Shown in pieces: positions 1-64,000 of a DNA stretch of 64,000 bases (positions are counted from its first letter, which is position 1; each line of letters begins with the position of its first letter). Source of the stretch: an uncultured bacterium (GTDB lineage Bacteria > Cyanobacteriota > Vampirovibrionia > Gastranaerophilales > Gastranaerophilaceae); assembly GCA_950022695.1 (NCBI GenBank), contig CATLLN010000002.1, forward strand, positions 124,001 through 188,000, given 5' to 3'. Under the pieces are notes generated by a model, which saw nothing but the letters and a program-made list of their open reading frames with translations, did not search any database and was not told where the DNA came from. A program made the position numbers and the translations under genes.

Positions 1-663
1 AGGTTTGCGAAAATATCTTTTGTAAAACTCATCAGAGTCAGGCAATACGCTTTCATCAATAAAGTGAATAAGTCCGTAAATATCCCTAATATCCATAGTA
101 ATAGGAGTCGGGGTAAGAAGGAGTTTATATGCCTCTCTTACAGAGTCCTTAAGTGTTTGAGTCATCTGCTTATCAGGTTTTGATAAACAGTCAGCCTCAT
201 CAAAAATCGCCATGTCCCAGTCCCGCTCTTTGATACAGTCAGAGTATTTGAGAGCCACTTCATAAGTTGTAATAACAATTCCTTCTTCATCAGGTATCTG
301 AGGGGTGTTATTCCAAAAGATATGAGGTAGTGTAAAGTCTTTATTTAATTTACATAACCATTGAGGGATTAAGTTTGGAGGCAAAATAATAAGAATATTC
401 TCTTTCCCTTCATACCACTTCTGTCCCGCAATCAACAGAGCCTCATAGGTTTTACCTAGAGAGCCTTCATCACAAAGAATACAACCTTTTAAATAATCTG
501 AACGTAATGCAAATTGAGCCGACGCAATCTGATACGGGTAAACCTTAGCGTTTGATGAAGCATAAATGGGTAAGAAGTTTTTATCATCTACAAGAGCCTG
601 TAATCGTGTTGACTCTGCTATTGCTTGATACTTATTTGTAAGCTTTGAAAATACTTCCACCAT
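1..663 (-). CDS. SNF2/DEAD-like helicase, N-terminal 221 residues (cut by window edge)
   Basis: Reading leftward from ATG at 663, the frame stays open to the window edge. It contains a nucleotide-binding motif CDEGSLGKT, then a segment like motif Ia (ILPPNLIPQW), an ITTYE segment and a Walker B box FDEAD. A stretch like the helicase-preceding box (VYPYQIASAQFAL) lies upstream of motif I. This order fits superfamily 2 helicases of the SNF2 type, which use ATP to translocate on DNA and are common in phages and mobile elements. The C-terminal helicase domain lies outside the window. An inverted repeat GTTCAT/ATGAAC at 666-683 abuts the start. Confidence 0.7.
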   Translation of the reverse strand, partial: MVEVFSKLTNKYQAIAESTRLQALVDDKNFLPIYASSNAKVYPYQIASAQFALRSDYLKGCILCDEGSLGKTYEALLIAGQKWYEGKENILIILPPNLIPQWLCKLNKDFTLPHIFWNNTPQIPDEEGIVITTYEVALKYSDCIKERDWDMAIFDEADCLSKPDKQMTQTLKDSVREAYKLLLTPTPITMDIRDIYGLIHFIDESVLPDSDEFYKRYFRKP

Positions 664-761
664 GAGTTCATTCTACCATGAACAAATAATCGCCAGGATA
701 CCAGGTTTATAGGCTCGCTGCGCCTGGTTAAAGTGATTTTAGGTATAAATCTCGTTGAGGG

Positions 762-1871
762 TCAACTATCATCAATAATAGGTACTACATAAATCAGAAT
801 GAAGTCTACAAGGTTAGATGAGCTATGTGGCTTGCAAGTTCTTATAAATCCATTCTTTTCGGCTGTCTTGTCATCCGCAAAGAATAATTTATTGCATAGC
901 TCTTTGTAAAGTTCAGAGTTAGGTGTTACTTTTCTGATTATTGTACTTATCTCTGAAAACTGATTTTGTAATCCTAACTCATCAGCAACATTTTGATAAT
1001 CATAAAAGTCTGAACTCTCTAACAGGAGTTCACATGCCAGCTTTCTGATTTTAGATACCTCCGTCGTTGCAGTTTCTAAGGTCTCTTTAGTATTAAATAT
1101 AGTTCGTTGTATAATCGTTGTGAATATTTTTTCAAGGTCATTGCTAAGTGAGCCTTTACAAATAGCATTAAGAAGTAAATCAACTGTAAATCTTTCTTTA
1201 TCTTTATGTGATAGGAGATTAGTTAATGGAGAGAGTTTATCAGCTCCCTGTAGTTCAATTTCAACTCTTAGCAAGTTTAAATCTTTCAGATTAAGCGTAT
1301 TTGTTTCAGGATTGTAAGCTTTTCCTAATAGTTTAATTTCGTCCTTTGTTAATGGTTCATATAAGTGACAAATATATGTTTTGTGTTGTTTGTAGTACTC
1401 TTCTGCTTTATTGTAGAACTTAATAACAAAATTGATACCATTTAAAGAGTCGTCATTATGAGAATACTTAAAGTACAAACTATAAATCCCTTCCGACTCG
1501 ATAAGTTCAGGTTCAATTCGGCTGTATGACCTTTCGGCAAGCATTAAGAGATAGTCATTTACTGAATTTGTAAGCAAAATATCTTTAGCTAAATGAATAA
1601 TACTAAACCACATTTTAGGATTTAAGTGATTAAGAGGTTCTTGGAACTGTTTTAGAGAAGGCATTTGAAGGTTGTGTTTGAGGTCTGGCATGCCATATCT
1701 CTTTTGTTTTGTCGGTGTAAAAGTACTTAAAACAAGCCCCGCCTTATTAAACAGAGAATAATCAGGATAACTTTGCTTTAAAATATTATCTATTTCAATT
1801 CTGTTCTCTTGTAAGACATCCTTCTTTTTATAGATGAGCCTGAGCTTGTCAATCTTAACCTTATTAAACAT
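762..1871 (-). CDS. Putative replication-initiation protein of the integrated element
   Basis: 369-residue protein read from ATG at 1871, two bases after the stop of the upstream gene, with AAGGA at good spacing. A TTG six bases further up would overlap that stop and is less likely. The central part has KFYNKAEEYYK followed about 50 residues later by LLRVEIELQG. This pair resembles the core of plasmid/filamentous-phage replication proteins (Rep_II / Phage_X type), where a conserved 'kfYnK...lRvEvel' pattern occurs. No active-site tyrosine can be assigned with certainty. Its position between a helicase gene and a small regulator supports a role in element replication. The function is inferred from weak motif likeness. 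Confidence 0.4.
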   Translation of the reverse strand: MFNKVKIDKLRLIYKKKDVLQENRIEIDNILKQSYPDYSLFNKAGLVLSTFTPTKQKRYGMPDLKHNLQMPSLKQFQEPLNHLNPKMWFSIIHLAKDILLTNSVNDYLLMLAERSYSRIEPELIESEGIYSLYFKYSHNDDSLNGINFVIKFYNKAEEYYKQHKTYICHLYEPLTKDEIKLLGKAYNPETNTLNLKDLNLLRVEIELQGADKLSPLTNLLSHKDKERFTVDLLLNAICKGSLSNDLEKIFTTIIQRTIFNTKETLETATTEVSKIRKLACELLLESSDFYDYQNVADELGLQNQFSEISTIIRKVTPNSELYKELCNKLFFADDKTAEKNGFIRTCKPHSSSNLVDFILIYVVPIIDDS

Positions 1872-1873
1872 TG

Positions 1874-3316
1874 TCAATCCTTATAGCTCACTGTCTTGTA
1901 GATACTGTTAAGAACTGGTTGTTTTGGTGCTAAGTTTAATTTTTGAGCATATTTAATCATCTTGCGAATTTGAGCTTGTTGTTTACTTCCTAGTGTTTTA
2001 ATCTTTTTAGAGATAGTCGCATTGTCATACTTTGCCAGTTCAATCGCTATGATGATGTAATCAATGCTTTGTTTTTGAATGGTGAATTTGTTTTTCAGTT
2101 TTTCAGCAAGAGAAAGTTTTATTTCAGATTTTAGGTTATTGAAAACATTGTTATACAAAAGATGTCTGCTGTATGAGTCAATCACATCTTCTTTATTAAA
2201 CAAGTCACGTGTATGTTGTAGATTGCTTAAGTAATGTTTAGTAGCCTTTATCTTCGTTTTGTTAAGTATGGTTTCATGTTCTTTCGTATGGGATAACATA
2301 TACTTTAGGACTTTATACCCAATATATTCCATAGTAATTTCTTCGGTTATGCAACTGTAAAAACTCTTTTGAACAGCCTCTCCTGTAATATCTTCGAGGA
2401 CTCCTAAGCCTACAATATCAATTCTCATAGTTAGGATATTGTCTTGCCCTGCAACTTTTAGTTTAACAAGTCTATTGCCGTTGTTATCGCCTCTGTAAGT
2501 GCTTTTTTCGCTATCATTTAATGCACTATGAAACGTGCTTCCTAATGTTGTATAAACAAACTCTAAGCTATTTAAATGTTTATTTTTATGTATTTGTAAG
2601 TAGTTTCTTTTAGAGTGCAATTGCATAAGTTCGTATATAATATTCAAGGCTTTAATCTCTTTCGTATTGAAGTCTAATGTAGATGTGAAGCCTGTAATTA
2701 TTGGATTTAATTCAAGCATACATCTTGTTATAAAATCCTCAACACTTGTGAGATAAGGTCTTAATATGCGATATAAATTACCAATCACAAGCAAGTAAAA
2801 CATACACAACTGATATGTCCAGCCGTCAGCACTAGTATTAGTATCAGATGTATATTTACGGTAATTGTGAAGATAAAATTTACACATAATACTGTCATAA
2901 TTGGGTAATGTATCATCCAGTCTGTTATATTTGTCGGGTTCTTTAGGCTCAAATTTTAACCATAGGTGTACTTTTGCCTTTTTTCTATCTTGTATAAACT
3001 GTTTATAAACATTCTTTGAATGGTAAAACAAATAAGAATAAGAGAATTCCTCATCATCCAACCATAGTTCTTTTATCAGTTCATTTAATCTTTTGGAATG
3101 AATAAAACTATATAATTCTCGTGATAATACAAATTTGTTTATCTTATTCTTATCAGCAATACTATTAACAAAGTAATCAATCTCTCTGTAGCAATCATTT
3201 GTATCATTAAATCCCTTAAGGAATGAATGAGCAATATTATACAAGTATTCCTTACCTAATGAGAGAGTAATTATATTTGTCTCAAACTCTTTCAGTGTGA
3301 ATGAATTATCTCTCAT
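1874..3316 (-). CDS. Uncharacterised 480-residue protein of the integrated element
   Basis: I do not recognise a family. The protein is long, lysine-, asparagine- and tyrosine-rich, has no signal peptide or clear membrane segment, and its C-terminal 80 residues are basic (KKIKTLGSKQQAQIRKMIK). It starts inside the end of the ribbon-helix-helix gene (11-base overlap) and stops just before the replication-like gene, so the three are probably co-transcribed and translationally coupled. Composition is like the rest of the element. It could be a replication partner or relaxase-like protein, but no catalytic motif is visible. Confidence 0.6.
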   Translation of the reverse strand: MRDNSFTLKEFETNIITLSLGKEYLYNIAHSFLKGFNDTNDCYREIDYFVNSIADKNKINKFVLSRELYSFIHSKRLNELIKELWLDDEEFSYSYLFYHSKNVYKQFIQDRKKAKVHLWLKFEPKEPDKYNRLDDTLPNYDSIMCKFYLHNYRKYTSDTNTSADGWTYQLCMFYLLVIGNLYRILRPYLTSVEDFITRCMLELNPIITGFTSTLDFNTKEIKALNIIYELMQLHSKRNYLQIHKNKHLNSLEFVYTTLGSTFHSALNDSEKSTYRGDNNGNRLVKLKVAGQDNILTMRIDIVGLGVLEDITGEAVQKSFYSCITEEITMEYIGYKVLKYMLSHTKEHETILNKTKIKATKHYLSNLQHTRDLFNKEDVIDSYSRHLLYNNVFNNLKSEIKLSLAEKLKNKFTIQKQSIDYIIIAIELAKYDNATISKKIKTLGSKQQAQIRKMIKYAQKLNLAPKQPVLNSIYKTVSYKD

Positions 3317-3488
3317 CTTTCTCTAAGCTCCTCAAGTCTCCACTATTATCTACGTTGATAAAATCATTTAATTTCGTTTTAAGAGCCTCTCTTATCAAAC
3401 CACTTAGATTAAATATGTTTTTATTTTGTATTTGTGAGAGGAGTTTAGATAACTCCTCATCCAGTCTTACTGTTATTCTTGTATTCAT
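3306..3488 (-). CDS. Ribbon-helix-helix (CopG/MetJ-type) DNA-binding protein
   Basis: A 60-residue protein beginning MNTRITVRLDEEL, the usual beta-strand of ribbon-helix-helix regulators, followed by LSQIQNKN and SGLIREALKTKL as the two helices. Such proteins bind DNA as dimers through the strand and commonly control plasmid copy number, toxin-antitoxin pairs or relaxosomes. It is the first gene of the leftward element operon and overlaps the next gene by 11 bases. Two direct repeats (TTGTCGGAC and TTGTCAGAC, 18 bases apart) at 3528-3554 lie just upstream and could be its operator, making it self-regulating. The residues after 48 (VDNSGDLRSLEKDER) form a short acidic tail. Confidence 0.75.
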   Translation of the reverse strand: MNTRITVRLDEELSKLLSQIQNKNIFNLSGLIREALKTKLNDFINVDNSGDLRSLEKDER

Positions 3489-3527
3489 CTTGTTATTTCT
3501 CCGTTTGTGTTATATAATCTAAATAGT

Positions 3528-3554
3528 TTGTCGGACGAATGAGACTTGTCAGAC
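3528..3554. repeat. Two 9-bp direct repeats upstream of the RHH gene
   Basis: TTGTCGGAC at 3528-3536 and TTGTCAGAC at 3546-3554 differ at one base and start 18 bases apart, close to two helical turns. They lie 40-66 bases upstream of the ribbon-helix-helix start and could be its operator or part of an origin. Confidence 0.45.
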
Positions 3555-3577
3555 ATCTGTACATTGAATTGAATTTA

Positions 3578-3599
3578 TGCTCACATTTTGCTCACATTT
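3578..3599. repeat. Perfect 11-bp tandem repeat (TGCTCACATTT x2)
   Basis: Two exact, back-to-back copies of TGCTCACATTT lie in the gene-free end of the element. About 15 bases on are the pairs GTAAAAC/AGTAAAAT (3604-3619) and AGTAAAAC/GTAAAAC (3684-3699). Iterons or integrase arm-binding sites are the likely uses, given the nearby attachment site. Confidence 0.4.
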
Positions 3600-3709
3600 T
3601 TTTGTAAAACGAGTAAAATCGAGCAAATCAATAGAACTGGTTAATCGGGGCTTAGCCAGTCAAGGTGGAAGTTTTAGCGGGTGAGTAAAACTTGTAAAAC
3701 ACATCAAAT

Positions 3710-3769
3710 TTGGCATAGGTATTCTTGCCAAGGAGGATGTCGCGAGTTCGAGCCTCGTCTCCCGCTCCA
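3710..3769 (+). other. Attachment site: 3' part of tRNA-Gly(GCC) with symmetric core
   Basis: 3720-3769 reads as the last 50 nt of a tRNA: anticodon arm with loop TTGCCAA (anticodon GCC), 5-nt variable loop, T-arm GCGAG-TTCGAGC-CTCGT, acceptor strand CTCCCGC, T and CCA. No matching D-arm exists upstream; a partial acceptor-like GCGGGTG at 3677 is 93 nt from the end with unrelated sequence between. TTGGCA (3710-3715) and TGCCAA (3726-3731) form an inverted repeat around a 10-bp spacer at the anticodon loop, as in tyrosine-recombinase core sites. I infer that the intact tRNA gene lies at the other end of the element. Confidence 0.6.
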
Positions 3770-3770
3770 T

Positions 3771-3809
3771 AAAAGACCGATGAGCATTTGTTCAGCGGTC
3801 TTTTATTTT
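3771..3809 (+). terminator. Terminator-like hairpin after the tRNA remnant
   Basis: AAAAGACCG (3771-3779) pairs with CGGTCTTTT (3796-3804), extended inward by TGA/TCA, followed by ATTTTTG. It directly follows the tRNA CCA and is probably the tRNA gene's own terminator. Confidence 0.65.
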
Positions 3810-3891
3810 TGTTAGGAGTAAGAGGCGAGAAGAGCCTCGTTGCTATGGCTCTTTGCGAGATTTATCGAGTATTAGAGACATAGTACCCTGT

Positions 3892-3909
3892 GTGGCTCCC
3901 GCTCCATAA
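3892..3909 (+). repeat. Second copy of the tRNA end sequence CTCCCGCTCCATAAA
   Basis: The 15 bases that end the tRNA remnant (CTCCCGCTCCATAAA, first copy from 3759) recur here, preceded by unrelated sequence and again followed by a terminator hairpin. It may be the trace of a second, now lost or tiny, insertion at the same tRNA end. Confidence 0.5.
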
Positions 3910-3911
3910 AG

Positions 3912-3940
3912 AAGAAGGTTTTAGGACCTTCTTTTTTATT
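3912..3940 (+). terminator. Rho-independent terminator
   Basis: Stem AAGAAGG/CCTTCTT with an 8-base loop, followed by a T-run. It follows the second tRNA-end copy, mirroring the arrangement at 3759-3804. Confidence 0.6.
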
Positions 3941-3965
3941 ACTTAATCTCTAAAGAAAAAATAAT

Positions 3966-4211
3966 ATGAAAATAATACCAATTAACTCAACAAGAATTTA
4001 TACCCGTAGTAATAACCAATTAAACTACACAAATATGACTCCGCCACAAGATACTGTATCTTTTAGCGGTTCAATTGAAAATTTAGAAAGTAAATTATCC
4101 ACAGCTTTTTCTTCTTCACTTTTATTTGTCATTACATTTTTAAAAAAATTTTCAAATTTTCTTAATGAAATAACTATTCTATCTAGTTTTTCCTCTGCAC
4201 TAGACATTTGA
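3966..4211 (+). pseudogene. Possible 5' fragment of a lineage-specific gene (N-terminal tag only)
   Basis: The first 36 codons (MKIIPINSTRIYT... to DTVSFSGS) look like the N-terminal tag seen on other hypothetical proteins of this lineage, ending in SFSG. After about position 4074 the frame runs through the body of the leftward gene at 4025-4599 and looks like a shadow of it. A likely explanation is a gene truncated when the neighbouring opposite-strand gene was joined to it. The upstream context (AAAGAAAAAATAATATG) gives only a weak ribosome binding site. The call rests on the tag alone and could be chance. Confidence 0.3.
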
Positions 4212-4599
4212 GGACACCGTTCCGTAGCATCTTCTGCGTACTTATACTGTAAGAATGCATAACCTTTCAGGTTTCTTACCCATGTTTTATTAAAAGATTC
4301 TTTTTTTCTAACTAATGGGTAAGTTTCTTCTTTCAGAACATTAACAATAGTTGTAATAGGAGATAAGCGCAAATCCGCTTCAACTGATCCTACATTTCTA
4401 TATCGACCATTAGGACCATCTATACAATAACCTTTTTCATCTACTTTAAGATGCCAGTGTTTATAATCTTTAATTTCTTCACCTAGTTTTTCAAGAAATT
4501 TCAGATTCTGCATGGATTCTTGTTTGAGAAATGCTTTTGCTGATGGCTTAATTTTTACATACCAAAATTTGGTGACTGCATATTATTATTAACTTGCAC
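4025..4599 (-). pseudogene. Frameshifted lineage-specific hypothetical gene
   Basis: A GTG at 4599, seven bases after a strong AAGGAG, encodes MQVNNNMQSPNFGM and then stops at TAA (4555-4557). In the adjacent frame the sequence continues without a break as VKIKPSAKAFLKQESMQNLKF and onward for 162 more residues. One missing base at about 4557 (for example ATGGTAAAA becoming ATGTAAAA) explains both. The body contains KDYKHWHLKVDEKG and ends DTVSCGGVIFV. The function is unknown. Translation could still begin at ATG 4513, which lacks a good ribosome binding site. A sequencing error cannot be excluded. Confidence 0.55.
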
Positions 4600-4742
4600 A
4601 TTATTCTCCTTTTAAATCACATACGCGTATATATATTATCATAAAATTCGTAAAAAATTATGCTAAATTATTTGAGAAAAATATCTACTTTGAGAATAAT
4701 CAAACAGACTGCCTGTTTACATACCGCACTATAAAAAGCTTT

Positions 4743-6557
4743 TTATTTTATTTCAAAGTTAAAAAGCTTCTTACCAAAATACTCCTGAGAAAATTCATTC
4801 GCAAAATTTATAAGATTTGGCGAAAAATCACTTTCCGGTATTATAAAAGTATAAATTTTATCAGAGTTGTTAAGATGCTCAAAATATTCTTTATCACTTA
4901 TGGAAAGCATTTTATTATCATTTTTCAAAACTAAATATTTTAAGATTTTATGATAAATTAATTTTTCTGACCAGGTATAGAACGGAATTTTATCAGTAGG
5001 TTCACCTTTGATAAGTTTAAAATATTTTATTAGCTCAATTTTTCGCTCAACGTTTTTAGGATTTCTCGAAATCCTTAAAGGTTCTTTCATTATCAATTGC
5101 ACAGCTTCTTCTTTACTAATAGCCATCTGCCTTGCATACTCCTCGACTTTTTGTAGAATATTTTCTGGCTTAAGTATTAGAAAAGCAACTTCCTTTGAGC
5201 TCAATTTAACAAATTCTTCCTTAGATATTCCTAATAATCTTGCAGATGATTCAACCCTTTTATTAATCGTTTCAGGCAATGCATATAGAAGCTGTGGTTG
5301 TCTAATTGCTATTTTTAAATATTCTTTTTTTGATAACCCGAAAAGTATTGCACAAGTCTCAGCTTTTTGGTTAAGAGTTTGAGGAGATTGATAAAATAAC
5401 GGTGGTTGTACCAGTGCTGCTTTAATAAATGTTTTTCTTTCAATTCCCAGTAAAGAAGCTGATAAATCAACATTTTTAGCAAGGGTTTCCGGTTTTTGGT
5501 ATAAAATTTGAGGATGTTTTAAACCGGTTTTTATAATTTTTTCTCTTGGTATTTCCAACAACTGTGATAAATTTTCAATATTTGTATTTATTTTTTCTGG
5601 AGTATAACAGAATAAAACAGGTTTCATCATTGCAGACTGCAAATATTGTTCCTTTTTAACTCCAAGCAACTGTGCAGTTTTTGATACATTTGCACTAATA
5701 CTTTCCGGTTTTCTGCCAAATAACTGAACCTGCTCAATATATAAAGTGGCAAGTTTTTCTTTTGGAACATTTAATAATTCTGCTGTTCTATTAATTCTTT
5801 CAATAAATACTGAAGTATCTTGTTCTACTAAATAAGGTAATTTTATTATTTTTTTTGTAATCTCACGGGTACTTTGTCTTAAATTATAAGTATACTTTAA
5901 TTCAGCTGCAAATTCATCAAAACTTGAAGGAAGGATATCATTATCATATTGAATTTGAGCAACTGTTGAAACTATTTTTTTCCTGATTCCTGCGCAAGAT
6001 TCTCCCTGACGTTTTGCGATACTAGTGTAACTTTCTCCTGTAGCTTTTTGTTCCAAGAGTTCTTGCCGATCTGCTGAAATTTGAGATTTAGATTTTATTC
6101 TTTTATCCAGTTCTGAGCTTATTACAGCTCTTTCCTCTTCCGATTTTTGGCTTGCATAGGTTTTAACTCGGTCTTCCGAAAAAAAATTTTCCATATTATG
6201 AAAAGAAACCTCTCGTCTGTTAAATTCAGGTTTTAAATCGTCTTCATCCGGACAAATTGAATTTAAGTATGAAATAAGGGATAATGCCGTAATATTTTCC
6301 TGTGTAATTTGCTCCAATTTTTCAAATAATGCAAGATACAGATTTTGTAAAAAATCCTCAGTATAATGAAATAATCTTACTTTTTTACTGGCTTCTTTTT
6401 GCAAGTGTTTATCAAGAATTACAAAAATGTCAGATTTACTTTTTTCATTATTATCAAGTTTTAATGATTGCAATAGCTCATCAGTCTTTTGTTTTTCTTT
6501 ATCTGACAGTTTGATAGCTCTAAAGGGAATAGGTATATGTTGTTCTGTAATTCTCAT
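4743..6557 (-). CDS. Sigma-70-like domain fused to eight mTERF-like 36-residue repeats
   Basis: 604 residues. The N-terminal 205 residues have two sigma-like segments: a helix like region 2 (TEDFLQNLYLALFEKLEQ, about 66-83) and a helix-turn-helix like region 4 (GESYTSIAKRQGESCAGIRKKI, about 174-195). From about 240 to 515 there are eight units of 36 residues with the pattern 'P-x-LL-x(3)-PE-x-I-x(3)-V-x(4)-LLGI-x-KE'. Starts are near 240, 277, 313, 349, 385, 421, 457 and 493. This is the signature of mTERF (mitochondrial transcription termination factor) helical repeats, which form a nucleic-acid-binding solenoid. Residues 516-604 form an unassigned tail. The gene stands alone. A role in transcription is inferred; no homologue was searched. 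Confidence 0.7.
   Translation of the reverse strand: MRITEQHIPIPFRAIKLSDKEKQKTDELLQSLKLDNNEKSKSDIFVILDKHLQKEASKKVRLFHYTEDFLQNLYLALFEKLEQITQENITALSLISYLNSICPDEDDLKPEFNRREVSFHNMENFFSEDRVKTYASQKSEEERAVISSELDKRIKSKSQISADRQELLEQKATGESYTSIAKRQGESCAGIRKKIVSTVAQIQYDNDILPSSFDEFAAELKYTYNLRQSTREITKKIIKLPYLVEQDTSVFIERINRTAELLNVPKEKLATLYIEQVQLFGRKPESISANVSKTAQLLGVKKEQYLQSAMMKPVLFCYTPEKINTNIENLSQLLEIPREKIIKTGLKHPQILYQKPETLAKNVDLSASLLGIERKTFIKAALVQPPLFYQSPQTLNQKAETCAILFGLSKKEYLKIAIRQPQLLYALPETINKRVESSARLLGISKEEFVKLSSKEVAFLILKPENILQKVEEYARQMAISKEEAVQLIMKEPLRISRNPKNVERKIELIKYFKLIKGEPTDKIPFYTWSEKLIYHKILKYLVLKNDNKMLSISDKEYFEHLNNSDKIYTFIIPESDFSPNLINFANEFSQEYFGKKLFNFEIK
5010..5840 (-). repeat. Array of eight 108-bp coding repeats (mTERF-like)
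   Basis: The coding units each span 36 codons with fixed spacing of P, LL, PE and LLGI positions. The copies have diverged at DNA level, so this is an old protein repeat rather than a recent tandem duplication. The first unit is one residue longer and the last is cut at about 23 residues. Confidence 0.65.
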
Positions 6558-6672
6558 AATTTAATAGTCAATTTAATTTAATAGTTATTCATATCTATGA
6601 AAACCGGTAAAAATATTTTTTGTCCAAATAATCTCTCTTGACTCAAATACCTGATAATGAGATAATCAAAGT

Positions 6673-7545
6673 ATGTTTAAGTATTATGGAAAAACTGCAC
6701 CGTATTTATTTTTATTACCGGCAGGAATTGTACTATTAATTTTCTTTTTTATACCGTTTTTCCAAACAATATTTTTAAGTTTTCAGAATTATTCAACAAA
6801 TATTTATCACTCAAACTTCAGCGGTCTGCAAAATTATATAGAAATTATCCATAACCCTATTTTTTATAAAGTTATGTGGAATACTTTGTTATACTTGATT
6901 CTTGCGGTGCCAGTACTTGTAATTTTTCCGTTATTTTTGGCTGTATTAATTAACCAGAAAATCAAAGGAATAACTCTTTATAAAATTCTTATTTATCTGC
7001 CTGTAATTGTTTCCATTGTTGTTGCGGCAATTGCATTTAAATGGTTATACGCGGAACAGGGAATTTTAAATTACATATTAAATGTTTTTCACATTAAATC
7101 TATAGGCTGGCTTACAGACCCTAAATATGCAATTTATTCGGTAATTCTGGTAACTATCTGGAAAGGTATCGGATATTATATGATGATTTATCTTGCGGCA
7201 TTAATGAGCGTTCCTAAAGAATTATACGAAGCTTGTGATATAGATGGTGCAGGATTTTTCAGAAAACATTTAACTGTTACAATCCCGCATATTATGCCTA
7301 CTATCGCGCTTGTCACAACAATTAGTTCTATTTCTGCAATGAAAATATTTGCTGAAATTTATGTTATGACAAAAGGTGGTCCGTTAAATTCTACTAAAAC
7401 TATTGTTTATTATATTTATGAAAAAGCATTTGAAAATCTCGATCTTGGCTACGCTTCTGCGATGGCAGTCATTTTGTTGGTAATAGTTATGGTATTTTCA
7501 TTAGTAAATATATTATGTTTTGAAAGGAATAAGTATCAGCTATGA
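6673..7545 (+). CDS. Sugar ABC transporter permease, MalF/UgpA type
   Basis: 290-residue inner-membrane protein with six predicted membrane segments, beginning with the hydrophobic LFLLPAGIVLLIFFF. Near residues 182-205 it has the cytoplasmic EAA loop (EACDIDGAGFFRKHLTVTIP) that contacts the transporter's ATPase. This is the first of two permease subunits typical of carbohydrate importers (CUT1 family). It overlaps the next gene by four bases (ATGA), so the two are translationally coupled. No binding protein or ATPase gene lies in the window, so both must be encoded elsewhere; the substrate cannot be told. Confidence 0.9.
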   Translation: MFKYYGKTAPYLFLLPAGIVLLIFFFIPFFQTIFLSFQNYSTNIYHSNFSGLQNYIEIIHNPIFYKVMWNTLLYLILAVPVLVIFPLFLAVLINQKIKGITLYKILIYLPVIVSIVVAAIAFKWLYAEQGILNYILNVFHIKSIGWLTDPKYAIYSVILVTIWKGIGYYMMIYLAALMSVPKELYEACDIDGAGFFRKHLTVTIPHIMPTIALVTTISSISAMKIFAEIYVMTKGGPLNSTKTIVYYIYEKAFENLDLGYASAMAVILLVIVMVFSLVNILCFERNKYQL

Positions 7546-8390
7546 TGGGAGGTAAATGTTATAAAAACTTATGGATACACGTAATATTGATAACTGTTTC
7601 TTTGTTATCGTTGTTTCCTTTCATATGGCTTTTATCCACTTCATTAAAAGGTACAGGGGAAAATATTTTCGCATACCCACCAACTATAATTCCAAAGGAT
7701 TTTACTTTTGCAAACTATATCGGAGTTTGGCATAAAGTTGATTTAATGCGTTACTTTATAAACAGCATGATTGTTGCCGGCGGAACTGTTTTACTAAACC
7801 TTATATTATCATCACTTGCAGGATATCCTCTTGCGAGAATGGAATTTAAGGGTAAGAAAATAGCATTTTTTGCAATCCTTGCAACAATTATGGTACCTTT
7901 TCAGGCGATAATGTTGCCTGTGTATCTTATAACTTTAAAACTTCATCTTGTGGACAGTGTAAATGATACCTTGGGATTTATCGGACTTATAATGCCGTTT
8001 GCAGTGAGTGCATTTGGAATATTTTTAATGCGTCAGGCTTTTCTTGCGATTCCAAAAGAGATGGAAGAAGCCGCAATTATTGACGGATGTAATGTATTTC
8101 AAGTATTTTGTAAAGTTCTTCTTCCAATGGTAAAACCTTCACTTGCGGTTCTTGCCATATTTACATTTATAGGTTCGTGGGGAGAATTTCTATGGCCAAG
8201 TATTGTACTTACAAAAGAAGCAATGTACACATTGCCTGTCGGTGTTAACAATTTACAGGGAATGTTTTCTTCTAACTGGCGTTTCATTGCAGCAGGGTCT
8301 ATAATCTCGACTATTCCGATAATTATATTTTTCCTTGCAATGCAAAAATACTTCATTTCAGGCGAAAACGAAGGCGCAATAAAAGGTTAA
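7542..8390 (+). CDS. Sugar ABC transporter permease, MalG/UgpE type
   Basis: 282 residues, six membrane segments, with the EAA loop EEAAIIDGCNVFQVFCKVLL near residues 175-195 and the family's C-terminal region GSWGEFLWPSIVL. It pairs with the upstream MalF-like subunit to form the transmembrane channel of a carbohydrate importer. The start overlaps the previous stop (ATGATG), so 7542 or 7545 are both possible. A leftward gene begins its stop codon six bases after this gene ends. Confidence 0.9.
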   Translation: MMGGKCYKNLWIHVILITVSLLSLFPFIWLLSTSLKGTGENIFAYPPTIIPKDFTFANYIGVWHKVDLMRYFINSMIVAGGTVLLNLILSSLAGYPLARMEFKGKKIAFFAILATIMVPFQAIMLPVYLITLKLHLVDSVNDTLGFIGLIMPFAVSAFGIFLMRQAFLAIPKEMEEAAIIDGCNVFQVFCKVLLPMVKPSLAVLAIFTFIGSWGEFLWPSIVLTKEAMYTLPVGVNNLQGMFSSNWRFIAAGSIISTIPIIIFFLAMQKYFISGENEGAIKG

Positions 8391-8395
8391 CCGTT

Positions 8396-9745
8396 TTATG
8401 CCGTTTTTAATTTTGAAGTATTTAATTTAATTTTATGATTTGATAAAGTATATATTGTATCTGCAAAATCTGTAATATATTTAGGGCTAATATTATGACG
8501 TGCAAAAATCCCCTGATGATAAAGTTCTATCAGTCTGTTTACATACCACTGACAATACATTGGAGTGTTCGGACGCAGTTTTAATTGCTGCCTGAATTCA
8601 ATACTTTTCCTATCTGAATTTTCACGGGTTGTCGCACCTGCAAAATTTGCCATCATATCTGCCCCGCCGCACGAACGAGGTAACAAATGTTCAACGGATG
8701 CTAATGACGGCCAAACTATTCTGTGACCAATTTTTTCAGGCTGTTCATGAGCAATTTTCAATACATACGCTGAAAAACTTTCCTGAGATGTCGGAAGTTT
8801 TTGAGCAATTGTGAACATTTTATCATACAATTTCTTATTTGGTAAATCATCTAAAATCTTCAATAAGTCATATAAAAAAGTCTTTCTTGTAAAAGGTACA
8901 ATAATTTCTTCACGGTTTAATCTGGATTTTGATGTTTCTATTAAACTTTTAAGCTGATTGTTATTTTTCAAAACAGACTTTTTCAAAATATGTTCAATAA
9001 ACCCCAGAACTTGTTTTTGTCTTTCAATAGTGCTTGCACTTGTTGTATTAGAAAAACGCTTAGTTTCTTTCATAATTTTATTCATAACTTTTTTGGACTT
9101 TAAATCAGATCCTTTGGCGATATCTTCTCTTATTTTTGCAAGTTTATACTTAAATTCATAAGATGAAAAAGGAATTACAATAGGTTTTTCATCTAACTTT
9201 TTTTCCGTATCTTCCATAAGCAGCTTAAACTTATGCCTATATTCAGGCGGCAAATCGTAAGATGCTTCTGTTAATTCATGAAATATAGGTGTTTGTTTTT
9301 TGCGCAAACGCCTTGTATACACAGGTTTTACTTCCTGCAGAATTTCTCTTATATTCATTTTAGGATGAATTTTTGCGCGCTCTGTTATCAATTCTAAAAC
9401 CTTTGCTTCCATCCCTACAAAGCTGTCTTTATAAGGTTCTAAAGCATTAATAACTTCCAGAGCAGAACGTTTAAAAAGTCCATTTTTCAACCAGCGGCTT
9501 AGAACTTTCGGGTCAATCATCGGAACTCCGCAATATATACAAGGGAGTCGGTAAGCAAATAATATTCTTAATTTCGAGGAATTTTGAATTCCTGTAAATG
9601 ATATTGGATAATAACAAGGCATGCAACTTAAAGAGTTGCCGGCAGAATACAAATTATCCGAATAACAATCTTTCCAATCACTGCTTGATTGGATTTCCTG
9701 CCGGTATAAATTGTATTTTGCAAATGATACTGGTTGAATTTTCAT
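8396..9745 (-). CDS. HNH-nuclease-like protein with an N-terminal lineage tag
   Basis: 449 residues. The N-terminus (MKIQPVSFAKYNLYR ... YYPISFTG) carries the tag motif seen on several unrelated proteins here. A zinc-knuckle-like CIYCG follows at about residue 72. Near residue 358 is EHLLPRSCGGADMMANF, the beta-beta-alpha metal core of HNH endonucleases (His of 'EHxxP', Asn of 'N'), with a further NSDR. Between them lie about 280 residues of charged helix. In ordinary HNH proteins the CxxC and the HNH core are close, so this arrangement is unusual. The substrate is unknown; there is no signal peptide. Nuclease activity is inferred from the core motif only. Confidence 0.55.
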   Translation of the reverse strand: MKIQPVSFAKYNLYRQEIQSSSDWKDCYSDNLYSAGNSLSCMPCYYPISFTGIQNSSKLRILFAYRLPCIYCGVPMIDPKVLSRWLKNGLFKRSALEVINALEPYKDSFVGMEAKVLELITERAKIHPKMNIREILQEVKPVYTRRLRKKQTPIFHELTEASYDLPPEYRHKFKLLMEDTEKKLDEKPIVIPFSSYEFKYKLAKIREDIAKGSDLKSKKVMNKIMKETKRFSNTTSASTIERQKQVLGFIEHILKKSVLKNNNQLKSLIETSKSRLNREEIIVPFTRKTFLYDLLKILDDLPNKKLYDKMFTIAQKLPTSQESFSAYVLKIAHEQPEKIGHRIVWPSLASVEHLLPRSCGGADMMANFAGATTRENSDRKSIEFRQQLKLRPNTPMYCQWYVNRLIELYHQGIFARHNISPKYITDFADTIYTLSNHKIKLNTSKLKTA

Positions 9746-9793
9746 ATAAACCCTATTAATATTTTAACTCATTTTTGAAAAATATTAAAGTGC

Positions 9794-10933
9794 TTATTCT
9801 TCTGTAATATCTGATGCAAAATGAGACAATGACGGACATTTACCGAAATTATCTAGCATAGCTTTATCGAGTTCTTCTGTCGCAACAATTTTACCGTTTA
9901 CAAAATTTATGCCTGAAGATGTAATTGTTTCACCAAATTCATCTTTTTTATTTTCTTTTGCTTTAATGTCTTTATCATTTTTGGCCATATGATGCGCAAG
10001 TTTACGTTTTTCTTCCTCAAGAATCACTTTTAGATACTGTTTATATTCTTCATTACGATAAACATTTCTTGTAATATCATTTAAAACAGTTGCGACATAC
10101 TGTTGAATGTATGAATTTCCATCAAGTGCAGTAATCAAAGTTGTAGCTTTATCTATTTCATCATAAGCTTCTTTAAATAATCTGCGTTTTCTAAGCAGTA
10201 ATGCAAGATTATAATGAGCTTCGTAATTCATCGGAGCAAGCCCGATTGCTTTACAATAACAGATTCCAGCCCTATCATAATCACCAATTGTATGATATGC
10301 AACCCCTAAATTATATTGTGAATCATAACTGTCAGGATAAATTGCAACAGATTTTTCATAAGCTTCAATGGCTTTTGATAAGTACTTTCTGCGAGCTTCC
10401 CAATCACTGTTTGAATAAAGCGATTTTAAACGATAAGTTACACCAATATTATAATAAGCAATGGCTTTATTTTCTTTATAGCTGACTTTGTTGCTATATA
10501 CATATGGAATCGAAATTAATTTACGTTTTGTTTTAATAACTTCGTTATACTGTTTTAAAGCAGAATCAAAATCTCCAAGCATTTCAGATGCTACAATACC
10601 ATAATTCATTCTTGCAATCATCATTCTGGGATTGTGTTTGAACGCATTTGAATATGCATACAAAGCTGAATGATAATCTTCATAAGCTACATAAATATTT
10701 CCTAGATTGTACCACGCTCCATAATGCTGCGGATAAAGATTTAACCCCTTGTTATAAAACCTGATAGCATCTTGCATTTCCATCTGCTTATAAGCTTTAT
10801 CGCCTTGATAAACATAATACATACCCTTAACTTTATCAGCCTGATGTATTACAAACTGTTGATTGAAATACCCTGCTATCACAATCACTGCAATTACAAA
10901 AATTGAAAATAAAGCTGATAATATTTTTTTCAA
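9794..10933 (-). CDS. Membrane-anchored TPR protein
   Basis: 379 residues. An N-terminal hydrophobic segment (LSALFSIFVIAVIVIAGYF, about 5-23) anchors the protein with the rest probably outside the cytoplasm. From about residue 40 to 275 there are roughly six tetratricopeptide repeats, e.g. AWYNLGNIYVAYEDYHSALYAY, AYYNIGVTYRLKS, SQYNLGVAYHTIGDYDRAGI and AHYNLALLLRKRRLFKEAYD. TPRs mediate protein-protein contacts. The C-terminal 70 residues are lysine- and glutamate-rich. It is followed by a short gap to the tagged HNH-like gene and stands divergent from the glycine-rich protein gene at 11109. The partner is unknown. Confidence 0.85.
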   Translation of the reverse strand: MKKILSALFSIFVIAVIVIAGYFNQQFVIHQADKVKGMYYVYQGDKAYKQMEMQDAIRFYNKGLNLYPQHYGAWYNLGNIYVAYEDYHSALYAYSNAFKHNPRMMIARMNYGIVASEMLGDFDSALKQYNEVIKTKRKLISIPYVYSNKVSYKENKAIAYYNIGVTYRLKSLYSNSDWEARRKYLSKAIEAYEKSVAIYPDSYDSQYNLGVAYHTIGDYDRAGICYCKAIGLAPMNYEAHYNLALLLRKRRLFKEAYDEIDKATTLITALDGNSYIQQYVATVLNDITRNVYRNEEYKQYLKVILEEEKRKLAHHMAKNDKDIKAKENKKDEFGETITSSGINFVNGKIVATEELDKAMLDNFGKCPSLSHFASDITEE

Positions 10934-11059
10934 ACCGGTTTGCCTTTATACCTATACATACCTATATTAAACAAAATTTTCTCAAATAACATCAACTAAA
11001 TAATGTAACAGAAATGTAACATATTTTTCAAATAAAGCAATTAAGTTAAACAAAAATTG

Positions 11060-11103
11060 TTTATAAAAGTAAGGTAGGTTAAAAGGTTAATAGTGTTTGG
11101 AGG
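11060..11103 (+). promoter_or_regulatory. Shared leader motif and strong RBS of the glycine-zipper gene
   Basis: TTTATAAAAGTAAGG at 11060 resembles leaders upstream of the two related genes at 53245 and 54166 (TATATAAATGTAGG, TTTATAAAAATATAGG). GGAGG at 11099-11103 fixes the start at ATG 11109 rather than the TTG at 11097. Confidence 0.4.
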
Positions 11104-11108
11104 TTAAA

Positions 11109-11888
11109 ATGACTGACAATATGGGTTTAGGCGCAATTATGCCGACTAATTTTCAATACAATCCAAATCCATACGGAGATTTTGATGATTTAGATTTAAG
11201 TTACAGCACATATCCTATGGGTATGGGAAGTATTTTTGGTGGAGGTTTTATGCCCCCTGCTCCAATGATGGGAATGGGTATGGGCACTAACCAGAATTAC
11301 TTTGATAATATGAAAGAATATCAAAAATTCTATATTGACTATAACATTGACCAACAAAAAATGAACCGTAATGCTGATATGAGAATAAATGCATCTATGG
11401 AAGCCATTAAAAATTCTGCAACAGTTCTGAAAGACAAAATCATGGCAAATGAGCAGGATCAAATTGAACAAGCATACAAAAACTATGTTAACACAGTGGG
11501 TGTAGCATATGGAGAAGGCACAAAAGAAGAAATTATGGCTCGAGCAAATACTCTTTATGCCCAGATGAACGGCGGCAGAACTCTCGTTCAGGATTTACGT
11601 GAATACAGCCACGGTTCAGCGACTCAAGGTTTCATCCAAGCTACAACCTTCGGAATGTATGACAGACGCTCTGCAGAAGACAATATCTCTACAATCACCG
11701 GAGCACCCGTCGGAACAGGCGAAAAAACAAAACATAATTTAGGACGACTTGCAGGTGCAGGTACAATCGGCGGTATAGCTTACGGTATCGCAAAAGCCTG
11801 CAAAAGCGGTAAAGCTAAAATTATAGGACTAGCAGCCGCCGGAGTTTCAGCCTTAATGTCATTTATTACAGGAAAAATTACAACATAA
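11109..11888 (+). CDS. Glycine/methionine-rich protein with C-terminal glycine-zipper segment
   Basis: 259 residues from ATG 11109. Residues 1-70 are low complexity, rich in Gly, Met, Pro and Tyr (GMGMGTN, NPNPYGDFDD). The middle is a predicted helical region (about 75-160). The C-terminus has two glycine-rich hydrophobic stretches (GAGTIGGIAYGIAKA and IIGLAAAGVSALMSFITG), like small membrane-inserting helices. There is no signal peptide. The build resembles the pair of proteins at 53245 and 54166 (tail or head rich in NPY/Asn plus glycine-zipper hydrophobic part) and shares a leader motif with them. The function is unknown. A strong terminator follows. Confidence 0.7.
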   Translation: MTDNMGLGAIMPTNFQYNPNPYGDFDDLDLSYSTYPMGMGSIFGGGFMPPAPMMGMGMGTNQNYFDNMKEYQKFYIDYNIDQQKMNRNADMRINASMEAIKNSATVLKDKIMANEQDQIEQAYKNYVNTVGVAYGEGTKEEIMARANTLYAQMNGGRTLVQDLREYSHGSATQGFIQATTFGMYDRRSAEDNISTITGAPVGTGEKTKHNLGRLAGAGTIGGIAYGIAKACKSGKAKIIGLAAAGVSALMSFITGKITT

Positions 11889-11898
11889 AAGTATTTTT

Positions 11899-11936
11899 AA
11901 GCGGCGGGACGATTTTATCGTCCCGCCGCTTTTTAT
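11899..11936 (+). terminator. Strong rho-independent terminator
   Basis: A near-perfect 15-bp stem (AAGCGGCGGGACGAT with ATCGTCCCGCCGCTT, loop TTTT) followed by a T-run, eleven bases after the stop at 11888. Confidence 0.9.
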
Positions 11937-11978
11937 ATTAATTTGACGAATTTAAAAACATAATAATAATATTATTAA

Positions 11979-12038
11979 TTGATGTCTCTTTTACTGAACT
12001 GAGTCCTGCTATTACTCCTTTTAGCAGGATTTTTTTTA
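11979..12038 (+). ncRNA. Candidate small RNA (or attenuator) with anti-Shine-Dalgarno loop
   Basis: After the 11936 terminator comes a promoter-like TTGACG (11943) with an 18-base spacer to TAATAT (11967). A second terminator follows with CCTGCTA (12005-12011), TAGCAGG (12022-12028) and eight T. This predicts a transcript of about 55-60 nt. The hairpin loop contains ACTCCTTT, complementary to Shine-Dalgarno sequences. It could instead be a leader attenuator of the TPR gene starting at 12084. Confidence 0.4.
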
Positions 12039-12083
12039 TTCTGCTAAGTGGAATTTTTTATTTATTTATCCTATAATTTAACT

Positions 12084-12695
12084 ATGAAAAGACTTATTTT
12101 ATTATTAACATTTTTGGTTATGTTTTGTTCAGTAGAAAGCTTTGCTACGCTTCCTTGGCAAAAACAGCAGGAACAAGCTGTTGAAGTTGACGCGACATCT
12201 GAGCAGGCAAAAATTTTATATGCTCAAAACGAAATTGATGAAGCTCTTAAACTTTTAAAAAGCAAAGGCGAAGAATACAGAACAGCAGAAGATTGGCTTA
12301 TTATCGGCAATATTTTGCAAGATAAAGACAGGATTGATGAAGCTGTTTATATGTTCAAAAAATCAATTGAAAAAGACCCGAAATACTATAAAGCTCACTA
12401 TAATTTAGGATATATTTACCTGATTCAGGACAGACCTAATATGGCACTTGCAGAATTTAAAAAAGCCGTAAAATATAAAGATAATTTTGCCTACGGCTAT
12501 TATAATATGGGCTGTGCTTATCTTAAATTAAAACAATACGGGAGTGCTAAATATAATTTCTTTAGAGCTGTCGATTTAAAAAATGACGAACCTATGTTTT
12601 ATTATAATTTAGCATATACATATAAACAAATGGGAAAAGAAAAACAAGCAAAAACTTATCTTGACCTATATAATAAATTAATGGAAAGAAATTAA
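12084..12695 (+). CDS. Secreted TPR protein
   Basis: 203 residues from ATG 12084, chosen because it begins a clear signal peptide (MKRLILLLTFLVMFCSVESFA); the earlier in-frame ATG at 12048 would bury it. About four TPR units follow, e.g. DWLIIGNILQDKDRIDEAVYMF, AHYNLGYIYLIQDRPNMALAEF, GYYNMGCAYLKLKQYGSAKY and FYYNLAYTYKQMGKEKQA. It is a likely periplasmic scaffold. Only one base separates its stop from the start of the HAD phosphatase, so the two are co-transcribed. Confidence 0.85.
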   Translation: MKRLILLLTFLVMFCSVESFATLPWQKQQEQAVEVDATSEQAKILYAQNEIDEALKLLKSKGEEYRTAEDWLIIGNILQDKDRIDEAVYMFKKSIEKDPKYYKAHYNLGYIYLIQDRPNMALAEFKKAVKYKDNFAYGYYNMGCAYLKLKQYGSAKYNFFRAVDLKNDEPMFYYNLAYTYKQMGKEKQAKTYLDLYNKLMERN

Positions 12696-12696
12696 A

Positions 12697-13401
12697 ATGG
12701 CATCAACATTCAAAGGTATAATTTTCGATTTTAACGGAACATTGTTCAAAGATTCACATCTCCATAAACAAACCTGGCGTGAATATTCAAAAAAACTTCG
12801 CGGAACAGAGTTTTCTGATGAAGAGATGGTAAAATATATGTTTGGCAGAACAAACGAGCAGATTATAGAATATGCAATAGGCAAACACCCGACACCTGAA
12901 ATGGTTGAAAAATATGGGCAAGAGAAAGAAGCCCTTTACCGTCAAATGTGTATTGATGATCCTGAAAATTTTCATTTAGTAAAAGGAGCTGTTGAATTTC
13001 TTGATTACCTCAAAGAAAATAACATTCCAAGAACTATTGCAACTATGTCGGATAAAACAAATGTTGATTTTTTTATTGAAAATTTCCATCTTGAAAAATG
13101 GTTTGATATAGATAAAATTGTATACGCAGACGGAATTATTCCAAGTAAACCAGCACCTGACATTTATGAAATTGCAGCAAAAAATCTCGGTTTAAAACCT
13201 GAAGAATGTATTGTTGTAGAAGATGCGTTATCAGGAATAGAATCAGCCCGCGCTGCAGGTATCGGCAAAATCATTGCAATATGTACGGAAGAACCGCCAG
13301 AACTTTATGAGTCAATCCCTTGTGTTTCCGGCATAATAAAAGATTTCACAGAATTTGATAGAAATTACTTTTCAGTCAAACCACCTTTGCCCCAAGGATA
13401 A
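12697..13401 (+). CDS. HAD-superfamily phosphatase, beta-phosphoglucomutase-like
   Basis: 234 residues. Motif I is FDFNGTLF (nucleophile Asp of DxNGT) at about residue 11. A cap region follows (YMFGRTNEQIIEYAIG). Motif II is TMSDKT, motif III the Lys in SKPAPDIY, and motif IV VVEDALSGIESARAAG. This set is standard for the PGM/phosphoglycolate branch, which hydrolyses or isomerises small phosphorylated metabolites. The exact substrate cannot be told. Its 3' end overlaps the leftward prepilin gene by 37 bases. Confidence 0.85.
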   Translation: MASTFKGIIFDFNGTLFKDSHLHKQTWREYSKKLRGTEFSDEEMVKYMFGRTNEQIIEYAIGKHPTPEMVEKYGQEKEALYRQMCIDDPENFHLVKGAVEFLDYLKENNIPRTIATMSDKTNVDFFIENFHLEKWFDIDKIVYADGIIPSKPAPDIYEIAAKNLGLKPEECIVVEDALSGIESARAAGIGKIIAICTEEPPELYESIPCVSGIIKDFTEFDRNYFSVKPPLPQG

Positions 13402-14167
13402 TCTTTACTAATTGTCCAGCCATCCTTTTGCATTAACGCAGCACAATATCCACCTCGGTAATATTGCCACGAATCATCTCGACGACATACTCTTACAGGA
13501 CCGCCACCTATAAGTTTTTCACGAGAATATTTACTCCCGGCCGGAACAACAGAAGATGATTCCATATCAAGCCAAAATGCAAAACCATCAATCCCCATTA
13601 TATTAGGTTTACCTGAACCATTTATATCAACAACTATTGTCGGATAACCGTCATTTGCGTTAGAATAAGTAAAATACATTCCGTTTTGCATAACATAAAT
13701 AGGATACTTTATAAGATTCCACGACCAATCATAATAACGATTTCTAGGAACATCCCCTTGAGATGATAGAGTTCGCATAAGGTATTTATGCATTGAACCT
13801 TTTATTTTTGTCACACCAGTCATATAAGGTAAAATATATTTTTCCACAACTAGCGTTTCATTAGAAACATCCCAACCCGAAATTTCTCCGTTTTCTTCAG
13901 TAGACATTTTTACAGCTTGAGAAAATATACTGTAAGCTGCTTTAACCTTTGTAACCGTTTCACGTTTTTTAAAATTAGTCAGTAAATTTGGAATAGTCAT
14001 CGCTGCAACTAACCCAATTACCCCAAGTGTAACTAATACTTCTGCCAGTGTAAATGCTCCGGATTTACCACCAACTATTTGAAAGAATACAGAACGCGCA
14101 AAGTCTTGTAAAGACAGCCTTAAACGGTTACCCCCCCCCGTTTTTCAAATGTTTGACTAAATTTCAT
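13365..14167 (-). pseudogene. Prepilin-like gene, out of frame at a run of nine G (possible phase variation)
   Basis: ATG at 14167, preceded by AAAGGAAAAG, opens MKFSQTFEKRGG and hits a stop 15 codons on. Just before that lies a homopolymer of nine G (C9 on the + strand, 14131-14139). With ten G the frame would run uninterrupted into AFTLAEVLVTLGVIG and then TIPNLLTNFKKRE, the N-terminal helix of type IV/II pseudopilins. The remaining 210 residues contain the disulphide and C-terminal region typical of this lineage's pilins (VDINGSGKPNIMGIDGFAFWLD). As sequenced, the pilin part has no start codon before its membrane helix. The leader is long (about 40 residues). Expression may switch by tract slippage; sequencing error is the alternative. 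Confidence 0.7.
14131..14139. repeat. Homopolymeric C9 (G9 on the coding strand)
   Basis: An isolated nine-base G run in an AT-rich genome, placed inside the 5' coding part of the prepilin gene where a one-base change restores the frame. Confidence 0.85.
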
Positions 14168-14200
14168 AATCTTTTCCTTTCTAGATATGAGTATAATTTT

Positions 14201-15739
14201 TTATTTTCCTTTTTTAATAATTCTTCCGCGTTCTTCAATACGTTTTTGGTGATACCCGTAAAGTGCGTAAATTAATACTCCGACAAGCAGCCATAACAGG
14301 AAGTACACAGAAGATGTTTTAAGTGTCTTTAGTGAAAATATAATTAACACACCGCAAATTAAAATACCTGCAAGCGGAAACCAAGGACATAATGGAACTT
14401 TGAACGGTCTTTGTCTGTTTGGTTCAGTTTTACGCAAGATTAGTACTGCAAGGCAGATAATCACAAACGATGTAAATGTACCAAAGTTACAAAGTGCCGC
14501 AGATATATTTAAATCCATAAATAGTCCGCAAACAATTACCACAAGACCTGATATCCATGTCATTACATGAGGAGTTTTAAATTTTTTGTGAATAGCTCTC
14601 CATGAACGAGGTAAAAATCTGTCACGACTGATTGCGTATAAAATTCTTGTTGTACCTAACTGATAAATCAGAAGAACAGAGGTTAACGCACAAAGCGCAC
14701 CAACAGAAATTAAACCAGCAAACCAATCTTTACCGATATAACTCATAGCATGTGCAATAGGTGCTTGAATATCAATTCTTTCAATCGGAACAATTCCTGT
14801 TAAAACAAGAGCCACACATACATATAAAATAGTACAAATAACAAGTGTACCCAAAATTGCAATAGGTAAATCTCTTTGCGGATTTTCAGTTTCTTCTGCA
14901 GTTGTTGAAATCGCATCAAACCCGATATATGCAAAGAATATTAAAAATGCGCCCATAATAACACCTGAAGGATCAGTCGGGAAAAACGGTGTCCAATGTT
15001 CAGGTTTTACATAAAAAGCACCTACAACAACAAATGATAAAATCATAAACATATTTACGCCAACCATTATTGTTGCAACCCTGGTTGATTCTTTAACACC
15101 ACGAACCAAAAGTAATGTTAAGATTAAAACAATTGCAACAGCCGGAAGATTCACAGCAACAGGGATATGACCAAATAAATAAGGGATTTTATCGTGAATA
15201 TCCCACCCTTGAGAATTACACAACGCTGTCATAGTTTTGTAATCATATCTTAGCCATAATGGAAAATTCACTACAAAATCAGGTAAAATATGTTTAAAAC
15301 CTTTTAAGAATTGAATAAAATACCCTGTCCAGGCACTTGCAACTGTAATATTTCCAATTGCATACTCGAGCATCAAAATCCATCCTACCATCCAAGCCAT
15401 AAATTCACCCATTGTTGCATAAGTGTATGTATAAGCACTACCCGCAACAGGAATCATAGCTGCGATTTCGGAATAACAAAGAGCTGAAAACACACATGCT
15501 ACAGCCGCCAATACCATTGAAATGACAATAGCAGGACCTGCACCGGCACTTTCTGAACTTCCTGTAATTGCAGTACCGATAATTGTAAAAATACCTGTTC
15601 CTACAACCGCACCAATACCAATTACAATAAGGTCAAATACGTTTAATGTTTTCTTTAATTCAGATCTTTTGCTTGTTGCAATAAGATCATCCATACTTCT
15701 TTTCTTAAATATATTTCGGCAAATTTGTTTAATATCCAT
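14201..15739 (-). CDS. APC-family amino acid permease
   Basis: 512 residues with about 12-14 membrane helices. The first helix carries IGIGAVVGTGIFTI, the substrate-binding G-x-G motif of the amino acid/polyamine/organocation family. Length and the extra C-terminal helices fit the cationic amino acid transporter (CAT) subgroup. Conserved features include IFFAYIGFDAISTTAEETENP near residue 270. It lies three bases downstream of a close paralogue (15743-17335), so the pair came from tandem duplication. Amino acid substrate and direction are not determined. Confidence 0.9.
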   Translation of the reverse strand: MDIKQICRNIFKKRSMDDLIATSKRSELKKTLNVFDLIVIGIGAVVGTGIFTIIGTAITGSSESAGAGPAIVISMVLAAVACVFSALCYSEIAAMIPVAGSAYTYTYATMGEFMAWMVGWILMLEYAIGNITVASAWTGYFIQFLKGFKHILPDFVVNFPLWLRYDYKTMTALCNSQGWDIHDKIPYLFGHIPVAVNLPAVAIVLILTLLLVRGVKESTRVATIMVGVNMFMILSFVVVGAFYVKPEHWTPFFPTDPSGVIMGAFLIFFAYIGFDAISTTAEETENPQRDLPIAILGTLVICTILYVCVALVLTGIVPIERIDIQAPIAHAMSYIGKDWFAGLISVGALCALTSVLLIYQLGTTRILYAISRDRFLPRSWRAIHKKFKTPHVMTWISGLVVIVCGLFMDLNISAALCNFGTFTSFVIICLAVLILRKTEPNRQRPFKVPLCPWFPLAGILICGVLIIFSLKTLKTSSVYFLLWLLVGVLIYALYGYHQKRIEERGRIIKKGK

Positions 15740-15742
15740 CTA

Positions 15743-17335
15743 TTACATTTCTTCCTGATTTTCAAAACTTTGTACCATTTCTCTATGGACTTTGTTTTCA
15801 TTATTTCTGTTTTTGATAAATCCGTACAATAAATAAATTATCGCACCAACTCCCAACCATACCGGGAATAAAAGCGCAGAACTTCCTGCCTGCATTGATT
15901 TATAAACCATCAACCCTCCGCAGCAAAGAATACCTAAAGCAGGTGTTACAGGTGAAAACGGAACTCTAAATGGTCTTTCACGCTTAGGGTCTGTGTGACG
16001 CAAAATAAGCACCGCTACACAAACAATTATAAATGATGTAAATGTACCGTAATTACAAAGTTCAGCAGCCACATCAAGATTTAATGTTAAAATTCCGACA
16101 ACTGCTAAAATACCTACAGTCCAGGTTAAAAGAGCAGGAGTTTTATATTTTTCATGCAATTTCTGGAATCTTTTTGAGATAAAATGATCACGGCTCATTG
16201 CATATAAAATTCTTGTAGCCGCCATTTCTAATACTAAAAGTACAGAAGTTAAACCGGCTAATGAACCTACAGAAATTAATCCCGCTGCCCAGTTTTGTTT
16301 AGCCATAGTCATACAATATGCCATAGGAGCTTTCAAAAAGTCTAACGGCACAGCACCTGATGTGTTTTGCATACCTGTTAAAACAAGTGCAACTAAAACA
16401 TAAACAATTGTAGTTATTAAAAGTGATCCGATAATACCAATCGGCAAGTCTTTTTGAGGATTTTTGCATTCTTCGGCAGCAGTAGCTAAAGCATCAAACC
16501 CGATATAAGCAAAGAATATTAAAAACGCACCTGCAAAAATACCCTCAATACCGTGAGGAGCAAAAGGAGTCCAGTTTTCAGGTCTTACGAAAAACGCACC
16601 TGCAACAATGAATAATCCGATTACCGCTAATTTTATAAATACCATCAAGCCTGCCATTTTAGCAGAATCTTTAGTACCTTTAACCAAAATTGCAGTGATT
16701 AAAAGAACAATTAAAATAGCCGGTAAATTTATACAAACAGGAACACCTAAAAGTCTCGGGACATATAAATCAGGGTTTTCTGCTGCTAATTTACCAACAG
16801 TAAACACGTCATTTGTAAGCCAAGCCGGCGGATGTGCAAGCCAAGCCGGTAAAACTTTATCAAAACCTGCCATAAATTGAACAAAATGGTTAGACCAAGC
16901 ACAAGCAACCGCGATAAATCCGATTGCATATTCAAGCATTAACACCCATCCAACCATCCAAGCTGCAAATTCTCCCAACGTTGCAAAGGTATAAGTATAA
17001 GCACCACCTGCAACAGGAATCATTGTAGCAAATTCAGAATAGCATAAAGCTGAAAAAATACACGCAATTGCCGCAATAATCATTGATACGATTAATGCAG
17101 GTCCGGCACCGACAGAAGAACCGTCAGCACTTCCTGCAGCTGCTATACCAACAACAGCAAAAATACCTGAACCAATAATTGCACCTACACCAAGGATTAT
17201 TAAATCCCAAACTCCAAGAGTTTTTTCCAACCCTTGTTCACTTGCTTCTGCTAACATCTCATCCGGAGCCTTAATCTTAGTTATGTGTCTTAAAAAACTC
17301 CGTGTAAAAGTTGCTCTGTTAAATTTTTCAGCCAT
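15743..17335 (-). CDS. APC-family amino acid permease (paralogue)
   Basis: 530 residues, same family as the following gene: IILGVGAIIGSGIFAVVG in helix 1 and IFFAYIGFDALATAAEECKNP in helix 6-7. It has a longer N-terminal cytoplasmic leader and a charged C-terminal tail (NENKVHREMVQSFENQEEM). The order glyQ - permease - permease on one strand with gaps of 3-9 bases indicates one operon. Residues between helices 3 and 5 differ most from the paralogue, so the two may have different substrates. Confidence 0.9.
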   Translation of the reverse strand: MAEKFNRATFTRSFLRHITKIKAPDEMLAEASEQGLEKTLGVWDLIILGVGAIIGSGIFAVVGIAAAGSADGSSVGAGPALIVSMIIAAIACIFSALCYSEFATMIPVAGGAYTYTFATLGEFAAWMVGWVLMLEYAIGFIAVACAWSNHFVQFMAGFDKVLPAWLAHPPAWLTNDVFTVGKLAAENPDLYVPRLLGVPVCINLPAILIVLLITAILVKGTKDSAKMAGLMVFIKLAVIGLFIVAGAFFVRPENWTPFAPHGIEGIFAGAFLIFFAYIGFDALATAAEECKNPQKDLPIGIIGSLLITTIVYVLVALVLTGMQNTSGAVPLDFLKAPMAYCMTMAKQNWAAGLISVGSLAGLTSVLLVLEMAATRILYAMSRDHFISKRFQKLHEKYKTPALLTWTVGILAVVGILTLNLDVAAELCNYGTFTSFIIVCVAVLILRHTDPKRERPFRVPFSPVTPALGILCCGGLMVYKSMQAGSSALLFPVWLGVGAIIYLLYGFIKNRNNENKVHREMVQSFENQEEM

Positions 17336-17344
17336 CTATTTTCC

Positions 17345-18220
17345 TTATTTCTTAATAAGCGGGAAGCCCATAGCCTCACGCTGTTCTACGTATAATCTTG
17401 CTACTGCAGAAGCCATTGTTCTGACTCTGCCGATAAAATTATTTCTTTCATCTTTACTGATTACGCCATGCGCATCAAGAAGGTTAAATGTATGCGAACA
17501 TTTCAAAACATAATCATATGCAGGCAATACTAATTTTGCTTGCAAACAGTTATCTACTTCTTTCTGACAGATATCAAACATCTCAAACAATGAATCGGTA
17601 TTTGAAACCTCGAAATTATATTTTGATTGTTCTATTTCATTTTGAAGATAAATATCACCATATTTTAATGTATCATTCCACATAATATCATACACGGATT
17701 CTTTATTTTGAAGATACATTGCAATACGTTCTAAACCGTAAGTTAATTCCAGCGCCACAGGTTTAATTTCAACCCCGCCGACTTGCTGAAAGTACGTAAA
17801 CTGAGTAATTTCCATACCGTCAAGCCAAACTTCCCAGCCAACACCAGCTGCGCCTAATGTAGGAGATTCCCAGTTATCTTCAACAAAACGAACATCATGT
17901 TCTTTTAAATCAATCCCCATTGCTTCCAAACTTTTTAAATAAAGTTCCTGAGCGTTATCAGGTGATGGTTTTAAGATAACCTGAAATTGAAAATAATGTC
18001 CCAAACGGTTAGGGTTTTCACCATATCTTGCATCGGTTGGTCTTCTGCAAGGTTCAATCATTGCAGTATTCCAAGGTTCAGGACCTAAAGAACGTAAAAA
18101 TGTTGCAGGGTTCATTGTTGAAGCCCCTTTTTCTATATCATAAGGCTGTTGAATTATACAACCGTAATCTGACCAAAACTTTTGTAAATTAAAAACCAGT
18201 TCTTGAAAATTTAAAGCCAT
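17345..18220 (-). CDS. glyQ: Glycyl-tRNA synthetase alpha subunit
   Basis: 291 residues, the normal length of GlyQ. It begins with the family block [17 protein letters not shown] and continues with [30 protein letters not shown] and [12 protein letters not shown]. This class II subunit forms glycyl-adenylate and works as an alpha2-beta2 tetramer. The beta subunit gene glyS, often adjacent, is not in this window. Two amino-acid permease genes follow in the same operon. Confidence 0.97.
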
Positions 18221-18345
18221 AACATAAATCCAATATTGTACTAACTACACTCGTTTCTTCATCTTATTACCGACATAGTAAAATTTCAAGTTTATAATAA
18301 AAAATGTTAAGTCTTTATGATACAATAAAACAAAAAGAGGTCGAT

Positions 18346-18864
18346 ATGGCAAATAAGATTATAATATTTTCAGGTAAACAATACTCAGGCAAGGACACCG
18401 CTGCAAAAATTATGCTGGCAGAAATGCCGGATTACAAACGCTGTGCAATGGGTGATATTATAAAACTGACTTATGGGCAAAAACACGGTTTGACATATGA
18501 AGAAATTGAAGAAAACAAATCACAATATCGCGCAGGTTTAATAGAGCTAGGCAATTGGGGTCGCGAACAAGATCAAGATTATTGGCTAAAAAAAATTCTC
18601 GAACAAGACGGAAATATTATAGTAACAGATGTTCGTGTGCCACACGAATATGAAATTTTTAAAAATGCCGGAGCAATTTCAATAAGAATTGAAGCAACAC
18701 AACAAACTCGAGCTGAACGCGGTGAACTTGTCGGTGAAAATGACATTACAGAAACCGGACTTGATGATATTAAAGACTGGGATTATTTAGTCACAAATGA
18801 TTCTAATTACGAAAATTTAAAAACACAAATTGAAAAAATTATATCAAACTTGAAAAATTCTTAA
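18346..18864 (+). CDS. P-loop kinase of the deoxynucleoside monophosphate kinase type
   Basis: 172 residues from ATG 18346, chosen because AAGAGG precedes it and the P-loop follows at the usual distance. Walker A is FSGKQYSGKDTAA; later segments include VTDVRVPHEYEIFKNAGA and RIEATQQTRAERG. The arrangement resembles phage T4-type deoxynucleoside monophosphate kinases, which transfer phosphate from ATP to dNMPs. It stands divergent from glyQ. Other small P-loop kinases cannot be excluded. Confidence 0.7.
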   Translation: MANKIIIFSGKQYSGKDTAAKIMLAEMPDYKRCAMGDIIKLTYGQKHGLTYEEIEENKSQYRAGLIELGNWGREQDQDYWLKKILEQDGNIIVTDVRVPHEYEIFKNAGAISIRIEATQQTRAERGELVGENDITETGLDDIKDWDYLVTNDSNYENLKTQIEKIISNLKNS

Positions 18865-18908
18865 TCAAATTTAGGTACAACTTTTTGGGTAACAACATTT
18901 ACCACACC

Positions 18909-19181
18909 CTACGGGCACAAACTTTCCCAATCAGGCTCATCCTGTTCTTCGCCCGGTTCAATTATATGTTCACCACATTCAAGCATTACCTGCAATGATA
19001 ACTTTAATTGCTTTTTATAATTTTCCCTTGCACGAGCCAAAGTTTTTGCGCAAAACGTAAAACTCGGTATCTCTTTAATTTCTATATAAAAATATGGATT
19101 GCCGTCAAAATCAAGGTCTTGCCCCTCGATTAGCGTCCAATCCAAATTTAAATAGTATTCTAAATCTTTACTTACTTCCAT
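18909..19181 (-). CDS. HicB-like small protein
   Basis: 90 residues: LEYYLNLDWTLIEGQD, FYIEIKEIPSFTFCAKTLARARENYKK and a C-terminal acidic tail. The pattern 'YYL-hydrophobic strand - E-IP-G/S - T-x-A-x-EN' is that of HicB antitoxin-fold proteins. No HicA toxin (a short dsRBD-like ORF) is adjacent, so this may be a solitary HicB fold used for another purpose. It sits at the downstream end of the infB-truB operon, 13 bases after the GerMN gene. Confidence 0.5.
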   Translation of the reverse strand: MEVSKDLEYYLNLDWTLIEGQDLDFDGNPYFYIEIKEIPSFTFCAKTLARARENYKKQLKLSLQVMLECGEHIIEPGEEQDEPDWESLCP

Positions 19182-19194
19182 ATTTACATTTACA

Positions 19195-19806
19195 TTAATT
19201 TTCTAAAGAAGAATTACTTAACGGTTGTGATAACATAATACCTTCACCTCCGACAACGTCGGCTCTTTGACCGTCTATATATAAATATACCGGTAATGAC
19301 GAATTTAATTTCACAGTCTTAATTAACTGATAAAGTCTTTTATATAGACTTTCAGTGCCTCCACCGGTTACAAAAGCAGAATTAAGGTTTACTATAACCT
19401 TATCGCTTTGTTCTGTAATACTAATAACTTCAGCTCCGGATGGAATTTCAGTATACACTCCAAATTGCTTTTCTTCTCCTTTCGGACCGCGAATTAAAGA
19501 GGTTACCGCAAATTTAATTTTTGAGCCATCAATATCTTTATTATAATGACGCTTTACTGCTTTATAAACTTCTTCATTATGTTCATTTTTTCCTATAAAA
19601 TAAACATTTACAAATTCTTTTGTATTTTCTTTAATGTCAGGAGTTTTGTGATCTACTGTTTCTTCCTGCACTGAACGCTGTAAAACCTGTACCTCATCAG
19701 GTTTAACTTCAGGTTTTGGCATGAAAACATTAAAGCCTATAAGCCCTACAACGACAAACATACAAAAACCTATAAAAAGTAAAAGAATTTTTTGATTTTT
19801 ATTCAT
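19195..19806 (-). CDS. Membrane-anchored GerMN-domain protein
   Basis: 203 residues from ATG 19806; the in-frame ATG nine bases upstream lies too close to the AAAAGGA to be used. An N-terminal anchor (ILLLFIGFCMFVVVGLIGFNVF) is followed by a linker and a GerMN domain from about residue 65: VNVYFIGKNEHNEEVYKAV, TSLIRGPKGEEKQFGVYTEIP, KVIVNLNSAFVTGGG and LPVYLYIDGQRADV. GerMN domains occur in cell-envelope proteins of spore formers and of cyanobacteria, where they probably bind cell wall or a partner. Only 14 bases separate it from the upstream DUF2993-type gene. Confidence 0.85.
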   Translation of the reverse strand: MNKNQKILLLFIGFCMFVVVGLIGFNVFMPKPEVKPDEVQVLQRSVQEETVDHKTPDIKENTKEFVNVYFIGKNEHNEEVYKAVKRHYNKDIDGSKIKFAVTSLIRGPKGEEKQFGVYTEIPSGAEVISITEQSDKVIVNLNSAFVTGGGTESLYKRLYQLIKTVKLNSSLPVYLYIDGQRADVVGGEGIMLSQPLSNSSLEN

Positions 19807-19820
19807 ATTAAACATTCCTT

Positions 19821-20669
19821 TTAATCTTTTGGAAGAGTAATAATACCATCCGCATGAATTACATTATTTTTAATAGCAATATCTTTTACATTAACTTTTG
19901 CATCTTTATTATCTAAGATTTTAACTGAAAAATCCAGTGGATTCAAATAGTTCATAATAAAATCTATTTTTCTTAAATCTAATGCTACACGACCTGAAAC
20001 TAACTTTGTATTAGTAAGATTAATTTTCCCATTTTTAGTATTTAAATCAGATTCAAGAACTATTCTTTGTTCTTGTTTAACAAACGGGAATTCAAAACCT
20101 ATAATATAATAAAATTTACTTGCCTTTAAAGCCACTTTCGTAGAAGAAACTCTAATTCCTGCCCCATAAGAAGCTGCTAATTTATTAAAATCATCAATAA
20201 CTTTTTGGTATTTAGGATGAGCCATAGTTTTATTAATCGAACTTTGGTTCATTTGGATATTAAAAGCCATTGGCATGTCTTCTACAAAAACTATTTCTTT
20301 ATCAACTTGTTTTATATAATTAAAATCACAAAGAGTTGCTAAATTCAAAGCTGAAAGATGTATATCATTTATTAAAACATTTTTACCGTTAACTGATAAC
20401 GATTTAAAAATACCATTTCTTAAATCTCTAGGACTGTAAGAATCCATATCAACTTTTAATTCATCAGCAGAAGCTATCTTTAGAATTTCTTTTGCAATAA
20501 TAGATTCAACTTTTTTTTCAGTTAATGCATTAAAACCAGAAACTGAACTCATAAATGTTTTAAACTTAGTGTTCAGGTTATATGGTTCAACACAATTATA
20601 ATCACAAGCAGCCTGAACAGTCGAAATAGTTGTACATAAAATTCCTAATAATAAAATAATCTTTTTCAT
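19821..20669 (-). CDS. Secreted DUF2993/LmeA-like protein
   Basis: 282 residues with a signal peptide (MKKIILLLGILCTTISTVQA) cleaved before ACDYN. The body is a long beta-rich domain with LSVNGKNVLINDIHLSALNL, KVALKASKFYYIIGFEFPF and LDLRKIDFIMNYLNPLDF. The pattern of an alternating beta-roll plus 'basal' helices matches DUF2993 (LmeA), a lipid-transfer-like fold widespread in cyanobacteria and actinobacteria. It overlaps the truB stop by four bases. A role in envelope lipid handling is inferred from the family. Confidence 0.6.
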   Translation of the reverse strand: MKKIILLLGILCTTISTVQAACDYNCVEPYNLNTKFKTFMSSVSGFNALTEKKVESIIAKEILKIASADELKVDMDSYSPRDLRNGIFKSLSVNGKNVLINDIHLSALNLATLCDFNYIKQVDKEIVFVEDMPMAFNIQMNQSSINKTMAHPKYQKVIDDFNKLAASYGAGIRVSSTKVALKASKFYYIIGFEFPFVKQEQRIVLESDLNTKNGKINLTNTKLVSGRVALDLRKIDFIMNYLNPLDFSVKILDNKDAKVNVKDIAIKNNVIHADGIITLPKD

Positions 20670-21553
20670 AATACCTCAAATACTTTTTTCACCAAAATTT
20701 TGTTATGATTTACCATACCTATAGCATATATTTTACCACTATAAATCAAAAATACAATATCTGAATTTTTAAAATCATGATTATTAATCCACATGCCGTG
20801 GCTTACCCGCTGTTTGTCAGAATCGGAAAGATTATAACAAGGTCGTTTTAAAACATCCAATGGATTAATCAAAAGTTTACAAGCGTCATCTTCTGTAATC
20901 TTATCAAGTTCTACAGTATTACCAACAAGAAATTCTCCGGCTTTTGTTCTTTCCAAGGCTATCAAATACCCTCCGCATCCTAATTTCGCACCTAAATCAT
21001 AAGCTATAGAACGTATATAAGTTCCCTTAGAACAAGCCACAATAATCTTTGCAATCTGATTTTCACAATCAAAATCAACAAGTTCAATTCTGGAAATCGT
21101 AACCTGACGTGACTTGATTTCTACCTGTTCACCAGCTCTGGCATAATCATATAACTTTTTACCATTAACCTTTATCGCAGAATATATTGGCGGCATTTGA
21201 GAAACTTCACCCTCAAAAGACTTCAATGCTTCAACGACCTCAGATTCTGTAGCATTTTTATCAAAAGTTTCTGTAACTTCTCCTTCTAAATCATAAGTAT
21301 CTGTTGTTTTACCAAACTGAACAGTTGCAATATATTCCTTATCATCATCAAGATATTCTATCAGCTTTGTTGCTTTTCCCACTGCAATCGGCAAAACACC
21401 TGTTGCAAACGGATCTAACGTTCCGGTATGCCCAACCTGTTTTATTTTTAACACTTTTCGAAGCTTTGCTACGACATCATGAGATGTCAGACCTTTAGGC
21501 TTATAAATATTTAAAAATCCAAAGGGGATATCTTTTTCTTTTTCATATGCCAT
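20666..21553 (-). CDS. truB: tRNA pseudouridine-55 synthase
   Basis: 295 residues. It has GFLNIYKPKGLTSHDVV, GHTGTLDPFATGVLPIAVGKATKL (catalytic Asp in GTLDP), PPIYSAIKVNGKKLYDYAR and CSKGTYIRSIAYDLG, all conserved TruB blocks. It makes pseudouridine at U55 of the T-loop in tRNAs. The C-terminal 60 residues resemble the PUA-like tail. It lies in the usual rbfA-truB order, 20 bases after rbfA. Confidence 0.97.
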   Translation of the reverse strand: MAYEKEKDIPFGFLNIYKPKGLTSHDVVAKLRKVLKIKQVGHTGTLDPFATGVLPIAVGKATKLIEYLDDDKEYIATVQFGKTTDTYDLEGEVTETFDKNATESEVVEALKSFEGEVSQMPPIYSAIKVNGKKLYDYARAGEQVEIKSRQVTISRIELVDFDCENQIAKIIVACSKGTYIRSIAYDLGAKLGCGGYLIALERTKAGEFLVGNTVELDKITEDDACKLLINPLDVLKRPCYNLSDSDKQRVSHGMWINNHDFKNSDIVFLIYSGKIYAIGMVNHNKILVKKVFEVL

Positions 21554-21573
21554 TCGTTATTCCCCTTTATTTT

Positions 21574-21918
21574 CTAAATCTCGCCGCGGGAAATTTTATT
21601 TATTAATTCAGTTACTCTTGAACCTTCTTCTAGACCGTTTGAATATACAAAACGGAGTTCCGGAGTTAAACGTAAACGAAGTCTTTTCCCAACTTCATAA
21701 CGGATTTTAGATGTACTTTTTTCGATAACTTCTTTTGATTTTTCGATCTGTTCATCTGAACCTAAAACACTATATATAACTTTGGCAAAAGAATTATCGT
21801 GTGAGACTTCCACGTCAACAATTGACACAACACCTTCCAGACCTCTGATTTCTTTTCTTAAAATTTCAGAGATATCACGCATTAATTCTTTTCTTACTCT
21901 TTCATTTCGTAATGACAT
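21574..21918 (-). CDS. rbfA: Ribosome-binding factor A
   Basis: 114 residues of the KH-like RbfA family: RNERVRKELMRDISEILRKEI at the start, then VSIVDVEVSHDNSFAKVIYSV and LRLRLTPELRFVYSNGLEEGSRVTELI. It binds immature 30S subunits and helps process 16S rRNA. It lies in the infB-rbfA-truB operon, with one small ORF inserted upstream. Confidence 0.95.
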   Translation of the reverse strand: MSLRNERVRKELMRDISEILRKEIRGLEGVVSIVDVEVSHDNSFAKVIYSVLGSDEQIEKSKEVIEKSTSKIRYEVGKRLRLRLTPELRFVYSNGLEEGSRVTELINKISRGEI

Positions 21919-21939
21919 ATAATTTTCCTTTTTTTATAA

Positions 21940-22173
21940 TTATATAAGTTTATTAAAATCTTTTACATTCGCCATCTGTTTTCTAAATTGGGCATCTAAA
22001 CTTGGGAATGCTTCAAAAAATATATTTTTTAATGTTTCCCAAAATCCGGATTTATTATTTACAGGAAAAGCTGTTTTTATTATATCTTTTCCTTTTAGAA
22101 AACCTTTACTTACTGCATTACCAAATGTTACATTATTTCTTGTGTTTACAGGGTATTGTACTTTTGTAATCAT
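21940..22173 (-). CDS. Small lineage-tagged hypothetical protein
   Basis: 77 residues beginning MITKVQYPVNTRNNVTFGNAV, which carries the 'TFG' form of the N-terminal tag also found at 4599, 9745 and 40649. Lysine- and phenylalanine-rich, with no membrane segment. It sits between infB and rbfA with 13- and 21-base gaps, so it is co-transcribed with the translation genes; AAGGAGAAAAATTG precedes the ATG. The function is unknown. Confidence 0.65.
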   Translation of the reverse strand: MITKVQYPVNTRNNVTFGNAVSKGFLKGKDIIKTAFPVNNKSGFWETLKNIFFEAFPSLDAQFRKQMANVKDFNKLI

Positions 22174-22186
22174 TCAATTTTTCTCC

Positions 22187-24706
22187 TTATAATGATTTTC
22201 TTTCAACTTCTTCTGTTGTAGAAACTTCAATTATATCGCCTTCTTGAATATCATTAAATTTGCTGAATGAAATACCGCATTCAAATCCCTGCGCAACTTC
22301 TTTAACGTCATCTTTGAAACGTTTTAATTGGTCAATTGCACCTCGGAAGATTTCTTCACCATTTCTGATAAGAACCGCATCTTTTGAACGAACAATTTTA
22401 CCTTCAAGTACATAACAGCCGGCAATTTTGTTGGTTTTGCCAATTGTAAATACCTGACGAATCTCAGCTTTACCAAGTTCAACTTCTTTGATTTCAGGTT
22501 CAAGAAGTGATAATAATGTTTTCTCGATATCTTCTAACAACTGATAAATAATATCATATTTTTTGATTGTAACACCTTCACGTTCAGCTGATGCTAACGC
22601 ATTCGCATCTTCTTTTACGGTAAATCCAAGAATCAAAGCGTTTGATGCAGCTGCAAGCATAACATCAGCTTCAGAGATATTACCGACACCAACGTGAATA
22701 ATTTTTGTTGTAATTTCTTTTGATTCAACACCTGCAATAGCTTGAGCTACAGCTTCTGCTGAACCGTGAGTATTTGCTTTGATGATTAAATTCAATTGAG
22801 GAATTGCATCATCACCTGCAACCGCTTCTTTTCTAATGTGAGCCGGAAGCATTGCTTCTAATCTCTTATCACGTTCTTTTTCTTTTCGGTCTGCGATAAT
22901 TGATTTCATTTCTTTTTCGTTTTTGACAACTTCGAAGTAATCACCTGCCTGAGGTACTTCTGACAAACCTAAAACCTCAACAGGAGTAGACGGTTCTGCT
23001 TTTTGAATTCTTTCACCGCTGTCAGATAATAATGCACGAACTCTGCCACAAGCTGTACCTACTACAATACAGTTACCTGCTCGAAGTGTTCCGTTTTGAA
23101 CCAATAATGTTGCAACAGGACCTTTACCTTTATCAAGGTTAGCTTCAATAACAACCCCGGAAGCTTCGGCTTTCGGATTAGCTTTCAAATCTTGAACATC
23201 AGCTACAAGCAAGATGTATTCCAATAATTCATCAATACCTGTTCCTTGAAGAGCTGAAACTTTGACAGTAATCGTATCTCCGCCCCAATCTTCCGGAACA
23301 AGACCGTGTTCGGTTAACTGCTGTAAAACTTTATCCGGATTAGCACCAGGTTTATCTATTTTGTTAACTGCAACAATAATAGGAATTTCTGCTGCTTTTG
23401 CGTGGTTAATAGCTTCAATTGTTTGAGGCATAATACCGTCATCAGCTGCTACAACAAGAATCGCAATATCTGTTGCTTTCGCTCCGCGAGCACGCATTTC
23501 CGTAAATGCTTCGTGACCTGGTGTGTCTAAAAATACAATTTTCTTATCGTTATTATCGCTTAAATATACTGTATAAGCACCGATAGACTGAGTAATACCG
23601 CCGACTTCTGTTGCTACAATTTTATGTTTTGAAGCTCGAATACTGTCAAGCAAAGTAGTTTTACCGTGGTCTACGTGACCCATAATACTTATAACAGGAG
23701 CACGTTTTTTCAACAATTTTTTATCTACTTCTGAAAGTGCTTTTGCTTTTTCTTCTTTTTCAAGTTCTTGTTCAATGTAAGCATCCAAATCTTCTTCAAG
23801 AACTTCTAAATTATATTCTGCACACACTTTTTTAATAACATCAACATCAATAAGCTGGTTAACAGTAGCCATAACTCCGTTTAGCATTAAGAATTTAACA
23901 ATTTCTGCTGGAGTTTTTCTTATTTTTTCAGACAATTCAGAAATTGTCATTGCCTGATTTACAACAATTTTTGTAACTTCTTCTACAGCTTCAACTTTTT
24001 GAACTTTCTTTTTATGGTGTTGTGCTGCTGCTTTTTCTAAAGAAATTCTTTCCTGTTCTTCTTTTTTAGAGTTGAAATCTTTTTCTTTTTTCTTTGTATC
24101 AACTCTGCGTTTTGAACTTGGTGCCGGAGTTTTATTATCATAGATTTCTTGAGAAATTATACGGCGCTGCAACGGTTTTTTATTTGCAAAATCTTTATTT
24201 TCACCTGATTGTGCAGGCTTGTCGCCCCTATTAATTTTTCTATCTCCTGCCGGTTTATCTCCACGCGGAGGGAATTTTTTATCATCTCTGTTGTAAGGTC
24301 TGGATGGTCTTGAATCTTCACCTACAGGCTTTTTAGGAGCTCGTCTTACAATTTCAAGACGACTTGCAGGTTTTACTACTTCTACTTTCGGACGTTCTAC
24401 TTTTTCGATTCTTGAAACACGTTCAATAACAGGCTTTTTAACTTCTGCAGAAGTTTCTTTCTTTTCTTCAACTACTGCTGCTGGTTCAGGTTTTGCTTTT
24501 TTAACAACAAAAGCTTTAGGCTTTTGCACAGGTTTAACACTGCCGTTTGCGATAAAATCTTTCAGCCTGCTAATTTGGTCAACAGTGACTGTACTGGAAT
24601 GAGTTTTTCCGGTAATCCCTATTTTTGCAAACTTTTCTACGACTTCTTTGCTTGGAAGCCCGAGTTCTTTTGCTAATTCACTTATTCTAACTGTTTCGTA
24701 ACTCAT
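22187..24706 (-). CDS. infB: Translation initiation factor IF-2
   Basis: 839 residues. N-terminal IF2_N helix ([20 protein letters not shown]), a basic low-complexity linker (residues 60-240), a second IF2_N module ([20 protein letters not shown]), then the GTPase: [33 protein letters not shown]. Domains II, III and the C2 fMet-tRNA-binding module follow. It delivers fMet-tRNA to the 30S subunit. Its start overlaps the ylxR end by 20 bases. Confidence 0.98.
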
Positions 24707-24941
24707 CTAGTAACTGTCCTTTCAATTCGTTTGGTATAGAGTGTTTCAAATGTTTTGCAAGCTTATCTTTCTTAAAAGCCTTCTCTATACAAGCTTTATT
24801 ATAGCAAAGATATACAGATCTGCCAAATGTAACAGAATTCGGGTTTATAATGACATTATCACACTTATGGTCAGCTGTAATTTTGATTAAATCTTTTCTG
24901 TCTTTTATCTGCCAGCAGCTAACACAACGTCTTTCTGTCAC
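24687..24941 (-). CDS. ylxR: YlxR/DUF448 RNA-binding protein
   Basis: 84 residues with RRCVSCWQIKDRKDLIKI at the start and GRSVYLCYNKACIEKAFKK, both family signatures; the four cysteines can hold the fold. Start is GTG at 24941. It is a nucleoid- and RNA-associated factor normally encoded with nusA and infB. Here nusA is absent from its usual upstream position; prfA takes its place. Confidence 0.88.
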   Translation of the reverse strand: MTERRCVSCWQIKDRKDLIKITADHKCDNVIINPNSVTFGRSVYLCYNKACIEKAFKKDKLAKHLKHSIPNELKGQLLDELRNS

Positions 24942-24951
24942 TAATATGCCT

Positions 24952-26034
24952 CTATCCTACTTCTGCCAATTTTTCTAACTTTAACTTTTGGTCATATTCA
25001 ACCAACAAGTCGATAAGTTCATCCAACTCACCGTCAATAACAGTCCATACATTCAAGTTATGATTTAATCTGTGGTCAGTCAATCTTCCTTGCGGGAAGT
25101 TATATGTTCTGATACGTTCTGACCTGTCACCTGAACCAACTTGAGAACGTCTTAAGTCTGTGATTTCCTTAGTTTGTTTCTGAACTTCCATATCGTAAAG
25201 TTTAGCTTTCAAAATTTCAAGCGCACGCTCTTTGTTTTGAAGCTGTGAACGTTCTTCCGTACAGAAAATCATGATTCCTGTAGGTTTGTGGAATACTCTA
25301 GCAGCTGTCTCAACTTTGTTAACGTTTTGACCGCCTGCGCCGCCTGAACGTGCTGTAGTAATTTCAACATCGTTCATATTCAAATTAACTTCAACATCAT
25401 CAACCTGAGGCATAACTGCAACTGTTGCAGTTGATGTATGAACACGTCCTTGAGATTCTGTAGCCGGAACTCTCTGAACTCTGTGTACACCTGATTCGTA
25501 TTTCAAGCGGGAATAAATACTATCACCCTTCATTGAAATAATAACTTCAGATACACCACCGGCTTCACAATCAGTTTTGCTTAAAATCTGAGTTTGCCAA
25601 CCCATTTTATCAGCGTATCTTAAATACATACGCATCAAGTCACCTGCGAAAATATTAGCTTCATCACCACCTGCGCTGCCGCGGATTTCAAGCATAATAT
25701 CTTTATCATCCATCGGGTCACGAGGTAATAAAAGAACCTTCATTCTTTCTTCAAACTCAGGTATTTTTGCCTCATTTTCTTCCATTTCAGCCTTTAAAAA
25801 TGAACGCATTTCTTCATCTTTTTCTTCGTGAAGCATTAATTTTGCATCTTCAATGGCTTCTGTTGTAGACTTCCATTCGTAATAGAGGTTAACAGTTTCT
25901 TCCATTGACTTTCTTTGCTTAGATAAGTCTCTAAACTTATTATAATTCTGAATTACAGCCGGATCAGACAAAGTTTCGCCGAGTTCTTTGTACTTCTTTT
26001 CTATTTGTAAAATTTTATCTAACATATCTTTCAT
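24952..26034 (-). CDS. prfA: Peptide chain release factor 1
   Basis: 360 residues, standard length. It has the GGQ tripeptide in [15 protein letters not shown], and the RF1 stop-codon recognition segment [18 protein letters not shown] carries the PAT tripeptide for UAA/UAG reading. Ribosome release occurs through ester hydrolysis in the peptidyl transferase centre. It is the first gene of the ylxR-infB-rbfA-truB run, 10 bases upstream of ylxR. Confidence 0.97.
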
Positions 26035-26100
26035 ACTTTTATCATAACAAAAACATGTTATTTTACAAATTCTTTAGGTTAAACCAATAGAAAAATCGAA

Positions 26101-27018
26101 TTACTCTTGAGTTTCTTGTTGTAAACGCAATTGCGCAATTTCTTCACGCAATTCACGTGAACGTTGTGATAACCTGTTATACACTTGTGAATTTATCTCG
26201 CCGCCAATCAAAAGAAGAATTGATGTATAATAAAGCCAAATCATAAGGATGAAAAATGCCCCAATAGTACCATATACAAGGTTATACGTACTTAAATTAT
26301 TGACATAAACAGAAAAGCCCCACGAGCCAAGTAACCAAAATGTTGTAAAAAATACAGTTCCAGGCAATGCACTTTTACGCTTAAAACTTTCGTTGCCACG
26401 TAAATCCGGCAATATGTAGTAACTTAAAAATGCCATTAAATACAGTGCCAAAAATGCTACAGGCCAACGAAGGGTTAAAATAGTAATCGCCCATCCTTTT
26501 GACATACCAAAATGCGCCACTAGAAACATTATGATAACTTTACCAAAGATGATAATGTTAATTGTTAAGAACAACACCAGAATATTTACAAAAACCATCA
26601 AAAATGAAAGTATTCTTGTATAAATAAAACTTCGAGTTTCTTCAACTTTATAAGCTCTATTCAAACCTTTTAGTACTACTGCAACCCCGTTTGTAGAAAG
26701 AACAATCGTTGTAATTATACCAATAATTGCAATAAGCTGACCGTGATTAAAAATCATAGTTTCTTCAAGTACGGATTTTAAAAGATTCATAGCTTGATTC
26801 GGCATTATATTAGCCAAAACCCGCAAGATAGAATCCAAATAAGAACGGTTACCCATCCATCCGAAAATTGCCATCAAAAACAACATAAACGGGAATATAC
26901 CAACAACAAGCATAAAGCCCATTTCTGCTGCCATACCGTAAAAATCATTTTTTATAATGGATTTAACAAGCTTAACAAGTGCTAATATAAATTTATTTTT
27001 TACAAGTTTTTTTAACAT
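26101..27018 (-). CDS. YihY/BrkB-family inner membrane protein
   Basis: 305 residues, six membrane helices. Typical blocks: NDFYGMAAEMGFMLVVGIFP at the start, YKVEETRSFIYTRILSF, NLVYGTIGAFFILMIWLYYTS and LLLIGGEINSQ at the end. A charged C-terminus follows (SRELREEIAQLRLQQETQE). Once called RNase BN, this family has no proven nuclease role. It overlaps the nrnA gene end by seven bases. Confidence 0.9.
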   Translation of the reverse strand: MLKKLVKNKFILALVKLVKSIIKNDFYGMAAEMGFMLVVGIFPFMLFLMAIFGWMGNRSYLDSILRVLANIMPNQAMNLLKSVLEETMIFNHGQLIAIIGIITTIVLSTNGVAVVLKGLNRAYKVEETRSFIYTRILSFLMVFVNILVLFLTINIIIFGKVIIMFLVAHFGMSKGWAITILTLRWPVAFLALYLMAFLSYYILPDLRGNESFKRKSALPGTVFFTTFWLLGSWGFSVYVNNLSTYNLVYGTIGAFFILMIWLYYTSILLLIGGEINSQVYNRLSQRSRELREEIAQLRLQQETQE

Positions 27019-27983
27019 AAGTTCTTGTTCTTGATTTCTTCTAATACCAAATTAACTGCCTTTACAGGTGCAGCTTTGATTACAGCACCTGCCGCAAGTT
27101 TATGACCGCCGCCGCCAAAAGCCGAACAAACCTGTGCTATATCTTTTGTTTTACTTCTCACTGAGATTTTGGAAGTTGTTGAATTTAATTCTTTAACAAC
27201 AAATGCAATTTCTGTAGTTTTTATTGCACGTAACTTTTCAGTCAAACCGTCGGTAAAATCCTCACCATTATTATAAAATTTTTCTAAGTCTTTTTTATAA
27301 ACAATTGTGTATGCGATTTTGTCATCATTTAAAAATTCCGCTTTATTTACACAATAGCTTTGAAATAAAACTAAATCCTTTGAATTTGATTCGTAACATT
27401 TTTGATAAATTTCAGAAGGATTTACTCCATATGAAATCAGTTTACCTGCAAATTCCATTGTTTTTTGTGTAGTATTTGAAAACCTAAAACAGCCTGTATC
27501 AGTCATAATTCCTGTATAAAGACAAATTGCGGTTTCTGTTGAAATTTTCCACCCTGTCCTTATCGCAAGTTCCACTAACACCTCTGCCGTTGCAGAAGCT
27601 TCAGGTTTAACGATATTTATCCCTGCGTAATTTGGATTCGTTTCGTGATGATCAATATTGACTGTATTTTTTGCTTTATTAAATAAAATCTTTGCATCAG
27701 CACATCTGTCCAGCGCTGCGACATCAAGATTTACAACCACATCATATTCACGAGAAAAATCATACTCATCAATAAATTTAATTTCATCAGAATAAGGCAA
27801 AAACTTATAAGTTACAGGTACATCTGAAACTGCCAACATATCGCATTTTTTCTTGTAATTATCCTTTATTAACGAATATAAACCGCACATAGAACCTAAA
27901 GTGTCCCCATCAGGATTTATATGCGATACTAATAATATATTTTTAGAATTCTTTATGATACTATCAAACTGTTCAACAACCAT
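27012..27983 (-). CDS. nrnA: Bifunctional oligoribonuclease/PAP phosphatase (DHH family)
   Basis: 323 residues. DHH-family blocks: VSHINPDGDTLGSMCGL, NLDVAALDRC, NIDHHETNPNYAG (the DHH motif) and the DHHA1 glycine signature SAFGGGGHKLAAGAV. NrnA degrades nano-RNAs and 3'-phosphoadenosine 5'-phosphate. It runs divergently from the dciA-like gene at 28023 with a 39-base gap, so their promoters must be short or overlapping. Confidence 0.92.
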   Translation of the reverse strand: MVVEQFDSIIKNSKNILLVSHINPDGDTLGSMCGLYSLIKDNYKKKCDMLAVSDVPVTYKFLPYSDEIKFIDEYDFSREYDVVVNLDVAALDRCADAKILFNKAKNTVNIDHHETNPNYAGINIVKPEASATAEVLVELAIRTGWKISTETAICLYTGIMTDTGCFRFSNTTQKTMEFAGKLISYGVNPSEIYQKCYESNSKDLVLFQSYCVNKAEFLNDDKIAYTIVYKKDLEKFYNNGEDFTDGLTEKLRAIKTTEIAFVVKELNSTTSKISVRSKTKDIAQVCSAFGGGGHKLAAGAVIKAAPVKAVNLVLEEIKNKNLC

Positions 27984-28022
27984 TTTTTGATTTTATCACA
28001 AAAAATAATCGAAACAAAACTT

Positions 28023-28367
28023 ATGAAGAAAATTTTATACACAAAATTTCAAAATGTTGACGAAATCATTGCAGAAATGATGAAACACGCTGCGATTAGA
28101 AAAGCAATCACGCGGACGAATTTGTGTAAATTCTGGAATAAAGTTGCTGGAGAAAAATTTGCCCAAAACTCTAAACCTTATTCAATGATGAAGGGCTCTA
28201 TTATGGTAATAGCTTGTAAAACTCCAGTTGTTGCGCAAGAACTTATGCTTAGAAAAACACAGCTTCTTGTTAAATTTAAACCTTACGTGGAATCCTTGAA
28301 TATGAAACTTACGGATTTGAAATTTGATGCAAAAAAATGGGTAGAAGAAAATAGCGGCGCGGAATAA
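28023..28367 (+). CDS. dciA: DUF721/DciA-like protein (replicative helicase loader)
   Basis: 114 residues from ATG 28023. The block NLCKFWNKVAGEKFAQNSKPYSM then GSIMVIACKTPVVAQELMLRK is the DUF721 pattern; these proteins replace DnaC in loading DnaB in most bacteria. No strong ribosome binding site precedes it. The stop overlaps an inverted repeat (28356-28377). The name is given by family; the role is inferred. Confidence 0.7.
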   Translation: MKKILYTKFQNVDEIIAEMMKHAAIRKAITRTNLCKFWNKVAGEKFAQNSKPYSMMKGSIMVIACKTPVVAQELMLRKTQLLVKFKPYVESLNMKLTDLKFDAKKWVEENSGAE

Positions 28368-28377
28368 ATTCCGCGCC
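28356..28377. terminator. GC-rich hairpin between convergent genes
   Basis: GGCGCGGAAT and ATTCCGCGCC form a perfect 10-bp stem with a 2-base spacer. It includes the dciA stop codon and lies before the convergent gene at 28391. There is only a weak T-run. Confidence 0.45.
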
Positions 28378-28390
28378 CCTTGTATATATC

Positions 28391-29167
28391 TTAAAATTCT
28401 AATTTTATATCTGCTTTAATTTTAATAAATTTAGTTTTCCCTTTATCATCAAAAAACACCTTGTAAGCAGGAATCAAAATCTGTTCTTCTTTTCTAACAG
28501 GTTGGTATTTTATATTGAGAATAACTGAGTTATAAACCATATAACAATTATATTTTTCTAACGAGCAATCGCCGTATTTGAAAAATTTAACAGCATCACC
28601 ATACTTATTTTTTCCGCCGGTAAAAACTGTATCTCCGTCTTCACCATATAAAGAATACATGTTAGGATTAGACTTAACAAAATATTCAGCAATATCTTTG
28701 CCTGAATTAAATTTAGCATAATCAGGAGCACTGACAACTTCTTTAACATAAGAATTACATAACTTATTTGCCGGATTGTAATATTTAGCGGCATAGATAG
28801 CCACAAACATTACAACAATTAAACCAACTACGAAATAAATAGCAAATGCAATTGCCCATTTTTTCTGTACTTCTTGAAATCTTTCTATACTTTCCCAGTT
28901 TTTTGTTCCATTATAAGCCCACTCATTACCTTTTGTACCAACATATATTGTAATCCCCGGACAAATTAGCCGAAATACAGGACCAATAACAGGAATTTTA
29001 CTAATTGCAACAACAGCTATCATAATTAAAAGAGTCGGGAAATAATCATTCCACGCGCCATTAAAAATTGCCCAAATCCAGCCAAATCCAAATGCTCCCC
29101 AGTTAAATTTGTTCAATTCATTTTTTATCCGTTCTCGTTCAGCATTTTCCATACTGTAATCATACAT
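28391..29167 (-). CDS. DUF2628-like membrane protein
   Basis: 258 residues. The N-terminal half (FNWGAFGFGWIWAIFNGAW, TLLIMIAVVAISKIPVIGP, NEWAYNGTKNW, IAFAIYFVVGLIVVMFVAIY) has three membrane helices of the DUF2628 type, seen next to zinc-ribbon membrane proteins. The C-terminal 120 residues, with two cysteines (LCNSYVKE; CSLEKYNCYMVY), lie on the far side of the membrane. The function is unknown. Confidence 0.7.
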   Translation of the reverse strand: MYDYSMENAERERIKNELNKFNWGAFGFGWIWAIFNGAWNDYFPTLLIMIAVVAISKIPVIGPVFRLICPGITIYVGTKGNEWAYNGTKNWESIERFQEVQKKWAIAFAIYFVVGLIVVMFVAIYAAKYYNPANKLCNSYVKEVVSAPDYAKFNSGKDIAEYFVKSNPNMYSLYGEDGDTVFTGGKNKYGDAVKFFKYGDCSLEKYNCYMVYNSVILNIKYQPVRKEEQILIPAYKVFFDDKGKTKFIKIKADIKLEF

Positions 29168-29225
29168 AATTGCAACCCTCTTTTTCCGTATTTATTTTAC
29201 AATATTTTTACCAATAAAACAAGGT

Positions 29226-29654
29226 TTAACGTAATGTTTTAAAAAACTCAGCCAAAAGCGCATCGCATTCTTCTTCCATAATTCCGCCGTAAACGTTGAG
29301 TTTTGAACCAATCATAATGGTACGCAAATCAATTCTTGAGGAGAATGCGCCGTAATTTGTATCATAACTTCCGAAATAAACTGATTTAATTCTTGATTGC
29401 AGAATTGCCCACCCGCACATTGGACAAGGTTCTAAAGTCACATAAAGTTCACACCCGTCAAGCCGCCAATTTCCGAGGAATTTTTCAGCTTCACGAATTG
29501 CAATAATTTCAGCATGAGATGTTATATCATTATCCTTTTCCCGGGTATTAAAAGTCGTTGCAAGGACTTTGCCATCTTTTACGATAACCGCACCAACCGG
29601 AATATCTCCGTCAGCTTTTTGGGCTTGTTCTATTGCAAGCTTCATAAACTCCAT
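29226..29654 (-). CDS. tadA: tRNA-specific adenosine deaminase
   Basis: 142 residues. Zinc site HAEIIAIREAE and TLEPCPMCGWAI with the catalytic Glu of HAE; N-terminal DIPVGAVIVKDGK. It converts A34 to inosine in tRNA-Arg(ACG). It is four bases downstream of the histidine kinase gene, so it is likely co-transcribed with the two-component system. Confidence 0.93.
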   Translation of the reverse strand: MEFMKLAIEQAQKADGDIPVGAVIVKDGKVLATTFNTREKDNDITSHAEIIAIREAEKFLGNWRLDGCELYVTLEPCPMCGWAILQSRIKSVYFGSYDTNYGAFSSRIDLRTIMIGSKLNVYGGIMEEECDALLAEFFKTLR

Positions 29655-29657
29655 AAT

Positions 29658-31343
29658 TTATTCCTCATCCTCAGCAATGTTTAAAGTGATTGTTGCACAG
29701 AACCCAAATTCTTCATCTGAAGACAATTCAATTGTTCCATTCATTGCTTCTATTAGTCCCTTAACAATAAAAAGCCCAAGTCCGGTACCACGCGTTGTTC
29801 TTGTCATTTCATCATCAAGTCTGACAAATTTTTCAAATAATGTTTTTAATTTTTTTTCAGGAATAACATCACAGCTGTTTTTAACCTCAATAATAGCTTT
29901 ATTATCCTGCTGCTCTACTGTAACAAATATAGGTGAATCCGGATATGAATATTTTATTGCATTTTCGTATAAATTAACAAAAACCTGTTCCAGTCGTCCC
30001 TTATCTGCAATTACAGGCGGAAAATCATCAATCATTTGCACGATAATTTCATGCCCGTCACATTTTCGAAGCAACAACTCGGACTGTTCAAGAACTTTAT
30101 CAAGCCATACAGTTGTATTAATTGTACGAAGACGCATTCCTTCGATATCCGGAATAGTCAATAAATCATCAATTAAGCGCTTTAATTTTTCAGACTGCTC
30201 TTTTATTATTCTCAAAGATTTTTGCTTAGTTTCTTCATTAATAACAATATCCTGCCTCATAAGACGTGAAGTATACCCTTGAATACTTGTCAGTGGTGTT
30301 CTTAACTCATGGCTTACGGTATCTAACAAGCTTGAACGAAATTCATTTAATTCTTTTAATTCAATATTTTTCCTTTTTAATTTTATATATGATTTATGAA
30401 TTTCTGATGCCATATTATTAAATTCATTTGCCAAAAAAACAATTTCATATGGAGTAAAAGTCGTTGTCAAAAGCCTGATTTGACGTTGATAATTACCCTT
30501 TGACAATGCAATTACCGCTTTAAATAACTGTCTTATGTTGATATATAGATAATAAATATAAAAACCTATTAACAACATCATAGATAAAATCGCTGTTAAA
30601 ACTGATAAAATAATTTTAACCCTATTATCAATAATTGCGTATTTAGTTATGTTTTCTGTGGTGTTTACAACAATGGTTAAATCCGGATTTGTCCTGTGAA
30701 GGTAAACTATCGGGGTATTTTTTTCGTCCCCAAAAATAACCGGAGCATCTTCTATTTTTTCATCAGGAAGTAAGTCTATTGTCTCTTTATAAACTTCGGG
30801 TGTAAAGTTATGAGATGATATCAAACGTTTTTGATTATCGATAATATAAACCTGCCTGTTATCATTTTCAAGAGATTTAAACAGTTGAACATCCCAATTA
30901 TTTGCATTGAAAATTATTACAAGAAAAGAACCGTCTTTCATCTGGGTTGATAAAATCGGCTTTTCATTAATATGCGCATCATCAGTAAGTTTTTCAAGCT
31001 CATCAGGGCTTCTTACCACAACAATATCTTCACAATTCGGATATTTTTTTGCAATATCTTTAATAAATTTTTCTTTCAAAGCCTTTGACGGTAGATATTC
31101 CAAAGTGTCTGCAATCTGGGCTAACGTTGTTTCATTGGTCTTGAAAAAGAAATCAACTTCATCTGATACAATACTTGCGACAAGTATAGCCGATTCTCTT
31201 AACTGATGACGAACGGATTTTTGGTTAATATTATTGATAATAAACCCGCTGATTGTCATAGGAATTACAACCGCAATAAAAAATACTATCGCAATTTGTT
31301 CAATAATTTTTAATTTTTTCAATCCGTAACTATACTTTTTCAT
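29658..31343 (-). CDS. Membrane sensor histidine kinase (NblS/Hik33-like)
   Basis: 561 residues. A membrane helix at 13-35, an outside sensor domain to about 240, a second helix at 243-268, HAMP at about 270-320, then HisKA with VSHELRTPLTSIQGY (His345) and HATPase_c with ENAIKYSYPDS, TRGTGLGLFIVKG. The 'HELRTPLTSI' box is shared with cyanobacterial NblS. No PAS domain is visible between HAMP and HisKA, unlike NblS. It pairs with the response regulator encoded two bases upstream. The signal is unknown. Confidence 0.9.
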   Translation of the reverse strand: MKKYSYGLKKLKIIEQIAIVFFIAVVIPMTISGFIINNINQKSVRHQLRESAILVASIVSDEVDFFFKTNETTLAQIADTLEYLPSKALKEKFIKDIAKKYPNCEDIVVVRSPDELEKLTDDAHINEKPILSTQMKDGSFLVIIFNANNWDVQLFKSLENDNRQVYIIDNQKRLISSHNFTPEVYKETIDLLPDEKIEDAPVIFGDEKNTPIVYLHRTNPDLTIVVNTTENITKYAIIDNRVKIILSVLTAILSMMLLIGFYIYYLYINIRQLFKAVIALSKGNYQRQIRLLTTTFTPYEIVFLANEFNNMASEIHKSYIKLKRKNIELKELNEFRSSLLDTVSHELRTPLTSIQGYTSRLMRQDIVINEETKQKSLRIIKEQSEKLKRLIDDLLTIPDIEGMRLRTINTTVWLDKVLEQSELLLRKCDGHEIIVQMIDDFPPVIADKGRLEQVFVNLYENAIKYSYPDSPIFVTVEQQDNKAIIEVKNSCDVIPEKKLKTLFEKFVRLDDEMTRTTRGTGLGLFIVKGLIEAMNGTIELSSDEEFGFCATITLNIAEDEE

Positions 31344-31345
31344 AA

Positions 31346-32062
31346 CTACTCTTGTGCAAACGGAGTTAATTTATACCCAACATTGGTTACTGTATGTAAA
31401 TACTTTGGTAACTTTGCATTTGTTTCAATTTTATTTCTTAATCCGCCAACATGAACCCTCAACATACGTACATCTTCATTACTGTCATATCCCCAAACTT
31501 CATCCAATAAAGTCGCAAGCGTAACAGGATTATTAAAATGCTGCATTAGACAATATAAAATTTCAAACTCAGTAGGAGTTAATTTTACACGCTGATTTAC
31601 AATAACAGCTTCTAAAGATTCAGGAAAAATCTCAATGTCACCGCATTTTAAAACTTCATTAGAAAGCGGCGATTCTTCAAGATTGACAACATTTCTGCGC
31701 AACAGAACCCGTATTCTTAGCAACACTTCCTGAATATCAAAAGGTTTCACAAGATAATCATCTGCACCACAGTCAAAACCTGCTGTTTTATCGTCAATTG
31801 TACCTTTAGCAGTAAGCATCAAAACCGGAACTGCAAGTTTTGCCTGACGTATATTTTTACAAACTTCAAACCCGTTCATTTTAGGCATCATAACATCAAG
31901 CAAAATCAAATCATAAGTATTATTCAAAGCCTTATTCAAGCCCTCAAGCCCGTTAACAGCAGTATCTACAAAATATCCGCTGCTTGCAATATCAAACTCT
32001 AAAAGCTCTCTGATTTCATCATCATCATCAACAATTAAAATACGTTTTTGTACTTCTGTCAT
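31346..32062 (-). CDS. OmpR-family response regulator (RpaB-like)
   Basis: 238 residues from ATG 32062, with GGGGTG upstream; a longer start at 32095 adds unsupported residues. Receiver domain with VDDDDEIRELLEFD, phosphorylated Asp in LILLDVMMPKMNG, and LTAKGTIDDK and DDYLVKPF. The C-terminal winged helix has VKLTPTEFEILYCLM and VWGYDSNEDVRMLRVHVGGLRNKIE. Similar to cyanobacterial RpaB/RpaA regulators. It and the kinase gene form an operon. Confidence 0.93.
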   Translation of the reverse strand: MTEVQKRILIVDDDDEIRELLEFDIASSGYFVDTAVNGLEGLNKALNNTYDLILLDVMMPKMNGFEVCKNIRQAKLAVPVLMLTAKGTIDDKTAGFDCGADDYLVKPFDIQEVLLRIRVLLRRNVVNLEESPLSNEVLKCGDIEIFPESLEAVIVNQRVKLTPTEFEILYCLMQHFNNPVTLATLLDEVWGYDSNEDVRMLRVHVGGLRNKIETNAKLPKYLHTVTNVGYKLTPFAQE

Positions 32063-32180
32063 AAAACACCCCTGTTTTTCAAAACCATTGTACAAAACAC
32101 GAATAATTTTTGCAATCGAATATAATAATACTTAATATTTATTAAGATAAAGCAATGCAAACACTTGCAAACTATTTACA

Positions 32181-32657
32181 CTAACCTATAATGAACCAGT
32201 GATAAAGATAAGCAAAACAAATACCAAAAATCGCGCCGACAAAAACTTCTAATGGAGTATGCCCAAGAAGTTCTTTTAATTTACCGCCCACTGATTGCAA
32301 ATCATGATGATAAAAATCTTCCATCATTCTGTTTAAGCATGCCGCAGTTTTACCAGCCGCACGGCGAAGCCCTGCTGCATCATACATAATAATTAATGAG
32401 ACACCAAGCGAAACTGCAAAAATAATCGAATCAAAACCTTGTAAAATACCTACTAAAGTAGATAAACCCATTACACCTGCTGAATGAGAACTAGGCATAC
32501 CACCTGTTGTTGAAAAAATTTTGAAATTAACTTTTTTGCTTTTTATAGTAAATAAAATAAACTTAATTACCTGCGCAAAAAACGCTGAAAAAAGCCCGCA
32601 AGTGATAACTTCATAACCGTTATTTGCAATTGTATTCCTTATTACATCTAAATACAT
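32181..32657 (-). CDS. DUF212 membrane protein (acid phosphatase/haloperoxidase-related)
   Basis: 158 residues, four membrane segments. It has GGMPSSHSAGVMGLSTLVG, MYDAAGLRRAAGKTAA and ELLGHTPLEVFVGAIFGI, the family pattern of DUF212, with PSSH and GHTP boxes similar to PAP2 phosphatases. The family is common in plants and cyanobacteria. It abuts the prenyl synthase gene by one base, suggesting action on prenyl diphosphates, an inference from context. Confidence 0.85.
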   Translation of the reverse strand: MYLDVIRNTIANNGYEVITCGLFSAFFAQVIKFILFTIKSKKVNFKIFSTTGGMPSSHSAGVMGLSTLVGILQGFDSIIFAVSLGVSLIIMYDAAGLRRAAGKTAACLNRMMEDFYHHDLQSVGGKLKELLGHTPLEVFVGAIFGICFAYLYHWFIIG

Positions 32658-33553
32658 TAAATACCTACTCTCTCATTAATCTTTTTAATCATATACGGAA
32701 AAATTTCCGATTCCATATTCTGTTTTTTCATTATATCACAGCATTTTTCAAATAAGCAAGAAAGTTTACATTTTGCTTCATCTAAACCATATAAAGAAAC
32801 ATATGTAAGCTTGCCTTCTTCTTTATCCTTGCCTAAAGTTTTTCCCATCTGTTCAAAAGTTGATACCTCATCTAAAATATCATCTGCTATTTGAAAAGCA
32901 AGCCCGAAAGTTTTCGCAAATTCAGTTACTGCCGCAATTTTTTCATCATCAGCACCTGCAATTATCGCACCTGTCCGCATCGCAAGCTGAAACAGATCTG
33001 AGGTTTTATGTGTATGAATATATTCAAGAGTTTTTTTATAATCATTAACAGATTTTGAATCAAGTTCAGAATGACATAACTTACCCTCCGACTCAATATC
33101 AACAACCTGACCTGCTATAACCCCGCGAGCTCCGGCAAATTGGAAATATTCGTTCAAAACTCTAATCAAAACAGACGGTGATAAATTTTTTGAATATTTT
33201 GTAATAACAGACGGTGCGTATGTTAAAAGCGCATCACCTGCCAATACAGCAATTGCTTCACCAAAAACCTTATGGTTAGAAGGTTTTCCGCGCCTAAAAT
33301 CATCATTATCTACACAAGGCAAATCATCATGAATAAGAGTTTGCGCGTGAAGCATTTCAATAGCACAGGCTGTCGGTATCGCATCTTCAATTTCACCGCC
33401 AAGCATTCTGCAAACTTCAAGACACATTATAGGTCGAAGCCTTTTCCCTGGAAGCATAACCGTATATTTCATCGATTTAAAAATATTTTCGGGATATTCA
33501 ATCTGAATATATTCATCCAACTTTTCGTTAACTAATTCAATATAATCATTCAT
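32657..33553 (-). CDS. ispA: Short-chain polyprenyl diphosphate synthase (FPP/GGPP synthase)
   Basis: 298 residues from ATG 33553, which overlaps the end of rsgA; earlier ATG codons lie inside rsgA. First Asp-rich motif HDDLPCVDNDDFRRG, second QIADDILDE, with the lysine/arginine block PGKRLRPIMCLE. Condenses isopentenyl diphosphate onto allylic diphosphates to make farnesyl or geranylgeranyl diphosphate. The gene symbol is by family; the product chain length cannot be told. Confidence 0.88.
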   Translation of the reverse strand: MNDYIELVNEKLDEYIQIEYPENIFKSMKYTVMLPGKRLRPIMCLEVCRMLGGEIEDAIPTACAIEMLHAQTLIHDDLPCVDNDDFRRGKPSNHKVFGEAIAVLAGDALLTYAPSVITKYSKNLSPSVLIRVLNEYFQFAGARGVIAGQVVDIESEGKLCHSELDSKSVNDYKKTLEYIHTHKTSDLFQLAMRTGAIIAGADDEKIAAVTEFAKTFGLAFQIADDILDEVSTFEQMGKTLGKDKEEGKLTYVSLYGLDEAKCKLSCLFEKCCDIMKKQNMESEIFPYMIKKINERVGI

Positions 33554-34544
33554 CTGCATCTTCTGTAATTTCCTTATAAATCTTTTGTTTTTGCGTATTG
33601 CGTGAAGCTTGACGCTTCTTTTCACTTATTTTAACGTGAGCTTTATTGTTTTTAAATTTTTGAGCTGATTCTTTTTTTATACCGTTATATTTAACTTTTT
33701 CTTTATACTCAAGAGCTTCAGCTACAAATTCAACATAACTTTCATAGCGTGATTCATCAATTTCTTCAATATGTTTTAAAACTTCACAACCGTCCTCATT
33801 GATATGCAAACAGTCACTATATTTACAACCATGGTTATGTTTGGAAATTTCATCAAAAAGCCTATCAACATTTTGCGGCAATATAAAATCAAACCTTACA
33901 TTACTAAATCCAGGAGTATCAACAATTGCAGTAGTTTCATCAATCGAAATAATTTCACAATGGCGTGTTGTATGGGTTCCGCGGTTTAGTTTTTCACTAA
34001 CTTCTTTTGTTCGTAAATTAACATTTGGATTAAGCGCATTAATCAAGCTTGACTTTCCAACACCAGAATTCCCGCAAAGCGCAGAAACTTTTCCGCTCAA
34101 CAAACGACGAAAATCTTCTAACCCTCTTTTTTCAATAGCTGAAGTAAATACAATCTCATAACCAAGATTGCCGTAAATTGATAAAATTTTATCCTGCGAA
34201 TCCTGTTCCAGTCCTAAATCTTCCTTGTTAAAACATAGAACAACAGGGATTTTATAATATTTTGCAAGTGAAATATATCGGTTTAGTTGATGCAAATCTA
34301 AATCCGGATGTTTTAGAGCAGACACAACAACAATTTGGTCAACATTTGCAACCGAAGGACGCGGAATAAAAGTTTTTCGAGGTAAAACCTCGGTAATTAC
34401 ACCGACGTCAAATTCTACAAAATCTCCAGCAACTATTTTTATCTGCTGTTTTTTTAATACTTCGCGAATCTTACATTCAAAAGTTTTTCCATCATTTTGA
34501 ACATAATAAAAATCAGAATGTATTTTGTAAATTTGACCTTTCAT
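33546..34544 (-). CDS. rsgA: Ribosome small-subunit GTPase RsgA
   Basis: 332 residues. The circularly permuted GTPase order shows in VLCFNKEDL (G4) preceding LCGNSGVGKSSLINAL (G1) and VDTPGFSNV (G3). An OB-fold precedes these. A zinc site HNHGCKYSDCLHINEDGC follows. The C-terminal 60 residues are lysine-rich. It checks late 30S maturation and releases with GTP hydrolysis. Confidence 0.95.
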   Translation of the reverse strand: MKGQIYKIHSDFYYVQNDGKTFECKIREVLKKQQIKIVAGDFVEFDVGVITEVLPRKTFIPRPSVANVDQIVVVSALKHPDLDLHQLNRYISLAKYYKIPVVLCFNKEDLGLEQDSQDKILSIYGNLGYEIVFTSAIEKRGLEDFRRLLSGKVSALCGNSGVGKSSLINALNPNVNLRTKEVSEKLNRGTHTTRHCEIISIDETTAIVDTPGFSNVRFDFILPQNVDRLFDEISKHNHGCKYSDCLHINEDGCEVLKHIEEIDESRYESYVEFVAEALEYKEKVKYNGIKKESAQKFKNNKAHVKISEKKRQASRNTQKQKIYKEITEDADE

Positions 34545-34603
34545 ATAAGCTTTAGTTTACAAAAAAAGGCTGCCATTTGCAATATTTATGCAATAATATA
34601 AGT

Positions 34604-35353
34604 ATGATTACAAAAAATGAACTTGATAAACTTGTTGAAAAATATGAAAATGAGGATTTTATAAAAGACGATCCCGTTCAATTTATTCACAAATTTAAAA
34701 CAAAAAAAGATACCGAACTTGCCGGATTTATTGCATCATTACTTGCTTATGGCAGCAGACAACAGTTTATAAAAAAGTTAAATCAATTATTTGAAATCGC
34801 CCAAAATGAACCGTTAAATTTTATCCAAAACTTTGAACCGGAATTAATTGGAGATTTCAATTACAGGTTCGGCAAACCGAACGATTTTATCGCGATTTTT
34901 GAAATACTAAAAAAACTATATAACACTTCCGATGGTTTAGAAGAACTATTTGAACACGGTTATAAGCAAGGAAAAATATTTGAAAATGTTGTAGATTACT
35001 TTTATAACTCATCCGCCAATAATTTAAAATTAACCCCCGGACAGGGGTTTTACCATATGATTCCAGACCCTCACAATGGCGGAGCTATGAAACGTATGTG
35101 TATGTACCTTCGCTGGATGGTAAGAAAAAGCCCGGTAGATGTCGGAATCTGGGAATTTATGAAACCATCTGAATTATATATACCGCTTGATGTTCACGTT
35201 GGAAGAATTTCGCGTGAGATGGGACTTTTAACAAGAAAAGCAAACGATTTTAAAGCAGTAATAGAACTGACAGAAAACCTCAAAAAACTTTGTCCTGAAG
35301 ACCCGATAAAATATGATTTTGCATTATTTGCATACGGGGTTAATAACAAGTGA
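34604..35353 (+). CDS. TIGR02757-family protein
   Basis: 249 residues from ATG 34604. Blocks: DPVQFIHKFKTKKDTELAGF, PDPHNGGAMKRMCMYLRWMV, LYIPLDVHVGRISREMGLL and EDPIKYDFALFAYGV. These match a family of unknown function found in Bacteroidetes and others. It overlaps the following gene by four bases (GTGA). Confidence 0.8.
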   Translation: MITKNELDKLVEKYENEDFIKDDPVQFIHKFKTKKDTELAGFIASLLAYGSRQQFIKKLNQLFEIAQNEPLNFIQNFEPELIGDFNYRFGKPNDFIAIFEILKKLYNTSDGLEELFEHGYKQGKIFENVVDYFYNSSANNLKLTPGQGFYHMIPDPHNGGAMKRMCMYLRWMVRKSPVDVGIWEFMKPSELYIPLDVHVGRISREMGLLTRKANDFKAVIELTENLKKLCPEDPIKYDFALFAYGVNNK

Positions 35354-36270
35354 AAAAAATAATAAAAATTTTTCTTATAATTATTCTTTTTTCAATAATT
35401 TTTTATTCACGAACTATTGAGCCTGACAGACTTGTAATAAAACAGCAAAGAATATATGTACCAAATTGGAATAAAAAACTGGACGGATTAAAAATTGCGC
35501 TAATATCAGATATTCACGCATACTACGGAAAAATATCCCCTGAAAAACTGGATATAATAATAAATAAGACCAATGAACAATCTCCTGATTTGATTTTTAT
35601 ACTTGGGGATTTAGACACGCTTTATTTAAAAAAATCCTTACAATATCAAGAAAAAGTCGGAAATTCATTGCAAAAACTAAAAGCACAGGACGGTGTAATT
35701 GCGATTTTAGGAAACCACGATTACGAACCTGAAGCTATAATCAAAAATATTTATAAAAATGCCGGGATTCCGCTTTTAGAAAACAATCATAAATATATAA
35801 ATCATAACGGACAGCGATTAAGAATAACCGGGCTTAAAGATTTATGGCAATGTAAAACATCTGAAGATACAATTAAAAATTTACTCGAAAATTCAAATAT
35901 TTCAACAATTGTACTTTCTCACAATCCTGATGTTTTTCCAAATATTCCTCAAAATGTCAGCCTTACAGTATCAGGACATACACATGGCGGAGAAGTTTAT
36001 CTTCCTATTTTAGGTGCGCCAATGGTTCCATCCGATTATCATCAAAGATTTAGAAAAGGATATATTATAGAAAATAACAAACATCTTTTTGTAACTTCAG
36101 GAATCGGCACATTGAGCGGTTTTAGGTTCCTTAACCCGCCGGAAATAGTTATTCTTGAAATATATTCGCAAACTCCGCAAACAAAAACCACAGATACAAA
36201 ACATTTAAAAGGATTTCATAAAAATTACATACCGTTATATGTTAAAATAAAAAAACAACTTAAGCATTAA
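35350..36270 (+). CDS. Membrane-bound metallophosphoesterase, YkuE-like
   Basis: 306 residues. An N-terminal membrane anchor (IIKIFLIIILFSIIFY), then LISDIHAYYGK, LGDLD, LGNHDYE, LSHNPDVF and SGHTHGGEVYLPILG. These are the five metal-binding blocks of calcineurin-like phosphoesterases; 'GHTHGG' places it near YkuE/UDP-2,3-diacylglucosamine-pyrophosphatase-type enzymes. The substrate is not known. Start GTG 35350 overlaps the preceding stop. Confidence 0.88.
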   Translation: MKKIIKIFLIIILFSIIFYSRTIEPDRLVIKQQRIYVPNWNKKLDGLKIALISDIHAYYGKISPEKLDIIINKTNEQSPDLIFILGDLDTLYLKKSLQYQEKVGNSLQKLKAQDGVIAILGNHDYEPEAIIKNIYKNAGIPLLENNHKYINHNGQRLRITGLKDLWQCKTSEDTIKNLLENSNISTIVLSHNPDVFPNIPQNVSLTVSGHTHGGEVYLPILGAPMVPSDYHQRFRKGYIIENNKHLFVTSGIGTLSGFRFLNPPEIVILEIYSQTPQTKTTDTKHLKGFHKNYIPLYVKIKKQLKH

Positions 36271-36961
36271 GTTTTGCGATTTTTAACCCGAAAACTTTTT
36301 CAATATCTATATTATTTAATACATCTGCAATTAGAGTTTCCGGTGCAAGAGTTGAGATATCACCATAGTCAGGTAAATATCCCAGGATTTTAACATCTGT
36401 GAATTCTTTTAAAATTTCTGCAAAATATTTTTCTTCAAGATTCTCAGAATTCTCATCAAAACAGTTTATTATCACCCCGAGAAATTCAACACGCTCAGAT
36501 TGTATATATCTTAGTCCTGAAATTACCTTATCAATCGAAGTCTTTTTAGGATTTACAACCATAACAAGCGGGAGTTTTAACATTTTAACAATCTCGATTT
36601 CTGTCATATTTCTGGCAACCGGTGTTGAAATACAATTTGTCCCTTCAATCAAGTTACAATCTTTAATCTGAGCACATGCCTGATAAGTTGAAAAAATAGT
36701 ATTTACATCAATATTTAACCCTTCTTCATACGCTCCGACAAAAGGTGATAAGTTACTTTTTAAAACATAAGAAACCTCGGTTGAAATATTTGAATCGACT
36801 TTTTTAATAAATTCCAACCAGCTTACACTTTCTGAATTCATACAAATAGGCTTATACACATTAGTTGAATAAGAAAGACTTTGCATTGTAGCAGCTAACC
36901 CGGCTGTTACAATAGTTTTGCCTGTTTGACTCTCAAATCCTGATATAAATACGCTAAGCAT
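36260..36961 (-). CDS. BioD-like P-loop protein (dethiobiotin synthetase superfamily)
   Basis: 233 residues. Walker A is SGFESQTGKTIVTAGLAA, then NVYKPICMN, LIEGTNCISTPVARN and VVNPKKTSIDKVISGLRY. The order resembles BioD and the N-terminal AAA_26 domain of phosphotransacetylases. The biotin-pathway residues are not clear, and no other bio genes are nearby, so a related ATP-dependent carboxylase-like or cofactor protein is possible. Its 3' end overlaps the convergent phosphoesterase by 11 bases. Confidence 0.65.
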   Translation of the reverse strand: MLSVFISGFESQTGKTIVTAGLAATMQSLSYSTNVYKPICMNSESVSWLEFIKKVDSNISTEVSYVLKSNLSPFVGAYEEGLNIDVNTIFSTYQACAQIKDCNLIEGTNCISTPVARNMTEIEIVKMLKLPLVMVVNPKKTSIDKVISGLRYIQSERVEFLGVIINCFDENSENLEEKYFAEILKEFTDVKILGYLPDYGDISTLAPETLIADVLNNIDIEKVFGLKIAKLNA

Positions 36962-36973
36962 GACTTCATATTA

Positions 36974-37849
36974 TCATGAGCCGTTATTTATTGCAAAATA
37001 CACTTCTTTCAGACGTTTTTTAGTAATGTGAGTATATAACTGAGTTGTAGAAACATCACTGTGTCCCAGAAGCTCCTGAACTACCCTTAAATCAGCACCG
37101 TTTTCAAGCAAATGCGTTGCAAAACTATGTCTTAAAGTATGCGGTGAAACGTGTTTGTGAATCTTTTCGCCCTGTTTTTTTATGAATTCATAAACATCCT
37201 GACGCGTAATTTGACGTCCGTTATCTTTTAAAAATAAAACCTTTGTATCAGATAATTTGTTTTCTAAAATTATCATATCACGTGCTTTTAGGTATTTTTT
37301 TAGAGCCGTTTTTGCCTTCTCCCCAAACGGTACTATTCTTTCTTTTGAACCTTTCCCGTAACACTGAATGTATTTTGAATTTATATCAATATTATTTAAT
37401 TTCAAATTAACAAGCTCTGACACACGTAAACCACAGCCATATAAAAGTTCAATAATTAAAACTTCTGTTTTATTTAAATCCGAGTTCAGTATTGTGTTTA
37501 ACTCATCAACAGTCATAACCTTAGGAAGTTTTTTCGGTAATTTTGGTTGTTCTAAAGTTTGTGCAGGGTTTTTTGAGCCGTATTCATTTGCGCAAAACCA
37601 TTTAAAAAATCCGCGCAGTGATGCAACTTTTCTTGTTACACTTGTCGGAGAATATTTTTCTTCTCTTAGTCTCAGAATATACGAATTTAAATCAGTCCGA
37701 CTAATTTGGGCAACATCATATACTTTGCGCTGAATGCAAAAATCAAAAAATGAAGTTAAATCATTACGATAAGCTTCAATAGTATTTGATGAAAGTCCTT
37801 TTTCTATTTCTAAAAACTCTAAGTATTCAGATAAAAACTGTATATCCAT
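36974..37849 (-). CDS. xer: XerC/XerD tyrosine recombinase
   Basis: 291 residues from ATG 37849, 31 bases after the dgt stop; the longer frame overlaps dgt. N-terminal SAM-like core-binding block LEIEKGLSSNTIEAYRNDL, then catalytic residues: Arg in GCGLRVSELVNLK, Lys in KGSKERIVPF, His-x-x-Arg in HTLRHSFATH, His in LLGHSDVST and Tyr in TQLYTHI. Resolves chromosome dimers at dif, or acts on other sites. Which of XerC/XerD it is cannot be told. Confidence 0.9.
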   Translation of the reverse strand: MDIQFLSEYLEFLEIEKGLSSNTIEAYRNDLTSFFDFCIQRKVYDVAQISRTDLNSYILRLREEKYSPTSVTRKVASLRGFFKWFCANEYGSKNPAQTLEQPKLPKKLPKVMTVDELNTILNSDLNKTEVLIIELLYGCGLRVSELVNLKLNNIDINSKYIQCYGKGSKERIVPFGEKAKTALKKYLKARDMIILENKLSDTKVLFLKDNGRQITRQDVYEFIKKQGEKIHKHVSPHTLRHSFATHLLENGADLRVVQELLGHSDVSTTQLYTHITKKRLKEVYFAINNGS

Positions 37850-37880
37850 AAAATTGATTATACACTTATTTTGAGAATTA

Positions 37881-38906
37881 TCAATCCATTGAATTTGCAA
37901 GTTTGAATAAATAATCTTCTCTTGCACTGCATTTTAAGCCTGTCGGAATAAAGTTTTCTTTAAATCTTTCAACTGCGTACCGGTCTGTCATACCTGAAAT
38001 ATAATCTGTTACGACTCGAACAATTTTCTCCGGCGGACAGACAGTTTTAAGCATCCCGCAATAGAAATAAAACAATTCTTTTATTACACGTCTTGCTTTA
38101 GTTTCTTCTAATTTTGCAATAGATTCATCATTATAGACATTTTCAAACATCCAGCTTCGAAGCATTGTTGTATATCCCCAAGCTTCTTCGCTCATTGAAA
38201 TTTCGGATTTTCCAAGCGAATTATTAACAATTTCGGTGATCATTTTATTTAATCGCTTGCTTTGATTAGAAGAAAAATAAGCAATACAGTCTTTTGGTAA
38301 ATCACTTTCTGATATTACACCGGCTCTGATTGAATCTTCTATATCATGATTTATATATGCAATCTTATCTGCAAGCTGAACAACTTTACCTTCAGGAGTG
38401 GTGGGTTCATACCCCCAGGAATGGGTTCTGATACCTTCTATTGTTTCACGACAAAGGTTAAGATTTTCCAAAACCTCAACAACGCGAACACTTTGAATAT
38501 TATGATTAAATCCGCCGTTAACAAGCTCATTCAAAACACCCTCACCGCAATGACCAAACGGTGTATGCCCCAAATCATGTCCTAACGAAATCGCTTCTGT
38601 TAAGTCTTCATTTAGGTCAAGCGCTCTGGCTATTGTTCTTGCAATTTGAGAAACCTCTAAAGTATGAGTTAATCTTGTTCTAAAATGATCATCAAAGGGA
38701 GATAAAAATACTTGAGTTTTATGTTTAAGTCTGCGAAACGCTTTTGAGTGAAGAATTCTATCCCTGTCTCTTTGAAAACAAGTTCTTAAATCTGATTCAT
38801 CTTCTTCAACCCTGCGGCCTTTTGTATTAACTGCCTTTGTTGCAATTTCGCTTAAATTTTCAAGCTCTCTTTTTTCAAGCTTTTCGCGTATGGTTAATGT
38901 GGTCAT
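37881..38906 (-). CDS. dgt: Deoxyguanosinetriphosphate triphosphohydrolase-like HD enzyme
   Basis: 341 residues. HD-domain metal ligands in LTHTLEVSQIARTIARA, ISLGHDLGHTPFGHCGE and the later ADKIAYINHDIED. N-terminal GRRVEEDESDLRTCFQRDRDRI and FRRLKHKTQVFLSP are typical of type 2 dGTPases. Hydrolyses dNTPs to deoxynucleoside and triphosphate, adjusting nucleotide pools. Confidence 0.93.
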   Translation of the reverse strand: MTTLTIREKLEKRELENLSEIATKAVNTKGRRVEEDESDLRTCFQRDRDRILHSKAFRRLKHKTQVFLSPFDDHFRTRLTHTLEVSQIARTIARALDLNEDLTEAISLGHDLGHTPFGHCGEGVLNELVNGGFNHNIQSVRVVEVLENLNLCRETIEGIRTHSWGYEPTTPEGKVVQLADKIAYINHDIEDSIRAGVISESDLPKDCIAYFSSNQSKRLNKMITEIVNNSLGKSEISMSEEAWGYTTMLRSWMFENVYNDESIAKLEETKARRVIKELFYFYCGMLKTVCPPEKIVRVVTDYISGMTDRYAVERFKENFIPTGLKCSAREDYLFKLANSMD

Positions 38907-38951
38907 AATTCTCCCCTTCTGTTGAGATTTTAACAGAAAGTTGAAATTACG

Positions 38952-40649
38952 CTATACTATCTTTGGATGATTTTCGTTTTCTACAGCTTCTTTTTTATTA
39001 TGCCTATACTCTTTTAACAGATTATCTGCGGTCGTACCGATTCTGTTAAGAATTGCCGATGCTAATGTACCAATAAGTAAACCTTTTGTACCTGCATACA
39101 ACTTAGCATTACAATACAAAGAAACACCTATCAAAGAAAGCGCAGGAATACCATATTTTAAAGCAATTGAAGTTCTTTGTTCATTATCTTCTGATTTACC
39201 AAGATGATAACTTAACACTCCTAACCCACCTAATAATGATAAAATATCAGTCGGCGCAGAACCTAAAGATAAATCTCTTAACTTACTTACAAAATCTTCT
39301 GTTTCTATTGTAATTGATTTATCAAGTGATTTAATTTGTGCTTTATAAGCCTTTTCCAAAGTTTTATATTCATTTGGCGGAAGAATATGTTTATATATAT
39401 TTAGAATCTTTTCTGTTTTTCCCTGTTCAAAAGCACCAAAACCATTACGCAATTTTGTAATATCATTTAATAAAATATTACCGGTTTTTTCATCTATAGT
39501 TTTATTAACTAATGCATCATTAACATTTTTTCTAAGCTGAGTCATTTCTTTTAAAACTTGATGTCTAATCATCTCATCTTGCGGTTTTTTGACATATTTT
39601 CTAATATTTTTACGAATATTTCTCAACATACCAATCTTATCCGCATCTTTGAAACTGATAACTTCAGTCATTTTCATAATTAAATTATCAGAATCATTTG
39701 CCATATCCTGCAAAGAATAAGAAAGTTCTCTTCTATATGAATGAACATTATTGGACATTAGAGTTTTTAATCTATTAATTTTTGAATCTGCAAGAAATTT
39801 TTGAAATACATCTTTTGACCAAAAAACTTTCATCTTTGCAAACGCAGCTTTTAATTCTTCTGCTGCAACTTTGTAACCGTGATATCTACCTGTTAATGCA
39901 TCCTTACTAAAGTATGAATTATAAGAAGTATTTAATTCTTTATTTAACTTATTAAGATATGTAAGCCATTCAGATTTAGTTTGACGTACACCATTAATTT
40001 CAACAATATCGTAAATATTACTGCGCATTATTGAATTTGCCGCAGATTCTGCCAAAGTTATAGTTTCTTTTACTTTACCTGCGGTGTTAGCATATGAATT
40101 TATTACTGTTTGACGTCCTATTTTTTCAAACAAACGAGTTACAGAATCGTGAACTTTTCCTGTAAACTTATTTAACCCCATAAGCTTTTTAAATAATATA
40201 TCCTTAAAGGATGTAAAATTATTTATCGCTTCACTTCTTTTGGCGGCTGTATCAAACACCTTAATCATATAAATATAAGCACGTGAAGTAAATGAGGATT
40301 CTTTTTCTGCATTATTAAGCTTGATATTCTGTAATTTTTTCTGGAAATAATTTTGTAATTTTCTGAAATTCTTTGACAAACCTTTTGGACCGCCCTTTAA
40401 TACAAAGAAAATCCCGGCTGCAGTTAATACAGTAACACCGGCAACTGATAAACCAATAATTTTAAGATTATTTGTCTTTCTCGCTTCTTCAGGTGTCATT
40501 ATCTTAATTTTTTCGGCTAATAATTGATATTCAGCCTCTTTCTTATTCTTATTATGAGCAAGCCAGTAATCACTTGGAAGTTTCTTGTTTGTAACTTGTC
40601 CAAATGTATTAATAGAATTAGATTCAATTTTCGGAATTGAATTAATCAT
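38952..40649 (-). CDS. Uncharacterised tagged membrane protein, helical
   Basis: 565 residues. It opens MINSIPKIESNSINTFGQVT (tag form NTFG). A membrane helix lies at 62-85 (LKIIGLSVAGVTVLTAAGIFFVLKG), then about 370 residues of charged helical, probably coiled, sequence. Two membrane segments sit near the C-terminus (ALKYGIPALSLIGVSLYCN, LLIGTLASAILNRIG). It has no signal peptide. The family is not recognised. It lies between dgt and lpxB on the same strand with 46- and 77-base gaps, so it may share transcription with either. Confidence 0.7.
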   Translation of the reverse strand: MINSIPKIESNSINTFGQVTNKKLPSDYWLAHNKNKKEAEYQLLAEKIKIMTPEEARKTNNLKIIGLSVAGVTVLTAAGIFFVLKGGPKGLSKNFRKLQNYFQKKLQNIKLNNAEKESSFTSRAYIYMIKVFDTAAKRSEAINNFTSFKDILFKKLMGLNKFTGKVHDSVTRLFEKIGRQTVINSYANTAGKVKETITLAESAANSIMRSNIYDIVEINGVRQTKSEWLTYLNKLNKELNTSYNSYFSKDALTGRYHGYKVAAEELKAAFAKMKVFWSKDVFQKFLADSKINRLKTLMSNNVHSYRRELSYSLQDMANDSDNLIMKMTEVISFKDADKIGMLRNIRKNIRKYVKKPQDEMIRHQVLKEMTQLRKNVNDALVNKTIDEKTGNILLNDITKLRNGFGAFEQGKTEKILNIYKHILPPNEYKTLEKAYKAQIKSLDKSITIETEDFVSKLRDLSLGSAPTDILSLLGGLGVLSYHLGKSEDNEQRTSIALKYGIPALSLIGVSLYCNAKLYAGTKGLLIGTLASAILNRIGTTADNLLKEYRHNKKEAVENENHPKIV

Positions 40650-40726
40650 AAAATCACTAGCCTACAATTTTATTAAATATAAAAAACATTCAAAATTGCG
40701 TTAATATAAGTAGATTTGAAGTTATA

Positions 40727-41851
40727 TTACGAAAACAAATCCGTATCAATAACTTTTGCAACTTCTCTTGCCGAATTTTTATTTGATAATAGTTCTTTTA
40801 CTTCTCCAAGCTGCATGATATTTTCTGCACGTTTTTCCTGATTATAAAGAAGTTCTTCAATTTCATATGTAATTTTTAGCGGGGTAACATCTTTTTGTAT
40901 AATTTCAGGGACAATAGATTTATCAGCGATGATATTAGGCAAAGAAACTCTTTTAATACATCTTACAAGCAAATAAATCCAATAAAATAACTGCGGTCCG
41001 CGATATGCAATAATCATAGGGGTTTTATATAAACAAGCTTCCAAAGCAACTGTACCGGATGCCAATATTAAAGCATCTGATACACTTAACAATGCCTGAT
41101 TTTCACCTTTTATGACTTTTATATCTGTATCTCCAAGGTATTTTTGATAAACTTCATCAGATAAATTCGGAGCTTGTGATATGCAAAACTGCAAATCATT
41201 GTGTCTATGGCTCAAAAGTTTTATAGATTCTTTAAACACATCCATTAAATGCTTTAGTTCAAACTCTCTTGAACCGGGAAATACTGAAACTAATCGTTTT
41301 TCAGGATTAAGTCCATGTTTTTCAAAAAATTCTACTCGACTGGCTTTTGGCGGCAGTTGAGAGACAAGAGGGTGTCCGCAATAATGTGTTTCAATACCAT
41401 ATTGTGCATATAACGACTTTTCAAACGGAAAAATACACAACACTTTATCTACAAATTTCTTTATCAAATTAATTCTATATTTACGGCTTGCCCAAACCTG
41501 AGGCGGAATATAATAATACACCTTAATTCCGGCTTTATGCAAAAATCTTGCAACAGAAAGATTAAATGCGCCATAATCAATTAATAAAACTAAATCCGGT
41601 TTATATTCATTTTTTAAATAATCTACAACAGCTTTACCTAACTTAAAATGATTTATTAAAATATTTGCAGACAAACCCATAGCAGACATTTTTTCCTGTG
41701 TTGAAAAAAGCTTTACACCTTCATTTGCAAGATTAATACCGCCAATTGCTTCAATTTGAATGTCTGTTTCAAGATTTTTAAGTTCTCTTACAACATTTGC
41801 GGCATGGATGTCACCTGAGTATTCACCTGTTATAATAAATAATTTTTTCAT
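40727..41851 (-). CDS. lpxB: Lipid A disaccharide synthase
   Basis: 374 residues. N-terminal IITGEYSGDIHAANVVRELK, AIGGINLANEGVKL, VYYYIPPQVWASRK, FPGSREFELKHLM, and VSDALILASGTVALEACLY. Joins lipid X and UDP-2,3-diacylglucosamine to make the lipid A disaccharide. It starts one base downstream of lpxI's stop. Confidence 0.95.
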   Translation of the reverse strand: MKKLFIITGEYSGDIHAANVVRELKNLETDIQIEAIGGINLANEGVKLFSTQEKMSAMGLSANILINHFKLGKAVVDYLKNEYKPDLVLLIDYGAFNLSVARFLHKAGIKVYYYIPPQVWASRKYRINLIKKFVDKVLCIFPFEKSLYAQYGIETHYCGHPLVSQLPPKASRVEFFEKHGLNPEKRLVSVFPGSREFELKHLMDVFKESIKLLSHRHNDLQFCISQAPNLSDEVYQKYLGDTDIKVIKGENQALLSVSDALILASGTVALEACLYKTPMIIAYRGPQLFYWIYLLVRCIKRVSLPNIIADKSIVPEIIQKDVTPLKITYEIEELLYNQEKRAENIMQLGEVKELLSNKNSAREVAKVIDTDLFS

Positions 41852-42667
41852 CTAAACTGCCATAATTACAATATTATGCTCATCTGCATATTTAACTACT
41901 TTTTCCTGATCCACAATAATTGTTTCATTAGCTTCAACAGCTATCAATGAAGCATGTCTGTGGCTCATAGTTCTCAAAGTTTTCATACCAATTGCAGGAA
42001 TATCAAAACGCTTATCTTGCTTTGGTTTTGCAACTTTAACAACAACAGCTCCCTCTTTTGCAAGTTTTGCTCCGCGTTTTATGCAAACATCTGTTCCTTC
42101 AATCGCTTCAACTGCCATAATCATTTTATCTTTAATTACAACAGACTGTCCGACATCAAGTTTTCCCATTTCTTTAGCAAGCCAGAAACCGTAATTTACA
42201 TCATCCATCTGTGCTTGAGTAGGTTTATGTTTCCCTAAAACACCTGCAGGTATCATTAAATTTTTAATAAAAATCGTTTGATCTAAAACTTCTACACCAA
42301 TTTTTGAAAGCTCTTCAACAATCATAAGCATAACCTGATCGTCATTAAGACGTGAAGCTTCTTTAATTAAATCAATTGCGCGTTTATCAAATTTATGCAA
42401 TTGCAAAAGCACTTTTTTATGAACTTTTCCCAAAAAAGTCATTTGTTTAATTTGTTCTTCTTTTAAAATTGCTTCAATTCTGTTAACTTCACCCGGATGG
42501 CAGTTATAAACCTTAGAACAATATTTTTTCAACTCTCTAACGTTATCTTTTGCAAGAGAAATACATACAACTTCAAATCCGTTTTCTTTTGCATACTGTG
42601 CCATACGAATCGGCAAAATGCCGTCACCTGCAATTAATCCTTGTTTATTTTCTAATGTTATAGACAC
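41852..42667 (-). CDS. lpxI: UDP-2,3-diacylglucosamine pyrophosphatase, LpxI type
   Basis: 271 residues. GLIAGDGILPIRMAQYAKENG at the start, LGKVHKKVLLQ, DDQVMLMIVEELSKIG, and KRFDIPAIGMKTLRTMSHRH. This is the LpxI branch, not LpxH. It hydrolyses UDP-2,3-diacylglucosamine to lipid X, feeding LpxB next door. Confidence 0.93.
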   Translation of the reverse strand: MSITLENKQGLIAGDGILPIRMAQYAKENGFEVVCISLAKDNVRELKKYCSKVYNCHPGEVNRIEAILKEEQIKQMTFLGKVHKKVLLQLHKFDKRAIDLIKEASRLNDDQVMLMIVEELSKIGVEVLDQTIFIKNLMIPAGVLGKHKPTQAQMDDVNYGFWLAKEMGKLDVGQSVVIKDKMIMAVEAIEGTDVCIKRGAKLAKEGAVVVKVAKPKQDKRFDIPAIGMKTLRTMSHRHASLIAVEANETIIVDQEKVVKYADEHNIVIMAV

Positions 42668-42682
42668 TACTATTTTCCTCTT

Positions 42683-43300
42683 TTACTTCAATGAATAAAT
42701 CTTTTTAACTTCTTCCTCTGGTAATATTTTAGCACCACCAAGCAATTTTGCAAAAAGTAAAGTTTTTGCATACTCTTCAGCCAGTTCCAGTTTTAAATAT
42801 GTATCACGAACAGAACTTCCGCCAACAATTACCCCATGATTTTCTAACAATACTACATCATAATCTGAAAAATAAATTGATGTTTTATTTACCAATTCTT
42901 CTGAACCCGGTAACGCATACTCTGCCAACGGAATCTTGCCAAAGCAATAAACAATTTCAGGCGAAATCGCTTCTTCTAACGCTTTACCTGACGCTGCAAA
43001 AGCTGTTAAATAAGGGCTGTGCATATGAAAAACACAATTTATATCAGGTCTTTTTTTATAAAAATCAAGATGTAAAAACCTTTCACTTGAAGGTTTTAAA
43101 TTACCGTCAATATGATGTCCGTTAACATCAACAAGGCTGAAATCTTTATCTTCTAAATATCCGTTAGCTGAGCCGGAAGCCGTTATAACAAAAGAACTTC
43201 CGTATCTTGAAGAAATATTCCCGGAAATTCCCGGCGTATACCCCTTGCTGCCGGCAAGTTTTCCGTATTCAATCAGTTCTTGTTTAATTTGTTCAGTCAT
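42683..43300 (-). CDS. Class II aldolase/adducin-family protein (FucA-like)
   Basis: 205 residues from ATG 43300, one base after the upstream stop; a TTG at 43309 is less likely. Zinc ligands in CVFHMHSPYLTA and LLENHGVIVGG, substrate residues in SGNISSRYG, TASG and SSERFLH. The family cleaves phosphorylated sugars (fuculose-1-P, ribulose-5-P epimerisation, methylthioribulose-1-P dehydration). It sits inside an envelope operon, so a sugar precursor role is possible. Confidence 0.88.
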   Translation of the reverse strand: MTEQIKQELIEYGKLAGSKGYTPGISGNISSRYGSSFVITASGSANGYLEDKDFSLVDVNGHHIDGNLKPSSERFLHLDFYKKRPDINCVFHMHSPYLTAFAASGKALEEAISPEIVYCFGKIPLAEYALPGSEELVNKTSIYFSDYDVVLLENHGVIVGGSSVRDTYLKLELAEEYAKTLLFAKLLGGAKILPEEEVKKIYSLK

Positions 43301-43301
43301 A

Positions 43302-45584
43302 CTAATCAATTACTTCCTTATCCGGATCTTCAATATTAATAATCTGTGCATACTGTAAAGTTTTTGGTCTTACAGACTTTGTACCTTTGTTAAATTTATT
43401 GGCAACTTGTATTTCTTCCTGTTTTGGAGCCGGTGAAAATACAAATTTTCGTTCATTATCTTTTTTATTTTTATTAAATCTTTCCGGATTTTTTATTTCC
43501 ATTCTACGATAATTTATACTTGTACCTTTTGTATCAAACGCGACATCAAACCCAAAATAAGTTGTCTGTCTGACAAAGTCATAACCAAGACGAATTTTTA
43601 AATCATCAGGACCGATTGCAAATACAAATCTGTTTTCCTGGAATAACTTACCGTTCGGAGAATCATCACTTAAATTAACCATGCCTGACCAACCTACAGA
43701 AAGATATTTATTCAGCCTTACGATTTCGGAAATATAAAATGCTGAATGCCCGTATCTATACATATCATATCTAGGAATTGGAGTTTTATCATCATACCCT
43801 GATTGAAAATATCCTAAATCCTGCATCCAGTTCTTATATTGAACGTGAGCTCTCGGTCCGATTCTTCCGATAAATTGAGTATCACCTGTTCCGTAAACCG
43901 CAGCAGATCCTTGCAAAGCGACACTCAAATCAAAGAAAAACTTATTTTCAGGTTTTTCATAATGATATAAAGTTTGTGCAATTTCAGCCATGTATCTAAA
44001 ACGTGTTGTTGCTTTTCCTGTTGAATGAATTTTTTCACCATAATAATTTCTATCATTATCTTCCATCATACCTATACCGGCTCTATGACGAAAACGTAAG
44101 CCTTTTCCTTCTGCTAAGAAATTAGGTATATAATGTTTTTTATCATAATAGACTTCTGCCATATACTTAGGCATTCTTGCACCTAAAAACCATTCATCCA
44201 TAAATGAATTTGCAGAATACTGCAAAAACAAATTATCATCTAAACGCTGATGACCTTTTAAAAAGAAAATATCTGCAGCAGAACCATATCCCAGCTCTGT
44301 ATGGTTATAAGTATTTTTATACTTTAACATACCACCGAACCCGAACTTATCATCCTGATAATTCAAAAACGGAATGGCTTTAATAACAGACCCACCAGGT
44401 CCTCCAAATACAAACCCAGGACCTGCAAACAAACCTAGTTTTCTTCGAGTACCGAATTCCGGATAATTTGCTTCAAAGTTATCATTATCTTTATTTGTAT
44501 ACACTGTTAAACTTGGCCAAGTTAACCAATGTTTACCATCTCTTGATATATCAATTTTCTTAGCTACATATTTATTATGATTTTTTCTTGCTTCAACATA
44601 AAGCTTATCAATATCAAAATGCAGCTTATTACCTGTTGGATCACCAAAAAATAAAGACTTTTCATCTTCATCCAAAACCATATTAGTAAACCTTGGACCA
44701 ACCATTCTTGAAGATAATCTGTGAACCTGAGAGACATCTGAGTGAAAATTACCATTTTCTAATATTAATAATGAATCTTTATGTACAGCTTTTTCTGCAT
44801 CCATAATCATAGATACAGTATTTGTACTAATATTGTCCATTTGCATGGTTTCTTCATTCATATCAATTTCTATATAATCTGATTTTGTCGGCATTCCATC
44901 TTTATAAACAATAACATTACCGATACCTTTTAAAATATTTGAATCCTGATTATAAACCATTTCATCAGCAATTATTCTGGTATTTTGCTGAGGTAATATT
45001 AAAACAGGACGTCCTTTCGCAAGCATATCTCCCGTTTCATCGTCGTATGTAACATTTTCCGAATCTAAAATTAACTCTTTTTCAGTTACATGTTCAGAAA
45101 TACCGGATTCTAAAGAAATAGTATCAACACTAGGGACCTCAAAAGAAATTTCTTTTTGAATAGAGTCTGCAATAGAGCCTTCTTCAGGAATTAAGGTCGT
45201 ATTTTCTGCCGAAATTTTGGCATTGTCTTTTTTCTTGGATTTAAACCTTTGCGCAAAATTCTTACCCTGTTTTTTTTCTTTTTTCTGACCGTTTCCGATA
45301 CTTGAAGCTTTATTTGATATCATTAACCTTATTTGCTTAAATAACGGCATATTATCAGGGTCTATATCTTTGTATTCCCCGCCTTTGCGCTCAAAAGCAT
45401 AACCTTCATAACCGAATTCAGGTCCCTGCACTTCCGGCATCATCATACTGTTTGGAGATCTGTAAAAATTTTCTTCCTGCAAATCTTTAGAAATAGAATA
45501 CATATCAGAACTATTATCATCCACAGCGTATGATGAATTCGAAAAAGCTAATATTAAAGATATGATAAATATGATTTTTTTCAA
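43302..45584 (-). CDS. LptD/OstA-like outer-membrane LPS-assembly protein
   Basis: 760 residues with a signal peptide (MKKIIFIISLILAFSNSSYA). A low-complexity charged region to about 150, then an OstA-like N-domain (ENVTYDDETGDMLAKGRP and IIADEMVYNQDSNILKGIGN). The rest is a beta-rich barrel domain with repeated aromatic strands to about 720, and a lysine-rich end. This matches LptD, which delivers lipopolysaccharide to the outer leaflet. The C-terminal barrel is shorter and more divergent than in enterobacteria. It lies with lpxB and lpxI. Confidence 0.75.
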   Translation of the reverse strand: MKKIIFIISLILAFSNSSYAVDDNSSDMYSISKDLQEENFYRSPNSMMMPEVQGPEFGYEGYAFERKGGEYKDIDPDNMPLFKQIRLMISNKASSIGNGQKKEKKQGKNFAQRFKSKKKDNAKISAENTTLIPEEGSIADSIQKEISFEVPSVDTISLESGISEHVTEKELILDSENVTYDDETGDMLAKGRPVLILPQQNTRIIADEMVYNQDSNILKGIGNVIVYKDGMPTKSDYIEIDMNEETMQMDNISTNTVSMIMDAEKAVHKDSLLILENGNFHSDVSQVHRLSSRMVGPRFTNMVLDEDEKSLFFGDPTGNKLHFDIDKLYVEARKNHNKYVAKKIDISRDGKHWLTWPSLTVYTNKDNDNFEANYPEFGTRRKLGLFAGPGFVFGGPGGSVIKAIPFLNYQDDKFGFGGMLKYKNTYNHTELGYGSAADIFFLKGHQRLDDNLFLQYSANSFMDEWFLGARMPKYMAEVYYDKKHYIPNFLAEGKGLRFRHRAGIGMMEDNDRNYYGEKIHSTGKATTRFRYMAEIAQTLYHYEKPENKFFFDLSVALQGSAAVYGTGDTQFIGRIGPRAHVQYKNWMQDLGYFQSGYDDKTPIPRYDMYRYGHSAFYISEIVRLNKYLSVGWSGMVNLSDDSPNGKLFQENRFVFAIGPDDLKIRLGYDFVRQTTYFGFDVAFDTKGTSINYRRMEIKNPERFNKNKKDNERKFVFSPAPKQEEIQVANKFNKGTKSVRPKTLQYAQIINIEDPDKEVID

Positions 45585-45603
45585 TTTTTAATTCCTTTTG
45601 TAT

Positions 45604-46767
45604 TTATATATAATTTCGCGGATTAGTTGGTTTACCGTTTACGCGAACTTCAAAGTGACAGTGAGGTCCCGTACTGTAACCGGTTGAACCTTCTTTACCG
45701 ATTTGCTGACCTTTTTTGACCATTTGTCCATTGTTTACAAGTATTGTAGACATATGTGCATACAACGTTGTAATAGGCTGTCCATTAATAACCCCGTGAT
45801 CAAGGATTACAACTTTTCCGTATCCGCCGTACCAGCCGGAGAATATAACTTTTCCATCATTAGAAGCTTTAATTGCTCCGCCGTTAGGTCCGCCTATATC
45901 AATACCTGAGTGGAAAATTCGACTCTTAAATATAGGGTGCGTTCTCCAACCAAACGGAGAGGTTATAGGACCTGATATCGGATATATAAAACCTGTTGAT
46001 GAAACTTTAACTGTTGATGAACTTGAACCGCCTTTAGTCATGTTTGCAATCATATTTTGAATACTTGCTGACTGCTTAGCAAGTTCTCGTTCTGAACGCT
46101 CATAATAATTTTTATCTTTTTGCAATCGTTGAATCATATTTTTATTTTCAGCAATTGACCCTTGAATGGTTGCTCTTTGATTATTAATATCTCTGATTGA
46201 AGCTTCAACCATTCTTTTTTGAGATTCCACCTGAGCTTTTAAAACAGCTATTTCATCAGCTTTGGCTTTTACAGCTTGCATCCTTTTATAATCATCTTGA
46301 ATAACTAATTTTTCGAAATAAAAAATATCCATCAGCGAATTTACATTATTCGTTGACAAAATAAGCTCAAACATTCCTTGTCTTTGATGTTTAAATACCT
46401 GACGAATCCTTGATTTCATAGCATTATCCAGGCTTTGAAATTCAAAAACCGCAGCATTCAGCTGACATTCCATAGATGTTAAGTTTGAAACAAGCGAATT
46501 ATAACGCTGTGTAGTTGAACGTAATTCAACTTGCGCTTTTTCAAGTTTTTGCTGATTATTGTTTAACTTATTACGTTCATTTTTAAGCTTTAAATCTGCT
46601 TGCTGCTTTTTCTGTTGGTAATAATAACGTTTATTATTTGTCTGCCTCAACTCATTGTCCAAAGCTGCCTTTGATTTAGCAGCATAAGACGGAACTCCTG
46701 CCACATTCAAAGTTCCGACAATAATCCAGCTTATAAAAATGTATTTTAAAATCTTTTTTATATTCAT
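45604..46767 (-). CDS. EnvC/NlpD-type murein hydrolase activator (M23 peptidase fold)
   Basis: 387 residues. Signal peptide to about 30, coiled coil from 33 to 240 (repeated Q/N/K heptads), then a LytM/M23 domain from about 270. Metal ligands are intact: FHSGIDIGG (HxxxD) and GPHCHFEV (HxH), plus LYAHMS. With a complete zinc site it may be an active endopeptidase. It is the second gene after the 34-aa membrane protein with a nine-base gap. Confidence 0.9.
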   Translation of the reverse strand: MNIKKILKYIFISWIIVGTLNVAGVPSYAAKSKAALDNELRQTNNKRYYYQQKKQQADLKLKNERNKLNNNQQKLEKAQVELRSTTQRYNSLVSNLTSMECQLNAAVFEFQSLDNAMKSRIRQVFKHQRQGMFELILSTNNVNSLMDIFYFEKLVIQDDYKRMQAVKAKADEIAVLKAQVESQKRMVEASIRDINNQRATIQGSIAENKNMIQRLQKDKNYYERSERELAKQSASIQNMIANMTKGGSSSSTVKVSSTGFIYPISGPITSPFGWRTHPIFKSRIFHSGIDIGGPNGGAIKASNDGKVIFSGWYGGYGKVVILDHGVINGQPITTLYAHMSTILVNNGQMVKKGQQIGKEGSTGYSTGPHCHFEVRVNGKPTNPRNYI

Positions 46768-46776
46768 TTTAATTTA

Positions 46777-46881
46777 TTATTTTACAAATAATGGTAACAT
46801 CATTAATCCGATAGTCCAGGCAATAAAGGTTAATGAAATAATACCGATTATGAGCTTTCTATGTGTTCTGAAAAATTCCAT
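46777..46881 (-). CDS. 34-residue single-span membrane protein
   Basis: Read from ATG 46881, immediately after an unusually strong Shine-Dalgarno (GGGGAGG, four bases before the ATG). The product is MEFFRTHRKL, then a hydrophobic helix IIGIISLTFIAWTIGLMMLP, ending LFVK, with tandem stops. A basic N-terminus and a single hydrophobic span suggest an inner-membrane micro-protein. It lies nine bases upstream of the murein hydrolase activator, so it is probably co-translated with it. The family is not recognised; it resembles the N-terminal anchor of SurA/PpiD-like proteins. Confidence 0.6.
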   Translation of the reverse strand: MEFFRTHRKLIIGIISLTFIAWTIGLMMLPLFVK

Positions 46882-47017
46882 AAATCCTCCCCTTACAACA
46901 TGTAATATTACTATCAAAAAAAACATTGTGCAAGAAATTGAAACATATTTTTACTTAACAAATAGAAAAATGAACTTTTTTATTTTACAATCGTTATATT
47001 AGTACAGAGGTAAAAAT

Positions 47018-47365
47018 ATGAAAGACAAATGTACCAAATACGAAGCTTTATTTACTTTTAGAAGTGAAGAAGAATTGCAAGAACACATTAAAGAATGTGA
47101 AGATTGCAGACTTGAACACGAAAAAATGCTTAAAGTTTCAGAATTAATTCAGGAAGCTAAACCATATTTTAAAGAAAAACGCAAAAATAGAGCTAAAATT
47201 AAAGCAGCTTGCGCGCTTTTTATGCTTATGATAAGCGGAACTACTCTAGGATTAATAAATTTTAATCCGGATATCTCTGATACTTTGAAATACGGGACAA
47301 CACTAAGTGCAGAAGATTTAGGATTACCTGTAGATTCGTACGGGTTAATTTATATTGAAGATTAA
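47018..47365 (+). CDS. Zinc-finger anti-sigma factor with one membrane span
   Basis: 115 residues. The first part has HIKECEDCRLEHE, the HxxxCxxC zinc anti-sigma pattern. A membrane helix at about 65-85 (ACALFMLMISGTTLGLI) and a short outer segment follow (to LIYIED). Such proteins bind and hold ECF sigma factors until a signal releases them. It is upstream of and 10 bases from the sigma gene, the usual paired arrangement, though often reversed in order. Confidence 0.7.
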   Translation: MKDKCTKYEALFTFRSEEELQEHIKECEDCRLEHEKMLKVSELIQEAKPYFKEKRKNRAKIKAACALFMLMISGTTLGLINFNPDISDTLKYGTTLSAEDLGLPVDSYGLIYIED

Positions 47366-47375
47366 GTAGGAATTA

Positions 47376-47873
47376 ATGGATTTTAACAAGGTAGTAGAAG
47401 CAAATAAACAAAATATCAAAAACATAATACGGCTTATAACAAGAGAAGAAAATGAAGACTTGGAACAAGAAGTATTCGTTAAAATCTGGAAAAATTCTGA
47501 AAAATACCAGGAAAAAGGCTCTATTAAAAGCTGGATCTCAACAATAGCAAAAAACACATCTCTAGACTACTTAAGATCTTCATACCACAAAGTTTCGCAA
47601 AACTCCGATTCAGAAGATTATACACTTTCATGTATTAAAGATAAAAAAGTTTCACCTGAAGAAAATATCATTAAACTTGAACGACAAAAAAGAATTACAG
47701 AAGCAATCAATCAATTAAAACCAAAACTTAAAGAAGTAATAATAATGACTGAAATTAATGGATATTCTTACGAAGAATGCGCAAATAAACTCAAATGTCC
47801 GATAGGAACCATAAAATCACGAATCTTTAACGCTAAAAAAGAATTAGCAGAGAAATTACAAGACTTATTATAA
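47376..47873 (+). CDS. ECF RNA polymerase sigma factor
   Basis: 165 residues. Region 2 is EENEDLEQEVFVKIWKNSEKYQEKGSI (two parts around residues 27-50) and region 4 is YSYEECANKLKCPIGTIKSRIFNAKKEL near 130-155. It lacks region 1, as ECF factors do. Directs RNA polymerase to envelope-stress type promoters. It directly precedes the Spy-like gene and follows the anti-sigma, forming a three-gene operon. Confidence 0.92.
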   Translation: MDFNKVVEANKQNIKNIIRLITREENEDLEQEVFVKIWKNSEKYQEKGSIKSWISTIAKNTSLDYLRSSYHKVSQNSDSEDYTLSCIKDKKVSPEENIIKLERQKRITEAINQLKPKLKEVIIMTEINGYSYEECANKLKCPIGTIKSRIFNAKKELAEKLQDLL

Positions 47874-47888
47874 ATGAGGAATATTTAT

Positions 47889-48437
47889 ATGAAAAAAACA
47901 CTTTCAATATTATTATCAGCAATGGTATTAACTCTTGGAGCAGCAACTGCAGTAAAAGCTGAAAACATAGAACAAAGAGCTCCAAAGTCAATTATGAATC
48001 AACACTCTTCACGTGAACAGCATAGAAAACAATTTGAACAGCGTTTAAATTTAACAGAAAAACAAAAAGAAAAAGCACGTCAAATTCACAAACAGGGAAG
48101 AGAAGATATGAAACCTGTTATTATGCAAATTGAGTTAAAACGTCAGGAAATCGAAACCGTAAAACTTTCAAGAATGGCAGAAAGAGCTCAGAAAGAACGT
48201 ATTGAAGAACTTAATAATGAAATAAAAGAACTTGAAAAACAGGCTCAAGAAATTAGAAAAAAGAATTCACAAGAATTTGAAAAGATATTAAATAAAAAAC
48301 AAAAAGCAGAACTAGAACTTATGAAAGCTGAAGGTCGTGCAAGATTTGAGCGCTACCACAAAGCTCGTCCGCCATTTCAGGGCTTAGGTACACCAAATAT
48401 TTTTAACAAATCGCTTAATCCTTCACAACAGCATTAA
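47889..48437 (+). CDS. Spy/CpxP-like periplasmic protein
   Basis: 182 residues from ATG 47889, chosen because it starts the signal peptide (KKTLSILLSAMVLTLGAATAVKA); AGGA lies upstream. The mature part is an all-helical charged chain with LTEKQKEKARQIHKQGREDM and VIMQIELKRQEIETVKL, a LTxxQ-type region of Spy, CpxP and CnrX-like sensors. Such proteins bind misfolded proteins or metal and can sit over the anti-sigma in stress sensing. Confidence 0.75.
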   Translation: MKKTLSILLSAMVLTLGAATAVKAENIEQRAPKSIMNQHSSREQHRKQFEQRLNLTEKQKEKARQIHKQGREDMKPVIMQIELKRQEIETVKLSRMAERAQKERIEELNNEIKELEKQAQEIRKKNSQEFEKILNKKQKAELELMKAEGRARFERYHKARPPFQGLGTPNIFNKSLNPSQQH

Positions 48438-48459
48438 CAAATATCAACTAAAAAGACGG

Positions 48460-48490
48460 GGATATTTTTACGCCATATGGTAAAATATCC
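48460..48490 (+). promoter_or_regulatory. Perfect hairpin ending two bases before a start codon
   Basis: GGATATTTT (48460-48468) and AAAATATCC (48482-48490) are exact reverse complements around a 13-base loop. The next gene's ATG is at 48493, with no other ribosome binding site. The hairpin may terminate the upstream operon or control translation of the downstream gene. Confidence 0.4.
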
Positions 48491-48492
48491 TT

Positions 48493-50358
48493 ATGGTTAT
48501 GGATTTTTCAGAACAGAACAGTATAGACAGACAATATTATCAAAAAGATTTTATATCAATAAAAGTTCTTCTTAATAATATTCGTCAATCTTTTATTACA
48601 GGTAAAGAAATTAAAAACATTGACAGTGAAATAAGCTATGACAGCAGTTTTTCATATATTTATATAACTTTGTTTCAAGAAGGTTTGCAGCCTATCAGAT
48701 GGGGTTCAAACAGAAAAACCCTCACTGCCGCAATCAATCGTGACATTGAACAAATAAGACAAAGAAATACATACCCGCAATTTGAAATATCTAACCCTGA
48801 AAAATGCAGGATTATGATTGAATACATAACAGAACAGATTCCTGTTAAATTAAATAATATAAAATACGGAACATTTGTCCCGGAAAGATTTGAGCCGGGT
48901 GTTACCGGATTAAAACTAGTTCTGGATAATACTAACTATATTTACACCCCGACAGATGCCTGGGTTAATAGCCAAATGGATTTGAAGTCAGCTCTAAATA
49001 CAATTTTAAGAAAAACTTATATCAAAAATATTACAAATAAAATTTCCGAAAGAATCGAGATTTTACGTAATACACCACACGAATGTTTTATAATCAAAAG
49101 TAAAGCATTTGTTACTTACAAGGATGATATATTACCGCTATACCGCGGTAATATTCTACGTGAATATTCAACAGATGAAATAAAAAAACAAGCTTTATCA
49201 GGCGCAGATTGGATTGTAAAATACCAGAAAGGAAACGGGCAGTATTTGTATTATTACGATGCAAAAGAAGACAACTATATAGACCACGAACACCCTGAAC
49301 GCCCTGAAGACAATCTTTATTATAATGACTTACGTCACTGCGGCGGAATTGTAACACTTATTCGCGCATATCAACTTACAAAAGATAAAAAATACTTAAA
49401 ATCAGCAAAAAAAGGATTGGATTTTATTGTTTCAATAACAAAAGAACACAATATTAACGAAGAAACCGGAGCTTACGTTTTTTACAATAAAAAAGCAAAA
49501 CTTGGCGGTACAGGTATGATTCTTATTGCAATGATGAAATACCGTGAAGAATCCGGCGACAAATCTTACGATGAATACATTAAAAAATATACAAGACATC
49601 TATTATCAAGAATTTATAAAACCGGCGAATTTTTAGGATATTATATCCATCCTAATTTCCAAAACGGCGAACCATTAATTGAAATGTCCGATGAAGAACG
49701 CCGCGAAACATTTTCATTCTATTACCCAGGAGAAGCTTTGCTTGGTTTAGCACTTTTTGCCAACTACTTTAAAGACGACGAACCGCTTCGCCAAAAAGTT
49801 CTTGAAAAAAGCAAACTTGCACTTGACTGGATTGTTGATGAAAGACCAAAAATTTATTCGGATATGTTTACATCACTTCCTTCTGATGCTTGGCTTATGC
49901 AGGCTATAGAAGAATGGACATCTAACCCTGAATTTAAAAAAGATAACTATATTAACTTTGTTTTAAACGATGCTCAAACAATGATAAACAAATGCTATAC
50001 AAAAGACGATTCACCGTTTATAGACTATGAAGGAAGTTATTATTATAATTACGGCGACCATTTTTATCCAGATGGTTCACGCTCAGAGGGGCTAATCGGC
50101 GCATATTACTTAGCTAAAAAGCTGGATAAAACAGAATTAGCAGAGAGAATCCTTGAAGCATGCCGTAAAACCGCTAAATCCCAAATGGTTTTATTCAATG
50201 ACGATAAAAACAATTACGCGCACAAAAACCCATCAAAATCACAAGGTGCAATAAGATTTAAAGCAACCCGCCAATGGATTCGTGTAGATTCAATTCAGCA
50301 CGTTGCATGTTTTTATTTCAGACTGTATTTTGCAGAAAACAGAATTGAAGTTATTTAA
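48493..50358 (+). CDS. Alpha/alpha toroid protein, possibly carbohydrate-active
   Basis: 621 residues, no signal peptide. Residues 1-230 form an alpha-beta part of unknown type. From about 235 on, repeated helical pairs appear: ALSGADWIVKYQ, GGIVTLIRAYQLTKDKKYL, KKGLDFIVSI, GGTGMILIAMMKYREESG, YPGEALLGLALFAN and SEGLIGAYYLAKKLDK. The order matches six-hairpin (alpha/alpha)6 toroids of glycoside hydrolases and epimerases. Catalytic acids cannot be assigned. It follows the sigma-factor operon directly and lacks a standard ribosome binding site. Confidence 0.55.
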   Translation: MVMDFSEQNSIDRQYYQKDFISIKVLLNNIRQSFITGKEIKNIDSEISYDSSFSYIYITLFQEGLQPIRWGSNRKTLTAAINRDIEQIRQRNTYPQFEISNPEKCRIMIEYITEQIPVKLNNIKYGTFVPERFEPGVTGLKLVLDNTNYIYTPTDAWVNSQMDLKSALNTILRKTYIKNITNKISERIEILRNTPHECFIIKSKAFVTYKDDILPLYRGNILREYSTDEIKKQALSGADWIVKYQKGNGQYLYYYDAKEDNYIDHEHPERPEDNLYYNDLRHCGGIVTLIRAYQLTKDKKYLKSAKKGLDFIVSITKEHNINEETGAYVFYNKKAKLGGTGMILIAMMKYREESGDKSYDEYIKKYTRHLLSRIYKTGEFLGYYIHPNFQNGEPLIEMSDEERRETFSFYYPGEALLGLALFANYFKDDEPLRQKVLEKSKLALDWIVDERPKIYSDMFTSLPSDAWLMQAIEEWTSNPEFKKDNYINFVLNDAQTMINKCYTKDDSPFIDYEGSYYYNYGDHFYPDGSRSEGLIGAYYLAKKLDKTELAERILEACRKTAKSQMVLFNDDKNNYAHKNPSKSQGAIRFKATRQWIRVDSIQHVACFYFRLYFAENRIEVI

Positions 50359-50370
50359 AAATATTTTCCC

Positions 50371-50430
50371 CTGCAGAGCTCAAATACTGAAATAACCTAA
50401 AAATAACTGGTTGCAATATTTACACCCGCA
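50371..50430. repeat. Dispersed repeat copy A
   Basis: Shares TAAAAATAA, TGG, TGCAA and ATTTAC in the same spacing with 56671-56729, plus GAGCTCAA at the left end. Both copies lie between genes. Confidence 0.45.
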
Positions 50431-50445
50431 AATTCTATTGAGGAC

Positions 50446-50474
50446 AAAAAAATGCCGCTTTCATCAAGCGGCAG
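50446..50474 (-). terminator. Terminator of the leftward gene at 50524
   Basis: On the minus strand TGCCGCT-TGATGAA-AGCGGCA followed by seven T, 50 bases past the stop codon. Confidence 0.8.
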
Positions 50475-50523
50475 GGAAAAGTTACGAAAATTAAATTGTA
50501 GGGGAAAATATAAATTAAAATTT

Positions 50524-51993
50524 TTATGCGTTAAATACGTTAAATGATTTTTCAACGTTTTGACTGATAATCTTTTTAACTGAATCATATTCTGTTGATA
50601 ATGCATTATGTTCTGATTCAAGTTTATTTAATTGAAGGTCAATTTGTTTATCTTGACTTTGAATTTTATCCATACGATTTTGGTAAATTTGTTCTGCTAT
50701 TGCCATCGCTGAAGTATCTTCTTTTTCAGTAATTGACTCATCACTGTCAAGAGTTGTTCCGACAAATGATTTATCTGCAATTGAGAAATATGATAAAGTC
50801 AAATCACCTGCTTTAAGTCTTTTAACAAACCAATCAGCATCTTTAAAATTAGTTTCATTTGGAACTGTTGTATGACCTTTAGCTCTCATTTCATTGAAAA
50901 TATTTTTATAATAATTCACCATTTCTTTATCATAAGTAAGTGTTTCAGATGTAGCAGAAATTGAGTTATTATAATAAGCTTCAGTTAATGCTGCGGCATA
51001 ATCGAACAATTCTCTTTGAGCTGCAGTTGTACCTTCAAAGTTCAAAGCTTGAGATTGTTTTGTAATTGTATAAGAAACACCGCCTTCAGAAACATAGCTG
51101 TCACCGCCATTGTATTCTAAGTAGTTTCTATAATCTTCACTGATTAAATCTTCATCCGGATCAGCATATAAAGCATCAGCCTGAACTTCTTCACCATCTA
51201 AATTTTTATAGATGAACTTTTTAGATTCAGTGTTGTATTGAACATCTTCAAGCACCATCCATTTATTAGTGCCTTCCTGATCTTTAGTTTGATATCCGAC
51301 TTCTGTCTTTAATTCACCTGTTGCCTCATCAACGACTCTTCTTGCTTCAAGCGTATATCTTTCCTTATAGTAGCCGTTGCTGTCTCTGTATAAATTAGTT
51401 TGTTTACCGTTATTATCTGCAGCATATGCTGTATTATAAGTTACATATCCATCATATGAATCTGAAGAAAATGATGCATAATCAAACCCTAAAATATGTT
51501 GACCATCATTAAGATTATCAATACTTTTACCAACAGATGATAAATATCTGTCCCACGCATCATGAATTGCATCTTCTGATTCTGCACGATTTTTAACATT
51601 AATATCAGATTGAGTATATCCCAAATCTCTTAAGAATTTGTTAAAATCACCGTTATTATTATCGAAAGCTTTAGCAACATTTGAAGGAACTAAAACTTTA
51701 CCTGTTTTATCTTTTACAAGGTATTGCTTACCACTTGCAACAGAACCGCAACCTGTTAATTGGTTGTAAGTTAAATCTGCATAGCAAGCTTCTGTGTTGT
51801 TATAACCAGTTAAAATTTGATATTTAGTCTTGTTAAGCGCATCTAAATAAGCATCGTTTATCTGTTCTGAATTATCAGACAAACGCTGTTTTGAATAAGC
51901 AAGTGACTGCTGTTCCATCTCGTTATTAGATAAACGAGCAGTTATACTTAACAATCTGGCTTGTGATGCTGCCATTCCCATAGTGCTTAACAA
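50524..51993 (-). CDS. Flagellin/hook-like surface protein with helical ends
   Basis: 489 residues. The first 50 residues are helical with MGMAASQARLLSITARLSNNEMEQQSLA, and the last 60 residues form a coiled coil (MDKIQSQDKQIDLQLNKLESEH ... SVKKIISQNVEKSF), as in flagellin and hook-associated proteins whose ends pack in a filament. The middle is acidic, Tyr/Asn/Thr-rich and beta-predicted, including one pair of Cys (CYADLTYNQLTGC). It has no signal peptide, as expected of type III substrates. No flagellar genes are in this window, so the export route is unknown. Terminator at 50446-50474. Confidence 0.5.
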   Translation of the reverse strand: MLSTMGMAASQARLLSITARLSNNEMEQQSLAYSKQRLSDNSEQINDAYLDALNKTKYQILTGYNNTEACYADLTYNQLTGCGSVASGKQYLVKDKTGKVLVPSNVAKAFDNNNGDFNKFLRDLGYTQSDINVKNRAESEDAIHDAWDRYLSSVGKSIDNLNDGQHILGFDYASFSSDSYDGYVTYNTAYAADNNGKQTNLYRDSNGYYKERYTLEARRVVDEATGELKTEVGYQTKDQEGTNKWMVLEDVQYNTESKKFIYKNLDGEEVQADALYADPDEDLISEDYRNYLEYNGGDSYVSEGGVSYTITKQSQALNFEGTTAAQRELFDYAAALTEAYYNNSISATSETLTYDKEMVNYYKNIFNEMRAKGHTTVPNETNFKDADWFVKRLKAGDLTLSYFSIADKSFVGTTLDSDESITEKEDTSAMAIAEQIYQNRMDKIQSQDKQIDLQLNKLESEHNALSTEYDSVKKIISQNVEKSFNVFNA

Positions 51994-52171
51994 TTCCTTT
52001 CAATAATTTTCGTATCGTATTTATAATTACGGCTTCAGCAAAGATAAACTTTAAGATTTAAGGGTAAATATTACGATTTTGTAACATAATATTCTGCAAA
52101 AATTATTAAAAAACGTTACGATTTTGCCCCAACCCTTACAATATGCTAATTTGTAAGAGAAAGGAAAGGTT

Positions 52172-53047
52172 ATGAGAAACGTTATAATTTATACTGATAA
52201 AAAATCTTCAGCAATCGCAGACGTAATTGCAAATATTGAAGACACTAATGTAAGACTTGAAAACGCTGATAATTTAAAAGATTATGAAACACTTAATCCT
52301 GGTGTAATTATTATCGAAAGCGTTCCTAATATCAAAGATATTTTAATGGTTACTAAATTTAAGTATCCTGTTTTATTTATCGGAGAAACATTCAAAGGAG
52401 CAACTGTCCGTGCAGTTGCGTTTGATTATGTCAAAACTCCTGTAGACAATCAGGAACTTATAATCCGTGTTAAAAACATGTTAAAAATCAAAGAATTGAG
52501 AGATAAATTAAGAACTCTTTCAACAACTGATGAATTAACAGGATTGCACAATAGAAAATACTTACTTGAACGTATGGAACAAGAAATTTCACGTTCAAAA
52601 CGTTACGGAAATGCTCTTTCTGTATTATTGTTTGATTTAGACTTCTTCAAAGTCGTAAATGATATTTACGGATACGAATGGGGCGATGTACTTTTACGTT
52701 CAATCGCTGATAAATTAAAACAATTAATAAGAAAAGAAGATATCTTAACACGTTACGGAGACGAAGAATTTATTGTAGTTCTTCCAAACACATCAGAAGA
52801 TAATGCATTTTTGTTTGCTGAAAGATTCCGCAAAGATATTGAAAAAATGGAATTCATTCCGGCAGGCGAAGAAGAACGTCATCCGATTACGATTTCAGGC
52901 GGAATTTCAACATTCCCTTGTATTCCTGATACAGAAGAAGATGCAAATACAATTATCAGATACGCAGAACACGCATTATACAACGCTAAAAAACGCGGCA
53001 AAAACAAAATTGTACAATTCTCTCATTTAAATTTGGGAGAAGGTTAA
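52172..53047 (+). CDS. Response-regulator-like protein with altered GGDEF domain
   Basis: 291 residues. N-terminal 110 residues resemble a receiver fold without clear phospho-acceptor (IIIESVPNIKDILMV). From about 120 is a GGDEF domain: TTDELTGLHNRKYLLERMEQE, LLFDLDFFKVVNDIYGYEWGD and the active loop. The active loop reads YGDEEF, so the second Gly of GG(D/E)EF is Asp. An RxxD inhibitory site (RKED) lies five residues upstream, intact. It may bind cyclic di-GMP without making it. RBS GAAAGGAAAGG, 4 bases from ATG. Confidence 0.8.
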   Translation: MRNVIIYTDKKSSAIADVIANIEDTNVRLENADNLKDYETLNPGVIIIESVPNIKDILMVTKFKYPVLFIGETFKGATVRAVAFDYVKTPVDNQELIIRVKNMLKIKELRDKLRTLSTTDELTGLHNRKYLLERMEQEISRSKRYGNALSVLLFDLDFFKVVNDIYGYEWGDVLLRSIADKLKQLIRKEDILTRYGDEEFIVVLPNTSEDNAFLFAERFRKDIEKMEFIPAGEEERHPITISGGISTFPCIPDTEEDANTIIRYAEHALYNAKKRGKNKIVQFSHLNLGEG

Positions 53048-53112
53048 AAAATATCCGCTAAGGATATAAAATAGATCCTTTCTGAACACTTACATAGTGT
53101 AAATCTGGTTAA

Positions 53113-53139
53113 TAGACGGTAGAAATACCGTCTTTTTTA
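53113..53139 (+). terminator. Rho-independent terminator
   Basis: AGACGGT/ACCGTCT stem with six-base loop, then a run of T, 66 bases past the GGDEF gene stop. Confidence 0.75.
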
Positions 53140-53244
53140 TTAACTTTTATTAACATAATTCAAAATTCAGTCAATTTCTAGGTATAAATTTTTTTTATAT
53201 AAATGTAGGTTAGATAAAAGTGTATATTTTAAGGTGGTAGAATT

Positions 53245-54015
53245 ATGTCAGTAATTTCTAGGATTGTTTCTTATGCTCCAAAAGCATTAGGTTACGGAAA
53301 AAGGATTGTAAAAGCAGCTCCGGATGCGATTTTTGGTACAGGTGCAGAGGTTGCGGGCTCTGCTATGAGGGCAACTAAAGGCGGTGCCGCAACAAAAGCA
53401 AAAGCAGGTTTTAAAGCACTGGAAGGAATGCAAAAATCAGGTTCTTTCTGGAGCAGAGCAACCGGTAATTTAGGTTTAATAAAATCAATGCCTGCTAAAT
53501 ATGCAAGAGCTGCAAAAATTTCAGGTAAAGGATTTTTCGGTCAAGCTGCAGCAGGTGTTAAAGGCTTATTCAAAGGCTTAGGTAAAAACATGCCATTCTT
53601 AGCCGCAGCCTCAACTCTATTATTTGAACTTCCAAATATCTGGTCAGCAACAAAAGAACAAGGCATCGGACAAGGTGTTAAAGAAGTCGGAAAAGCCGGT
53701 GCTAGACTAGCAGGCGGTGCAACAGGTGCAGCAATCGGTTCTGCAATCTGTCCTGGTATCGGTACAATGGTCGGTTGGTTTGTCGGCGACTGGCTAACAG
53801 GTAAAGTTGTTGGTAAATCTTACTCTGAGAAAAAAGCCGAAGCTGAAGAAGCTTTAGCTCAAGCTCAGGCAATGCAGCAGCAAGCTCAAATTCCGTTCCA
53901 GGGTGGTAACCCTTACAACAACCCGTATGCAATGACAAACCCAACGTATGACTATAATAACCCATACGCAAATGATATAATGATGCAAAATATAAACTTC
54001 AATCAACTGGCATAA
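53245..54015 (+). CDS. Glycine-zipper protein with NPY-rich tail (family member 1)
   Basis: 256 residues. Basic N-terminal region (KALGYGKRIVKAAPDAIFGTGAEV; AKYARAAKISGKGF), a hydrophobic stretch (FLAAASTLLFELPNIWSAT) and a glycine-zipper (GGATGAAIGSAICPGIGTMVG). The tail after 200 is rich in Gln, Asn, Pro and Tyr (NPYNNPYAMTNP), ending NDIMMQNINFNQLA. There is no signal peptide. It is a clear paralogue of the next gene, and shares its leader motif and RBS style (AAGGTGG, ATG 53245). The function is unknown; it may insert in membranes. Confidence 0.7.
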   Translation: MSVISRIVSYAPKALGYGKRIVKAAPDAIFGTGAEVAGSAMRATKGGAATKAKAGFKALEGMQKSGSFWSRATGNLGLIKSMPAKYARAAKISGKGFFGQAAAGVKGLFKGLGKNMPFLAAASTLLFELPNIWSATKEQGIGQGVKEVGKAGARLAGGATGAAIGSAICPGIGTMVGWFVGDWLTGKVVGKSYSEKKAEAEEALAQAQAMQQQAQIPFQGGNPYNNPYAMTNPTYDYNNPYANDIMMQNINFNQLA

Positions 54016-54042
54016 TTTCCCTGATATAACATAATTCCCTTA

Positions 54043-54074
54043 CGGCGGTCGGATTAAAATCCGACCGCCGCTTT
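54043..54074 (+). terminator. Strong rho-independent terminator
   Basis: CGGCGGTCGGAT pairs with ATCCGACCGCCG, four-base loop, then CTTT. Lies between the two glycine-zipper paralogues, so each has its own transcript. Confidence 0.85.
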
Positions 54075-54165
54075 AACATTTATTAACATTTGAGCAATTC
54101 AATAAACAAAAAATACTTTATAAAAATATAGGGGAAATTAAAATAGATTAATAGGGGAAAAGAAA

Positions 54166-55254
54166 ATGGGAATTGCATCAATTGCCGCTAAAGCTTTAGA
54201 CTACGGAAAACGAGTCGCAAATATTGCACCGGAATTTCTACTTGGTACAGGTGCTGAAGCCGTCGGTAAAGGTATGAAAAACGCCAAAGGCTCTTTATGG
54301 AGCAAATTAAAAGCAGGCGGAAAATCATTAGAAGCAGATGTTATCGCTAAAAAAGCAGCAAAAGGCGGGTTTTTCAAACGTACACTTAAAGAACTTATAA
54401 GTACACCAAAAGCATTGCTTTCCGGCGGTAAAGCGGGAGCAAGAGCTGCAAAAATTGCAGGTAAAAGTGCATCATGGGGGGCTGTAAAAGGTGTTGGTAA
54501 AGCCATCGCCAAACGAATGCCAATGATTGGTGCAGTTTTAACACTAGCAATTGAAGCTCCAACTATTTATAAATCCTTTAAAGAAGGCGGTTTTAAAGCA
54601 GGATTAAAAGAATGCGCCGGTGTAGGTACAGAACTTGGCTGTATGGCAGCAGGTGCGGCAATCGGTTCTGTAATCCCGGGTGTCGGTACAGTAATTGGCG
54701 GTCTTGTCGGTGGTATTGTCGGTATGTTTGCAAGAAGCACACTCACACCTACAAAACCAGAAGCTGAGCAACAAGAAGGACAACCTGTAGAATACTCAAA
54801 AGAAGATATAAATGCATTACGTTCAATCGGCTTGACAGATGAAGAAATTCAAGCACTTCAGGCAAATGGATACACAATAGAAGATATTGAAAAAACATTA
54901 AATCAGGAATATAAAAATGAACTTATAGCTCCACAAGATAATACAAGAGTTGTAAACCCATATCAACAAGATATTCAAGCAGAAATAGCTGCTCTTGAAA
55001 CTGAAAATCAAGCATTAAGAAAACAACTTGAACTTTCACAATATACCGGACAACAATTGTATGAAAATACTCAAAATAATAATCAATTCAGTTACTTCAA
55101 CCCATATATGTTTAATCCATATGTAAACGGATTGAATAATAACACAAATTCATACGCAAATGATATGCTGTATCAACAATTATTCGGGCAGAACCTAAGT
55201 TTCAACCCATATCTACAACAAAATCAATATCCAAATTATAAATTCGCAGGTTAA
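54166..55254 (+). CDS. Glycine-zipper protein with NPY-rich tail (family member 2)
   Basis: 362 residues. Same order as the previous gene: ALDYGKRVANIAPEFLLGTGAEAV, basic AARAAKIAGKSA region, hydrophobic MIGAVLTLAIEAPTIY, and glycine-zipper GAAIGSVIPGVGTVIGGLVGG. Then LTDEEIQALQANGYTIEDIEK (a UBA-like helix bundle), a coiled coil (EIAALETENQALRKQL) and an Asn/Tyr/Gln-rich tail. The extra UBA-like part is absent from its paralogue. RBS GGGGAAAAG, 4 bases before ATG. The function is unknown. Confidence 0.7.
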   Translation: MGIASIAAKALDYGKRVANIAPEFLLGTGAEAVGKGMKNAKGSLWSKLKAGGKSLEADVIAKKAAKGGFFKRTLKELISTPKALLSGGKAGARAAKIAGKSASWGAVKGVGKAIAKRMPMIGAVLTLAIEAPTIYKSFKEGGFKAGLKECAGVGTELGCMAAGAAIGSVIPGVGTVIGGLVGGIVGMFARSTLTPTKPEAEQQEGQPVEYSKEDINALRSIGLTDEEIQALQANGYTIEDIEKTLNQEYKNELIAPQDNTRVVNPYQQDIQAEIAALETENQALRKQLELSQYTGQQLYENTQNNNQFSYFNPYMFNPYVNGLNNNTNSYANDMLYQQLFGQNLSFNPYLQQNQYPNYKFAG

Positions 55255-55274
55255 AATTAAATAATTAATCCGAT

Positions 55275-55311
55275 GGAGCCGCTTTTATAAAAAAGCGACT
55301 CCTGATTTTTT
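55275..55311 (+). terminator. Rho-independent terminator
   Basis: GGAGcCGCTTTT pairs with AAAAGCGaCTCC around ATAA, then TGATTTTTT. It ends the glycine-zipper gene 20 bases after its stop. Confidence 0.75.
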
Positions 55312-55315
55312 AGAT

Positions 55316-55489
55316 CTAAACTCCACATACGTGAAAATCACGTTCACTGATTGATGAAGAGCACTCTAACAACTGTGTTAGTAATCTTTCTATAACTCTT
55401 TCAACAGCTTTTACTTCACCTTGTAATTCTTTGTAACTTTCTTCTCTTGAATCTTTTAAAGCACTTTCAAAAATTTCGTCCTGATACAT
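55316..55489 (-). CDS. 57-residue hypothetical protein
   Basis: ATG at 55489 follows AGGAG with nine bases spacing. The product is helical and charged, with SREESYKELQGEVKAVERVIE then LLTQLLECSSSISERDFHVC, ending in GV. Two cysteines are near the end. It lies leftward between the terminator at 55311 and the uridine-kinase-like gene. The family is not recognised; the good RBS and charge pattern favour a real gene. Confidence 0.5.
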   Translation of the reverse strand: MYQDEIFESALKDSREESYKELQGEVKAVERVIERLLTQLLECSSSISERDFHVCGV

Positions 55490-55644
55490 AAATTATACTC
55501 CTATTAATCTTAACAATTTACTTATCGGCATACTTTTTTCAAAACTTTAATAATCATAAAGATTTTGTTACAAAATTTCATCTTTTGTAGAGGTTTGAAA
55601 AATTTTAAAGTAAAATATTACCATATTTGCAAAAGGAAGTATGA

Positions 55645-56481
55645 ATGTTGAAAGATTTTGAATTAACAGGCTACGACTACTATTCTAACAGACGAGATAT
55701 GGAAATTATCTCAAACATTGTCGACAGCTTAAAAAAGATTTTGGAAGAAGATAGTAAACAAGAACAACCATTATTTTTAAAGATTTCAGATAATTTGATT
55801 CTTAATATTGCAAGAAAAGTTGTTCAAGAAAAGAAACAAACATTTTTAATCGGCATAACAGGCGAAAGCGCTTCCGGTAAAACTGTTTTCGTTGACAATA
55901 CAATAAAAGCCTGCATAAAACAAAACGTTGAAGGTGTTCATACAGTAATCAGATGTGACGATTATTATAAAGACACATCAAAAGAATTGAAAGAAGCAGG
56001 AAGCTATGAAGCTTTATTTAAAACAGGTTTCAGCTTTGATACTCCTGATGTAATTGATTTAAACCTTATGAAAAACCATCTTGTAGCATTAAAAGAAGGT
56101 TTAACAATAAAATCACCACGCTACAACTTTGTAACCTGTGAATCTGACCCTAACGGAGATGAGAAAAAACCTGCAAAAATTATTTTAACAGAAGGTTTGT
56201 ATGTTCTAAACGAAGGTGTCAGAGATATTATGGATGTAAAAGTTTACGTATTCACACCATTAGAAGTAATAAAAGACCGCTGGTATAAACGTGCAGCAGA
56301 ACGCGGCAAAACAGGAGAAGCTGCAGATCTTCAATTTGCAGACGTAAATAAAACCGCACAACAATATATCAGACCTGCATATCAAATTTCAGATGCTGTA
56401 ATTAACGGACTAGTAAGCCAGGAATACATTCAGGAAATTACAGATAAGATATTTTCAGCATTAAAAAATATTGAATTTTAA
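55645..56481 (+). CDS. Uridine kinase-like P-loop protein
   Basis: 278 residues. Walker A is LIGITGESASGKTVF, followed by VIRCDDYYKDTSKE, PRYNF, TEGLYVLNEGVRDIMDV and KDRWYKRAAERGKTG. These correspond to uridine kinase/phosphoribulokinase boxes (phosphate donor loop, substrate Asp, lid). The N-terminal 60 residues are an additional helical region. It probably phosphorylates uridine or a similar nucleoside; a related sugar kinase is possible. AAAAGGAAG precedes ATG 55645. Confidence 0.8.
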   Translation: MLKDFELTGYDYYSNRRDMEIISNIVDSLKKILEEDSKQEQPLFLKISDNLILNIARKVVQEKKQTFLIGITGESASGKTVFVDNTIKACIKQNVEGVHTVIRCDDYYKDTSKELKEAGSYEALFKTGFSFDTPDVIDLNLMKNHLVALKEGLTIKSPRYNFVTCESDPNGDEKKPAKIILTEGLYVLNEGVRDIMDVKVYVFTPLEVIKDRWYKRAAERGKTGEAADLQFADVNKTAQQYIRPAYQISDAVINGLVSQEYIQEITDKIFSALKNIEF

Positions 56482-56494
56482 AAATTTATATAAA

Positions 56495-56529
56495 AAAAGG
56501 GGCGGTGCATAAAATGCACCGCCCCTTTT
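56495..56529. terminator. Strong bidirectional terminator
   Basis: A 16-bp perfect stem (AAAAGGGGCGGTGCAT with its reverse complement, three-base loop), flanked by A-run and T-run, so it can act on both strands. It directly follows the uridine-kinase-like gene. Confidence 0.9.
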
Positions 56530-56557
56530 CTCTGATTAAAGGAAGTAAAACTGCCGC

Positions 56558-56670
56558 TCAACCTAACCCTTTCCCACAAAGGGCGAGGGAATACTTATTT
56601 TCCCTGCCCATGCGGAGTTAAACTTATTTGGGCGGTTTGTGAACTTACCCCTGACCGTGCGGCCGAGCAC
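56558..56670. repeat. REP-like GC-rich intergenic cluster
   Basis: Contains CCCTTTCCCACAAAGGGCGAGGG, self-complementary around ACA, then a second GC block (TTTTCCCTGCCCATGCGG) and CCCCTGACCGTGCGG. GC-rich in an AT-rich setting and without an ORF. It looks like a REP-type palindromic element, continuous with repeat copy B. Confidence 0.4.
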
Positions 56671-56729
56671 CTTGCGGAGCTCAATAGTCGAGTTGACTTA
56701 AAAATAAATGGCTGCAACATTTACCCCTC
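56671..56729. repeat. Dispersed repeat copy B
   Basis: Matches copy A (50371-50430) at GAGCTCAA, TAAAAATAA, TGG, TGCAA and ATTTAC with the same spacing. It ends just before the gene at 56731. Confidence 0.45.
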
Positions 56730-56730
56730 A

Positions 56731-57024
56731 CTAGAAGGCACGTTGGCAGTTTGTGCAGGTATTTTCCTGCATCGGAACGATTTTCACGTATTCAACAGGT
56801 GCTGCACATCCGCAAGCTGTGCCTCTTTCTTTTTTAATTTTAACCCCGTGAAGTTTTTCACATTTAGTTAGTTTTGGTTTTTCACATCCGCATTTAGCTG
56901 TTCGTGTACCAAATAAAGTAAATGGATTCAAACTTCCTATCCCGTCATATGTCCAGGCAAAAGCACCTTGAGCCGGAATTGTTAAAAATGCAAATAATGC
57001 AACTGAAGCTAATAAATTTTTCAT
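56731..57024 (-). CDS. Small secreted cysteine-rich protein
   Basis: 97 residues from ATG 57024, which starts the signal peptide (MKNLLASVALFAFLTIPAQG); TAGGAG lies upstream, so the longer frame from 57060 is not needed. The mature part has eight cysteines in pairs (CGCEKPKLTKC, GTACGCAAPV, CTNCQRAF). Paired CxC/CxxC suggests metal binding or disulphide cross-linking on the surface. The family is not recognised. It lies beyond the terminator of the SLH gene. Confidence 0.65.
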   Translation of the reverse strand: MKNLLASVALFAFLTIPAQGAFAWTYDGIGSLNPFTLFGTRTAKCGCEKPKLTKCEKLHGVKIKKERGTACGCAAPVEYVKIVPMQENTCTNCQRAF

Positions 57025-57163
57025 ACTAATTCTCCTATTTGTTAAATGGGTTACATTCATCGGTTACATTTTCATTTTAAAAGTTTTAAACCGAATTCCC
57101 ATATACAAACGGTTGAAGGAACATACCCGAAAGTAGGTAATCCAATTGGTAATTTTTCATAAG

Positions 57164-57196
57164 AAAACCCCGATTCTTATTCAGAATCGGGGTTTT
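57164..57196 (-). terminator. Terminator of the SLH-domain gene
   Basis: AAAACCCCGATTCT with AGAATCGGGGTTTT around a 5-base loop, 21 bases past the gene end at 57217. Confidence 0.85.
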
Positions 57197-57216
57197 GTAA
57201 CATTTTCAATTAAAGC

Positions 57217-58491
57217 TTACTTAGCGATACTTGCATCTTCAAGTAAAATAACTCTAATTTCTTCGCCTTGTTTAGCGCTGTAGTTTAAACCAGGAGTAAC
57301 TAAACCTGTAATTAAACCAACACCTGCACCAACAGGAGTACCGATAGCGATACCAGTACCAACTTTTTCAGGGTTAGGAATAAATGAGAAACCAACACCT
57401 GCGCCAGTACCAACAGCAGCACCACCAACTGTGTATAATGCAACTTTACCAGCTGTCATCCAAGGACCTTCTTTTAAAGCATAGTCTTTGTAGAACGGTT
57501 TAGCATTCAAGTCAACTGTTTTACCGCAAGGAGTAACAACTTTGTTGATTTGAGCGTAAACTCTAGCATTTTTGTTAAACCATTGTGGATCTTTAATATC
57601 TAAAACTGAACCGTAGAAAGTTGATCCTGCAGGGAACAATACTGTACCTTGATCAGTTGTAATATCTTCAGGGTTTGTGAAAGTTACACAATCACCTGCT
57701 GCATGTAATTTTGATTTGAAAGCTTCGTTAAATTCGATTTCTAAAACGTTACCTTCTTTAACAATATTTCTTAAGTTAGTAACAGAAACTTCGTGACTTG
57801 GAGCTTTTTTAACCATAGTTAAAGTTTCAGTAGCTAAAACAGTTTCTTCAACGTGTTTATATTGAGCTTTAACAAGGTCTAATCTTTGTCTTAATCTGTA
57901 TAATAATACAGCAGCTTCTGCTCTTGTTAATTCTTCAGTTGGTCTAAGTTCGTTTTCATTCGGGTGGTTTACGTAAATACCATAAGACAATGTTTTAGCG
58001 TAAACAGTTTTAGCCCATGCTGGAACTTTAGCTGCGTCTGAGTATTTAGAAACGATAGAATTATCTACATCGCCATCGATTGTAATGTGGCTGATAACAG
58101 ATTGAGCTTCATCTCTAAGAACTGATCTGCCAGGTTTGAAAGTTCCATCCGGATAACCGTAAACTAAACCTAATTGTTGAGATCTTGCAATTGGAGCATA
58201 TATATCTGAAGATTTAGCAACATCTGAGAATCTTACTTTAGATTTTAATTCTAAATCATCGTTGCCTAAAACTTTTAATAAAGCTTTTACAAAATCAACT
58301 CTTGAAATTTTTCCTTCTGGATTGAAGTTTCCATTATTTAAAGCCATAACAGAATCGCTAACAACGCTTGCGATTTCAGTTTGAGCCCAGTAATTTTGAG
58401 CAACATCTTCAATTCCTTGATAAGCAAAAGCAGGCATAGTGCTTAAAGCAATAAAACCACCTACTAATAAGCTTGCTAATAATTTTTTCAT
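57217..58491 (-). CDS. SLH-domain secreted protein with glycine-zipper C-terminus
   Basis: 424 residues. Signal peptide (KKLLASLLVGGFIALSTMPAFA), then three SLH repeats: AQNYWAQTEIASVVSDSVM, FSDVAKSSDIYAPIARSQQLG and YSDAAKVPAWAKTVYAKTL. SLH domains attach proteins to peptidoglycan-bound polymers, and in cyanobacteria and related groups to the outer-membrane-peptidoglycan link. A beta-rich region follows from 215 to 350, then a glycine-zipper (TVGGAAVGTGAGVGFSF) and a short end. No full beta-barrel is present, unlike SLH porins. Confidence 0.85.
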   Translation of the reverse strand: MKKLLASLLVGGFIALSTMPAFAYQGIEDVAQNYWAQTEIASVVSDSVMALNNGNFNPEGKISRVDFVKALLKVLGNDDLELKSKVRFSDVAKSSDIYAPIARSQQLGLVYGYPDGTFKPGRSVLRDEAQSVISHITIDGDVDNSIVSKYSDAAKVPAWAKTVYAKTLSYGIYVNHPNENELRPTEELTRAEAAVLLYRLRQRLDLVKAQYKHVEETVLATETLTMVKKAPSHEVSVTNLRNIVKEGNVLEIEFNEAFKSKLHAAGDCVTFTNPEDITTDQGTVLFPAGSTFYGSVLDIKDPQWFNKNARVYAQINKVVTPCGKTVDLNAKPFYKDYALKEGPWMTAGKVALYTVGGAAVGTGAGVGFSFIPNPEKVGTGIAIGTPVGAGVGLITGLVTPGLNYSAKQGEEIRVILLEDASIAK

Positions 58492-58602
58492 TTCTACTTC
58501 CTCATCTTTTTCTTACAAACTTAACCAGTTTGATTATAATATAATAATAAAAAAAAGTAAAGTAAGGGCATGCCCGATAATACCCCAGAACCAGGAGAAA
58601 AC

Positions 58603-60036
58603 ATGAAACATTTAACACCTACAAAAATCGTATCTACATTAGGTCCTGCGACATTTAACGAAAAGATGATTCGTAAATTATATAAAGCAGGCGTAACAAT
58701 GTTCAGAATAAATTCATCCCATGACACGGTTGAAACTCATAAAAGGACTTTAGAAATAATAAGAAAAATTGAAAAAGAAGAAAACGCAATTATTCCAGTT
58801 TTATTAGATTTACAAGGTCCAAAAATAAGAATCGGACAATTAGACTCACCGATTTCTGTAACAGCAGGAGATATAGTTAAATTCCGCCATGGCAATAAAT
58901 ATGAAAACGGGATAATTCCTGTGGATTACAAAGGAATCGCAGATGATGTTACAACAGGTGAAAAAATCCTTATCGATGACGGGAAAATTCAACTATCTGT
59001 TCAAAAAGTTGAAGATAATATAGTATTTGCAAAAGTGTTAACAAGCGGAGAAATAAAACCCCGCAAAGGGTTAAACATTCCGGGCTGCACAGGAAGTATT
59101 GATATTTTAACCGAACGCGACAAAATGTTTGTTGATTTTGCGATAAAAAATGATATAGATTATCTCGGACTTTCTTTTGTTAGAAATAAGGAAGATATTC
59201 TCACCCTCCGTGAAATTTTAAACAAAAATAATTCAAGATTAAAAATAATTTCAAAAATTGAAAAACCTCAAGCGCTTGACAACATTGATGAAATTATTGA
59301 GGCTTCAGATGGTTTAATGGTTGCCAGAGGCGATTTAGGTATTGAAATTCAAACCGAACGAGTACCTATTGCGCAAAAAACAATTATCAAAAAAGCAAAT
59401 ATTGCCAGAAAACCCGTAATTGTTGCAACTCAAATGCTTGAAAGCATGATTGATAATCCTATTCCGACACGCGCCGAAACCTCAGATGTTGCAAATGCAA
59501 TTATTGACGGGGCAGATGCCGTTATGCTGTCCGGAGAAACCGCAACAGGAAAATATCCGATAGAAGCAGTAAGTATAATGAAAAAAATTGCAGATGATAT
59601 TAACCACTCAAAATTTATTACAAAAAATTGCTTCCCAGTTGAAATTCAAGAAAAACATAATACAACACCAACCGCAATAGCAGTATCAATTTCGGATATT
59701 TTAAAAAGCCTTCCAAAAATCAAAGGGATTATCGCGCTAACTGCAACAGGTTACACACCTGCACTAATTTCAAAATGTAAACCTTCAGTTCCGATTTTTG
59801 CACTTTGTCCAGACTTTCAGGTATGCAGATTTTTACAGTTATATAGCAGTGTCCATTCCGTAAAAATTCCAAATGAAGAAATAAAATTTGATAAAGAAGC
59901 CGTAAATTTATTAAATATCTTCCTACGCTCAGAACTAAAAATGCGCAAAGATGATACAACAATAATAACCGGCTCAATCCCTCATCTTATGTCAGGAGAA
60001 TCAACGAACTTCTTAAAAATACATAAAATATCTTAA
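58603..60036 (+). CDS. pyk: Pyruvate kinase
   Basis: 477 residues from ATG 58603, preceded by AGGAG; the upstream 58570 start lacks one. PTKIVSTLGPAT, IPVLLDLQGPKIRIG, SKIEKPQALDNIDEII, GLMVARGDLGIEI and KKPVIVATQMLESMIDNPIP-like blocks (RKPVIVATQMLESM) include the catalytic Lys, metal-binding Glu/Asp and MLESM. The first substrate loop reads RINSSHD where most enzymes have R-L-N-F-S-H-G. It makes ATP and pyruvate from PEP. Confidence 0.95.
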   Translation: MKHLTPTKIVSTLGPATFNEKMIRKLYKAGVTMFRINSSHDTVETHKRTLEIIRKIEKEENAIIPVLLDLQGPKIRIGQLDSPISVTAGDIVKFRHGNKYENGIIPVDYKGIADDVTTGEKILIDDGKIQLSVQKVEDNIVFAKVLTSGEIKPRKGLNIPGCTGSIDILTERDKMFVDFAIKNDIDYLGLSFVRNKEDILTLREILNKNNSRLKIISKIEKPQALDNIDEIIEASDGLMVARGDLGIEIQTERVPIAQKTIIKKANIARKPVIVATQMLESMIDNPIPTRAETSDVANAIIDGADAVMLSGETATGKYPIEAVSIMKKIADDINHSKFITKNCFPVEIQEKHNTTPTAIAVSISDILKSLPKIKGIIALTATGYTPALISKCKPSVPIFALCPDFQVCRFLQLYSSVHSVKIPNEEIKFDKEAVNLLNIFLRSELKMRKDDTTIITGSIPHLMSGESTNFLKIHKIS

Positions 60037-60039
60037 ATA

Positions 60040-60066
60040 GAAGGCGCGCCACACGGCGCGCTTCTT
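60040..60066 (+). terminator. GC-rich terminator hairpin
   Basis: GAAG-CGCGCC pairs with GGCGCG-CTTC around ACAC (one G bulged), then TTAATTT, a few bases after pyk. Confidence 0.7.
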
Positions 60067-60069
60067 AAT

Positions 60070-60305
60070 TTATTTAAAATCCTTAACCAGATTTTTAAAA
60101 TAATCAGTATTAGTTTTTGCTTTAAATGCACACGCTAAGCCATTATAAGTTCTGCTAACATTTGGTACACAATACAAATCTGCCGGATATTTTGTACCCT
60201 TGTTACCCATTGTTCTTATTTCTCCGTCCAAAAACTCAAACATAAACAAATCATAACCGGCTCTATTTGGTGAAGAACTCCAATTATTTAAGTTTCTCCT
60301 TCTTC
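60070..60305 (-). pseudogene. C-terminal fragment of a prepilin-like gene
   Basis: Reading leftward the frame gives NLNNWSSSPNRAGYDLFMF then EFLDGEIRTMGNKGTKYPAD and ends KNLVKDFK. The pattern 'D-x-F-x(3)-DG-x-I' with a Cys pair (LYCVPN, LACAFK) is the C-terminal domain of this lineage's pseudopilins. It has no start codon and is cut off at its 5' end by a stop, so it is a remnant without the FTLAEVL helix. Confidence 0.6.
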
Positions 60306-60455
60306 TTATTTAGAACCTTTTAAATTTTCCGGATGGGCTGAATTAGACAAAATAATTTCATAAAACTCATTTTTATCGATGTTAACACCCATAGTTTTAA
60401 CATCACAATATTTTTTCTTTTTCTTGTTCAAAAGTTTCTTGTAATCCTGTCCCAT
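60306..60455 (-). CDS. 49-residue lysine-rich hypothetical ORF
   Basis: ATG at 60455 opens MGQDYKKLLNKKKKKYCDV and ends in SAHPENLKGSK. It lies directly upstream of the prepilin fragment on the same strand, and its stop sits one base before the fragment's first codons. No strong ribosome binding site is present. It may be a real small protein or part of the damaged locus. Confidence 0.35.
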   Translation of the reverse strand: MGQDYKKLLNKKKKKYCDVKTMGVNIDKNEFYEIILSNSAHPENLKGSK

Positions 60456-60700
60456 GAAGGTAGTGTATCATAAATTTTCAAAGATTACAATGGTAACAAA
60501 CTTACCCCGGCACCACAGGTCGTGTATTTTTAGGTTACATTTGGTAACATACATTTGCCCCCTGCTTGCAAAAAAAGTTTCTTTATAATAGGATTATAGT
60601 ACGAACGTGCGTCGGTGTGCTTTGTGTGGAAAAGTAAAAGAAACATCGATTAAGGAATTACACAATTTAGTACAGATTAGAAATATAAAGGAAAGCAAAA

Positions 60701-61057
60701 ATGAATAACCCAATCATTGATGAATTAGAAAAAAGTTATTTAGGCAAAGAGCTTCCAACTCTTAATGCCGGTGATACAGTAAAAGTTTTTGTTAAAATCG
60801 TTGAAGGAAACAAAGAAAGAATCCAGGCTTTTGAAGGCACAATCATCAAAATGCACGGTTCAGGTCTTAACAAAACTATCACAGTTAGAAAAGTATTCCA
60901 AGGTGTTGGTGTAGAAAGAGTATTCTTAATCAACTCTCCAAGAATCGACAAAATTAACGTTTTAAGACGCGGTGATGTTAAACGCGCTAAATTATACTAC
61001 TTGAGAGAACGTTCAGGTAAAGCAACTCGTATTAAGGAAAAAATTGAAAAAAGATAA
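60701..61057 (+). CDS. rplS: Ribosomal protein L19
   Basis: 118 residues, standard length. IIDELEKSYLGKELPTLNAGD, RIQAFEGTIIKMHGSG, TVRKVFQGVGVERVFLINSP and LRRGDVKRAKLYYLRERSGKA. L19 sits at the 30S-50S interface. AAAGGA precedes the start. It overlaps the rbgA start by 14 bases. Confidence 0.97.
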   Translation: MNNPIIDELEKSYLGKELPTLNAGDTVKVFVKIVEGNKERIQAFEGTIIKMHGSGLNKTITVRKVFQGVGVERVFLINSPRIDKINVLRRGDVKRAKLYYLRERSGKATRIKEKIEKR

Positions 61058-61907
61058 GACACATATTCACTGGTATCCCGGCCACATCGCTAAGGCTGAA
61101 AGAAAGCTGAAAGAACAGCTAACACTTGTGGATGCAGTAATTGAAGTCCTTGATGCGAGATTACCGCTATCAAGTTGCTATGAAGATATAACGAGGCTTT
61201 TAGGTCAAAAGCCTCGTTTAATTTTGCTTAATAAGGCTGATTTAACAAATAAACAAGAACTATCCAAGTTTATAAAACTTTTAGAAGATAAAACCGGCTG
61301 TCCTGTAATTCCAACTGACGCTAAAAATTCAAAAGATTTAAAATCTATCGTAAATAAAGCCGTTGAAATGTCTGAACCAAGAATTCAAGCCATAATGGCA
61401 AAAGGTTTGCTTCGCCGCCCTGCAAGGGTAATGGTAGTCGGCATGCCAAATGTTGGAAAATCAAGCATAATAAACAAACTAACACGTTCTTCAAAAACAA
61501 AAATCGGTGCTAAAGCCGGCGTAACACGTCAGCAGCAATGGGTTAGAATTAACCCCCAATTAGAACTTCTTGATACTCCGGGTATTATTCCTATGAAACA
61601 AGAAGATCAGATTAAAGCACGTAAATTGGCTTTTGTTAACGCAATTTCTGAAAACGCATATTCAAATGAAATTGTTGCACAAGAACTTTTAGACGTTTTA
61701 GATGAGCGTCAAGCTAAGGCTTTTCGTGAATACTATAAACTTCCTGAAGATAAAGAATTAAACATTGATAATATTTCATTAGAGCGTAATTGGCTTTTAA
61801 CAGGCGGTTCTACTGATAGAGAAAGAACCTCTGTTTATATCCTAAGAGATTTTAGAGAGGGTAAAATCGGCAAGTTTATTTTGGACACAATTAATTATTC
61901 CGAATAA
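61044..61907 (+). CDS. rbgA: Ribosome biogenesis GTPase RbgA/YlqF
   Basis: 287 residues with TTG start at 61044 inside rplS. HWYPGHIAKAERKLKEQ, then G4 LLNKADL ahead of G1 GMPNVGKSSIINKL and G3 DTPGIIP: the circularly permuted order. Matures 50S subunits. Coupling with rplS is common. Confidence 0.95.
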   Translation: MKKDKTHIHWYPGHIAKAERKLKEQLTLVDAVIEVLDARLPLSSCYEDITRLLGQKPRLILLNKADLTNKQELSKFIKLLEDKTGCPVIPTDAKNSKDLKSIVNKAVEMSEPRIQAIMAKGLLRRPARVMVVGMPNVGKSSIINKLTRSSKTKIGAKAGVTRQQQWVRINPQLELLDTPGIIPMKQEDQIKARKLAFVNAISENAYSNEIVAQELLDVLDERQAKAFREYYKLPEDKELNIDNISLERNWLLTGGSTDRERTSVYILRDFREGKIGKFILDTINYSE

Positions 61908-61942
61908 ACCCAATATTATACCCTAAAACATCCAAATAAAAT

Positions 61943-61966
61943 GCCGGCAATATAGCCGGCTTTATT
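61943..61966. terminator. GCCGGC hairpin after rbgA
   Basis: Two copies of the self-complementary GCCGGC around AATATA, then TTTATT. It can serve both rbgA and the leftward small ORF. Confidence 0.5.
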
Positions 61967-61997
61967 AATATCTCTCTTTTCTTATTCAATCTTTTTC

Positions 61998-62153
61998 TTA
62001 CTTAACTGCGGACAGGTTTGCCTTGATACCTGCGTCTGAATTTATCGTATTCGCATTCGCATACGCCAATGTACGGCGTTTCTTTGCTCCTCTTAATATT
62101 AATTCAACACATTCGCATCTGTTATTTGCCGGTGTTGTTATCTTCTTTAACAT
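61998..62153 (-). CDS. 51-residue hypothetical protein
   Basis: ATG at 62153 follows GGAG at 9 bases. The product begins MLKKITTPANNRCECVELIL, then RGAKKRRTLAYANANTINSD and ends LSAVK. A CxC pair lies near the start. It is basic and has no membrane segment. It fills a gap that otherwise holds only a hairpin. The family is not recognised. Confidence 0.4.
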   Translation of the reverse strand: MLKKITTPANNRCECVELILRGAKKRRTLAYANANTINSDAGIKANLSAVK

Positions 62154-62307
62154 TATTGTTACTCCATTAGACTTCTGATTACAAATATGTTATCGGCAAA
62201 CGAATTCAAAAACTTTAGAAATTCTTGAGAATTATTAACAAATATTAATACAATTTTCATATCAGTAATGTATGACTTTTTTAATTAATATAGAGTAAAA
62301 TAGATTT

Positions 62308-63111
62308 ATGAATCAGGTTTTTAATCAAACTACAACTGCACAAATAGATGCAAAGCTTCACTATGACATCCTTGCACATGAAGATAATATTGAAAAAATA
62401 TGTATTATAATTTATTTTATTTTTTTATTATTATTCAAAGGCTGGATAGGTTACTGGCTGAAATTCGGCGTTGCAATACCTTCTAAATTCGAATCTAAAC
62501 CGATTACTACAATGGAAGAACCTATTCAAATAAATTACACAAAAGACGAACAAGCTCAAAAAACTTTTGTATATAAATCTTTAATAAACAAAAGTAAAAC
62601 AACTATTATACCGCAGGCGAAATATAAAATATCAGGATTGACAATTACTTATAATCACAGCTTGGGTTTTATGAATAACTTCTATGATCAGGCAATATTA
62701 TACGATTACGGAACAGCTTGGGGCAAGCTTGGTAATAAACAATTTTTTGACAACTATTACGAATGTTCCTATGAAAAATCAAATTTATCAGGATACCGTT
62801 ATATAAAAACAATTAATAAAGCTTTCGCCCCTTCTATAACAGAAGATTACGAAAAATCCCACTGGTCACATTCTCATATCATTCCTGCAAACCGCAACAT
62901 TATGGCCGCATTTTTAAAAATCAAAAAGTGGGATAAGGTTACAATTGAAGGAGAACTTGTTGATATAGAATATACTGACAGATTTAATTATATCCAGAAA
63001 TATAAAACAAGCTTATCAAGAACCGATAACGGTACCGATGGACGCGGCAGCGGACCTGCGGAAATAATATACGCAACAAAGGTTAAAATCGGCAATAAAG
63101 TTTACAAATAA
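62308..63111 (+). CDS. Uncharacterised membrane-anchored protein
   Basis: 267 residues. A membrane helix at 31-52 (ICIIIYFIFLLLFKGWIGYWL). The rest is a soluble domain with ALYDYGTAWGKLG-like (ILYDYGTAWGKLG), SHWSHSHIIPANRNIMAAFL and IKKWDKVTIEGELVDIEY. The HSHxIP and 'W-G' patterns suggest a conserved family of unknown function. Stop is one base from the convergent rnhB stop. Confidence 0.65.
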   Translation: MNQVFNQTTTAQIDAKLHYDILAHEDNIEKICIIIYFIFLLLFKGWIGYWLKFGVAIPSKFESKPITTMEEPIQINYTKDEQAQKTFVYKSLINKSKTTIIPQAKYKISGLTITYNHSLGFMNNFYDQAILYDYGTAWGKLGNKQFFDNYYECSYEKSNLSGYRYIKTINKAFAPSITEDYEKSHWSHSHIIPANRNIMAAFLKIKKWDKVTIEGELVDIEYTDRFNYIQKYKTSLSRTDNGTDGRGSGPAEIIYATKVKIGNKVYK

Positions 63112-63112
63112 A

Positions 63113-63751
63113 TTAAAATAGAGTTAACTGTTTTTGTTTTTCAAAATGTTTTCTCAAAAAAGACGGTCTGTGATATTTTGTAAGCCCGTACTTATCAATC
63201 GCGCGCAAATGCTCATATGTTAAGTAACCCGCATTACGATTCCAACCATATTGCGGAAACTCCTGCGCTAATTCTTTCATATACCTGTCACGCGTAACTT
63301 TTGCCATTATACTTGCTGCCGCAATTGATGCTGATTGACCATCACCTTTTATTATAAATTTTTGAGGATACGTATAATTTTTAATAGACTTATTACCGTC
63401 AACAAGCGTAATAAAATCAGTTAATCCTGCCTCCTTGATAACATTTTCACAAGACAATTTCATTGCCTTTAATGAAGCATTCAAAATATTAATCTTTTCA
63501 ATTTCATCAACATCAACACATACAACTGAGTTAATTGAATTTGTCAAAATAACTCCGTAAAGCTTTTCCCTTGCAACTTCAGAAAGCTTCTTAGAATCAT
63601 TTAGTCTTGCTAAATCGACAATAAGTGTTTCAGTAACCTCAGGGAAATAAACTGCCGCAGCAAAAACCCCGCCAGCCGCAGGCCCCCGTCCAGCTTCATC
63701 TGTACCTACAACTACCCCATAATTTTTATCAAAATCAAAAAGTTCTATCAT
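63113..63751 (-). CDS. rnhB: Ribonuclease HII
   Basis: 212 residues. GTDEAGRGPAAGGVFAAAVYF carries the first catalytic D-E, LNDSKKLSEVAREKLY, VDGNKSI and SIAAASIMAKVTRDRYM complete the active site (DEDD). Removes ribonucleotides from DNA-RNA hybrids. It is near rplS and rbgA, a common grouping, but on the opposite strand. Confidence 0.95.
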   Translation of the reverse strand: MIELFDFDKNYGVVVGTDEAGRGPAAGGVFAAAVYFPEVTETLIVDLARLNDSKKLSEVAREKLYGVILTNSINSVVCVDVDEIEKINILNASLKAMKLSCENVIKEAGLTDFITLVDGNKSIKNYTYPQKFIIKGDGQSASIAAASIMAKVTRDRYMKELAQEFPQYGWNRNAGYLTYEHLRAIDKYGLTKYHRPSFLRKHFEKQKQLTLF

Positions 63752-63816
63752 ATGAAGATATTACCATAAAAAATTAAAAATAATTAGTATCATAATGCCC
63801 CACCACCGACCCAAAA

Positions 63817-63845
63817 CAAAAAAAAAGTTGCCAGATTATGGCAAC
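63817..63845 (-). terminator. Leftward terminator with strong T-run
   Basis: On the minus strand GTTGCCA-TAATC-TGGCAAC then nine T. No ORF in this window ends at it, so a leftward transcript enters from the right edge. 63846-64000 shows no ORF. Confidence 0.7.
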
Positions 63846-64000
63846 ATTAAATAAACACGAGGATATTAAGAGAGAGAGTATAAAAAACTTTTTTTGCTTA
63901 TATCCTTTTCACATATAACATCTATTTATATAAAATAGAATTTAACTTTTCTTTTTCCCTTGAATGTCTTTTGCATTCCCCTTACATATATATAAACGTT

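Follow-up and report, generated by a model that had tools for sequence, protein, structure and literature searches.

We report here a bacterial protein of 604 aa in which a sigma-70-derived N-terminal half (residues 19-208) is joined in one chain to mTERF repeats (residues 241-517) and to a C-terminal alpha/beta domain. Its gene is located in a 64,000-nucleotide stretch of a Gastranaerophilales genome, hereafter the window, with the following organization.

4743..6557, minus strand: whole gene of the sigma-like/mTERF fusion protein, ATG start, 604 aa
6504..6557, minus strand: disordered N-terminal tail (residues 1-18) with the family motif F-x-A-I-x-L (F12), from a pLDDT of ~30 over residues 1-10 and from conservation
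6222..6503, minus strand: sigma region-2-like helical domain (residues 19-112) with D68..Q71, from a fold match, the sequence signal being weak
6087..6221, minus strand: linker resembling sigma region 3.2 (residues 113-157), from profile alignment and a SigA match in the PDB
5934..6086, minus strand: sigma region-4-like helix-turn-helix (residues 158-208), from Pfam Sigma70_r4 in relatives, profile and fold
5838..5927, minus strand: helix pair connecting region 4 with the solenoid (residues 211-240), from the secondary structure of the model
5007..5837, minus strand: mTERF solenoid (residues 241-517), seven 36-aa units and a partial eighth, from Pfam, PDB profile, fold and unit spacing
4746..5006, minus strand: C-terminal alpha/beta domain (residues 518-604; helix, helix, strand, helix, strand), from an AF2 pLDDT of 90.9

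The open reading frame 4743-6557 is a real gene, and relatives sharing 27-34% identity along the entire length, most of them from other genera, keep its frame and architecture. Used alone as a query, the window protein gave no match in Pfam by hmmscan or in the PDB by phmmer, and its NCBIfam and PHROGs matches were dismissed as sub-threshold chance matches inside the repeats. When the two parts were searched separately by profile and by fold, as an equivalent of HHpred, residues 18-210 matched sigma factors and residues 206-543 matched mTERF proteins. The original prediction of a sigma-70-like domain fused to mTERF-like repeats would have been refuted by the lack of any sigma match at the N-terminus together with another solenoid family for the repeats, which was not the outcome.

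The mTERF identity of the repeats was confirmed at three levels. Pfam mTERF (PF02536) was detected in 19/28 relatives (E up to 1; best 1.1e-21), and two stretches of the window protein itself reached 28.4 and 24.2 bits in the genome search (cut-off 23.1), although single-protein hmmscan did not find PF02536 in it. The PDB profile search returned mS93, MTERF1 and MTERF3 at 2e-6 to 8e-5. Finally, the AF2 model (pLDDT 85) displays a superhelical solenoid of short helical repeats, on which MTERF1 superposes with a Z of 16.7 over 301 residues and MTERF3 with a Z of 15.2 (rmsd 4.0 over 247 residues). The units start exactly 36 aa apart at residues 241, 277, 313, 349, 385, 421 and 457, with a partial eighth at 493; the predicted 36-residue spacing is thus correct, and the predicted eight units have to be reduced to 7.5. 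Across the family, the arrays contain 2 to 16 units, and the units of a second subfamily are 39-40 aa long. Pfam matches to Tox-PL-2, DUF4003 and AID in repetitive relatives were ignored, as they are mostly repeat artefacts without a passing stretch. mTERF proteins are mainly known as organelle factors encoded in the nucleus, and mTERF was not detected in 14 control genomes. The solenoid of the window protein is basic (net charge +14, pI 9.6), and acidic solenoids occur in some 39-aa relatives (pI 5.0 at locus L020). Nucleic-acid binding by the solenoid is suggested, as an inference whose support is limited to this basic charge and to a match of positions with MTERF1, discussed below.

Concerning the N-terminal half, a profile of 26 members aligned collinearly by hhalign both with the ECF factors of the lineage (96.3%, E 1.6e-9, residues 63-206) and with its longer sigmas (96.9%, E 1.5e-10, residues 87-204), the real scores being 65-75 against at most 16 for 20 column shuffles and less than 15 for the reversed profile. 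The main carrier of this signal is the linker with region 4, which aligned with primary sigmas at 97.4% over 92 columns. In line with this, the PDB profile search matched SigA regions 3.2-4 (E 0.007), the region 3.2-like S-L-D linker is kept, the linker motif S-L-D...D-I-T-E is seen in relatives, and Pfam Sigma70_r4 was found in 9/28 of them (best 3e-7). A sigma factor cannot be diagnosed from region 4 alone, because the A2 profile also matches region-4-type helix-turn-helix motifs in many unrelated proteins; the linker and region 4 together are diagnostic. The evidence for region 2 is partial and comes mainly from its fold. Residues 23-109 of the model superpose on region 2 of CnrH (VIA-align Z 8.9, rmsd 2.4 over 82 residues), SigW matches the same domain with a Z of 8.7, both below the value of 13 under which the tool advises caution for helical bundles, and sigma factors make up nearly all non-mTERF rows of the VIA fold list. 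By sequence, the profile alignment of region 2 alone to sigmas is weak (13%; score 23.8 for a shuffled maximum of 15.2). Of the predicted pair of a region-2-like helix and a region-4-like helix-turn-helix, region 4 with its linker is therefore well supported, and region 2 is tentative, resting on fold more than on sequence.

Two positions deserve attention in this domain. D68 and Q71, each present in 22/26 members, are among the best-conserved positions of the N-terminal half and align with the D and Q of region 2.2 in the lineage's own ECF factor, residues through which genuine sigma factors bind core RNA polymerase. Conversely, the aromatic and basic residues of regions 2.3/2.4 that read the -10 element are absent from the aligned stretch (SLISYLNSICPDEDDLK), and most of columns 96-102 are variable. 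As for Pfam Sigma70_r2, the window protein is not among the eight matches in its genome, and the family does not appear among those shown for relatives. Because the -10-reading residues are lost and Sigma70_r2 failed, the N-terminal half is best described as sigma-derived and sigma-like, and we do not call it a sigma factor. For the same reasons, the idea of promoter recognition fused to a solenoid nucleic-acid binder is retained for the fusion itself and is doubtful for promoter recognition.

The C-terminal domain (residues 518-604) has no convincing fold match in the PDB (best Z 3.1; no Foldseek match below E 0.07), and in a survey of 146 genomes of the order its matches were almost confined to family members, making it a family-specific domain. 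In the N-terminal tail, F12 is present in 24/26 members and falls in an alignment gap in the remaining two.

Relatives were found in 44/286 sampled Gastranaerophilales genomes, spread over 14/50 genera, and this patchy distribution is also seen within the genus of the window: the closest relative there is 27% identical. The four-part architecture (region-2-like, region-4-like, repeats, C-terminal domain) was present in 26 of the 46 distinct proteins read; the rest include some without the sigma half and some cut by contig ends. The sigma half is missing in five relatives (loci L011, L017, L023, L025 and L028) and is replaced by a mere helix-turn-helix in another (L010; weakly in L013), which makes it optional in the family, the repeats and the C-terminal domain being the usual constants. 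Even the repeats can be exchanged: at L037 (2621-4627 and 4677-6458), tandem helix-turn-helix units replace the mTERF units between the N- and C-terminal domains of the family. Two further arrangements were observed, namely a 1487-aa protein combining the family N-terminal domain with a region containing an HD domain (L038:1463-5923; Pfam HD 1.2e-6, weak Cas3-HD similarity) and, in the window's genus, a stand-alone 138-aa protein consisting of the region-2-like domain only, with no repeat remnants adjoining (L150:1501-1917).

Named relatives are mostly Gastranaerophilales. No full-architecture relative was found outside the order; the relatives met there are all repeat proteins lacking both the sigma part and the C-terminal part, of which a Prochloron didemni assembly contains two (L044) and a betaproteobacterial MAG one (L043). 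This fits the suggestion of a dedicated regulator of this lineage, the regulatory role itself being inferred. The two Prochloron proteins are adjacent (L044:6277-8658 and 8911-10824) and carry 16 and about 12 near-identical 39-aa mTERF-like units, arrays that are useful for repeat-code analysis. No relative was found in IMG/VR or in phage and plasmid collections, and PADLOC did not match the window protein; an origin from a phage, a plasmid or a known defence system is thus unsupported.

The gene is single-copy in its genome and solitary: an unrelated 162-aa ORF lies 230 bases after it, and a transporter gene pair starting at 6673 is divergent from it. Elsewhere in the family, tandem trios (L040, L041) and a four-gene cluster (L037) were seen. 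No recurring neighbour gene among the identified loci points to a pathway. Several features of the surroundings were recorded besides. An apparent mobile/defence island (L175; G000:C2:112001-128000) lies to the left of the window and overlaps its start; it contains a tyrosine integrase, a type III restriction enzyme, an SNF2-type helicase extending into window position 1 and a DNA methylase whose gene is divided into two ORFs. It terminates near the sigma-like/mTERF gene, whose membership in the island is unclear. At 8396-9745 on the minus strand, a 449-aa protein without Pfam match contains an IYCG motif and, in its C-terminal part, a stretch (VEHLLPRSCGG) resembling HNH nucleases. Further away, a genuine ECF sigma factor gene (47376-47873) directly follows a 115-aa ORF (47018-47365) with a cysteine-rich, anti-sigma-like start.

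The variation among repeat units gives a hint on how the solenoid could read its target. Taking the proline of Q-P-x-L-F-x as position 0, nonsynonymous and synonymous differences were compared between units within one array. The overall pN/pS of 0.37-0.39 indicates purifying selection on the repeats. Variation in the 39-aa arrays is highest at positions +4, +1 and -1 (pN 0.38, 0.38 and 0.34; next 0.23), and in the 36-aa arrays +1 ranks first and +4 fourth. On the same frame, with the numbering of human MTERF1 fixed via its Y288A entry, R202 and F243 both occupy position +1, and F322, R162 and R169 occupy +4, -2 and +5, respectively. DNA-bound MTERF1 entries carry the substitutions R162A, F243A, F322A and Y288A, at residues that contact or flip bases. 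These observations suggest that positions -1, +1 and +4 form a sequence-reading face; the match with MTERF1 is not a proof, and hypervariability is only suggestive because surface positions vary anyway.

Altogether, the reading that we favour, tentatively and at somewhat short of an even chance, is that of a sigma-derived, RNA-polymerase-associated transcription regulator with a DNA address set by the mTERF solenoid. Its function is inferred, in the absence of expression, binding or genetic data. The region-2-like domain with its D..Q motif and the region 3.2/4-like part would dock on core RNA polymerase. With the -10-reading residues gone, the choice of target would fall to the solenoid, which may wrap about one to two dozen base pairs, with positions -1, +1 and +4 of every unit doing the reading. 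Polymerase held at the target would then change the transcription of a few loci. The binding site of MTERF1 is 22 bp long, and MTERF1 acts as a polar block to polymerase (PMC7939475); the predicted outcome could be either activation, or pausing/termination as with MTERF1. Against this reading stand the weak sequence signal of region 2, its Z value in the range where the tool advises caution for helical bundles, the lack of Sigma70_r2, the acidic solenoids of some relatives and the absence of a conserved neighbour. Contact with polymerase can also not be essential to the whole family, since some relatives lack the sigma half or have a helix-turn-helix only.

The latter relatives are part of the case for the main rival, which we judge somewhat unlikely: a sequence-specific DNA-binding roadblock or repressor, whose helix-turn-helix and solenoid would only bind DNA and block transcription or replication forks like MTERF1, the region 2 remnant having no polymerase role. 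The loss of the -10-reading residues speaks for such a protein, and the helix-turn-helix arrays at L037 make the DNA-binding modules look interchangeable. However, conservation of the D..Q motif and of the region 3.2-like linker would not be needed for DNA binding alone. The solenoid could instead bind RNA, as in plant or mitoribosomal mTERF proteins acting in splicing or rRNA maturation, in which case the sigma-like part would provide an additional contact to nucleic acid or polymerase. Among the mTERF relatives matched, several indeed come from mitoribosomes (mS93, MTERF4-NSUN4), but an accessory gene present in 44/286 genomes is unlike a ribosomal or core RNA role, and we find this very unlikely. 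Hardly probable at all is a protein-binding solenoid serving as an adaptor or as an exported effector sorted by the short N-terminal F-x-A motif. In its favour are the acidic solenoids of some relatives, the conserved tail motif, and genes that vary rapidly, are patchy and are tandemly duplicated, as is typical of effectors, whereas the basic solenoid of the window protein and the variable positions at the MTERF1 DNA-contact places favour nucleic acid. Moreover, other proteins encoded in family loci do not carry the F-x-A motif at their N-termini more often than the background (7/159; background 7-9), leaving a lineage-wide export signal unsupported.

Compared with known systems, the fusion protein shares with the mTERF family (PF02536; human MTERF1, MTERF3) the left-handed helical solenoid of roughly 36-aa units, the P-x-L-F turn and variable positions that coincide with, or adjoin, the places where MTERF1 contacts DNA. 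It differs in being bacterial, in having several relatives with near-identical and exactly spaced units, and in the attachment of its solenoid to a sigma-derived half as well as to a C-terminal domain that has no PDB match. Known C-terminal extensions of sigma factors include SnoaL-like and TPR domains (PMC8999054). Like ECF41 (SnoaL-like) and ECF42 (TPR), the fusion protein combines region-2-like and region-4-like parts, without region 3, with a C-terminal extension; unlike them, its extension is an mTERF solenoid and not a sensory or protein-interaction domain, and its region 2 is too diverged for Pfam. It thus does not meet the description of an ECF factor with regulatory extension, i.e. 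a recognisable ECF region 2 and a SnoaL/TPR-type extension. The RNA-guided transcription complex of PDB 9n9q, whose chain C matches the model by fold (Z 7.5), offers an inferred and purely functional parallel, in that its sigma chain works with a distinct module for DNA addressing; its address is provided by RNA, whereas in the fusion it would come from protein repeats of the same chain. Bacterial TALE-like repeat proteins likewise have tandem near-identical units with a few hypervariable positions, but the repeat family is different here and has no established code. In literature searches, which were not exhaustive, we found no description of a sigma/mTERF fusion; the parts are known, and their combination appears to be undescribed, as do the bacterial mTERF family and the C-terminal domain.

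To conclude, a fusion between a sigma module and mTERF repeats would couple the recruitment of polymerase to a DNA binder made of modular repeats, and the arrays of near-identical units are a natural data set on how mTERF repeats read sequence. A more far-reaching interpretation, rather unlikely in our opinion, is a whole class of protein-addressed sigma-like factors, in which a degenerate sigma module recruits RNA polymerase and an mTERF array picks the DNA site through a repeat code at positions -1, +1 and +4. If true, this class would be the protein counterpart of RNA-guided sigma systems and would represent a novel type of modular bacterial DNA reader that might be programmable.
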